Positions 1-34,501 of a stretch of DNA of 34,501 nucleotides are shown piece after piece. The stretch is from Acidobacteriota bacterium. Its GTDB lineage: Bacteria; Acidobacteriota; UBA6911. The stretch covers positions 1 through 34,501 of the forward strand of contig JAAYCX010000016.1 in the NCBI GenBank assembly GCA_012729555.1, given 5' to 3'. The position numbers and the translations under genes were made by a program. The number at the start of each line of letters is the position of its first letter. Position 1 is the first letter of the stretch. Below the pieces are notes generated by a model, which saw only the letters and a list, made by a program, of their open reading frames with translations, did not search any database and was not told the origin of the DNA.

Positions 1-565
1 CGGTCGAATGCATGCGCAGGGAACGGTCCTGGACGAGGCGGCTCCGGATCGTCCCCTGGTCCTGTCTCACCGACCCTTCCACGATGGCCCAGTACTTGCG
101 TTCGATGTCGTGCCGGCTGAAGATGTCCTGGAGCGCCGACTGCACCGGCTCCGATTTGGCGAAGACGAGGATGCCGCTGGCGAACTTGTCGAGGCGGTGG
201 ACGATATAGAGCCGGCGCCGCGGTTCACGCGCCTTGACGTAGGCGCGCAGGTAGGCGTACGCGGTGCGTTCCTTCTCGTGCAGCGTGGCGACGGTCAGAA
301 GCCCCGTCGGCTTGCGGATGACGAGCAGGGCGTCGTCTTCGTGGAGGATTTCGAGCCCGCGGGGGAGCGGCGAGGGGGCCGTGCGGCCGCCGATTTCGAC
401 GGTGTCGCCGGGGGAGAGCGGGTGCGCGGCGAGCCGGCGGATTTCGCCGTTGACCCTGACGCGCCCCTGGGCCAGCATCTGCCGCAGGGTGCGGCGCGAG
501 GCGCCGGGGACCAGGCGCTCCAGGTCCTCGAGGAGGGAACTCGGTCCGGGGACTACGGCTTTCAT
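1..565 (-). CDS. RluA-family rRNA/tRNA pseudouridine synthase (3' end outside window)
   Basis: This protein would isomerise uridine to pseudouridine in structured RNA. The visible 188 residues start at ATG 565. An S4-like RNA-binding segment lies near residues 20-60 (SRRTLRQMLAQGRVRVNG). The catalytic motif HRLDKFASG is at 123-131 with the presumed nucleophile D126, and the flanking strand ILVFAKS is typical of the RluA/RluD group. The motif is slightly unusual: the usual T before SG is A. The C-terminus, normally another 50-120 residues, runs off the left edge, so the subfamily (RluC, RluD or RluA) cannot be fixed. It lies 13 nt after the stop of the zinc-ribbon gene and is probably co-transcribed with it. 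Confidence 0.9.
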   Translation of the reverse strand, partial: MKAVVPGPSSLLEDLERLVPGASRRTLRQMLAQGRVRVNGEIRRLAAHPLSPGDTVEIGGRTAPSPLPRGLEILHEDDALLVIRKPTGLLTVATLHEKERTAYAYLRAYVKAREPRRRLYIVHRLDKFASGILVFAKSEPVQSALQDIFSRHDIERKYWAIVEGSVRQDQGTIRSRLVQDRSLRMHST

Positions 566-578
566 CGCGGCCGGCCGG

Positions 579-1013
579 TCAGCCCTGGTTGCAGACGAGG
601 AGCCGGGTGCTGTCGGCGAAGCGCACGGTGATCTTGTTGGGAGGGACGAAGGCCTGGACGCACCCCCGCCCGAAGGTGGCGTGCTCGATCCAGTCCCCCT
701 CGGCGAAGTTCCCCGACATGCTGTATTTCTTGTGGGGCTTGGTGCTCGCTTCCTGCATCACCTCTTCCCACGTCTGCCGGGCCTTCTTGGCCGGCGTCTT
801 CCTGGGGGCCTTTTCCTTCTTGGCCGCGGGGTCCTTGGCCGCCGCGCTCTTCGACACGGGCTTTTCGGCGCGGTAGTTGTGTTCCCCGTTGCACGTATTG
901 CACTTGACGCGGCGGGGTTTGGCCCCCTGCATCGTCACGACCGTGTGATCCAGGACCAGTTTACACTTGGTGCAGTATGCCTCGACTTCCGAACCCACAT
1001 CTATTTTGCTCAT
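579..1013 (-). CDS. Zinc-ribbon protein with basic linker and small C-terminal beta domain
   Basis: A 144-residue protein in three parts. Residues 1-45 hold a CxxC...CxxC zinc ribbon (C14, C17, C38, C41). Residues 50-80 are a Lys/Ala/Pro-rich linker. Residues 105-141 form a compact beta-rich module (FAEGDWIEHATFGRG, then ITVRFADSTRLLV) that resembles the small DUF3553/CarD-like modules found at helicase C-termini. I recognise the architecture but know no defined function; nucleic-acid binding is an inference from the ribbon and basic linker. There is no Shine-Dalgarno sequence before ATG 1013. Instead a GATAAT hexamer sits 8 nt upstream, so the transcript may be leaderless. It is followed by the pseudouridine synthase gene. 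Confidence 0.75.
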   Translation of the reverse strand: MSKIDVGSEVEAYCTKCKLVLDHTVVTMQGAKPRRVKCNTCNGEHNYRAEKPVSKSAAAKDPAAKKEKAPRKTPAKKARQTWEEVMQEASTKPHKKYSMSGNFAEGDWIEHATFGRGCVQAFVPPNKITVRFADSTRLLVCNQG

Positions 1014-1021
1014 TCAATTAT

Positions 1022-1027
1022 ATTATC
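1022..1027 (-). promoter_or_regulatory. -10 element of the zinc-ribbon gene, leaderless configuration
   Basis: On the minus strand GATAAT (5 of 6 to TATAAT) ends 8 nt before ATG 1013. A start about 7 nt after the hexamer would fall next to the initiation codon. A second hexamer, TATAAT, overlaps it slightly downstream but would put the start inside the gene. No purine-rich ribosome-binding site lies between hexamer and ATG. Confidence 0.45.
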
Positions 1028-1044
1028 ACAATGCACGCAAATGG

Positions 1045-1611
1045 TTAACCAGAATTTGAGCCCCCGGGGGCGGCGTATTTCATCCGGTACCACAAAATCC
1101 CCAGAATCGTCTTTGCGTCCTCGATCTCCCCGGTCTCGATCATTTCGAGACACTCGGCCAGGGTGCGGGGTTCGACCGTGATGTGTTCCCCCTCCTCGAG
1201 CCGCTGCCCGGTCGGGGCCAGGTCGCGGGCGACGAAAAGGTGGATCGATTCGTCGCAGAACCCGGGGGAGGTATAGAAGGCGCATTCGTGCGTCAGGCTC
1301 CCGGCCGAGCGGCCGATCTCCTCCTCCAGTTCGCGCGCCATGGTGTCCCTGGGGCTCTGGCCGCTGTCGAGCTTCCCGGCGGGGAGCTCGAAGATGAATT
1401 TCCCCAGGGGGTAGCGGAACTGGCGGATGAGCAGGACCCGGCCGTCCCCGAGGACCGGGACCGCGGCCACCCCGCCGGGGTGGCGCACCACCTCGCGGAT
1501 CGTCTCGGCCCCCGATTCCTGCCGGATGGTGTCGACATGAAGATCGACGATTCTTCCGCTGTAGACCTCGCGGTGATCCAGGATATCCGCTTCCGGGTTC
1601 CCGTGCGCCAT
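1045..1611 (-). CDS. Nudix hydrolase, ADP-ribose pyrophosphatase-like
   Basis: A 188-residue protein of the ADP-ribose pyrophosphatase (NudF-like) group, which hydrolyses nucleoside diphosphate derivatives to a nucleotide plus a sugar or sugar phosphate. The Nudix box runs about residues 79-101: GKLDSGQSPRDTMARELEEE then IG. The metal-binding REL-EEE-IG half is intact, while the first Glu of the box is Gln (Q85), a mild deviation. The PAG just before the box and the VLLIRQFRYP strand are typical of this group. Start ATG 1611 is chosen because GGAGG stands just upstream; a longer reading frame upstream lacks such a site. It is divergent from the helicase gene. Confidence 0.88.
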   Translation of the reverse strand: MAHGNPEADILDHREVYSGRIVDLHVDTIRQESGAETIREVVRHPGGVAAVPVLGDGRVLLIRQFRYPLGKFIFELPAGKLDSGQSPRDTMARELEEEIGRSAGSLTHECAFYTSPGFCDESIHLFVARDLAPTGQRLEEGEHITVEPRTLAECLEMIETGEIEDAKTILGILWYRMKYAAPGGSNSG

Positions 1612-1720
1612 ATTTCCTCCTCGCCGTGCAAGCATACCGCAGGGGGGGCGGAAGCCCCAGCCAAATTGGAGCCGGGGGGACGCGGGCACTCTTTTTTCTC
1701 CCCGGCCGCGGGCCCTTTGC

Positions 1721-1726
1721 TACACT
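1721..1726 (+). promoter_or_regulatory. -10 element for the DinG-like helicase gene
   Basis: TACACT, preceded by TTTGC, matches the -10 consensus at 4 of 6 positions. It lies in the divergent space between the Nudix and helicase genes. A start about 7 nt downstream would exclude the in-frame GTG at 1727, which supports TTG 1757 as the real start. Confidence 0.4.
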
Positions 1727-1756
1727 GTGTGTTTCGAATTCGGGCGGAGCGAGACA

Positions 1757-3709
1757 TTGTCCACGGAAATTGACGAAATCCTGGGGCCGGGGGGCGCCGT
1801 TGCCCGGTGCCTTCCATCCTACGAGAACCGCCCGGGCCAGGTCCGGATGGCGCAGGCGGTGGCCGCCGCCATCGAGGAGGGCCGGCACCTCTGCGTGGAG
1901 GCGGGGACCGGCACCGGGAAAACCCTCGCCTACCTCCTCCCCGCCATTTTTTCGGGGAAGCGGGTGGTGATCTCCACCGCGACCAAGAACCTCCAGGAAC
2001 AGCTCTTTTTCAAGGACGTTCCCTTCCTGGAGCAGGCGCTGGGGCGGACTTTGTCGGTCTGCTACATGAAGGGGCGGGGCAATTACCTCTGCCTCAGCAA
2101 GCTCGAGGAGATCGACAAGGAAGCCTATCTCTTCACCCCCCACGACCCCGAATACATCAGGATCATCAAGGACTGGGCGCGCACGACCGGGACCGGCGAC
2201 CGCGCCGAACTCCGCGACCTGCCCGAGGAGCTGCCGCTGTGGCGGCTGCTCGACGCGCGGCGCGAAACCTGCTCGGGGCAGAAGTGCCGCAATTTCGAGA
2301 ACTGCTTCGTCACCCTGGTCCGGCAGCTGGCGCTGGAGTCGGACATCGTCATCGTCAACCACCATCTCTTCTTCGCCGACCTGTCGCTGCGCCAGGGGGA
2401 TTTCGGCGCCGTGCTCCCCGACTACGCCGTCCTGGTTTTTGACGAGGCGCACGAGATCGAGGACGTGGCGACCCAGTACTTCGGGACGATGGTGAGCAAC
2501 TACCGGATCGAGGAACTGGTGCGGGACGCCGAGCGGGCGCTCGTCGAGACCGGGAGCGGCTCGGCCTACCTCTCGGCGCAGCTCGCGCGGCTGTCGGAAC
2601 GCTCCTCGGCCTTCTTCTCCTGCTTCCTCCGCCGGGAGGGGCGGTACGCCCTGGAGCCGCTGGGGGACGCCGCCGGACCCCGGCGGGGGCCGGGGCACGG
2701 CGACATCCTGGGGGAAGCCTACCGGGGTCTCCTGCTGCAGCTGGACGGGGTGAGGAAGGGGCTCGCCGACCTCCCGGTCGCGAGCGAAAGCCTGGAAGCG
2801 CTGGTGCGCCGGGCGCGCGAGCTGGAGAACGAACTCGCCGAGATCATGGAATCGGATTCGGACGAGCATGTCTACTGGTGCGAAATCCGGGGGAGGGGGG
2901 TCTTTCTCTGGGCATCGCCCATCGATATCGCCCCGCTGCTCGGGGAGCGGCTCTTCTCGCAGGTGAACTCGGCCATCCTGACCAGCGCCACCCTGTCGAC
3001 AGGGGGGGATTTCTCCTTCATCAAGTCGCGCCTCGGGCTTGGCGACGCCGAGGAGCTCCTCCTCCCCTCCCACTTCGACTTCTCCCGGCAAGCCATTCTT
3101 TACGTGCCGCGGGCGCTGCCGGAACCGCGGGAGGAAGGGTGGGTGCGCGAAGCCTCCCGGGAACTGGAGCGGATCCTCGAGGCCAGCAGGGGGCGCGCCT
3201 TCGTGCTCTTCACCAGCTACGCCCAGATGGAGCAGGTCTACCGCTCGCTCCGGCACCGGCTTCGATTCCCGACGATGATCCAGGGGGAGAAGAGCAAATC
3301 GGGGCTGCTGGACGCCTTCCGCTCCACGCCCAACGCGGTCCTGTTCGCCACGAGCAGCTTCTGGCAGGGGGTGGACGTGCAGGGGGAACAGCTGAGCTCG
3401 GTCATCATCGACAAGCTCCCCTTTTCCGTTCCCAGCGATCCGGTGGTCGCCGCGCGGATCGCGCGGATCAACGCCGCAGGCGGCAACGCCTTTTACCAAT
3501 ACCAGATCCCCGCGGCGACGATTCTGCTGAAGCAGGGGATGGGGCGGCTGATCCGCAGCCGGGCCGACCGGGGGATCCTGGCGCTGCTGGACAAGCGGGT
3601 GCTCACCAAGAGCTACGGGAAGATGTTCCTGAAGAGTCTTCCACCGGCGCCCCTGACCCACGATCCCGCGACGATGGAGGCTTTCCTGCGCGAGGAGCCG
3701 GTTTTCTAA
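1757..3709 (+). CDS. dinG: DinG/XPD-like ATP-dependent DNA helicase
   Basis: A superfamily 2 helicase of the DinG/XPD type, which unwinds DNA 5' to 3' and clears R-loops and other structures. Numbered from TTG 1757 (650 residues), Walker A AGTGTGKT is at 49-56 and the DEAH box at 230-233. Between them are four cysteines (C113, C173, C178, C184) positioned like the 4Fe-4S ligands of this family. The C-terminal helicase half holds SATLS, the SSFWQGVD segment and QGMGRLIRS (motif VI). TTG is preferred over GTG 1727 because GGAG lies 7 nt before it and a -10 element overlaps the GTG. There is no exonuclease domain, as in E. coli DinG. Its stop codon overlaps the convergent HEAT gene stop. Confidence 0.9.
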   Translation: MSTEIDEILGPGGAVARCLPSYENRPGQVRMAQAVAAAIEEGRHLCVEAGTGTGKTLAYLLPAIFSGKRVVISTATKNLQEQLFFKDVPFLEQALGRTLSVCYMKGRGNYLCLSKLEEIDKEAYLFTPHDPEYIRIIKDWARTTGTGDRAELRDLPEELPLWRLLDARRETCSGQKCRNFENCFVTLVRQLALESDIVIVNHHLFFADLSLRQGDFGAVLPDYAVLVFDEAHEIEDVATQYFGTMVSNYRIEELVRDAERALVETGSGSAYLSAQLARLSERSSAFFSCFLRREGRYALEPLGDAAGPRRGPGHGDILGEAYRGLLLQLDGVRKGLADLPVASESLEALVRRARELENELAEIMESDSDEHVYWCEIRGRGVFLWASPIDIAPLLGERLFSQVNSAILTSATLSTGGDFSFIKSRLGLGDAEELLLPSHFDFSRQAILYVPRALPEPREEGWVREASRELERILEASRGRAFVLFTSYAQMEQVYRSLRHRLRFPTMIQGEKSKSGLLDAFRSTPNAVLFATSSFWQGVDVQGEQLSSVIIDKLPFSVPSDPVVAARIARINAAGGNAFYQYQIPAATILLKQGMGRLIRSRADRGILALLDKRVLTKSYGKMFLKSLPPAPLTHDPATMEAFLREEPVF

Positions 3710-4464
3710 TCCACGGAGCGGTCGGGTTCCTCGAAAAACTCCTCGGCGCGGCGGCAGCCGACATCGGCGAGGTTCTGCAGGGCCTCCAGGGCCGACTCGG
3801 CGACCACGGTCTCGCGGGCCGAGGTCAGGCGGTAGATCTTCTGGATGGTGCCGTCGGCGACCTCGTTGGGCCGGTGCCAGTAGGAGCCCGAAAGGGAGGA
3901 GACGGCCAATGCCCGGATTTCGGCATCGTCGTGGTCCAGCAGTTCGACCAGGGCCTTCAGCGACCGCTTCCCCCCCTGCTGGGCAATGGCGCCCAGGGAT
4001 TCGATGATCCACTGGCTCAGCCGGCCGGCGTTTCCGCCCGCGCCCTTCCTGCCGGCAGGCTGCTTCCGGCCGCCGCCGCTCCGGAGCGCGGAAAGGAAGA
4101 AATCGACCGCCGCGTCGTCCCCGATGGTGCCGATCGACTCGATGATGGCGACCTGCAGTTCCCGGGAGCCGCTCCCCTTGAGCTGTCGGGCCTCGGCAAA
4201 CGCCTTCTTGAGCGGCTCCAGCGCGCTCTTGTCCCTCAGAGCCCCGATGGCGTAGGCGGCGAATTCCCGGCGCCTGACATCCTTGTGGGCGAGCAGGGCG
4301 AGGAGCGGTTTCTTGAACCGGGCGTCCCGCAAAACGCCGATCCGGGGGAGGATCTGGAAAAGGTCCTCGATATCTCCCGAATCGATGACGGCCAGGCAGT
4401 CTCGGATCATCTCTTCGGAGTACCGGGCTTTGTTCTTGGGTCTCGATCTGTCTGTATCGGTCAC
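3706..4464 (-). CDS. HEAT-repeat protein
   Basis: A helical-repeat protein of about 252 residues. Repeats follow the HEAT pattern, for example VRRREFAAYAIGALRDKSAL, then LQVAIIESIGTIGDDAAVDF, a basic Gly/Lys/Arg-rich insert (GGGRKQPAGRKGAGG), then IIESLGAIAQQGG and EIRALAVSSLSGS. HEAT proteins are scaffolds; the partner is unknown. Start choice is unsettled. ATGs at 4545 and 4515 lie in or before a good promoter whose TATAAT overlaps ATG 4515, so GTG 4464, with GAGG about 10 nt upstream, is the first start inside the predicted transcript. The stop overlaps the helicase stop by 3-4 nt (CTAA). Confidence 0.75.
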   Translation of the reverse strand: MTDTDRSRPKNKARYSEEMIRDCLAVIDSGDIEDLFQILPRIGVLRDARFKKPLLALLAHKDVRRREFAAYAIGALRDKSALEPLKKAFAEARQLKGSGSRELQVAIIESIGTIGDDAAVDFFLSALRSGGGRKQPAGRKGAGGNAGRLSQWIIESLGAIAQQGGKRSLKALVELLDHDDAEIRALAVSSLSGSYWHRPNEVADGTIQKIYRLTSARETVVAESALEALQNLADVGCRRAEEFFEEPDRSVD

Positions 4465-4513
4465 TTTGGGTTGGACCTCGTCCAGGAGTCTGAGTGCCTT
4501 AGGGCCGGAAGCC

Positions 4514-4541
4514 ATTATACGATGGGCCAACCCCTTTGCAA
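4514..4541 (-). promoter_or_regulatory. Sigma-70-type promoter for the HEAT gene
   Basis: On the minus strand TTGCAA, a 16-nt spacer and a perfect TATAAT (4514-4519). Transcription would start near 4507. The -10 overlaps the in-frame ATG at 4515, which argues that translation begins further downstream. Confidence 0.55.
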
Positions 4542-4612
4542 CCATGAAAAAGTCGGGCCGCCAAAGCCCGACGCGGGAGCCCGGCGTTTCATTGAAAAGG
4601 GGATACGGCGTC

Positions 4613-4891
4613 TCATCGGCCGGTCGGGATCTCCCCGGCCCGGGCCCCCGCCAGGAATTTCCTCTTGCACTCCTCGGAACAGAAGAAAACGGTCTCCCCC
4701 CCCTCCTCGAGCCGGACGGCGAGCCTGCAGTCCATGTACATGCCGCAGACCGGATCCTTGACCATGGTGTTGCCCGGCCTGGCCGGCCCCCGTCCCGCTC
4801 CGGGCTTCTTCGCCATCACGGACAGGAGCAGGCGCCGGAGGAGCCAGATCCCCAGGACGATCAGGAGAATTCGGGATAGGAGTGCGACCAT
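4613..4891 (-). CDS. Membrane-anchored YHS-domain protein
   Basis: A 92-residue protein with one N-terminal membrane helix (about 3-25), a short Gly/Pro/Arg linker and a YHS-like metal-binding domain. The domain reads DPVCGM (46-51), then a hydrophobic strand, then FFCSEECKRKF (C71, C75). YHS/TRASH-like domains bind metal ions and are often found with metal pumps or copper handling; no such partner is in this window, so the metal is unknown. The ATG overlaps the TGA of the TPR gene by one base (TGATG), so the two are probably translationally coupled. Confidence 0.8.
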   Translation of the reverse strand: MVALLSRILLIVLGIWLLRRLLLSVMAKKPGAGRGPARPGNTMVKDPVCGMYMDCRLAVRLEEGGETVFFCSEECKRKFLAGARAGEIPTGR

Positions 4892-5496
4892 CAGCCAGCC
4901 TGCCCTTCCGCCGGTTGCGGTCCGGCCGATTGCCTGAGCTGGAGAATCCGCTCGCGCAGTTCCTCCCTGTGCGGGTATCCGGGGTCGGTTCGCAGGAGTT
5001 CCTCCCAGGCCGAGATCGCCCCCCGGACATCCTTTTTGCCGTTGAGCAGCACGATCCCCTTGTTGAACCTGGCCTGGGAGAAGCCGGGTTGGCGCCCGAG
5101 GAGGGTGTCCAGGAGCTCGAGGGCCCTGTCGTGCTCTCCCAGGTAATGATAGCAGGTCGCCAGGTCGGTTTCGACGTTCGGGTTCCCGGGGCGCAGCCCC
5201 AGGCTCTTCTCGTAGTAGGCCGCGGCCTCGCGAAACCGACCGAGATCGTAATGGAGGTTGGCGATCCGGGTGAGGGCGTCGGGATTACGCGGGTCTTCCG
5301 CGGCGAGACGCTCGAGCTGGGCGAGCCTGGCGGCCGAGGCGTCGGCCGCCGGTGGAGCCGGGGAGGCGGACCGGACCCTTTCCGGGTGTCGCCTCCGCTC
5401 CTCGAGGCGCCGGTATCCCGCCGTGAGCGCCGTCAGCAGGAGCAGGGCGGTGATGGCGGCGAAGACCAGGTTGGTTCGAAACTTCACGGAAGCCAT
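4891..5496 (-). CDS. Membrane-anchored TPR protein
   Basis: A 201-residue protein with an N-terminal membrane helix (about 9-27), an Arg/Ala/Pro linker, and roughly three to four tetratricopeptide repeats. Examples are ALTRIANLHYDLGRFREAAA, then VETDLATCYHYLGEHDRALE and ARFNKGIVLLNGKKDVRGAI. The domain probably faces the periplasm and mediates protein contacts; no enzymatic motif is present. ATG 5496 is preferred over an upstream TTG because a -10 element ends 8 nt before it. It is coupled to the YHS gene. The combined role of the pair is unknown. Confidence 0.8.
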   Translation of the reverse strand: MASVKFRTNLVFAAITALLLLTALTAGYRRLEERRRHPERVRSASPAPPAADASAARLAQLERLAAEDPRNPDALTRIANLHYDLGRFREAAAYYEKSLGLRPGNPNVETDLATCYHYLGEHDRALELLDTLLGRQPGFSQARFNKGIVLLNGKKDVRGAISAWEELLRTDPGYPHREELRERILQLRQSAGPQPAEGQAG

Positions 5497-5504
5497 AAGC
5501 CACA

Positions 5505-5534
5505 ATCTTACGGAGTCGGGTGCGGCGGAATCAA
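5505..5534 (-). promoter_or_regulatory. Promoter of the TPR-YHS operon, leaderless configuration
   Basis: On the minus strand TTGATT (5529-5534), an 18-nt spacer and TAAGAT (5505-5510). The predicted start is at or beside ATG 5496, and no Shine-Dalgarno sequence is present. Confidence 0.4.
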
Positions 5535-5603
5535 GAGGTATCCGCCGCCGGTGCGGCCCTTTCGGGGATTGAAATTCCGGGGAAATGGAAACAGAATCAG
5601 TGC

Positions 5604-6065
5604 ATGAGAGCGGTGGTGCAGAGGGTGAGCCGGGCGGAAGTGATCGTGGACGGCGGCGCCGTGGGCCGTATCGGCCCGGGCCTCGTGGCGCTCGTGGCGA
5701 TCGCGCGCGACGACGCGGAGAGCGATCTGGAGTGGATGGCCCGGAAGATCGTGGAGCTGAGGATTTTCAACGACGGCGAGGGGAAGCTGAACCTCGGCCT
5801 CGGGGAGGTCGGCGGGCAGCTGCTCGTGGTGTCGCAGTTCACGCTCTACGGCGACTGCCGCAAGGGGCGGCGCCCCTCCTATTCCGAGGCCGCCCCCCCC
5901 GACCGGGCCGAGGCGCTCTACCGGCGCTTCGTGGAGATCGTGCGCGGGTGCGTCCCCGATGTGGAGACCGGGCGGTTCCAGGCCTCGATGCGGGTGGAGC
6001 TCGTCAACGAGGGCCCGATCACCCTGATTCTCGACAGCCGCGGCCGCGACGGCCGGCGTGATTGA
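5604..6065 (+). CDS. dtd: D-aminoacyl-tRNA deacylase
   Basis: A 153-residue protein that removes D-amino acids (and glycine mischarged on tRNA-Ala) from tRNA, acting as a cytoplasmic homodimer. The two family signatures are intact: SQFTLYGD at 77-84 and NEGPIT at 135-140, which holds the cross-subunit Gly-Pro motif. The N-terminus MRAVVQRVSRA is characteristic and fixes the start at ATG 5604. Length is close to the usual 145-150 residues. The TGA stop (6063-6065) lies inside the -35 box of the next gene's promoter, so the two genes are expressed separately at least in part. Confidence 0.95.
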   Translation: MRAVVQRVSRAEVIVDGGAVGRIGPGLVALVAIARDDAESDLEWMARKIVELRIFNDGEGKLNLGLGEVGGQLLVVSQFTLYGDCRKGRRPSYSEAAPPDRAEALYRRFVEIVRGCVPDVETGRFQASMRVELVNEGPITLILDSRGRDGRRD

Positions 6066-6091
6066 CAGGGCGCGCGCGCGCGGTGTATAGT
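6062..6091 (+). promoter_or_regulatory. Strong sigma-70-type promoter
   Basis: A consensus TTGACA (6062-6067), an 18-nt spacer rich in CG steps, and TATAGT (6086-6091). It overlaps the dtd stop codon and would give a leader of about 145 nt before GTG 6244. Confidence 0.65.
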
Positions 6092-6243
6092 AACGCGGTT
6101 TCGACGAGGACTTCGATGCTATACGGACACCACGACCGGGACAGGATGCAGTGCCGAGCGCGGTCGGCGCGCCGCAGGCGCCTGCCGCAGCCGGTCCTGC
6201 CCATGGCCTCTCCCTGTCGCGGCGGCGAGGAGGGGAGAGACAG
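6092..6243 (+). promoter_or_regulatory. Structured leader with stem enclosing the ribosome-binding region
   Basis: About 150 nt of non-coding leader. CTCTCCC (6208-6214) can pair with GGGAGAG (6233-6239). The second arm lies in the purine-rich tract (6228-6240) that serves as ribosome-binding site for GTG 6244, so the pairing would hide it. Upstream GC-rich segments (6160-6200) can also fold. No known riboswitch family is recognised. Confidence 0.35.
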
Positions 6244-6954
6244 GTGAATCCCGAACTTCGGAACCTGATCACCCTCCAGGACATCGAACTGAAATCGGCC
6301 GAACTGCATCAACAACTCTCCGACATCCCCCGCCAGGTCCAGGACCTCAGCGACGAGCTCGGGCGCCTCACCTCCGCCCACGAAGAGCGGGTGGCGCACG
6401 CGAAGGAGCTGGCCAACCGCCGCCGTACGCTCGAGGGGCAGGTGGAGATGCTCCAGACGAAGCTTTCGCGCCTCAAGGACCAGCTGATGACGGTGAAGAC
6501 CAACAAGGAATACACCGCCATGCTGCACGAAATCCAGACGGCGGAGGCGCAGATCCGCGAGGAGGAGGACCGGATCCTGGAAGTGATGGAGGAGATGGAA
6601 GCCCGGGACCAGGACCTCGAGGCCGCCCGGCGGGAACTCGACACGCAGTCGGCGGGGCTCCGGGACTCCATCCGCGCCGCGGGCGATTCGGTCCCCGGGC
6701 TCGAGGAGGAGCTGGCGCGCCTGGGGACGGAGAAGGAGGCGGTCGAAGCCCTCGTCGACCGGGAACTGCTCGCCCGCTACCGGCAGATCGCGGCGGCGCG
6801 CAAGGGGGTGGCCCTGGCCGAGGCCAGGGACGAACTCTGCAGCTGCTGCCACGTCCGCATCCGGCCGCAGATGTACGCCGACCTGCTCCGCACCGACGCC
6901 ATCCTCTACTGCGACAGCTGCTCCCGCATCCTCTTTACCCGGGAAGAGGCGTAA
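6244..6954 (+). CDS. Coiled-coil zinc-ribbon protein (C4-type, CT398/DUF164-like)
   Basis: A 236-residue protein. Residues 10-190 are almost wholly heptad-rich coiled coil, with the conserved segment VKTNKEYTAMLHEIQTAEAQ (84-103) that marks this family. The C-terminus carries a C4 zinc ribbon (C199, C202, C223, C226; CSCCHVRIRPQ and CDSCSRIL). Homologues in Chlamydia (CT398) and Helicobacter bind secretion or sigma-54/flagellar components, but the general role is not settled. GTG 6244 is selected because the strong purine-rich site (GAGGAGGGGAGAG) precedes it; an upstream in-frame extension is GC-rich and non-conserved in character. It has its own consensus promoter. Confidence 0.88.
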   Translation: MNPELRNLITLQDIELKSAELHQQLSDIPRQVQDLSDELGRLTSAHEERVAHAKELANRRRTLEGQVEMLQTKLSRLKDQLMTVKTNKEYTAMLHEIQTAEAQIREEEDRILEVMEEMEARDQDLEAARRELDTQSAGLRDSIRAAGDSVPGLEEELARLGTEKEAVEALVDRELLARYRQIAAARKGVALAEARDELCSCCHVRIRPQMYADLLRTDAILYCDSCSRILFTREEA

Positions 6955-6983
6955 CTCCATCCCGGTTTCGCCCCCTTCCGGTG

Positions 6984-6989
6984 TATAGT
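6984..6989 (+). promoter_or_regulatory. -10 element, leaderless configuration
   Basis: TATAGT preceded by GTG, six nucleotides before ATG 6996. The same GTGTATAGT string occurs at 6083-6091. The predicted transcription start coincides with the A of the ATG, and there is no Shine-Dalgarno sequence. No convincing -35 box is visible. Confidence 0.45.
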
Positions 6990-6995
6990 TTCTCC

Positions 6996-7952
6996 ATGAG
7001 ACCTCTTTCCTCCCGGACCGGACGCCGCGTCCATCCCGCCCTCCTCTCCTTCGCCCTGGCCTGGATGGCCTGGGGCCCGGCCCCCCGCCCCTCCCCGGCG
7101 CAGGACGGGCGCGCGACCATACGGGCCGAGGTGGCGCTGGTGAACCTGGTGTTCACGGCGACCGACCGCAAGGGGAGGGTGGTCGAGGGGCTCGGGCCGG
7201 AGGACTTCGAACTCTTCGAGGACGGGAAGGCGCAGAGGATCGAGTATTTCAGCGATCCCGGAAAGGGGTCGGACGTCCCCCTGACGATCGCGCTCCTCGT
7301 CGACACGAGCGGGAGCGTGAGGCAGAGGCTCGAATACGAGAAGGAGGCGGCCGCCCGGTTTTTCCGCGAGATCCTCCGGCCGGAGCGGGACCTGGCGCTC
7401 GTGATCCAGTTCGATTCGGAGGTGAACCTGGTCCAGGACTTCACCCAGGACCCCGAGGCCCTCTACCGGGCGCTCGACTCCCTGCGCGCCGGGAACAACA
7501 CGGCCCTCTACGACGCCGTCTACCTGGCGGCCGAGGAAAAACTCAGGGATGAAGCGGGCCGGAAGGTCGTCGTCGTCATCACCGACGGCGCCGACACCTC
7601 GAGCATCGTCCAGAAGGAGACGGCGATCGAGGCGGCCCAGAAAAACGACATCCTGATCTACGGCATCGGGGTGCAGGGCGGCCGATTCCGCACCGATTTC
7701 GGCGTGCTGCGGAAATTCGCCCGGGAGACAGGGGGGGAGTTTTTTTCGCCCAGGGCGAGCGTCGAGGAGATCCGCGACGCCTTCCTCTCGATCCAGCGCG
7801 ACATCCGGGGACACTACAGCCTCGGCTACACCCCGTCGAACCGCCTGCGCGACGGCGCCTTCCGGAAGATCGAAATCCGCTCGAAGCGGCCGGGAGTGCG
7901 CGTCCGCACCCGCTCGGGCTACTACGCCCCCCGGTCCTCCCGGGACTACTGA
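6996..7952 (+). CDS. Secreted VWA-domain protein, Acidobacteria-type (TIGR03436-like)
   Basis: A 318-residue exported protein. An N-terminal signal-like stretch (about 12-36, ending near PSPAQDG) is followed by a beta-rich entry segment typical of the VWFA-related Acidobacterial family (VNLVFTATDRKGRVVEGL, then PEDFELFEDGK). A von Willebrand A domain has an intact MIDAS DTSGS at 103-107, plus NNTALYDAVYLA and VVVVITDGADTSS. The C-terminus ends in the family's GHYSLGYTPSN and RSGYYAP segments. VWA domains with MIDAS bind proteins through a divalent metal. The target is unknown; proximity to pseudopilins is suggestive only, since PilY1 tip proteins also carry VWA domains. Its end overlaps the convergent pilX-like gene by 7 nt. 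Confidence 0.9.
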   Translation: MRPLSSRTGRRVHPALLSFALAWMAWGPAPRPSPAQDGRATIRAEVALVNLVFTATDRKGRVVEGLGPEDFELFEDGKAQRIEYFSDPGKGSDVPLTIALLVDTSGSVRQRLEYEKEAAARFFREILRPERDLALVIQFDSEVNLVQDFTQDPEALYRALDSLRAGNNTALYDAVYLAAEEKLRDEAGRKVVVVITDGADTSSIVQKETAIEAAQKNDILIYGIGVQGGRFRTDFGVLRKFARETGGEFFSPRASVEEIRDAFLSIQRDIRGHYSLGYTPSNRLRDGAFRKIEIRSKRPGVRVRTRSGYYAPRSSRDY

Positions 7953-9304
7953 TACAGGTTCCTGGACCAGGTCATGAGCCGGAAGGGGCGCTGGATCAGG
8001 TTCTCCTGCAGGCAACCCTCGTCGAAGTGGACATCCGGGGTGCCCTGCACGGTCACGCTTCTCCCGATGAAGGAGCCATAGAAGGCGGAGTTCCCCACCA
8101 TCTTGAGCGGGGCGTTGGGCGCGTAGACCTCCACGAACGCCTCCGGTCCCCCGTGGATCTTCATCTCGCTGGTGCCGGAGTAAAAGATGTTCAGCCGGGT
8201 GGGATCCCCGTTGGGATTGGTGATCCCCTGCGCTCCGAGGTCGAGCGCGCTTTTGACGAAAATGGTCGTGGGCTTGGTCAGGTCGCCCGTGAGTCTCACT
8301 TCCCCTTTCGCGATGATCGAGTCGAAGTAATAAACCCCCGGTTCCAGGGCCAGCGTTCCCCCGCTTTTGACGTTGATATCCCCGTATTGACCAGGGCTGA
8401 GAGTGACGGTTTTTTTGTTGGATACCGTCGTGGATCCGGTCCCGACGGTGAACTCCGGGATGGGGGGGAAGGTGCGGGGCGCGGGGAGCTGGATGATGTC
8501 GCCTGTGACAGCGCCGTCCGGGGCGCCGAAGCTTCCGTCGGGCCCGTAGGCGGCATCGCCGTGCACCTCCACCGTGCCGTTGATGGTGATGGCCCCGTTG
8601 GAGCCGATCGCCCCGTTATCCCCGATGTTCGTCCCCCCGTAGGGGCCGAGGGCGGGGTCGTAGCTGTCGATCAGCACCGTCCCCCCCAGGTCGAGGGAAT
8701 CGATCCCCCAGAGAGCGCGGTCGAAGAGGGCGTTGCCGCTGTTTTCGATCACGGCCGTGATCTCGGCCCTGCCCAGGGGGGTGTTCGGGTTGCCCCAGGT
8801 CCCGGTGCTCTCGATCCGCCAGCGCTCCATGGCCGAAGGGTAGGTCTCGAACGTCGCCATGTTGATGAAGCTGGCCGGGGAATATTTGAGCAGGGTGGCG
8901 CCGACGCTGTAGGTGCCCGAATTCTGCCCGTCGGCCTGGAGTGCGACGTCGTGGAATGCCGAGGTGAAGGAGGAGACCACCCCGCTGACCGGGAAATTCG
9001 CCCCCTGTCCGGCGAGCCGGACCGGCTGGCTGGAGTAGGTGATGGGGACCGTCGACAGGTCCGGGTAGACCCCGACCGCGGGGGTGTAGTTGGATCCGTC
9101 GCCGAACCACTGGATCGCTTTCCTCACCCCCGCGTCCGCCACGTAAAAGGCCTGCTGGCCGTACTTGTAGGAGCTGCTGGTCTTCATCTCGTTCTGGACG
9201 GTGAAGACCAGGGCCGTGGAGAGGACGCTCATCGCCATCAGCAGGATCAGCGTAGCCACCAGGGCCGTACCCTCTTCGCCCGCAATCCATTGTCTGTTTT
9301 TCAT
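7946..9304 (-). CDS. PilX-like type IV pilus minor pseudopilin, long form
   Basis: A 452-residue protein. The N-terminus has the PilX signature: a charged start, then EEGTALVATLILLMAMSVLS as a long hydrophobic helix that anchors it to the inner membrane and pilus core. The large C-terminal region is beta-rich with many Gly/Asn/Ser turns (for example GGTNIGDNGAIGSNGAI and DVHFDEGC), like polymer-type adhesin or bactofilin-like repeats, and far longer than classical PilX (about 170-200 residues). It is last of four pseudopilin genes; its ATG overlaps the pilW-like TGA (ATGA), so the order is fixed by coupling. It may form part of the pilus tip complex or a pseudopilus; this is inferred from gene order. 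Confidence 0.8.
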   Translation of the reverse strand: MKNRQWIAGEEGTALVATLILLMAMSVLSTALVFTVQNEMKTSSSYKYGQQAFYVADAGVRKAIQWFGDGSNYTPAVGVYPDLSTVPITYSSQPVRLAGQGANFPVSGVVSSFTSAFHDVALQADGQNSGTYSVGATLLKYSPASFINMATFETYPSAMERWRIESTGTWGNPNTPLGRAEITAVIENSGNALFDRALWGIDSLDLGGTVLIDSYDPALGPYGGTNIGDNGAIGSNGAITINGTVEVHGDAAYGPDGSFGAPDGAVTGDIIQLPAPRTFPPIPEFTVGTGSTTVSNKKTVTLSPGQYGDINVKSGGTLALEPGVYYFDSIIAKGEVRLTGDLTKPTTIFVKSALDLGAQGITNPNGDPTRLNIFYSGTSEMKIHGGPEAFVEVYAPNAPLKMVGNSAFYGSFIGRSVTVQGTPDVHFDEGCLQENLIQRPFRLMTWSRNLYQ

Positions 9305-10203
9305 TGGTTGACCCATTGGGTGACCTGCGGGGGAGTCGCAGGAAGTCGGTTGAACCCGCCATGGAGCTGGTTTTCGAACAGGAGGGCGGATGCCGCCCTC
9401 ATGCTGGGGATCAGGATCCTGGAGGAGAGGGTGGTCTCCTCCAGTTTGCCGCCGCTCTCCACGCCGTTCTGTACCGTCATCTCGACCCGGACCGAGGTCA
9501 CCACCTCCCGCTCGTCGGTGTTCAGAATGAACCGGGCCGAGTTGGGACGGATGTTGCGCACCAGGGGGAAGGCGGCGTTCAGGGTCGACTGGGTGACCGG
9601 GGTGATGGAGCGGGTGATCTGGCCGCCCTCGCTGTCATAGATGTATTCCACGTACTGCACGCTCGAATCGCTGTTGATGTCCCCGTAGAAGCGGAGCGTC
9701 GTGACGGGGGTCGAGGCGTCGGCCCCCATGCCCGAAGGGGTGACGACCCCCGTGGTGTAGGGGAGCGCGAAGAGGCGGATCGGGGTGCCGGAGGCGTGAG
9801 ACACCCGGAAGATCCCGCTGAAGCTGCCCGTGCCGACGGCCGTCACCTCCACGGTCTCCTGGTTCGCTCCGGTGTCGACGGTCACGAAATCGCCCGCCGT
9901 CAGCCCCGCCGCGGAGGCCACCGCGGCCGCCTGGGCGACGGTGGAACTCCCGACGGCCGAGGTCAGGGTGGTGTACACGTCGCCGTGGGACCCGGCCTGG
10001 CCGATCTCGGTCGTCATCATCTCGAGCGCCGTGCGGGCCTCCTGGTTGGCGTCGATGCTGCTCTGTTCGGCCGCGTGCTGATGCGCCGCGTCGGAAAAAA
10101 CGCCGACCGCGGCCCCCATGATCGGCAGGAGAATGAGGATGGAGACCAGCAGCTCCATCATCGAGAAGCCCTCCTGCGGTGCGATCGATAGAGTCTGTTT
10201 CAT
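9301..10203 (-). CDS. PilW-like minor pseudopilin
   Basis: A 300-residue prepilin. The class III signal reads QEGFSMMELLVSILILLP, with G12 before the cleavage point, F13 as the mature first residue and E17 at position +5. A long globular region follows, rich in Thr, Val and Gly, without cysteines in the visible part. It is processed by a prepilin peptidase (not encoded here) and is expected to prime pilus or pseudopilus assembly with the FimT, PilV and PilX partners. The predicted start lies 25 nt after the pilV-like stop, and its stop overlaps the pilX-like start. Confidence 0.85.
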   Translation of the reverse strand: MKQTLSIAPQEGFSMMELLVSILILLPIMGAAVGVFSDAAHQHAAEQSSIDANQEARTALEMMTTEIGQAGSHGDVYTTLTSAVGSSTVAQAAAVASAAGLTAGDFVTVDTGANQETVEVTAVGTGSFSGIFRVSHASGTPIRLFALPYTTGVVTPSGMGADASTPVTTLRFYGDINSDSSVQYVEYIYDSEGGQITRSITPVTQSTLNAAFPLVRNIRPNSARFILNTDEREVVTSVRVEMTVQNGVESGGKLEETTLSSRILIPSMRAASALLFENQLHGGFNRLPATPPQVTQWVNQ

Positions 10204-10228
10204 TGTCCGCTCCGTATGACGTGCGTGT

Positions 10229-10732
10229 TCAGGGCGTCTTCTGGGTCACCAGGACCGTCGAAGGGGGGGTCCCGTAATTGAAGCTCTTGTTGCTTCTCAC
10301 GGATACGATGATCCTCTTCCGGGTCGCGGTCTCGTCGACCACCTGCCACTGGCGCGTGTAGGCGATGTCGGCGGCCGATGCCGTCCGCGCGCCGGTGACG
10401 TCCAGGGTGTCGGTGTATCCCTCCACCGGGTCGGCGGGATAGAAGCTCCCTCCGGGCGCCAGCCCGGTTCCGTCGGCGCCGTAGGGGGGGGCTTCGGTCA
10501 GGTTCGTCGTCGTGTCGCCGAAGGGGAGGCCGACCAGTTCCTCCATCTTGTCGTGGGCGGCCGCCGTCGCCAGCCCCGAATCCCTGCCGAATGTCTTGCT
10601 CGCCACCACGCTGAAGGCGATGGCCTGGGCCAGCGCCAGCAGGCCGAAAAGGAGGATGAGGATGGCGATCATCGACTCGACCAGCGTCATCCCGGATTCG
10701 TTTTTCAAGGCGCTCTTCATCGGCTCACTCAT
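10229..10732 (-). CDS. PilV-like minor pseudopilin
   Basis: A 167-residue prepilin. The signal reads NESGMTLVESMIAILILLFG, with G14 before the cleavage site, M15 mature first residue and E19 at +5. TLVESMIAILIL is the form usual in PilV/GspI-type proteins. The start at ATG 10732 is fixed by a 4-nt ATGA overlap with the upstream fimT-like gene; a longer frame reaching 10744 is less likely. It belongs to the minor pilin set that forms the assembly-initiating tip complex. Confidence 0.87.
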   Translation of the reverse strand: MSEPMKSALKNESGMTLVESMIAILILLFGLLALAQAIAFSVVASKTFGRDSGLATAAAHDKMEELVGLPFGDTTTNLTEAPPYGADGTGLAPGGSFYPADPVEGYTDTLDVTGARTASAADIAYTRQWQVVDETATRKRIIVSVRSNKSFNYGTPPSTVLVTQKTP

Positions 10733-11265
10733 TGCATGTTCCACCCATCTGTCTGGTGACGCCAGAATTGAACCTTCCCGGTCAGGGACACGGTGACGGC
10801 GTAATCTTCCTTCTGGTTGGAAATATAGAGGACGCGCGCCCCCTCCACCGGAATGCCCCTGGAATTGAAGGTGACGACGCTCGCGGAGGAGGTGGGAAAG
10901 CCCGCCGGCCCGCCGTCGGAATCGGTCTTGAAGGTGATCCCGCTGCCTGCCACCCCTTCGGAGAGGATGTTCGCCGATTGCTCGATTTCATAATTATCGG
11001 TGGAGCGGTTGAGCTTCGACAGGCTCCAGGCGTTGTTGTCCAGGTCGAACGTCATCCGGTAGCACGTCATCTGCGAAGCCGCGCTCATCCTGGCGTAATT
11101 GACGGTCGTGGCGATGTTCTTGGCGTCGGCCATCATCCTCATGTCCCGCATCGAGGAGGTGAGCATCGGGACCGAGAAGGCGGCGAGCACCGCCATCATG
11201 GCCATCATGATGAGGAGTTCCACCAGGGAAAAACCCCGGTCGATTTTCAGGCGGTTTTCGTGCAT
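10729..11265 (-). CDS. FimT/GspH-like minor pseudopilin
   Basis: A 178-residue prepilin, first gene of the pseudopilin operon. The signal is DRGFSLVELLIMMAMMAVLA, with G11 before F12 and E16 at +5. The globular part contains the arrangement usual for FimT/GspH proteins (ARMSAASQMTCYRMTFDLD, then VVTFNSRGIPVEG and KVQFWRH). FimT proteins in some bacteria bind DNA for uptake; that role cannot be assumed here. The start ATG 11265 has GGGGAG at 11270-11275. A candidate promoter with an activator site lies about 135 nt upstream. Confidence 0.87.
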   Translation of the reverse strand: MHENRLKIDRGFSLVELLIMMAMMAVLAAFSVPMLTSSMRDMRMMADAKNIATTVNYARMSAASQMTCYRMTFDLDNNAWSLSKLNRSTDNYEIEQSANILSEGVAGSGITFKTDSDGGPAGFPTSSASVVTFNSRGIPVEGARVLYISNQKEDYAVTVSLTGKVQFWRHQTDGWNMQ

Positions 11266-11406
11266 AGTCTCCCCGGCGTGAATTCCCGGCCCGTGACGAC
11301 GCGGTCCCGGATCGGAAAGGATCCGCTCTCCTTATCGTTTCAAAGAAATAATATCTTTAGCCCGATTTCGGTCCGTCCCGAGCGGGGGGGAAGCGCCGTT
11401 GCATCC

Positions 11407-11412
11407 ATTATG
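11407..11412 (-). promoter_or_regulatory. Candidate -10 element of the pseudopilin operon
   Basis: On the minus strand CATAAT (5 of 6). The predicted start is near 11400, giving a 5' leader of about 135 nt before fimT. The -35 region is GC-rich and does not match consensus, as expected for an activator-dependent promoter. Confidence 0.4.
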
Positions 11413-11432
11413 AAAGGTTTCCGGGCGCGCGC

Positions 11433-11448
11433 GGTGACGGGGGTCACA
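11433..11448. promoter_or_regulatory. CRP/FNR-family-like operator
   Basis: The site reads GGTGA, six bases, TCACA: 9 of 10 positions of the TGTGA-N6-TCACA CRP consensus. Its centre at 11440.5 is about 41 bp upstream of the start predicted from the CATAAT element, the classic class II activation position. It lies in the only gap between the pseudokinase and the pseudopilin operon. Confidence 0.45.
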
Positions 11449-11487
11449 GAAACGGGGGTTTTCGGGCGGGAATGGGGTGCCGCGGGT

Positions 11488-14031
11488 TTACCGGGCGGTT
11501 TTCAGCTCGTTCCAGATTTCTGCGAAGCGCGCGGCGGTGGGCTCGTCCGGGAAACGGAACGACTGGAAGCGGCGGTTGTCGGCGCCGTAGCGAAGTTCCA
11601 GGTTCCGGCCTCCGGTTTTTCCCAGCTCGAGGATCCTGAAGGGGAGGCGAAAGCCGTGATCGCCCGACTCGGGCGTGTAAACGACCTCGGCGGAGTCTAT
11701 CGCGAGGGTGCCGCGGCAGCTGCCGCGCAGCAGGCCGTGGGTGTGCTCCGCCTCGAAGCCGTGGGTCTGTTCGAGAAACTCCCTCCGGGCGATCCGCTCC
11801 CGGTCCGATTCCGCCATGGGGCGCAGCTGCCCGGAGTCGTAGACGAGGGACATCCGCTGCCCCTCGAAATAGTCCTCGATTCTTGACGCCACCCTTCTCC
11901 CGTCCGTTTCCACCGCGAGGGTATGGGGGCCGACGGGGACCGGCAGGTTGTGGACCTCCCCCTGTGCGCCGATCGGGCGGCCGTCCAGGAGCAGGGTGCC
12001 CGGGCGGCCCAGGCGCAGGATGGTCAGGACGGCCCGGGCGTTCGCCTGCCTCTCCTCGGCCCGCCGGCGCAGCCCCTCCAGTCCGGGATCGGAGGGATTG
12101 AGGCGCGCGGCCTCGTCAAGGGCCGCAAGCGCCTCGGGGTAGCGGGTCGCGGCCATGGCCGCGGAATAGGCCTCGAGGCTTCGGCGCATCCTCCCGATCC
12201 GGTCCCCGGCCGACCGGGCTCCCGTGCTTTCGGGGCTTTCGGCCTTCCATTCATCGAGGAGCCGACCGGCTTCGTCATATTCGCCGGAGGCGAAGAGGGC
12301 CGACACCCGGCGCTCCCATTCCACCTCCCGTGCCCCCGCTTCCGGCCCGGGTCTCTCCTCCCCCGTATCGGCGGCGGTTTCGGCCGGCCGCCGCTTCACG
12401 GGCCCCTGCGCTTCCTGGACGGCCTGGAGCGCATCGCCCGGAGGCGCGGGGGGAGAAGGGGCGGGGATGAGGGGGGGGATGGGGGGCTGGATGGCCCCCT
12501 CGGCCGCGGCGGGGCTCTGCGCCCGTTGCAGCCGGAAGCGCGTCCCGGCTTTCCAGGCGGCGAAGATGAGCGCTGCGACCAGCAGGAGGGCGAGGGCCCA
12601 CACCGCCCGGCGATGGGAGCGGCCGGTTTCGGGCGCCGGTTCCGAGGGTGCCGTTTCCAGGGAAGGGGACGTCATTTCCGGGGGCTGTCGCTCAGGTTCC
12701 GGCGCAGGACAGGTTTGCCCGGGAACCGGTTCCGGAAGTGATGGCGCCGGTTCGGCCGATACCGGTTCCGCCGATGCCGGTTCGGCCGGGGCCGGCGAAA
12801 GCGATCCCACCGGCTCGGGGACCGGTTCCCTGGCATCCCGGGGCACCACCCGTTCCGGGGAGGAGGTGTCCGCCGGCTGCAAATCGTCCGGTTCGGCCGT
12901 TTGCGGGGGAGGGCCCTCCGGCTGTGCGAAATCGGGGACCGCGGCCGCATCGAACCCGGCCGCACCTTCCGGCCCGCCGGCGGCATCGGAAGCCTGGAGG
13001 GCGGGATACTGCTCGATCAGGCGCGTCATCAGGCTGTCGAGACAGGCGTAGTGCGCCTCCTTCCCCCCCTGCGCCAGCTGCTGTACCCCCTCGAACAACC
13101 GGAGGACGGGCTGCGCGGCCCCGGGTTGGGCCGCCGCCCGGCGGAGCGAGGGGAGGGCGGCGTACAGTTCCGCCAGCATCAGCCGGGTGTCCTCGGCCAG
13201 GCTGGTCAGGAGCTCGCGGCAGGCGTCGGCCACGTCCTGCATGCTCCCGTAGCGGTCGCGGGGGTCCAGGGCGAGGCACGTCTTCAGGATGCCCCACGTC
13301 CCCGGGGGGAGTTCGGGAAACTTCTCGAAGGTGGGGAGCCGGGGGGGTTCGAGCACGTTGTCGAGGGCCTTGTTCCCGTTGGGATCGTGAAACGGGTGTT
13401 GTCCGGTCAGGAATTCGTAAAAGACGGTCCCCAGGGCGAAGATGTCCGAACGCTCGTCAGGGAGGCCGTTTTCAATCTGTTCTGGAGCGAGGTAGATGGG
13501 GGTCCCCCAGCGCACGGCGGGGCGGGGGAGGTGCTTCTTCAAAACATGCGCCAGGGCGAAATCCCTGGTCTTGACCGTGCCGTCGGCGGTGACGTGGATC
13601 TTGGACGGTTCCAGGTTGCGGTGCAGGACCCCGCTCCGGTGCGCATACTCCAGCCCCTCCGCCGCCTGGATCATGATCGACAGCCTGGATTCGACGGTCA
13701 TGGCCGCCTTCCGCGCGATCATGGTCTCCAGGTTGCGGTTGCCGAGCGACTCCACGACCATGAACCGGATCTCCCGCTCGCGGCAGGCCTCGTACATGGC
13801 CGCCACGTTCGGGTGCCTCAGGGCGATCAAGGCCCCGCACTCCCTCTCGAAGGCGGCTTCGATTTCGGGTTCCCATTTGATCCCGTCGCACAGGATCCGG
13901 ATGATGACCGCGCGCCCCGCGCCTTCATCCAGGCCCCTCCAGACGGGGCCCAGGTACCCTTCTCCCAGTTTCTCTATCAGGGTGTATCGTCCCAAAGTCT
14001 GTCCGGTTTCAACCGGGGATGCTGTCCCCAT
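11488..14031 (-). CDS. Membrane protein with Ser/Thr pseudokinase, PEGA-like and PH-like domains
   Basis: An 847-residue protein. A Hanks-type kinase fold spans about 15-280, with glycine loop GEGYLG (23-28) and APEQ (182-185). Key catalytic residues are changed: the beta-3 lysine is R45 (AVIIRIL), HRD is HRN (137-139), the following DLKPxN lysine and asparagine are E and K (NLEPSK), and DFG is DFA (157-159). It is therefore probably a pseudokinase. After it come a Pro/Glu-rich tether (about 370-470), one membrane helix (about 476-494), TPR-like helices, a PEGA-like beta segment (GTLLLDGRPIG) and a C-terminal PH-like domain (about 760-845). ATG 14031 has AAGGAG 10 nt upstream. It lies just upstream of the pseudopilin operon on the same strand. 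Confidence 0.85.
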   Translation of the reverse strand: MGTASPVETGQTLGRYTLIEKLGEGYLGPVWRGLDEGAGRAVIIRILCDGIKWEPEIEAAFERECGALIALRHPNVAAMYEACREREIRFMVVESLGNRNLETMIARKAAMTVESRLSIMIQAAEGLEYAHRSGVLHRNLEPSKIHVTADGTVKTRDFALAHVLKKHLPRPAVRWGTPIYLAPEQIENGLPDERSDIFALGTVFYEFLTGQHPFHDPNGNKALDNVLEPPRLPTFEKFPELPPGTWGILKTCLALDPRDRYGSMQDVADACRELLTSLAEDTRLMLAELYAALPSLRRAAAQPGAAQPVLRLFEGVQQLAQGGKEAHYACLDSLMTRLIEQYPALQASDAAGGPEGAAGFDAAAVPDFAQPEGPPPQTAEPDDLQPADTSSPERVVPRDAREPVPEPVGSLSPAPAEPASAEPVSAEPAPSLPEPVPGQTCPAPEPERQPPEMTSPSLETAPSEPAPETGRSHRRAVWALALLLVAALIFAAWKAGTRFRLQRAQSPAAAEGAIQPPIPPLIPAPSPPAPPGDALQAVQEAQGPVKRRPAETAADTGEERPGPEAGAREVEWERRVSALFASGEYDEAGRLLDEWKAESPESTGARSAGDRIGRMRRSLEAYSAAMAATRYPEALAALDEAARLNPSDPGLEGLRRRAEERQANARAVLTILRLGRPGTLLLDGRPIGAQGEVHNLPVPVGPHTLAVETDGRRVASRIEDYFEGQRMSLVYDSGQLRPMAESDRERIARREFLEQTHGFEAEHTHGLLRGSCRGTLAIDSAEVVYTPESGDHGFRLPFRILELGKTGGRNLELRYGADNRRFQSFRFPDEPTAARFAEIWNELKTAR

Positions 14032-14221
14032 GGCCCGCATGCTCCTTTATGTCAAGTTTCAGCGGCGGCGGCTGCCGTGATCGTGGTGACGGTTCCCTCC
14101 TCGGGCGGCGCGGCAATCCATCCGGAGCCTTTAGTCCCTTATCGGCGCAAACCTCTTTTTGTTGACCATGAAGAGCCGACTTTTCCTCCGTCCCGCAGGC
14201 CTGTCGTTTTCTTTTACGAAA

Positions 14222-14251
14222 TTAGTAACTCTAAATATAATTACAAATCAA
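14222..14251 (-). promoter_or_regulatory. Weak candidate promoter for the pseudokinase gene
   Basis: On the minus strand TTGATT (14246-14251), 18 nt, TACTAA (14222-14227), inside an AT-rich island that contrasts with the GC-rich surroundings. It would give a leader of about 185 nt. The -10 match is poor, so this is tentative. Confidence 0.25.
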
Positions 14252-14414
14252 TTATTTGGCTGGAAAATGAAAACAAGTTGCATCATTGTTGTCGACCGCC
14301 TTTACAGCCGCCGCAGGGAGGGACGGGGACGGGGGCGGTGTCAGATATTTATTCTGGATGTAAATGGTGCAAATGAAACAGATATGGCCATTGTGGGCGG
14401 GTGGTGCACCTTTG

Positions 14415-14429
14415 TGGCAGGCTTCTTGC
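14415..14429 (+). promoter_or_regulatory. Sigma-54-type -24/-12 promoter
   Basis: TGGCAG, five bases, TTGC, against the consensus TGGCAC-N5-TTGCA. The invariant GG (14416-14417) and GC (14428-14429) are separated by exactly 10 nt. Transcription would begin near 14441 and read into the 32-residue ORF 40 nt further on. Confidence 0.5.
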
Positions 14430-14481
14430 CCTTTGGAGAGGTGTGTGTTTCACCCTTTCTCAAACGACTGGAGGTGATGTC

Positions 14482-14580
14482 ATGTCCTGTTTCTGCAGAG
14501 TCAGGCCCCTGGGGGTTGTTTGCTTCGTGATCTTCATTTCCTTCCTGAGCGCGAGCTGGATCGGGCCGGGGCTCTGCTGA
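14482..14580 (+). CDS. 32-residue hydrophobic, cysteine-containing peptide (small ORF)
   Basis: A short ORF with a near-perfect ribosome-binding site, GGAGGTGAT, 7 nt from GGAGG to ATG 14482. The peptide has a short basic start (MSCFCRVRPL), a hydrophobic core (GVVCFVIFISFLSAS) and a short tail ending in GLC. Cysteines are at 3, 5, 14 and 32. It looks like a small membrane peptide or a bare signal sequence; no family is recognised. The sigma-54-type promoter about 50 nt upstream points straight at it. Its end overlaps the convergent ogt gene by 47 nt, so nothing else follows in this transcript. Translation is inferred from the ribosome-binding site alone. Confidence 0.5.
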   Translation: MSCFCRVRPLGVVCFVIFISFLSASWIGPGLC

Positions 14581-15043
14581 GGACCGCTTCCGCCTCCAGG
14601 GCGAGCAGGAATTTCTTGATATCGACGCCTCCGGTGTATCCCCCCAGACTCCCGTCCCCGGCGATGACGCGGTGACAGGGGACGACGATGGGGAGCGGGT
14701 TGCGGCCGTTGGCCCCGCCGACCGCGCGCGCGGCCGCGGGATTGCCGACCCGGGCGGCCACCTCCCCGTAGGAGAGGGTCGTTCCGTAGGGGATCTTCTC
14801 GAGCTCCCGCCAGACGGCCTGCTGAAACGGCGTCCCCGCCGGGTGCAACTTCAGCCGGAAGGTTCCGAGTTCACCCCTGAAATAGGCCGCCAGCTGGCGC
14901 GCCGTCTCCAGGAGGCCGTCGTCCGGCGCCGCCGAATCTTCCGGAAGGTCGGCGGGCCGGATGCGGATGGAGGTCAACCCGAGCCCGTCGGCCGAGAGGA
15001 GGATGGGGCCCAGGGGGCTGGTGACGGTCAGGTGACGGATCAT
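14534..15043 (-). CDS. ogt: Methylated-DNA-protein-cysteine methyltransferase
   Basis: A 169-residue suicide repair protein that takes the alkyl group from O6-alkylguanine (and O4-alkylthymine) onto its own cysteine. The active-site motif PCHRVI is present with C123. The DNA-binding helix-turn-helix segment (about 72-118) has TPFQQAVWRELEKIPYGTTL, RAVGGANGRNP with the usual Arg finger, and GGYTGG after the active site. The start at ATG 15043 follows GGGAG by 8 nt; an upstream in-frame extension is not conserved-looking. No Ada regulatory domain is present. Confidence 0.95.
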   Translation of the reverse strand: MIRHLTVTSPLGPILLSADGLGLTSIRIRPADLPEDSAAPDDGLLETARQLAAYFRGELGTFRLKLHPAGTPFQQAVWRELEKIPYGTTLSYGEVAARVGNPAAARAVGGANGRNPLPIVVPCHRVIAGDGSLGGYTGGVDIKKFLLALEAEAVLSRAPARSSSRSGRK

Positions 15044-15098
15044 GGCGCATTCTCCCGGTGGCTGGGGGGATACGATTATTTTGCTTCGGGCCTCTGAC

Positions 15099-15127
15099 TT
15101 TTCCCTGTATCCATTATATATTGAGGA
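15099..15127 (+). promoter_or_regulatory. Promoter of the secreted TPR gene
   Basis: CTGACT (4 of 6 to TTGACA), a 17-nt spacer and TATATT (5 of 6), followed by a leader of about 30 nt with GGGGAGG before ATG 15160. The same AT-rich patch reads TATAAT on the minus strand and may also serve the divergent ogt gene. Edges are accurate to a few bases. Confidence 0.45.
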
Positions 15128-15159
15128 TACCAACGCTTTGGATCCGAAGGGGAGGAAAA

Positions 15160-15810
15160 ATGAACAAGCCTGATAATTGCCTGAAGGTTTTCGCGTTGTC
15201 CCTGGTGGTTTCCCTGATCGCCGCCGCGCCCCTGTTCGCCCAGATGGATAAGGGGGTGGACCTCTACCAGCACTGGGAATTCCAGGAAGCCGAAAAGGCC
15301 TTTCGCCAGGAGCTCCAGTCCAATTCCGGCAACTTCGAGGCGCGCTGCTACCTGGGGCAGGCGCTGCTGATGCAGGAGAAATTCGAGGAGGCGCTCGGGA
15401 TCTTTTCCATGGCGAAGGAACGGGCTGAAGTCAAGGCGGACTCCCCGGTGGCCGATGCCTATCACGTGAACCTGTCGCTCGCGCGCGCCCAGCTCGGGCT
15501 GAAGCGGAACGAGGAGGCATGGAAGAGCCTGGAGGACGCCGAGCGCGCCCGCCCCGGAACCGCCGACGTGAAGGTGTTCCGCGGCGTCTACCACATGCAG
15601 AAGCAGGAGCTGGACAAAGCGGCGCGGGAACTCGAGAAGGCCATGGAGATCGACGAGGAGAACCCCTACGCCCACTACTACGCGGGGCTCGTGTACCTCC
15701 GCCAGGGGCACCCGGCCAAGGCGGTCGACATGCTCAAGATGTTCCTCCAGCTCTCGCCGCACGCCCCGGAGGCCTCGAGGGCCGAGATCCTCATCACGGG
15801 GCTCTGCTAG
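15160..15810 (+). CDS. Exported TPR protein
   Basis: A 216-residue protein with a classical signal peptide (positive start, VFALSLVVSLIAAAPLFAQ, cleavage predicted near residue 28). About four to five tetratricopeptide repeats follow, such as GVDLYQHWEFQEAEKAFRQE, FEARCYLGQALLMQEKFEEA and YAHYYAGLVYLRQGHPAKAV. It should act in the periplasm or at the cell surface as a protein-protein interaction module. No enzymatic motif is visible. The ATG follows GGGGAGG closely. It is a single-gene unit with its own promoter and a strong hairpin downstream. Confidence 0.85.
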   Translation: MNKPDNCLKVFALSLVVSLIAAAPLFAQMDKGVDLYQHWEFQEAEKAFRQELQSNSGNFEARCYLGQALLMQEKFEEALGIFSMAKERAEVKADSPVADAYHVNLSLARAQLGLKRNEEAWKSLEDAERARPGTADVKVFRGVYHMQKQELDKAARELEKAMEIDEENPYAHYYAGLVYLRQGHPAKAVDMLKMFLQLSPHAPEASRAEILITGLC

Positions 15811-15830
15811 CCGATACGTCCGCCGGGGAT

Positions 15831-15875
15831 CCCGTCCCCGGGCCTGCGCCGGATGGCGGAGGGCCCGGGGACGGG
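15831..15875. terminator. Long bidirectional hairpin between convergent genes
   Basis: A perfect 14-bp inverted repeat, CCCGTCCCCGGGCC (15831-15844) and its complement (15862-15875), with a 17-nt loop that can form a further CGCC/GGCG stem. It sits between the ends of the TPR gene and the ferredoxin gene. There is no T-run on either side, so it is either a non-canonical terminator or an mRNA 3' stabiliser. Confidence 0.7.
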
Positions 15876-15882
15876 TGGGCGG

Positions 15883-16176
15883 CTACAGCTGGTGGGTCTC
15901 CCCCGTCTTCTTGTTTTTCCAGTAAGGGCGCGCCTGCAGCGGCCAGTTGAACCGGATCGCCCCCGGACGGGGGCAGTCGGTGGCGCAGCAGCCGCAGTAC
16001 CAGCATTCCTCCGCATGCAGGATGATGGGCGGCTTCCCCTTCTGCGGGTGGGGGATGTAGACGTCGATCGGGCAGACCTCCACGCAGTGGTTGCAGCCGT
16101 TGCAGACCTCGGGATCGAACGTCACCGGCATGCTCGGCGTGGGAACATTGGGAATCGCAAAAACCTCTTTGGACAC
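15883..16176 (-). CDS. Two-cluster 4Fe-4S ferredoxin, AprB-like
   Basis: A 97-residue electron carrier with two CxxCxxCxxxCP motifs: C25, C28, C31, C35 and C58, C61, C64, C68. The second motif is followed by RPGAIRFNWPLQARPYW, similar to the beta subunit of adenylylsulfate reductase, though AprB is usually near 150 residues and has a longer tail. It starts with GTG 16176 after GGGAGGAGA. It lies 34 nt behind the flavoprotein gene and presumably passes electrons to or from its FAD. No APS pathway genes (sat, qmo, dsr) are in the window, so sulfate reduction should not be assumed. Confidence 0.85.
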   Translation of the reverse strand: MSKEVFAIPNVPTPSMPVTFDPEVCNGCNHCVEVCPIDVYIPHPQKGKPPIILHAEECWYCGCCATDCPRPGAIRFNWPLQARPYWKNKKTGETHQL

Positions 16177-16210
16177 TGTCTCCTCCCTTCGTTAGACCGG
16201 GAACCGGCGG

Positions 16211-18157
16211 TCATTTCTCCCGGTGCACACCGGTGTAGTCCCTGTTGTGGGCCTCGTACTGCTCCTTCATGTCCCCCCAGAAATCGAGGGGGAGTTCTCC
16301 CAGCTCCACGCGCCCGTCCCGCTGCCGGATGGTCAGGAACTTGTTCCATTCCGCCGGGTCCTGCTCCGGGCAGTCGATGCGCTGGAAGTTGAGCGGCACG
16401 CTGCTGGCCTTGCGGGCGCGCGACGCCTCGATGATGATCCTGGCGTACTCCAGCATGCTGAGGTCTTCCAGGGTGCGCATGAGCTTGTGCGGGTCGAGCG
16501 CGAACAGGCGCGGCACCGCTTCGGTCTCGAGCCTGGCGAGCGCGTCGAGCCCCATCTTGAAGAGCGGCTCGGTCTTGAACTCGCTCACGTAGTACTGCAT
16601 CGCGCGGGCGATCCCCGCGTGCAGCTCCTTCCACTCCAGGCCCCCGGAACGCTTCGCCGGGGCGTACACCCGCGCCTTTTCCGCCTCGACCTGCTCGCGC
16701 GCGATCTTTCCGGGTCCGGCCTCCCGGGCGTAGGCCGCCGCCTTGCGCCCGGCGTAACGCCCGGTGGCGGCGGCGTAGCTGTGGTCCTCGGGGGCGAACA
16801 TCTGGGTCCCGGCCGCGTACAGCCCGTCTAGCGTCGTCTTCAGGTTCCAGTCGACCAGCACCCCACCGCCGTAGCCCGCGTCCCTCCATTGCGGCAGGCT
16901 CTGCCCCTCAATGAACTTGTAGCTTTGGAGCAGGTCGCGGTGGATGTCGAACCCCGCCGCGCCGAAGGTGTCGATCATGATCCGGGTGGTCGATTCCTCC
17001 CCCAGCATCAGGTTCCAGGTGGCCCTTCTTTCGACCTCGGGCATGGAGGGGAAGTCACCGTAGAAGGGGAGCTCGTATTCCCCCTTCAGGATCTTTTCGC
17101 GCACCGCCGCCTCCACGCCGGGTGCGGGGACCATGGCTCCGGCGTCCTCCCACCCCTGGATGGGGTAGGGGAGCCTGCGGCCCCGGGCGTCCACCAGCGG
17201 GACGTTTTCGTAGCTCGCGTCCCCGGCGCCGCTGTACCATTTGTGCTTGTGCCCGGTGGCGATCATGATCATCCCGGTGCTTTCCATCTTGGTCAGCGCC
17301 GCCCCGGCCCGCCACGCCATCACCGTGCCGTCGCCCGAAATCGCGCGGGAGTGCATGTTGGAATAGCCGCACAGCTCCATGCTCATCAGCCAGAGGGAGC
17401 CGGCGCCCGCCGTGGCCAGGATCGCGGCCCTGGACTGGAAGACCAAAAACTCCCCGGTCCGGCAGTCGAGGCCGGTGGCCCCGACGACGCGCCCCCCCTG
17501 GAGCCCGTCCTCGGTCAGGAGGCTGGTTCCCATCACCCGGTCGAAGATCTGCACCCCCAGGCGCCGGCATTCCTTCTTGAGCGCCGGCTTGAAGGTGCTC
17601 CCCCAGACCCGGATCACGACGTTGTTCCGGGTCTCCGGCGGGTTGAAGCCGGGTTCCCCCATCCGGGGGTCGGGGAGGTAGCTGTGGATGGTGCCGTAGC
17701 GGGGGGAGATCATGAACTTGGTCTTGTCGTCGCGCCCCTCGGCCCCCGCGTACTCGTTTTCCGTGTCCCGGATCTTCCCCCCCATCTGTTCCATTTCCAG
17801 CAGGGTGTCGAAGTCCTCGCGGCACTGGATCTGGATCCCGATGCCGTTGCTGTAGGGGCGGGAGGCCATGTGCTGGGCCCAGCCGTCGGGGGTGACGCGC
17901 GACAGGGGGTTCGCGGGGGCGTTACACCAGTGGTCGCACCCCGGCCCCCCGGACCCGCTCCGGACCGTGTCCCCTTTCTCCACCAGGGCCACCCGCAGCC
18001 CCTGCCTGGCCGCGCCGATGGCGGCCCAGCACCCCGCGATCCCTCCCCCGATCACCAGCACGTCGGTGTCCACCACCCTTTCCTCGCCGAACCGGATGGG
18101 GTAGGGCCATGCGGGCGGATGCCCCTCTTCGTTCAGAAACTCATGCCACGTCGTCAT
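16211..18157 (-). CDS. FAD-dependent oxidoreductase, AprA/fumarate reductase flavoprotein family
   Basis: A 648-residue flavoprotein. The N-terminal dinucleotide-binding site VLVIGGGIAGCWAAIGAARQ (34-53) with E60 is of the succinate dehydrogenase/fumarate reductase/AprA type. GSGGPGCDHWCNAPANPLSR and LDGLYAAGTQMFAPEDHSYA fit the FAD-contacting regions, and the closing helical domain of the family is present. The pairing with a two-cluster ferredoxin resembles AprAB, but length and context suggest an uncharacterised relative with unknown substrate; fumarate-like, sulfur or enoate substrates are all possible. The start ATG 18157 has AAGGGGGG upstream. No signal peptide is present, so it is cytoplasmic. 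Confidence 0.82.
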   Translation of the reverse strand: MTTWHEFLNEEGHPPAWPYPIRFGEERVVDTDVLVIGGGIAGCWAAIGAARQGLRVALVEKGDTVRSGSGGPGCDHWCNAPANPLSRVTPDGWAQHMASRPYSNGIGIQIQCREDFDTLLEMEQMGGKIRDTENEYAGAEGRDDKTKFMISPRYGTIHSYLPDPRMGEPGFNPPETRNNVVIRVWGSTFKPALKKECRRLGVQIFDRVMGTSLLTEDGLQGGRVVGATGLDCRTGEFLVFQSRAAILATAGAGSLWLMSMELCGYSNMHSRAISGDGTVMAWRAGAALTKMESTGMIMIATGHKHKWYSGAGDASYENVPLVDARGRRLPYPIQGWEDAGAMVPAPGVEAAVREKILKGEYELPFYGDFPSMPEVERRATWNLMLGEESTTRIMIDTFGAAGFDIHRDLLQSYKFIEGQSLPQWRDAGYGGGVLVDWNLKTTLDGLYAAGTQMFAPEDHSYAAATGRYAGRKAAAYAREAGPGKIAREQVEAEKARVYAPAKRSGGLEWKELHAGIARAMQYYVSEFKTEPLFKMGLDALARLETEAVPRLFALDPHKLMRTLEDLSMLEYARIIIEASRARKASSVPLNFQRIDCPEQDPAEWNKFLTIRQRDGRVELGELPLDFWGDMKEQYEAHNRDYTGVHREK

Positions 18158-18215
18158 ATCGATGCCCCCCTTGAATGAGTGCGTTTGTCCTGCGGCGTCG
18201 TCGATGGCGCGATTC

Positions 18216-18221
18216 TAGCAC
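18216..18221 (-). promoter_or_regulatory. Extended -10 promoter of the flavoprotein-ferredoxin operon
   Basis: On the minus strand TGCTAGAAT, that is an extended TGn plus TAGAAT (5 of 6). It gives a leader of roughly 50 nt before ATG 18157. No clear -35 is needed for this class. Coordinates of the hexamer are accurate to a few bases. Confidence 0.45.
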
Positions 18222-18275
18222 TCTTCCGGTCCCGGGCGACACAACTTTCCCGGGGTTCGGCGGGAGGCGCGCGGG

Positions 18276-19268
18276 CTACGCGGACAGCTGCGGGTTCGAT
18301 CGGAGAAATTCCAGGGCGGAGGCGTGGACCTCGTCCACGGTCCGCCCGCCGAGGCAGCGGCGGTGGAGTTCATGGCCGAAGAAGAAGTTGTGGCAGTAGT
18401 AGGAGGCGAACTCCTTGAGCCTGCCGAGCGCCCGCTCCGGGGGGAGATCCTCGAGGGTGTAACGGACCAGGCGCTCCCAGACCTCGGCGTGGTCCACGCG
18501 GGCGGGGGGGAGGCCGGCGAATTGCCGGAAGACCCACGGCTTTTCGACCGCGATGCGCCCCAGCATGATGCCGGCGAGGGGGCGGAAGAACTCCGCGTGT
18601 TCCTCGATGTCGCGGGGCGAACGGATGTCGCCGTTGCCGATGACGGGGAGGCGGGTCCGGGAGGCGATCCAGGGGAACTCGCGCCAGCGCGCGCGGCGCT
18701 TCAGCTTTTCGCCCGAGAACCGGGGGTGCACGGTGACGGCGGCCACGGCGTGCTCCTCGAAGAGGCGCAGCCTTTCGACAAACGGCTCCCGCCAGTGGTC
18801 CGGGTCGTCCCCCAGCCGGCATTTCACCGTGAGCGGGCCGCCGTAACGGGCGCGGATCCCCGCGAGCACCCGCCCGAGCCGCGCGAAATCGCGGAACAGG
18901 GCGGCCCCGGAGGCCAGCCGCTGGATTTCCGGGGCGGGGCAGCCCAGGTTCAGGTCGACGGCTGCGGGGGAGAGCGTCTCGAGCTTGGCGAACAGGGCCC
19001 CGAGGTCCTCCTCCCCCGAAAGCCTGAGCTGATAGACCACCCTCCCCTCGCACTCGCGGCGCCGGCAGAAGGGGCTCCGGGCGGGGTCCTCGCGCAGGAA
19101 GGCGGGGGCGGAGAGCATTTCGGTGGTGAGCGCCCCGTACCCGCCGAAATCGGCGATCAGCCTGCGGAAACCGGAGTGGGTGATCCCCGCCATCGGGGCG
19201 AGGAAAAGCGCCGGGGCGACCTCCGTCCCCGACAGGTCGATGGAGGGGAAGAGGACGCCGGCGCTCAT
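18276..19268 (-). CDS. dus: tRNA-dihydrouridine synthase
   Basis: A 330-residue FMN enzyme that reduces specific uridines in the tRNA D-loop using NADPH. The family's opening FLAPMAGITHSGFR (22-35) binds FMN. VDLNLGCPAPEIQRLASGAA (104-123) holds the catalytic C110, and TVKCRLG (147-153) the substrate/FMN lysine. The usual HGR(T/P) becomes HPRFSGEK, a small variation. NGDI and IMLGRIAVEKPW at the end of the barrel are typical. Subtype (DusA, B or C) is not clear. Its ATG overlaps the TGA of the small membrane protein gene, so it is the last gene of a coupled operon. Confidence 0.9.
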   Translation of the reverse strand: MSAGVLFPSIDLSGTEVAPALFLAPMAGITHSGFRRLIADFGGYGALTTEMLSAPAFLREDPARSPFCRRRECEGRVVYQLRLSGEEDLGALFAKLETLSPAAVDLNLGCPAPEIQRLASGAALFRDFARLGRVLAGIRARYGGPLTVKCRLGDDPDHWREPFVERLRLFEEHAVAAVTVHPRFSGEKLKRRARWREFPWIASRTRLPVIGNGDIRSPRDIEEHAEFFRPLAGIMLGRIAVEKPWVFRQFAGLPPARVDHAEVWERLVRYTLEDLPPERALGRLKEFASYYCHNFFFGHELHRRCLGGRTVDEVHASALEFLRSNPQLSA

Positions 19269-19498
19269 TCGGGTCCTCTTCCTTTGCCGAACCTCGCCGC
19301 GATGCGCACGTAAAGGAAGAGGAGGAGCACCAGGATGCAGGGCGCGCCCAGAAGGAGCCAGATGGGGTCCGAGAGCCCCGCCAGGATGGCGCAGACGGCG
19401 ATCACGAGCACGATCCCCACGGTCCAGGGGGGATGGGGGAAGAGCGGCCGCTCCGCCGGTTCCCTCCCGTCTCCGGGCGCCTCGATGTTGTCTTTCAT
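19265..19498 (-). CDS. Small two-helix membrane protein
   Basis: A 77-residue protein with an acidic/Pro N-terminus and two adjacent hydrophobic helices (about 25-43 and 46-64: WTVGIVLVIAVCAILAGL and WLLLGAPCILVLLLFLYV), ending in a basic tail. No family recognised. It is coupled at both ends by ATGA overlaps, with the amidohydrolase upstream and dus downstream, which supports that it is truly translated. Function unknown. Confidence 0.7.
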   Translation of the reverse strand: MKDNIEAPGDGREPAERPLFPHPPWTVGIVLVIAVCAILAGLSDPIWLLLGAPCILVLLLFLYVRIAARFGKGRGPE

Positions 19499-20310
19499 GG
19501 GTTCCCGTCGAGCTTGATCAGCCTGCCTATGTTTCCGCAAAAGAGTTTTTCCTTCTGATCGGCGGTCAGGGTCCCGGAGGAGCGGATCAGCTCCACGTAC
19601 CGCTTCTGGTCCCGCCAGGGGCTGTCGGTACCGAAGAGAAAAAAATCCTCGTTCTGCCGGTAGAGTTCACGGGCGTCGGGGCGCTCCTGCATGCTCTCGA
19701 GCACGAAGGCGATGTCGAAGTAGCACCCTTTCCCCCCCAGCAGGTCCAGGACCCGGTCCCACTCGCCGTAGCCCCCGCCGTGGGCCAGGATGATTTTGGC
19801 CCCGGCGAAGTCCCCCACGAAGCGGGCGAACCGGGTGATGGAGGTGTGATCGCACCCGGGCAGGCTGGGGTCGTAGCCGGCGTGGAAGTACAGGACCAGG
19901 TCGAGACCGGCCGCCGCCTCGTAAACGGCGTAGGCTTCCGGGGAATCGACCGGGAAGCCCTGGTAGCCGGGGTGAAACTTGACCCCCTGGACGCCCGCGG
20001 CGGCCATTTCCCCGAGGCAGGCGCGGAAACCGGGCGCGTGCGGGTGGACCGAACCGAAGAAGATCAGACGGCCGGACAGGGGGGCCGTGCGCCGGATCCA
20101 CTCCAGGATCCCCTCCCCCTGGCCGGGACTGGTCGCCACGGTCAGGACCAGGGAGCGGTCCACCCCCGCCGCGTCCATGGAGGCCAGCAGGCCGTCGCGG
20201 GTGCCGTCGGTGAAGGCGTCGAGATGCCCGGCGGTGTTGCCGATGACGGTCCGGAGCGCCCGGTGCGCCACCCGGTCGGGATAGATGTGGGTATGCGCGT
20301 CGATGATCAT
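19495..20310 (-). CDS. Metal-dependent amidohydrolase (amidohydrolase-2 type)
   Basis: A 271-residue TIM-barrel hydrolase or decarboxylase. The metal-binding HxH is in MIIDAHTHIYP (H6, H8). Other barrel-end motifs are GVKFHPGYQGFP, IILAHGGGYGEW and FLFGTDSPWRDQ, whose last Asp is the usual metal ligand and catalytic base. Members include uracil-like, aminocarboxymuconate and TatD-like enzymes; the substrate here is unknown. The start at ATG 20310 follows the aldo/keto reductase stop by 1 nt. The shared operon with a 4Fe-4S aldo/keto reductase hints at an anaerobic catabolic step, which is inference. Confidence 0.85.
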   Translation of the reverse strand: MIIDAHTHIYPDRVAHRALRTVIGNTAGHLDAFTDGTRDGLLASMDAAGVDRSLVLTVATSPGQGEGILEWIRRTAPLSGRLIFFGSVHPHAPGFRACLGEMAAAGVQGVKFHPGYQGFPVDSPEAYAVYEAAAGLDLVLYFHAGYDPSLPGCDHTSITRFARFVGDFAGAKIILAHGGGYGEWDRVLDLLGGKGCYFDIAFVLESMQERPDARELYRQNEDFFLFGTDSPWRDQKRYVELIRSSGTLTADQKEKLFCGNIGRLIKLDGNP

Positions 20311-20311
20311 G

Positions 20312-21349
20312 TCAGTCCGGCCGCGCCGCCCCGCGCTGCAGCGCGTCCATCCACTCGACATTTTCACGGATCATGTCCGGGATCGGGAGGCCGTAGGGGC
20401 AGCGCGTCATGCACTCGCCGCACGCGGTGCAGCGGGAGGCCTTCTTCCAGGTTTCGGCCACCATCGGGTTTTCCAGGATGCCGCTCCCCATCCGCTTGAT
20501 GAAGGAGCGCGCCCCCAGCACCATCTGGATCGGGATCCCCTCGGGGCAGGGGAGGCAGTAGTCGCAGCGGCGGCAGAACTTCCTGTCGAACTCCCGGCGG
20601 ATGCTCTCGATGAGGGCGAGGTCCGTTTCGGTCAGGGTCCGGTCCCCCTCGAACACGCGCCAGTTCTGGTCGATCAGCCCCTTGTCTTCCACCCCGGCCA
20701 GCACGAGGATGCCGCTCCGGCCCAGGATCCATTTCATGGCCGTCTCCGGCGCCTCGATGACGCCGCCCGAAAAGGGCTTCATGGCGAGAACGCCCACCCC
20801 TTTCTCCAGGGCCCGGGGGATGATCGTGTCCCCGGCCGCCGGTTCCAGGAAGCTGTAGCAGACCATGAGGGTCTCGAACAGCCCGTCGTCCAGGATCGTC
20901 CCCAGCACGTCCAGGCTGTGGCTCGTCACCCCGATATGGCCGATGACGCCCCGCTCCTTCGCCCGGCGCAGCCCGTCGAGCGCCCCGCCGGGCGCGGTGA
21001 CGAGGCGGTAGTCGTCCAAGCTGCTGATGCCGTGGCACTGGTAGATGTCGATATACTCCCGCCCGAGTTCCCGGAGACTGATGTCGATGTCTTTCTGAAT
21101 GCCGTCGGAGGTGCGGCTCCACGATTTCGTCGCCAGGGTTACGGCGCGGTCCGTCTCCCGCAACGCCTTGCCGATCCGGGTCTCGCTCGTGGTGTACATC
21201 CGGGAGGTGTCGATGAAGTCCATCCCCTTCTCCACCGCGTAGCGGACGACCTCGACCGCCTCGCGTTCGCCCAGGCGCTGGATCGGGATCCCGCCGAAAC
21301 CCAGCCGTACCGCCTCGATCCCCGTTTTGCCCAGTATGACGCGTTCCAT
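20312..21349 (-). CDS. Aldo/keto reductase with C-terminal 2x[4Fe-4S] ferredoxin domain
   Basis: A 345-residue protein. Residues 1-255 form an AKR barrel with the catalytic tetrad D47, Y52, K75 and H106 visible in order (FIDTSRMY, TLATKSW, YQCHG). The C-terminal part carries two iron-sulfur motifs: C259, C262, C265, C268 (CRRCDYCLPCP) and C307, C310, C313, C317 (CTACGECMTRCP). This fusion is common in anaerobes; electrons may come from ferredoxin as well as NAD(P)H. Substrate unknown. ATG 21349 has GGGGAG nearby. It heads a four-gene operon with the amidohydrolase, small membrane protein and dus. Confidence 0.9.
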   Translation of the reverse strand: MERVILGKTGIEAVRLGFGGIPIQRLGEREAVEVVRYAVEKGMDFIDTSRMYTTSETRIGKALRETDRAVTLATKSWSRTSDGIQKDIDISLRELGREYIDIYQCHGISSLDDYRLVTAPGGALDGLRRAKERGVIGHIGVTSHSLDVLGTILDDGLFETLMVCYSFLEPAAGDTIIPRALEKGVGVLAMKPFSGGVIEAPETAMKWILGRSGILVLAGVEDKGLIDQNWRVFEGDRTLTETDLALIESIRREFDRKFCRRCDYCLPCPEGIPIQMVLGARSFIKRMGSGILENPMVAETWKKASRCTACGECMTRCPYGLPIPDMIRENVEWMDALQRGAARPD

Positions 21350-21401
21350 GATGGCGCTCCCCTTCGATGAAATGAATCGGTATTCCTCGAGTCCGTGTCC
21401 C

Positions 21402-21430
21402 ATGATACAGAAGTGCAGCCCGGAACCCAA
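21402..21430 (-). promoter_or_regulatory. Promoter of the AKR operon
   Basis: On the minus strand TTGGGT (21425-21430), a 17-nt spacer and TATCAT (5 of 6; 21402-21407). It gives a leader of about 45 nt. It lies about 35 bp from the AAGTACTT palindrome of the divergent operon, so shared control is possible but not required. Confidence 0.4.
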
Positions 21431-21464
21431 GCCGGGGGTGGACGCACTCCCCGCCCGATAGTCG

Positions 21465-21486
21465 CTTTATATAAAAAAGTACTTGA
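21465..21486 (+). promoter_or_regulatory. Regulated promoter A: TATATA -10 plus AAGTACTT palindrome
   Basis: CTTTATAT followed by AAAAAAGTACTTGA. The -10 hexamer TATATA (21468-21473) is followed 3 nt later by the perfect 8-bp palindrome AAGTACTT (21477-21484), which would cover the transcription start. It matches 19 of 22 positions of the element at 22543-22564, in the same orientation. It precedes the membrane protein and winged-helix regulator genes, so autoregulation is the simplest reading. An alternative reading uses TTGACG (21483-21488) as a -35. Confidence 0.6.
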
Positions 21487-21535
21487 CGCATGGGGAGCCT
21501 GGTGTCAGGATACGTGCGATCCGGGAGAACGCCCC

Positions 21536-22144
21536 ATGATGAAACAACCGCTCGACGCCGAGGCCGCCCACGAACAGCTTCTTTATATCCGTCGCACGCT
21601 CGATGCCGCGGGGCGGCTGTCGGCCGTGTCGGGCCGTTCCCTCGCGGCGGCCGGGGTCTTCGCCCTGGCGGGGGTCGCGGCCAACGCCTGGATCACGGGC
21701 GCTCCCTGGAACGCCGGGGGGCGCACGGGGACGGCCCTCGGCGTCTGGGGCGCGGTCCTCGTCCTGTCGGTGGGCGTGGTCCTGGTCGGGATGTACCGGA
21801 AGAGCCGCGAGATGCGCGAGCCGATCCATCCCCCGCTCCTGCGCCGGATCCTCTGGAGCGTCTGCCCGGCGATCTTCGTCGGCGCCCTGCTGACGGCCGT
21901 GGCGCTCGGCGCGCGCAGTCTCGAGTGGCTCCCCGTCATCTGGCTGGGGTGTTACGGGGCCGCCGTCACCAGCGGAGGACTGGTCTCGGTCCCCCCGATC
22001 CGGACCATGGGGGTCTGTTTCATGCTGGCCGCGGCGGGGGCGGCTTTTTCCCCTCCCGAAGCGCTGCTCGGATGGCTGGCCACCGGGTTCGGCTGGCTCC
22101 ACCTGGTTTTCGGCGTCCACATCGCCCGGAGGTACAATGGCTAG
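21536..22144 (+). CDS. Multi-spanning membrane protein co-operonic with a regulator
   Basis: A 202-residue protein with a short soluble N-terminus containing a helix (EQLLYIRRTLDAAGRL) and about six hydrophobic segments (for example SLAAAGVFALAGVAANAWI, AVLVLSVGVVLVGMY, VCFMLAAAGAAF). No family function recognised. Start ATG 21536 follows GGGAG by 8 nt; an in-frame ATG follows immediately at 21539. It overlaps the regulator gene by 8 nt. Membrane proteins of this kind paired with small winged-helix regulators may act as signal-sensing partners, which is inference from gene order. Confidence 0.75.
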   Translation: MMKQPLDAEAAHEQLLYIRRTLDAAGRLSAVSGRSLAAAGVFALAGVAANAWITGAPWNAGGRTGTALGVWGAVLVLSVGVVLVGMYRKSREMREPIHPPLLRRILWSVCPAIFVGALLTAVALGARSLEWLPVIWLGCYGAAVTSGGLVSVPPIRTMGVCFMLAAAGAAFSPPEALLGWLATGFGWLHLVFGVHIARRYNG

Positions 22145-22511
22145 GAAACGGTCGGACCGCCCGGTCCCCAACGAGCTCGACCCCCTCATCCACGAGCGCC
22201 TGCGGCTCGGCATCCTCTCCGCCCTGGCCGTCGAGGAATCGATCTCCTTCACCGGTTTGAGGGACCTGCTCGCGACAACCGACGGCAACCTGAGCGTCCA
22301 GGCGCGCCGGCTGGAGGAGGCGGGCTACGTTTCCTGTGAAAAGACGTTCGAAGGGCGGAAGCCGCGGAGCACCTACCGGCTCGCCCCGCGGGGGCGGAAG
22401 GCCCTGGAGGAGTACCTCGAGGTGCTGTCCGGCCTCCTCCCCGATATCTCGAGCGTGCGGCGCTCGCGGGCGCCGCGGCCCGGGACCGACCCGCTGCCGA
22501 CGCACGGCTGA
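22137..22511 (+). CDS. Winged-helix transcriptional regulator (HTH_34/MarR-like)
   Basis: A 124-residue DNA-binding protein. The winged helix covers about residues 15-100: LIHERLRLGILSALAVEE, then FTGLRDLLATTDGNLSVQAR (recognition helix region) and KTFEGRKPRSTYRLAPRGRK (wing). This fits the PF13601 type of one-domain regulators, which act as dimers. No ligand domain is present. ATG 22137 overlaps the membrane protein gene by 8 nt. Two near-identical palindromic elements, at its own promoter and at the uppS promoter, are the natural candidate targets. Confidence 0.85.
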   Translation: MARKRSDRPVPNELDPLIHERLRLGILSALAVEESISFTGLRDLLATTDGNLSVQARRLEEAGYVSCEKTFEGRKPRSTYRLAPRGRKALEEYLEVLSGLLPDISSVRRSRAPRPGTDPLPTHG

Positions 22512-22542
22512 CGGCGCGGCGGCGAATTTTTTTGGCTTATAA

Positions 22543-22564
22543 CTTTATATTACAAAGTACTTGA
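22543..22564 (+). promoter_or_regulatory. Regulated promoter B: TATATT -10 plus AAGTACTT palindrome
   Basis: CTTTATAT followed by TACAAAGTACTTGA. The -10 TATATT (22546-22551) is followed 3 nt later by AAGTACTT (22555-22562), the same layout as promoter A. The palindrome covers the predicted start near 22558 and ends just before GGAGG, which suits repression. It drives the isoprenyl transferase and radical SAM genes. Confidence 0.6.
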
Positions 22565-22574
22565 TGGAGGGCGT

Positions 22575-23291
22575 ATGAATACCCTGAATCATCTGGCGGT
22601 GATCATGGACGGCAACGGCCGCTGGGCCGAGCTGCGCGGGCTGCCGCGCTGGCGGGGGCACGAGCGGGGGCTGGGCGCGGTGCGGCGCCTGTGCGAGGCG
22701 GCCTGCCGGCTGGGCATCCCCTGCGTGAGCCTCTTCGCCTTTTCGAGCGAGAACTGGAAGCGGCCGGAGACCGAGGTCCGCTTCCTCTTCAGGCTCTTCC
22801 GGCGCTACCTCGGCGCCGAGCGGGAGTACCTCCGCTCGCGCGGCATCCGCGTCTCGGCCTTCGGCCGCCGCGACCGCCTCCCGCAGCCGGTGATCGAGGC
22901 GCTCGAGCGGACGGAGGCCGAAACCCGCGACTGCGGGCGGCTGCACCTGCGCATCGGGCTCGATTACGGGGCGCGCTGCGAGATCGCCTCCGCCGCGCGC
23001 GAACTCGCGCGCCTGGCGGCGCGGGGGGATCTGGACCCCGGGGAGATTACCGAGGAACGGGTATCCCGGGTGCTCGGGAGCGACGCGGCCCCCGATCCCG
23101 ACCTGGTCATCCGGACCGCCGGGGAGCGCCGGTTGTCGAATTTTCTCCTCTGGCAGGCGGCCTATTCCGAACTCTATTTCTCGCCGACCCTCTGGCCCGA
23201 TTTCGGCGACGCCGACCTCGGGGAGGCCCTGGCCGATTACGAACGCCGCACGCGCAGGTTCGGCGCGCTGCCGGCCGCGGAGGCCCGATGA
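22575..23291 (+). CDS. uppS: Isoprenyl transferase (undecaprenyl diphosphate synthase family)
   Basis: A 238-residue cis-prenyltransferase that extends farnesyl diphosphate with isopentenyl diphosphate, giving a polyprenyl carrier lipid. All signatures are visible: VIMDGNGRWA (9-18, with D12 binding Mg-diphosphate), FSSENWKRP (57-64 region) and DLVIRTAGERRLSNFLLWQ (about 177-195), then SELYF. ATG 22575 follows GGAGG by 4 nt. In most genomes uppS sits with cdsA/dxr; here it is instead under the AAGTACTT element and coupled by ATGA to a radical SAM gene. It may be a second, specialised copy; a search of the genome would tell. Confidence 0.93.
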   Translation: MNTLNHLAVIMDGNGRWAELRGLPRWRGHERGLGAVRRLCEAACRLGIPCVSLFAFSSENWKRPETEVRFLFRLFRRYLGAEREYLRSRGIRVSAFGRRDRLPQPVIEALERTEAETRDCGRLHLRIGLDYGARCEIASAARELARLAARGDLDPGEITEERVSRVLGSDAAPDPDLVIRTAGERRLSNFLLWQAAYSELYFSPTLWPDFGDADLGEALADYERRTRRFGALPAAEAR

Positions 23292-24712
23292 GGGTCAAAC
23301 TGGTCCTGCCCGCGCTCACCGAGGCCAGGAGCCCCTTCTGGCGCCCCATCAAGTACAGCCTCTTCCCCCCCCTGGGACTGGCCACCCTGGCGGGTTACCT
23401 CGATCCCGACGACGAGGCCTCGATCTGCGACGAGCACGTGGAGCCGCTCGACCTGGAGGACCGCCCTGACTTGGTCGCCATCGAGGTCTACATCACCTCC
23501 GCCCGCCGGTCCTACGGGATCGCGGACCATTACCGCGCCCGCGGGGTGCATGTCTGTCTCGGGGGGCTGCATGTCACCTCGCTCCCCGGCGAGGCTGCGG
23601 CGCACGCCGACACCCTCTTCCTGGGCCCCGGGGAGGACACTTGGCCGGAGTTCCTCCGGGACTTCCGGGCGGGCGTCCCCCGCAGCGTCTATCGTTCCAG
23701 CCGGCGAACCCTCGAGGAAGCGCCGGTGCCGCGGCGCGACCTCATCCGGCGCTCCCTCTACCTGGTTCCCAACTCGATCGTGGTCTCGCGCGGCTGCCCG
23801 AACCGGTGCGGGTTCTGCTACCAGACCTCCTTCTTCCGAGGCGGGGCGTCCTTCTATGCCCGGCCGGTCGACCGGGCGCTCGCGGAGATCGCCCTGCTGC
23901 CGGGACGGCACCTCTATTTTCTCGACGACAACCTCTTCGGCGATCCGGCCTACGCCGTCTCCCTCTTCGACGGGCTCGAGGGGATGGGCCGCCTGTGGCA
24001 GGCGGCGGGAACGGTCCGTTCGGTCCTCGAGCCCGGGCTGCTGCGGCGCGCCGCCAGGAGCGGGCTCCGCAGCCTCTTCGTCGGGTTCGAGAGCCTCAAC
24101 GAGCGCAACCTGAGGGCGCAGGGGAAAGGCCAGAAGCTCGGGGAGTACGCCGCCGCCGTCCGCCGATTGCACGAGCACGGGGTCATGGTCAACGCGAGCT
24201 TCGTCTTCGGGATGGACGAGGATGGCCCCGACGTCTTCGCGCGCACGGTGGACTGGGCCGTGGGGCAGGGGATCGAAACGGCCACCTTCCACGTCCTGAC
24301 CCCCTATCCCGACACCCCCCTCTTCCGGCGCATGGCGGCGGCGGGGCGGATCACCACCCGGGACTGGGACCTGTACGACACGCGCCACGCCGTGTTCACC
24401 CCGCGGCGGATGTCGGCGGCCCGGCTGGAGGCGGGGTACCGGCGCGCGTACCGGGAGTTCTATTCCTGGCCCAACATCGCGCGCTCCACCGCCCGGCAGG
24501 AAGGGACGCTCCGCGGGGCGCGCCATCTCGCCTACAAGGCCGCCTGGAAGAAATGCGAGCCGCTCTGGGACCTCGTGATCAGGCTCCGGCGCCTCTCCGC
24601 GTTCACCCCGGCCCTGGAGAAGGTCCTTTCCCCGGCCCGTCCGCCTACTTCAGGGTCCTCGAGGAGACGAACATCAGCAGACCGAAGATCTCCAGCCTTC
24701 CCAGCAGCATGA
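23288..24712 (+). CDS. B12-binding-domain-type radical SAM protein
   Basis: A 474-residue protein. Residues 1-150 resemble the cobalamin-binding-like Rossmann domain of class B radical SAM enzymes (SLFPPLGLATLAGYL, VCLGGLHVTSLPGEA, FLGPGEDTWPEFL), without the DxHxxG cobalt-ligand motif. The radical SAM barrel has the cluster motif C170, C174, C177 (SRGCPNRCGFCYQ), YFLDDNLFG, FVGFESLNERN and VNASFVFGMDED. The start overlaps the uppS stop (ATGA). Members include hopanoid, bacteriochlorophyll and lipid-modifying enzymes. With uppS as partner, an isoprenoid or lipid substrate is plausible but unproven. Its last 68 nt overlap the convergent trkH end, and the tail is low-complexity. Confidence 0.85.
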   Translation: MRVKLVLPALTEARSPFWRPIKYSLFPPLGLATLAGYLDPDDEASICDEHVEPLDLEDRPDLVAIEVYITSARRSYGIADHYRARGVHVCLGGLHVTSLPGEAAAHADTLFLGPGEDTWPEFLRDFRAGVPRSVYRSSRRTLEEAPVPRRDLIRRSLYLVPNSIVVSRGCPNRCGFCYQTSFFRGGASFYARPVDRALAEIALLPGRHLYFLDDNLFGDPAYAVSLFDGLEGMGRLWQAAGTVRSVLEPGLLRRAARSGLRSLFVGFESLNERNLRAQGKGQKLGEYAAAVRRLHEHGVMVNASFVFGMDEDGPDVFARTVDWAVGQGIETATFHVLTPYPDTPLFRRMAAAGRITTRDWDLYDTRHAVFTPRRMSAARLEAGYRRAYREFYSWPNIARSTARQEGTLRGARHLAYKAAWKKCEPLWDLVIRLRRLSAFTPALEKVLSPARPPTSGSSRRRTSADRRSPAFPAA

Positions 24713-26084
24713 CGAGGGTCAGGACCCACTTTGCCGCATCCGGGAGCGCGCCGTAGTTGGAAAGCGAGCTCACGGACCCGAATCCCGGTCCGACGTTTCC
24801 CATGGCGGCGGCGGAAGCGCTGAAGCCGCTCAGGAGGTCCACGCCGCAGGCTGCCAGGAGGACGGTCGACAGGAAGATGACGGCCAGGTAGCAGCAGATG
24901 AAGAGCAGGCCCGCCGTGAGCACTTCGTCATTTACGAACGAACCCTCGAGCCTGAGGGAGACCACCGCCCGGGGGTGTTTCAGCTTCAGGACCTTCGCCC
25001 GGACAGCCTTGAGGAGGAGGATGACGCGTTCCACCTTGATCCCCCCGGAGGTCGAACCGGAACAGGCGCACTGGAGCGTGAAGTAGATCATGACGATCAT
25101 GGCGAAGGGGGGCCACCCGGCGGAGTCCGCCGAGGCGAAGCCGGAGCTCGTCCCCAGGGAAACGATCTGGAAGGATGCGTAGCGGAAGGCTTCGGCCCAT
25201 CCGGCGTAGACGCCGCCGTGCAGGCTGAGGGTGACCAGCAGGGAACCGACGGCCAGGGCCGCGAGGTAGCAGCGGACGGCGGTGGATTTCCAGATCGCCC
25301 CTATCTGTCCCCTGGCCGCGAGAAAGAGCAGGCCGAAATGGATTCCGGACAGGATCATGAAGAGGCCGATGACCGATTCCACCGCCACGCTCCCGTAATG
25401 GGCGACGCTCAGGTTCCTGGTCCCGAACCCCCCGGTGGCGATGGTGGCGAAGGAATGGGCGAGGGCGTCGAACAGGTTCATGCCGCAGGCAAGCAGGGAA
25501 ACGGTCTCGAGCAGGGTGAGCCCCACGTAGACGGCCAGGAGAATGTGGAGGGTCTCCCGGGTGCGGTACTGAAAGTTGTTCCGGGCCAGGGGGGAGATCT
25601 CGGTGCGGGAGAGGACCATGGCCGCCTGGCTGATGGCCGGAAGGACCGAGAGGACGAAGACGATGATGCCGATGCCGCCGATCCAGTGGGTGGAGGCGCG
25701 CCAGAACAGCAGGCCCAGGGGGAGGGCTTCGACGTCGCCGAGGATCGAAGCCCCGGTGGTGGTAAAACCCGACACGCTCTCGAACCAGGCATTGGTGAAG
25801 GTGAACTCCCTCCCGTACAGCACGTAGGGCAGGACCCCCACCAGGCAGGACAGGAGCCAGCTGGAGACCACGATGAACAGCCCCTCGTCGTTCCGGATCT
25901 GGTCGGCCGGAGGTACAAAGATGAGGGGGAAAACACCGAAGAGGAGGGAGATCAGGGCGCTGTAGAGCAGGGGCAGAAATGCCGGTTCGTGGTTCCCGGC
26001 GGATATGGCGGCGGATACGGCCAGGAAGGCCCCGTTCGCCATCGCCACGACGCCGATGTAGCGGAGAATGATGTGAATTCTCAT
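24645..26084 (-). CDS. trkH: TrkH-family potassium uptake channel subunit
   Basis: A 479-residue membrane protein with about ten helices in four M1-P-M2 units. The four selectivity-filter loops are visible: SGFTTTGAS (105-113), TIATGGFGT, SLGTSSGFAS and AMGNVGPGFG, each with the central Gly that lines the pore. It imports K+ (or Na+) and normally needs the cytoplasmic TrkA ring; no trkA is in the window. ATG 26084 overlaps the TGA of the HAMP gene, so it is the last gene of the coupled MFS-HAMP-trkH set. Confidence 0.93.
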   Translation of the reverse strand: MRIHIILRYIGVVAMANGAFLAVSAAISAGNHEPAFLPLLYSALISLLFGVFPLIFVPPADQIRNDEGLFIVVSSWLLSCLVGVLPYVLYGREFTFTNAWFESVSGFTTTGASILGDVEALPLGLLFWRASTHWIGGIGIIVFVLSVLPAISQAAMVLSRTEISPLARNNFQYRTRETLHILLAVYVGLTLLETVSLLACGMNLFDALAHSFATIATGGFGTRNLSVAHYGSVAVESVIGLFMILSGIHFGLLFLAARGQIGAIWKSTAVRCYLAALAVGSLLVTLSLHGGVYAGWAEAFRYASFQIVSLGTSSGFASADSAGWPPFAMIVMIYFTLQCACSGSTSGGIKVERVILLLKAVRAKVLKLKHPRAVVSLRLEGSFVNDEVLTAGLLFICCYLAVIFLSTVLLAACGVDLLSGFSASAAAMGNVGPGFGSVSSLSNYGALPDAAKWVLTLVMLLGRLEIFGLLMFVSSRTLK

Positions 26085-26836
26085 GATCCGGTCGGGCGCC
26101 CGATCGAGAGGTCCCTGACGGCGGCTGCCAGGTCCCGGAGTTCATCCCTGCTTTCAATCTTCAGGGTGAGAGGCGCCCCCGACCGGGTGCTGCCGCGGAT
26201 TTCCCGGGTGAGGGAGACGATTGGTCGGATCACGTAGTAGTTGATGAAGCTGTTGAAAATGAGCACGAAGACGAGCGAGGAGACAATCGCCACGATCCCG
26301 GGCATGATGGCGCGGTTTGCCCGGCTGTACAGGCCGGATGCGGTGAGGTACAGGCTCTCCTCGTTCAGCTTCATGAGCGCATCCACCGACGTGCGTGCCG
26401 CCGTGTACTTTTCGTGGAACCGGCCGAAATATCGGTCGAGGGGGGGCTCCCCCCCCCGCTCTTCAAGCGCCTGGGTCCAGAGCCGCCGGTACTCCGCGTA
26501 GGCGGAGGCGATCGCCCCGACAGAGTCCCCTTCGCCGGGGACGGTCAGGTTGTTTCTCGCGGTTTCGAACGCCTGCTGGAACATGCGGTCGCCCGCGGAA
26601 ATCGATGCGTGCCCCTGCTGCCATTTCCCCGACAGCGCCAGCAGCACCCCGCTGTTCTGCATCTCCAGCGCCTCGAGCATGGTTTTGGCGGCGTTGACGC
26701 TCCGGTAATTGTCGTTGAGCAGCCGGTTGACCGAAGATCCGATGGAACGGAGTTCATGGATGGAAAGCACCCCGGCGCAGGCGAGCATCGCCGCGAGGAT
26801 CAGGAAACCGGACAGTATCTTGGCCTGGAGTTTCAT
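26081..26836 (-). CDS. Sensor-like protein with HAMP domain but no output domain
   Basis: A 251-residue protein. TM1 (about 8-26) is followed by a helical periplasmic sensor of the four-helix-bundle/KinB type (about 30-175), TM2 (about 178-200) and a HAMP domain (about 201-245: YYVIRPIVSLTREIRGS ... ESRDELRDLAAAVRDL). After HAMP it stops: there is no histidine kinase, methyl-accepting or cyclase domain. ATG 26836 overlaps the MFS stop, and its own TGA overlaps the trkH start. It may signal directly to a partner such as TrkH, or be a truncated receptor; the intact coupling at both ends favours the former. Confidence 0.8.
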   Translation of the reverse strand: MKLQAKILSGFLILAAMLACAGVLSIHELRSIGSSVNRLLNDNYRSVNAAKTMLEALEMQNSGVLLALSGKWQQGHASISAGDRMFQQAFETARNNLTVPGEGDSVGAIASAYAEYRRLWTQALEERGGEPPLDRYFGRFHEKYTAARTSVDALMKLNEESLYLTASGLYSRANRAIMPGIVAIVSSLVFVLIFNSFINYYVIRPIVSLTREIRGSTRSGAPLTLKIESRDELRDLAAAVRDLSIGRPTGS

Positions 26837-28002
26837 GGCGCACTCCCTCTCACCCTGGTATCCGCCCCGGGACGGACCATGAGGGCGAACAGCCCGAGCC
26901 CCATGGCCATGCAGGCCGCGGTGGAGTAAAAGACCGACTCGAGCCCGAACCGGTCCGCGATCCCTCCCAGGGCGACCGGCCCGAGCCCCGTGCCGAGGTG
27001 CATGGCGAGCATGAAGAGGGTCACCGAGGCTCCCATGCCGTAGACGCGCCCCTCGTTGACCACGTAAGCGTTGGCCGCCGGGACGCCCACCGCCTGGCCG
27101 AGCGTGACCGAGATGTAGGCCGCGAGCAGGGGCCAGAAGCCCGCGGACCGGGGAAGGAGGGCCAGGGCCGCCATGGAGAGGAGGCCGCCCCAGAGGACCA
27201 TGCTGCGGCGGTTCCATTTGTCGGCCATGCGGCCGGTGTACGACTGCAGGATGGAAACGGGCGAGCGGGCGGCGAGCAGGACGCCGATCAGGCTGGCGCT
27301 CAGGCCGACGGTGAGGTCGGCGAACAGCGGGACGAAGGCCATGAGTCCGGCGATCGTCACCCCGTTGGCGATATTGTAGCTGAGGGCCCCCCGCAGGTTG
27401 CGGCTCCGGAGCGGGTCGAGAAAAGAGAGGCGCGCCGCCCGCGACGTCTTCCGCCGCATCTCCCTCAGGAAAAGGATGGTGGCGCCCAGGGCGAGGGCGT
27501 TCAGAACGGCCATGAAGAGAAAAGTGGTCCGGATGCTGAACGCGTCCGAGATCAACCCTCCGGCCAGCGGGCCCGCCCCCATCCCGGCGAAGAGAACGGC
27601 GTTGAAATACCCCATCCATTTCCCCTCGTGCCCCTCGGGCGTGATGTCCCCGAGATAGGCCTGGGCGATCGGCATGTGGGCCGAGGCTCCCAGTCCCTGG
27701 AAGAAGCGCCAGAGGATGAGGTGCAGCGGGCGGGCGGCGTACATCAGCCCCACCGAAGAGAGGGCGATGATGCCCAGCCCCGTGCCGAGGAACAGTTTGC
27801 GCCCGAACCGGTCCGACAGCCGCCCGATGAAGAGCAGGGTCCCGATGCCGGTGATGCTGAAGCCCGCCTGCACCAGCCCCACCTCGAGCTTGGACGCCCC
27901 GAGGGTGTTGGCGTAGATGGGGAGGAAGGGGCTGACGATGCCCATGCCGAGCATGGAGATGAACATGCTCCCCACCAGCACGACGAACGCCCTCTTGTTC
28001 AT
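26833..28002 (-). CDS. MFS transporter
   Basis: A 389-residue, 12-helix major facilitator. Motif A is clear between TM2 and TM3 (GRLSDRFGRKLFLG), and a related GRMADKWNRRSM lies in the second half. The N-terminus (VVLVGSMFISMLGMGIVSPFLPIYA) is that of drug-efflux-like MFS proteins of the TetA/MdtG type. Substrate unknown. The start ATG 28002 is preceded by GAGAAGAGAGCC. It is the first gene of an ATGA-coupled set with the HAMP protein and trkH; why an exporter should be coupled to K+ uptake is not known. Confidence 0.88.
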   Translation of the reverse strand: MNKRAFVVLVGSMFISMLGMGIVSPFLPIYANTLGASKLEVGLVQAGFSITGIGTLLFIGRLSDRFGRKLFLGTGLGIIALSSVGLMYAARPLHLILWRFFQGLGASAHMPIAQAYLGDITPEGHEGKWMGYFNAVLFAGMGAGPLAGGLISDAFSIRTTFLFMAVLNALALGATILFLREMRRKTSRAARLSFLDPLRSRNLRGALSYNIANGVTIAGLMAFVPLFADLTVGLSASLIGVLLAARSPVSILQSYTGRMADKWNRRSMVLWGGLLSMAALALLPRSAGFWPLLAAYISVTLGQAVGVPAANAYVVNEGRVYGMGASVTLFMLAMHLGTGLGPVALGGIADRFGLESVFYSTAACMAMGLGLFALMVRPGADTRVRGSAP

Positions 28003-28100
28003 GGCTCTCTTCTCGATTCCGTTGAGATGGTCCGGCGCCTCATTATACAGGTTTTCCCTCCCGCCGGAATCCGCGCGATCGACCCGAATCCGGGGAGGCT

Positions 28101-29153
28101 TCAGCGGCGGCCGCGGCCGATTTCGGCCAGCAGGGGGAGGTGGTCCGACCCCACGTCCATCCCCACCCAGCACTTTTGCGCGGCCAGGTCGCCCCGGGTG
28201 AGGATGTGGTCGATGCGGACCCGGTACTCGAATCCCCGGATCGCGATCTTCTCGGTGAACCCGTAGCCGAACCCCGCCTTCGAAAAGGCGTTCGCGTAGG
28301 CGGGCCAGAAGCGGCGGTACCAGGCGCTCTCGACCGGCATGTTGAAGTCCCCGGCAACGACGGCGGGGAACTCGTCGGTGCGCAGGAGAGCTTCGATTTC
28401 CTCGGCCGTCCGGCGGCGCAGCTCGGTTTCCTTTTTCAGGATATGGATCCGTGCGAGGGTGAGCAGCCGATCCCGGTCCAGCATGTTCGACAGGCCCTGC
28501 CGGGGGCTGGGCAGGTGGATGGAACTGAAGGACAGGTCCCCTTAGGGGAGGTGGACCACGCACTGCAGCGCGCTCGCCCGGGGCCACTGGCTGGGGGGGT
28601 GCATGATCCGGCGCCCCCTGGCGCGCGTTACGGGTGCGCGGGCCGCGACCACGAGGCGCTCCTCGGTGACCAGGGTCCATCCGGGGAGCACTTTCAGCGC
28701 CGTCTCCCGCGGGCATTCCTGCAGCGCCACGATGTCGGCCCCCGACTCCCGGATGAGCCGGGCGAGAGTCTCCCGGTCCATGCCCGGCCCGCCGACGTTG
28801 CAGGTCAGGACCCGGATCGGGGGGCCGTCCGCCGCGTCCCGGAAGAGGGGGAGGCGCAACCCCATGATGGGGCCGAAGAGGACGGCGGCGGCGGCGGCGA
28901 GCCAGGGCAGCTGGCGGCGCTCAAATCCGAGCGCCAGGGGGACGAAGAGGAGGAGGGGGAGGGTGAAGGCCCAGCGGGGGCCGAACAGGACCAGGGTGGC
29001 CGGCCACCAGCGGTCGGCTCCCAGGTGGAGGAGGAGCCAGAGCGCGAGGGCGAGGAGGAGGTAGACCTTGACGGAGACGCCGAACCACCGCGCCCACCAC
29101 CCGTGCGTTCCGTGCGCGGAGCGCGCGGCTTTCCCGACCCCCGGCTTGTTCAT
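28101..29153 (-). pseudogene. EEP-family endonuclease/exonuclease/phosphatase interrupted by one in-frame stop
   Basis: One reading frame of about 350 codons, cut after codon 203 by TAA (28542-28544). The first part has two to three membrane helices and the start of the EEP domain (IRVLTCNVGG, ADIVALQECP). The part after the stop continues in the same frame without a shift: GDLSFSSIHLPSP, VVAGDFNMP (metal/catalytic), RIDHILTRG and SDHLPLLAEI with the last catalytic His. All family motifs survive on both sides, so the mutation is very recent, or it is a sequencing error. A GAA-to-TAA or GGA-to-TGA-like single change would explain it. An internal ATG at codon for MLDRD could start a shorter, inactive product. 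Confidence 0.85.
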
Positions 29154-29213
29154 GGAGCATAGATTGCCACAACCGCGTGGAGGTTGAACAGGGGGCAGGG
29201 GGGCGATTTTCTC

Positions 29214-30284
29214 CTAATCGACATACCTCGTTTCGTGGTTGGCGCCGAGCGACATCAGCAGGAAACCGAAGGGGTGGTCGACCCAGCGGGTGACGACGGG
29301 GCCGTGGGCCAGGCCCGCGGGGCAGACGACGGCCGTCGGCCGGTCGATGACGTGGCGCTCGTGCTCCGGCCCCAGCTCGATCTGGATTTCGGCGCCGAGG
29401 GAATCGATGTCGGCCGGGTCGGTGCCGGCGAACATCAGGACCTCGTCGGTGGGGTGCACGTGCGCCCCGCGCCCCGGTCCGCGCATCCACGCCCCGGGGC
29501 CGGTCTGGATGCCCCAGCAGAAATTGAGCTTCATCCCCTCCAGGTCCCGGCCGAACATCCACACGGCGTTTTTCGTCATCCCCGGCCCCGGCCGGCGCTC
29601 CGGGTCGGCCGTTTCCCCGTACTGCTCCCGGTCCCCGTCCGCCAGGGTGCGGGACCCGAGGGAGTTCGGCACCAGCGGCTTGATGAAGCGGGCGTTGACG
29701 TCGCCGCGGGTCACCGTTTCTTCCGAGACGTGCACCCTCTTGGCGCCGAAGGACGAATTCATCGGCGGCTTCAGCCCTCCCTCGGTCGACAGCGCCTGCA
29801 TGCGCGCGATCTGCTCGTCCGAAATGCCGTCTCCCAGCCAGCGCGTGGTCGGGTCGGCCCCCAGGGAGATGATGAAGAAGCTGTAGCCGATCGGGCTCGT
29901 CACGTCGAGCGTCACCGAGGGGCAGTGCCAGAAGCCGGCGGGGGCGACGACGACCGAGGGGCGGTCGAAGGTGTGGATCTCCAGCTCCTTGCCGAGGCAG
30001 TACTGGATCTTCGCGCCCAGGTATTCGGGCCGGTGGGGGTCCAGGCCCACGAACACGAGGCACTCGGGGTAGGGGTGCACGTGCGGGTCCATCCCCGGGT
30101 GCCAGTCCCCCAAACCGGTGTAGAAGCCCCAGGAGAAATTCAGTTCGACCCCCTCGAGATGGTCGCGGCCGTTCAGCCAGCGGTTGACATCGGCGTTCCC
30201 CGTGTTCTTGAAGATCTGCTCCTGGCCCGGCCTCTCGGCCGTTTTCAGGGGCTTGAGCAGGTGGGCGTATTTTCCGGTAGCCAT
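29214..30284 (-). CDS. Double-cupin protein, paralogue B
   Basis: A 356-residue protein made of two cupin-like domains. Domain 1 has HVHPYPECL with H68, H70, E74 and a later PAGFWH (H120). Domain 2 has HVHPTDEVL with H275, H277, E281 and PAGLAH (H327). Both sets match the metal-binding HxH-E-H pattern of cupins. Each domain is introduced by a similar block (LNGRDHLEGVELNFSWGF and MFGRDLEGMKLNFCWGI). Function is unknown; it could be a dioxygenase, isomerase or small-molecule binder. The start ATG 30284 follows GGAGGAT. It is 20 nt behind paralogue A and so in the same operon. Confidence 0.8.
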   Translation of the reverse strand: MATGKYAHLLKPLKTAERPGQEQIFKNTGNADVNRWLNGRDHLEGVELNFSWGFYTGLGDWHPGMDPHVHPYPECLVFVGLDPHRPEYLGAKIQYCLGKELEIHTFDRPSVVVAPAGFWHCPSVTLDVTSPIGYSFFIISLGADPTTRWLGDGISDEQIARMQALSTEGGLKPPMNSSFGAKRVHVSEETVTRGDVNARFIKPLVPNSLGSRTLADGDREQYGETADPERRPGPGMTKNAVWMFGRDLEGMKLNFCWGIQTGPGAWMRGPGRGAHVHPTDEVLMFAGTDPADIDSLGAEIQIELGPEHERHVIDRPTAVVCPAGLAHGPVVTRWVDHPFGFLLMSLGANHETRYVD

Positions 30285-30304
30285 GGGTATCCTCCTCCCG
30301 GGCT

Positions 30305-31333
30305 CTACTCGAAAGACATCGACACGTTTCGGGCCAGGTTGATCAGGAGAAACGCGAAGGGACGGTCTACCCACCGGGTGACGATCGGCCCGTGAGGCAT
30401 CCCGGCGGGGCAGGCGATGAAGGTCGACCGGTCGAAGAGGTGGCGTTCGTGCTCCTCCCCCAGGTCGATCTCGATTTCGGCCCCCAGGTCGTCGGGATGG
30501 TCCGGGTCCGTGCCCAGGTAGACCAGGATCTCGTCCTCGGGGTGGGAGTGCGCCTCGACCCCCCGCTGGGAGATGCCGGCGCCGCTCGAGAAGCCCCAGG
30601 CCACGTTGAGGTCCAGGTTTTCCAGGTCCCGGCCGTACATCCACGTCATGTGATCGGGGCTGCCGGGCCCCGGCCGGAAGCCCGTCCGCTTCTGGAACTC
30701 CCCGCGCGCGGCCAGCTCCTTGGGGGTGAAGCGCGCCGTCACCGGCCGCCCGCGCTCGGTGATAAGCCCCGTTTTGAGTGATTTGACCAGATGGCCGTAT
30801 TTCCCCCCCCCCTGAGGGGCTCCCTCGGGGGCATGGGCTCCCGCCTCGTCGCCCCCTTTTTCCAGCCAGGTGATCTCCTGGGTCGCGTGCAGGCCCACGG
30901 CCAGGAACCCGAATCCGCGCGGGCTGTACACTCTTTTGGTCGTGATCGGCCCGTGGGGGGTCCCCGCCGGGAGGACGACGACGGTGGGCTCGTTGAACGC
31001 GTGGACCTCCCGCTCGCCGCCGAGGCTGATTTCGACCTCGGCCCCCAGGTAATGGACGTTGGCCGTGTCGAGGCCCACGAAGAAGAGGCACTCCGGGTAG
31101 GGGTGCCGGTGGGCGCGCGAGCGGGCGTGCCAGTCGCCGAGGGTCCGGTGGACGCCCCAGGAGAGGTGCACCCCCATCCCCCCGAAGTGGTCCCGGCCGT
31201 TGAGCCACACCTCCTTCGGGGCGCTCCCCGGACCGGTCACGGAAGCGTCCTTGAGCGAACGGTTCTTTTCTTCCCAGTCGATCAGCCCGGTGGTCCAGGG
31301 CTGGATGCGGTGCGCGTGTCGACCTGGCGTCAT
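30305..31333 (-). CDS. Double-cupin protein, paralogue A
   Basis: A 342-residue relative of the following gene with the same two-domain plan. Domain 1 ligands are H75, H77, E81 and H127 ([15 protein letters not shown]); domain 2 ligands are H262, H264, E268 and H314 ([15 protein letters not shown]). Between its domains lies [11 protein letters not shown], which closely matches KYAHLLKPLKT at the very start of paralogue B. First domains of the two proteins resemble each other more (HPYPEC) than they resemble the second domains (HPxDE), so domain duplication preceded gene duplication. Start ATG 31333 follows GGAGGGG. Function unknown; no signal peptide. Confidence 0.8.
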
Positions 31334-31462
31334 GGCGGTTTCCCCTCCAGCGTTCTGCCGTCTGGCCCGATGGTAGCGCAGTTTGTACGGGAGCGCGATC
31401 GATTTCTAGGCGGATATTTTCGAATTCGGAACCCTCGTCTTCTTTGGCGGCCCGGTCCGGTG

Positions 31463-31468
31463 CATAAT
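31463..31468 (+). promoter_or_regulatory. -10 element of the ychJ-like gene
   Basis: CATAAT preceded directly by TG (GTGCATAAT), giving a leader of about 45 nt before ATG 31520. No good -35 box is seen. The rest of the 31334-31519 gap shows only the divergent ends of the two transcription units. Confidence 0.4.
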
Positions 31469-31519
31469 GGGGGCGTCGTCGGGCAGGGGTTTGACGTTAT
31501 TGTGCGAGGGGGGGAAGGC

Positions 31520-32035
31520 ATGGCCCAGATCGAACGGAAGGGGACCGATCCGTGTCCCTGCGGCAGCGGCAATATTCTGGACGGGTGCTGCGGCCCGTAT
31601 CTCGCCGGCGCGCCGGCGCCCACGGCGGAGGCGCTGATGCGCGCGCGCTACACGGCCTATACGGCGGCCGACCTGGACTTCATCGAGCGGAGCACGCACT
31701 CGCGCTCCCGGGCCGCGTTCAACCGCGAGAGCGCGCTCGAGTGGGCCGAACAATCGGAGTGGCGGGGGCTCGAGATCCTCGGCGCCGCCGGGGGCGGGGA
31801 AGGGGACTCCGAGGGGACCGTGGAGTTCATCGCCACCTACGTCCGCGACGGGGAGACGGTCGACCACCACGAGATCGCGTCCTTCCGCAGGGAGGACGGG
31901 GCCTGGGCGTTCGTGGACGGCCGCATCACGAGGAGGCCCTTCCGCCGCGACCAGCCCAAAACGGGCCGGAACGACCCCTGTCCCTGCGGCAGCGGAAAGA
32001 AATACAAGAAGTGCTGCGGGCAGGGACAGGCGTAG
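31520..32035 (+). CDS. YchJ-family protein with two SEC-C motifs
   Basis: A 171-residue UPF0225/YchJ-type protein. A SEC-C zinc motif stands at each end: [16 protein letters not shown] near the N-terminus and [16 protein letters not shown] at the C-terminus. Between them is the small YchJ alpha/beta domain ([20 protein letters not shown], then [20 protein letters not shown]). SEC-C motifs bind zinc and, in SecA, contact SecB and ribosomes; the role of YchJ itself is not known. ATG 31520 follows GGGGAAGG. Its stop codon is part of a hairpin shared with the convergent small gene. Confidence 0.88.
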
Positions 32036-32053
32036 GCCCCCGCCGGGGGCCTA
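32033..32053. terminator. Hairpin made from the stop codons of two convergent genes
   Basis: A perfect 9-bp stem, TAGGCCCCC (32033-32041) with its complement (32045-32053), and a 3-nt loop. The TAG of the ychJ-like gene is the first three bases, and on the other strand the TAG of the 32-residue basic protein is also the first three. It ends both transcription units. There is no T-run. Confidence 0.65.
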
Positions 32054-32149
32054 TTTCGACTTCTTCTCCAGCTTCTCCTTGCGCTTTTCCTTGATCGATT
32101 TGGCCGGTTTCTTCTTGACGTCTTTCCTGATGTCTCTCGATTTCGCCAT
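32051..32149 (-). CDS. 32-residue lysine-rich basic protein
   Basis: A short ORF starting at ATG 32149, after CAGGAGAG. Composition is extreme: about half Lys/Arg, with no hydrophobic core (begins MAKSRDIRKDVKKKPAKS, ends in LEKKSK). Small Lys-rich proteins of this type occur in several phyla and may bind nucleic acid, but none is named here with confidence. A TATGAT -10 at 32174-32179 (minus strand) lies suitably upstream. Its stop codon is part of the shared hairpin. The gene is supported by the start signals, the tidy stop and the intergenic fit. Confidence 0.65.
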   Translation of the reverse strand: MAKSRDIRKDVKKKPAKSIKEKRKEKLEKKSK

Positions 32150-32173
32150 CACGCTCTCCTGTTTTGAGCCGGT

Positions 32174-32221
32174 ATCATAGCCAAAAAAAACCAAAAAAAC
32201 CACAATCGTAGAGGGTACAAT
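32174..32221. promoter_or_regulatory. Divergent promoter region with A-tracts
   Basis: Minus strand: TATGAT (32174-32179) for the basic protein. Plus strand: TACAAT (32216-32221, 5 of 6) for the nucleotide transporter. Between them lie two long A-tracts (CC plus A8, CC plus A7) that would bend DNA. Confidence 0.45.
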
Positions 32222-32241
32222 CTTTTCAGGGGGGTGAGGGG

Positions 32242-33564
32242 ATGGGGGAACTGAAGAGGATCTTCGCGGTCAGGCGGGCGGAACTCCCCTTTGCTCTGCT
32301 GATGTCGGCCTACTTCTTCCTCGTGATCTCGAGCTTCTGGGTGCTGAAGCCGATCAAGAAGTCCGAGTTCATAGACTTCTACAAGGCGGCGGGCGCCTTC
32401 GACCTGTTCGGCTGGCGGATGCTCGGTTCCCAGGCGGAGCTCCTGGCCAAGGTGCTCAACATGCTCGTGGCCGCCGCGGCCGTGGCGGTCTTCACCCTCC
32501 TCGCCCGCAGGTATTTCCGGCAGCAGCTCACCTACATCTTCTCGGTCTTCTCCATCCTCGTGCTCGCCGCCTATTTCCTACTGCTCCAGCGCCCGGGCGC
32601 GGGGACGGTCTGGAGCTTCTACCTCTTCGGGGATCTCTTCAACACGCTGATGGTGCCCGCCTTCTTCGCCTTCCTCAACGACAGCGTGGAAGAGGACCAG
32701 GCCAAGCGGCTGTACGGGCTGGTCGGTTTCGGCGGGGTGGCGGGGGGCGCCTTCGGTTCCGTCGCGCTCCGGGCCTTCATCGGCCGGGTGGCGATCGAGA
32801 CCTGGATGCTGATCCTCATCGGCGCCATGATCGTCGTCATGATCCTGGCCCGCGCGGCCGCGCGCCGGCTCCCGGCCCGCAAGGCCAGGGCGGCGGCCAG
32901 GGCGGAGGCCCCGGCCCCCGGGGGGAGCGCGGCGCTCGAGGGGGCGCGGCTGGTGTTCCGCTCCCGCTACCTCCTGGCGATCGTGGCCATCGTCGGTTTT
33001 TACGAGATCGTCTCCACCATCATGGACTTCCAGTTCACCGCGAGCGTGGAGCACTTCGTCGCCGGCGGGGCCACCGGGGCCTATTTCTCCCATGTGTTCG
33101 CGATCACCAACGTGCTCGCCATGCTCATCCAGCTCTTCTTCACCAGCTTCATCATGACCCGGTTCGGCGTCGGGACGGCGCTGCTGGTCCTCCCGGCCGC
33201 CGCCCTGTGCGGCTCGGTGGGGTTCTTTCTCTTTCCCGCCCTGCTGACGGGCAGCATCCTCAACCCGGCCGACAACGCCTTCAGCTATTCGGTCAACCAG
33301 TCGGCGAAGGAGGCGCTCTACGTCCCCGCCACGCGGGAGGAGAAGTACCGCGCCAAGGCCTTCATCGACATGTTCGTCCAGCGCTTCGCCAAGGCCGTCG
33401 CCGTCGGGCTCTCGCTTCTGATGACGACGTTCTTCGGCGGGTTTTCCTCGCTCCGCTGGCTGTCGCTCATCGTGGCGGTGATCCTGGTCGTGTGGATCCT
33501 GGCCGCGCGCTACGCCGGGCGGAGGTTCGACGAACTGAACCGTGAGGAATCCCAAGCCGCCTGA
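32242..33564 (+). CDS. ATP/ADP-type (NTP/NDP) nucleotide transporter family protein
   Basis: A 440-residue membrane protein with about twelve helices. The motifs fit the AAA nucleotide transporter family (Tlc/Npt, plant plastid NTT): ISSFWVLKPIKKSEFIDFYK near the start, DLFNTLMVPAFFAFLNDSVE, RLYGLVGFGGVAGG, and NQSAKEALYVPATREEKYR with the KAFIDMFVQRFAKA after it. In Chlamydia and Rickettsia such proteins exchange ATP for ADP; the role in free-living bacteria is not known and may be nucleotide or NAD scavenging. It is shorter than obligate-parasite versions (about 500). ATG 32242 follows GGGGTGAGGGG. It has its own TACAAT promoter. Confidence 0.88.
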   Translation: MGELKRIFAVRRAELPFALLMSAYFFLVISSFWVLKPIKKSEFIDFYKAAGAFDLFGWRMLGSQAELLAKVLNMLVAAAAVAVFTLLARRYFRQQLTYIFSVFSILVLAAYFLLLQRPGAGTVWSFYLFGDLFNTLMVPAFFAFLNDSVEEDQAKRLYGLVGFGGVAGGAFGSVALRAFIGRVAIETWMLILIGAMIVVMILARAAARRLPARKARAAARAEAPAPGGSAALEGARLVFRSRYLLAIVAIVGFYEIVSTIMDFQFTASVEHFVAGGATGAYFSHVFAITNVLAMLIQLFFTSFIMTRFGVGTALLVLPAAALCGSVGFFLFPALLTGSILNPADNAFSYSVNQSAKEALYVPATREEKYRAKAFIDMFVQRFAKAVAVGLSLLMTTFFGGFSSLRWLSLIVAVILVVWILAARYAGRRFDELNREESQAA

Positions 33565-33600
33565 TTGCGGGCAGTGCGATGGACAGCAATGCACCAGAGT

Positions 33601-33615
33601 ATGTTTTGGAAACAT
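33601..33615. promoter_or_regulatory. Palindromic operator before the RHH antitoxin gene
   Basis: ATGTTT, TGG, AAACAT: a perfect 6-bp inverted repeat with a 3-nt centre, 17 nt upstream of ATG 33633. Ribbon-helix-helix antitoxins typically bind such short palindromes at their own promoter. Confidence 0.5.
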
Positions 33616-33632
33616 CATCTGGCGGGAACACG

Positions 33633-33872
33633 ATGAGAACGACTCTTACCTTGGACGACGATGTGGAGGTTCTTATCAGGAAAGCCATGCGGGAGCGGGG
33701 AGAAACCTTCAAGGTTGTGGTCAATGCCGCCATAAGGGACGGACTCCGGCACGAGGTTCGGCCGAAACGGCGGGACAACATCGAACTGCCAGTCTTTTCC
33801 GGGGGGCGGCTCCTGATCGGCTCGGTGGACAATGTGGCGGAAGTGCTGCCCGATGAGTTTGAGGCAAAATGA
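33633..33872 (+). CDS. Ribbon-helix-helix antitoxin (VapB-like), orphan
   Basis: A 79-residue protein starting at ATG 33633. The N-terminal RHH fold is clear: strand MRTTLTLDDDVEVLI then helix KAMRERGETFKVVVNAAIRD. The acidic C-terminal tail (ELPVFSGGRLLIGSVDNVAE) is the part that usually blocks a PIN-domain VapC toxin. A toxin gene would normally begin at the ATGA overlapping this stop; an ATG does overlap it, but the frame ends after 18 codons within a hairpin, and no PIN domain follows. So this is an orphan antitoxin. A palindrome upstream suggests autoregulation. Confidence 0.82.
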   Translation: MRTTLTLDDDVEVLIRKAMRERGETFKVVVNAAIRDGLRHEVRPKRRDNIELPVFSGGRLLIGSVDNVAEVLPDEFEAK

Positions 33873-33876
33873 CCGC

Positions 33877-33907
33877 GCAGGGCGCCCGCCAGGCGGGGGC
33901 GCCCTGC
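33877..33907. terminator. Bidirectional hairpin between antitoxin and flotillin genes
   Basis: A perfect 10-bp stem, GCAGGGCGCC (33877-33886) and its complement (33898-33907), with an 11-nt loop able to form CGCC/GGCG. It lies just past the antitoxin stop and between convergent genes. No T-run follows. Confidence 0.6.
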
Positions 33908-33926
33908 ACCGTCTGTCCGGGCTGAG

Positions 33927-34501
33927 TTACTCCTGATCGCCCGCGGCGGGGGAGGCAGGTGCGGCCGGGGGCGTCGCCTCGGGAGCGCCCGGGGCGACGT
34001 GCCCCAGGTAGTCGGGCAGTTCCACCCCCGCCATCCGGGCCACTTCGTGCAGCGGCGGGAGCGACTTGATCAGGTTGGAGAGAAAGCCCGCCGTCGACGA
34101 GCTCCCGCCCGCGCCGCCGCTGTCCCACACCGTGATCTTGTCGATCTTGAGGTTCCTGATCGCCTCGACCTGCCGGGCGACGATCTCCTCGATTTTCTCG
34201 ATCATCAGCAGGGTGGCCGCCGATTTGGCGTCGTTGGCGCAGCTCTCCACCAGGAGGCGGTACCCGGCCGCCTTCGATTCCAGCACCTTCCGGATCCCCT
34301 CGGCCTCGGCCGTGTACCGGAGCAGGATCGCGTCGGCCTGCCCGCGGGCTTCGCGCCGCGTCTTCTCGGCCTCGGCTTCGGCCGAGATCTCGATCTTGCG
34401 CTTGTCGATCTCCTTCTGCACCACCTCCTCGGCGTTGAGCCGCTCCTGCTCGGCCAGGTACTGGGCTTTCTGGATCTCCACCTCGGCCCGGCGCCTGGCG
34501 A
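33927..34501 (-). CDS. Flotillin-like protein, C-terminal part (5' end outside window)
   Basis: The last 190 or so residues of a flotillin/SPFH-family membrane protein. Seen: the long charged coiled coil rich in Ala/Glu with the family segment VQKEIDKRKIEISAEAEAEK, then EAEGIRKVLESKAAGYRLL, then a glycine/serine-rich tail (DSGGAGGSSSTAGFLSNLI) and a Pro/Ala-rich end. The SPFH domain and membrane anchor are off the right edge. Flotillins form membrane-associated scaffolds in lipid microdomains. The frame is open to the window edge; there is no start inside it. Confidence 0.85.
   Translation of the reverse strand, partial: ARRRAEVEIQKAQYLAEQERLNAEEVVQKEIDKRKIEISAEAEAEKTRREARGQADAILLRYTAEAEGIRKVLESKAAGYRLLVESCANDAKSAATLLMIEKIEEIVARQVEAIRNLKIDKITVWDSGGAGGSSSTAGFLSNLIKSLPPLHEVARMAGVELPDYLGHVAPGAPEATPPAAPASPAAGDQE

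Follow-up and report, generated by a model that had tools for sequence, protein, structure and literature searches.

A shared operator probably ties an autoregulated HTH_34 repressor and its membrane partner to uppS2, a radical SAM gene and creD in Acidobacteriota

The window analysed here is a stretch of 34,501 nucleotides from an Acidobacteriota bacterium (contig JAAYCX010000016.1), in which a membrane protein gene and a regulator gene are followed by a prenyl synthase gene and a radical SAM gene. The features concerned, with coordinates in the window, are:

21464..21486, + strand: operator 1, GCTTTATATAAAAAAGTACTTGA, with the dyad CTTT (21465-21468)-N7-AAAG (21476-21479)
21477-21484, + strand: third half-site of operator 1, AAGTACTT
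21483..21511, + strand: likely promoter of the membrane protein-regulator operon, with a -35 box TTGACG (21483-21488) overlapping the operator and a weak -10 box CAGGAT (21506-21511)
21536..22144, + strand: six-TM membrane protein of 202 aa with an N-terminal helix, family unassigned, proposed sensor or partner
22137..22511, + strand: winged-helix regulator of 124 aa, HTH_34 (PF13601) by profile match
22542..22564, + strand: operator 2, ACTTTATATTACAAAGTACTTGA, about 10 bp 5′ of the uppS2 start
22546-22551, + strand: possible uppS2 -10 box TATATT, inside operator 2
22575..23291, + strand: uppS2, a second cis-prenyl (undecaprenyl diphosphate) synthase
23288..24712, + strand: radical SAM protein with a B12-binding domain, CxxxCxxC present

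The regulator was assigned to HTH_34 with 89.6 bits against a curated cut-off of 27 (residues 22-100, E 1.5e-25), whereas its scores against PadR (23.5 bits, cut-off 27) and the NCBIfam model padR_acidobact (22.6 against 101.8) place it in neither family. Its ATG overlaps the stop codon of the membrane protein gene by 8 bp, an arrangement that indicates translational coupling of the two. The membrane protein was modelled as an N-terminal helix followed by six long helices (pLDDT 84). Profile searches gave it no family match, the SdpI family (PF13630) included, and a fold search with the model returned no match, the rows being generic helical bundles and 7-TM rhodopsin-like proteins with Z below 8 except for a designed barrel; one row named 'CreD' (5xny) we take to be an unrelated enzyme sharing that name.

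UppS2 covered the whole PF01255 profile with 250.6 bits and carries the MDGNGRWA and RLSNFLLWQ motifs, and it is thus a full-length member of the UppS family, from which it differs in being a second, regulated paralogue. The housekeeping uppS of the same genome (G000:C81) has cdsA-like and dxr-like neighbours, which were recognised by eye in translation, and the two synthases are 48% identical and fall in separate clades (support 100/100). A 4-bp overlap joins the uppS2 stop to the start of the radical SAM gene. Its translation contains CPNRCGFC and matched PF04055 with 48 bits and the B12-binding domain PF02310 with 33.2 bits, just above the cut-off of 32.1, and it was accordingly classed as a B12-dependent radical SAM protein; scores of 70.2 against 577.6 and 58.3 against 650 exclude it from the NCBIfam equivalogs of hopanoid HpnJ and HpnR. 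At G017:C187 (L167), several radical SAM genes akin to this one stand in tandem, without this regulator.

Matching elements in the same orientation had originally been predicted at 21465-21486 and 22543-22564, one 5′ of the membrane protein and regulator and the other 5′ of uppS and the radical SAM gene. The sites, their orientation and both placements were confirmed, although the two are identical at 20 of 22 positions and not at 19. With up to two mismatches, TATATNNNNAAGTACTT was found at these two places only within the window, while 0.01 occurrences were expected from shuffles. Over the whole 3.83-Mb genome there are three exact copies of CTTTANNNNNNAAAGTACTT, every one 5′ of a gene, compared to about 0.0007 expected from base composition; AAAGTACTTG also occurs three times, and the 23-mer with up to three mismatches was found three times and its reversed control not once. 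These three operators stand before the membrane protein-HTH_34 operon and before uppS2 and the radical SAM gene, both in the window, and before creD on another contig. The third site (G000:C59:94751) lies 68 bp 5′ of its gene, the product of which belongs to the CreD family (PF06123; 489.7 bits, cut-off 23, E 1e-146).

Alignment of 21 family sites, a set biased towards the pattern because part of it was picked by pattern, gave near-invariant CTTTA, AAAG and TACTT in this order, around an A/T-rich middle of lower conservation. The palindrome AAGTACTT, which had been taken for the whole element, was rejected as the operator on its own, because the CTTT half-site 5′ of it, at a fixed 7-bp spacing, is equally conserved and because an 8-bp palindrome is too short for two winged-helix recognition helices. 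From conservation, the predicted operator is CTTTA-N6-AAAGTACTT, consisting of the dyad CTTT-N7-AAAG and a third half-site. The full form, with four half-sites, is seen at one acidobacterial locus, L044 (AAAGTACTTTATAAAATAAAGTACTTT); the window sites keep three of the four.

The operator was then followed through 60 related acidobacterial genomes, including those of the window's own family, f1. All 16 exact operators were found in f1, and the other 45 genomes had none. Each of the 16 is located just 5′ of the membrane protein-HTH_34 operon, uppS2, the radical SAM gene or a CreD-family gene, and the CreD-family targets include divergent CreD genes in G010 (exact operator) and G013 (one mismatch). 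Wherever the regulator is present in the family, in 11 of 11 genomes, the element precedes the membrane protein-regulator operon and uppS2 follows the regulator, either in the same operon or with its own operator (G000, G003 and G008). The radical SAM gene lies behind uppS2 in G000, G003 and G007, and it stands apart with its own operator in G008, in G012 (a relative at 42% identity) and in G001 (two mismatches). Copies that stand apart mostly have an operator of their own, and this swapping of uppS2 and the radical SAM gene between the operon and a site of their own is the usual mark of true co-regulation. creD was absent from the regulator-bearing genomes G001, G003, G007, G009, G011, G012 and G014, and is thus not an obligatory target. 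Outside f1, the one-mismatch matches that were inspected were mostly intragenic and were treated as chance, with exceptions at a regulator in G047, a regulator relative in G059, and G028:C693. In G003, the radical SAM gene (L104:3948-4589, G003:C34) matches residues 1-214 only and looks truncated or broken by the assembly.

One could in principle explain two near-identical copies 1.1 kb apart by a promoter that was duplicated recently, or by a mobile repeat, without any link to regulation, but this is scarcely credible, since the flanks of the two copies are unrelated, a third copy lies on another contig, the sites of relatives vary at non-contact positions and keep their half-sites, and placement exclusively 5′ of the same gene set leaves a phylogenetic footprint that contradicts it.

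Loss of the regulator gives a complementary view of the site. G005 and G006 (99 and 97% complete) both lack the regulator and uppS2, and G005 also lacks any exact operator. In G006, the left flank of the window is followed by a 125-bp remnant of the regulator, while the membrane protein, uppS2 and this radical SAM gene are gone; creD is kept and its operator is broken, with the nearby promoter-leader still aligning by eye. The remnant itself (L163:5537-5661, G006:C74) corresponds to window positions 22265-22389, and a decayed operator-like sequence, AATGATAAAAGGTGCTTGATG, lies directly 5′ of it. G004 has the creD operator and no regulator match, but one of its contigs ends within the radical SAM tail in the same context, and its regulator locus therefore probably falls in an assembly gap. 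Across these genomes the motif co-occurs with the regulator at one to a few copies per genome, is missing or degraded in those near-complete relatives that lack the regulator, and does not occur at unrelated promoters.

The same site was seen well beyond the Acidobacteriota. Thirty-two relatives of the regulator were collected by protein similarity only, without reference to the operator pattern; 25 of them have ACTTT-N7-AAAGT upstream with at most one mismatch, compared to 1.5 expected and 6 in downstream controls. A conserved dyad over the operon's own promoter, by which we recognise an autoregulating operon, is thus present in 11 of 11 family genomes and in 25 of 32 broader relatives. An exact dyad with a spacer of 7 bp is present in 19 of 28 relatives, with each other length represented by none or one, and the site was absent at the relatives L052 and L064-L066. 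Site-bearing pairs of membrane protein and HTH_34 genes come from Clostridia, Alphaproteobacteria (Asticcacaulis), Spirochaetes, Neomarinimicrobiota and others. The predicted recognition helix, TDGNLSV, is invariant among aligned regulator relatives, consistent with a site conserved across them. In most genomes of other phyla, the sole exact site is at the pair's own promoter; the autoregulated pair thus looks old, and the regulon of uppS2, the radical SAM gene and creD looks like something added to it locally. The HTH_34 relative in G047 (L227:3951) has the changed helix TDGNLAQ and a variant operator in which position 5 is G in place of A (ACTTTGCAATGCAAAGTACTT), and is followed by an ABC-transporter cluster; here operator and protein appear to covary. 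In Asticcacaulis G061 (L217:4266), an extra operator precedes a gene for a TonB-type outer membrane receptor (PF14905), and another extra operator, at L218:4575, precedes a gene for a small membrane protein that is DUF7010-like below the cut-off. The extra operators of Alphaproteobacteria possibly make up a different regulon.

Could the element belong to another global regulator, or be the promoter of an alternative sigma factor, with the HTH_34 gene merely one of its targets? The element does sit where promoters sit and contains TATAT, and binding by the HTH_34 protein is a prediction. We consider this very improbable, since each genome has one to three exact copies, which in regulator-bearing genomes always, or nearly so, include one at the HTH_34 operon, the element is absent from genomes without the regulator and decayed at creD after regulator loss, and a dyad with a fixed 7-bp spacer follows the regulator across phyla. 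Exclusive placement, co-inheritance, exchange between operon and own site, and decay after loss are all legible in the sequences, and they make a strong case that the site is linked to this regulator.

The position of the operator within the promoters suggests how it may act. At the promoter of the regulator operon, the -35 box is TTGACA, or differs from it by one base, in all 11 family genomes; AA(G)(T/A)ACTT runs into TTGACA or its one-base variant, a weak -10 box follows 17-18 bp on, and the conserved feature is AAGTACTTGAC(A/G), in which the -35 box overlaps the element. In G000, G004 and G008, the creD promoters have TTGCAA-17-TAGCAT/TAGTAT/TATACT, with the -35 box within the operator. 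At uppS2, a TATATT/TATAAT-like box inside the dyad is the likely -10, probably also at the radical SAM gene, and no good -35 was seen at the uppS2 promoter. In Clostridia (L049, L055 and L062), a TTGACA-17-TATAAT-type pair likewise places the -10 inside the dyad. The original prediction of a TATAT -10 followed by a palindrome over the start at both promoters can thus hold for uppS2 at best, and not for the regulator promoter, where the site overlaps the TTGAC(A/G) -35. TATAT as the -10 of the regulator operon is not favoured, as relatives have TTGACA overlapping the 3′ half-site. The operator therefore appears to differ in placement, over the -35 at the regulator operon and creD and over the putative -10 at uppS2, and both positions would be compatible with steric repression.

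From these positions alone we infer repression. An activating or dual role of the HTH_34 protein is the alternative, given that the operator at the regulator and creD promoters lies mostly 5′ of the -35, where activation is also compatible, and that the -10 boxes there are poor (CAGGAT, for example). However, the sites at uppS2, at the radical SAM gene and in the three Clostridia cover the likely -10, the regulator-operon site runs into TTGACA, and one type of site lying over core elements in both positions fits occlusion, which leaves activation rather improbable.

We thus regard it as quite probable that the HTH_34 protein is a repressor that regulates itself, has a membrane partner and controls an envelope or lipid-carrier regulon through the shared operator. 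The earlier proposal of an autoregulating system that also controls uppS and the radical SAM gene agrees with the way the element tracks the regulator, and it can be extended to creD and to a separate copy before the radical SAM gene when that gene lies apart. In the proposed mechanism, the protein encoded at 22137-22511 would bind CTTTA-N6-AAAGTACTT and repress its own operon, the adjoining uppS2-radical SAM genes and the distant creD, blocking RNA polymerase by covering the -35 (regulator operon and creD) or the -10 (uppS2). The six-TM protein, coupled to the regulator, would probably report the state of the membrane or envelope and so relieve repression, and relief would supply more polyprenyl-phosphate carrier through UppS2, a radical modification, and CreD. 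Direct binding and sensing, as well as a purpose in envelope protection or in a special polyprenyl carrier, are what we infer beyond the site itself.

Sensing is a guess, because the membrane protein has neither a family nor a fold match, and the idea comes by analogy with sdpRI. There, a toxin is detected by the membrane protein, which then captures the repressor SdpR; SdpR belongs to the ArsR family and not to HTH_34. As a two-gene autoregulated operon of a winged-helix repressor (SdpR) and a multi-pass membrane protein (SdpI), sdpRI resembles our pair. In Bacillus subtilis, this operon codes for an anti-toxin protein of the membrane and for the repressor of the operon itself (PMC6818787). 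The window's membrane protein differs in having no SdpI match (a distant homologue, L051, reaches E 0.018, below the cut-off), and the system differs in its further targets uppS2, the radical SAM gene and creD, controlled in trans. In E. coli and Stenotrophomonas, creD is likewise controlled, by CreBC, and has a role in envelope integrity, which is compromised by CreD loss in Stenotrophomonas (PMC4689548), whereas creD in the window's genome carries an HTH_34 operator on a contig apart from the regulator. The solved HTH_34 example, PH1061 (1ub9), a hypothetical protein, has the same domain as our regulator (E 0.0018). We know of no operator for the HTH_34 family. The literature search, which covered open-licence papers, gave none describing such a regulon or this operator, or treating HTH_34 (PF13601) under that name, in agreement with the original view that this is not a described system.

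With two or three targets in each genome, the evidence for the purpose of the regulon is thin. It is a substantial possibility, though short of an even chance, that the regulon is real and serves not envelope stress but a modified polyprenyl carrier, made by UppS2 and the radical SAM enzyme for a glycan or secondary metabolite. UppS2 forms a distinct clade and is encoded beside a radical SAM protein of an uncharacterised B12-type subfamily, and in G028, of another acidobacterial family, a related site precedes a gene for a TMEM260-like O-mannosyltransferase, a kind commonly using polyprenyl-phosphate sugar. Co-control of CreD points instead to envelope integrity, and the two ideas are not exclusive. 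The G028 site (G028:C693, L225:4003-4036) is the variant operator ACTTTGCATTGCAAAGTACTT.

For the repressor with its membrane partner, these data provide a testable operator and a first regulon for a pairing of membrane protein and HTH_34 regulator that is met with in several phyla and whose function is undescribed. They connect a regulated second UppS and a radical SAM enzyme with the envelope protein CreD, of poorly understood role, and yield a direct prediction of one protein acting at three promoters. More tentatively, and less likely than not as a whole, the six-TM protein and HTH_34 repressor with their conserved three- or four-half-site operator may be an undescribed cross-phylum one-component module for sensing the state of the envelope or of the lipid carrier. 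In group-18-like Acidobacteriota, this module would command the dedicated UppS2 and the radical SAM enzyme, which would make a chemically modified polyprenyl carrier, and CreD as well. In Luteitalea sp., an operator-like dyad (L043:5026-5042) was also seen 3′ of the regulator, before genes for a serine beta-lactamase-fold protein (PF00144) and an ABC ATPase.
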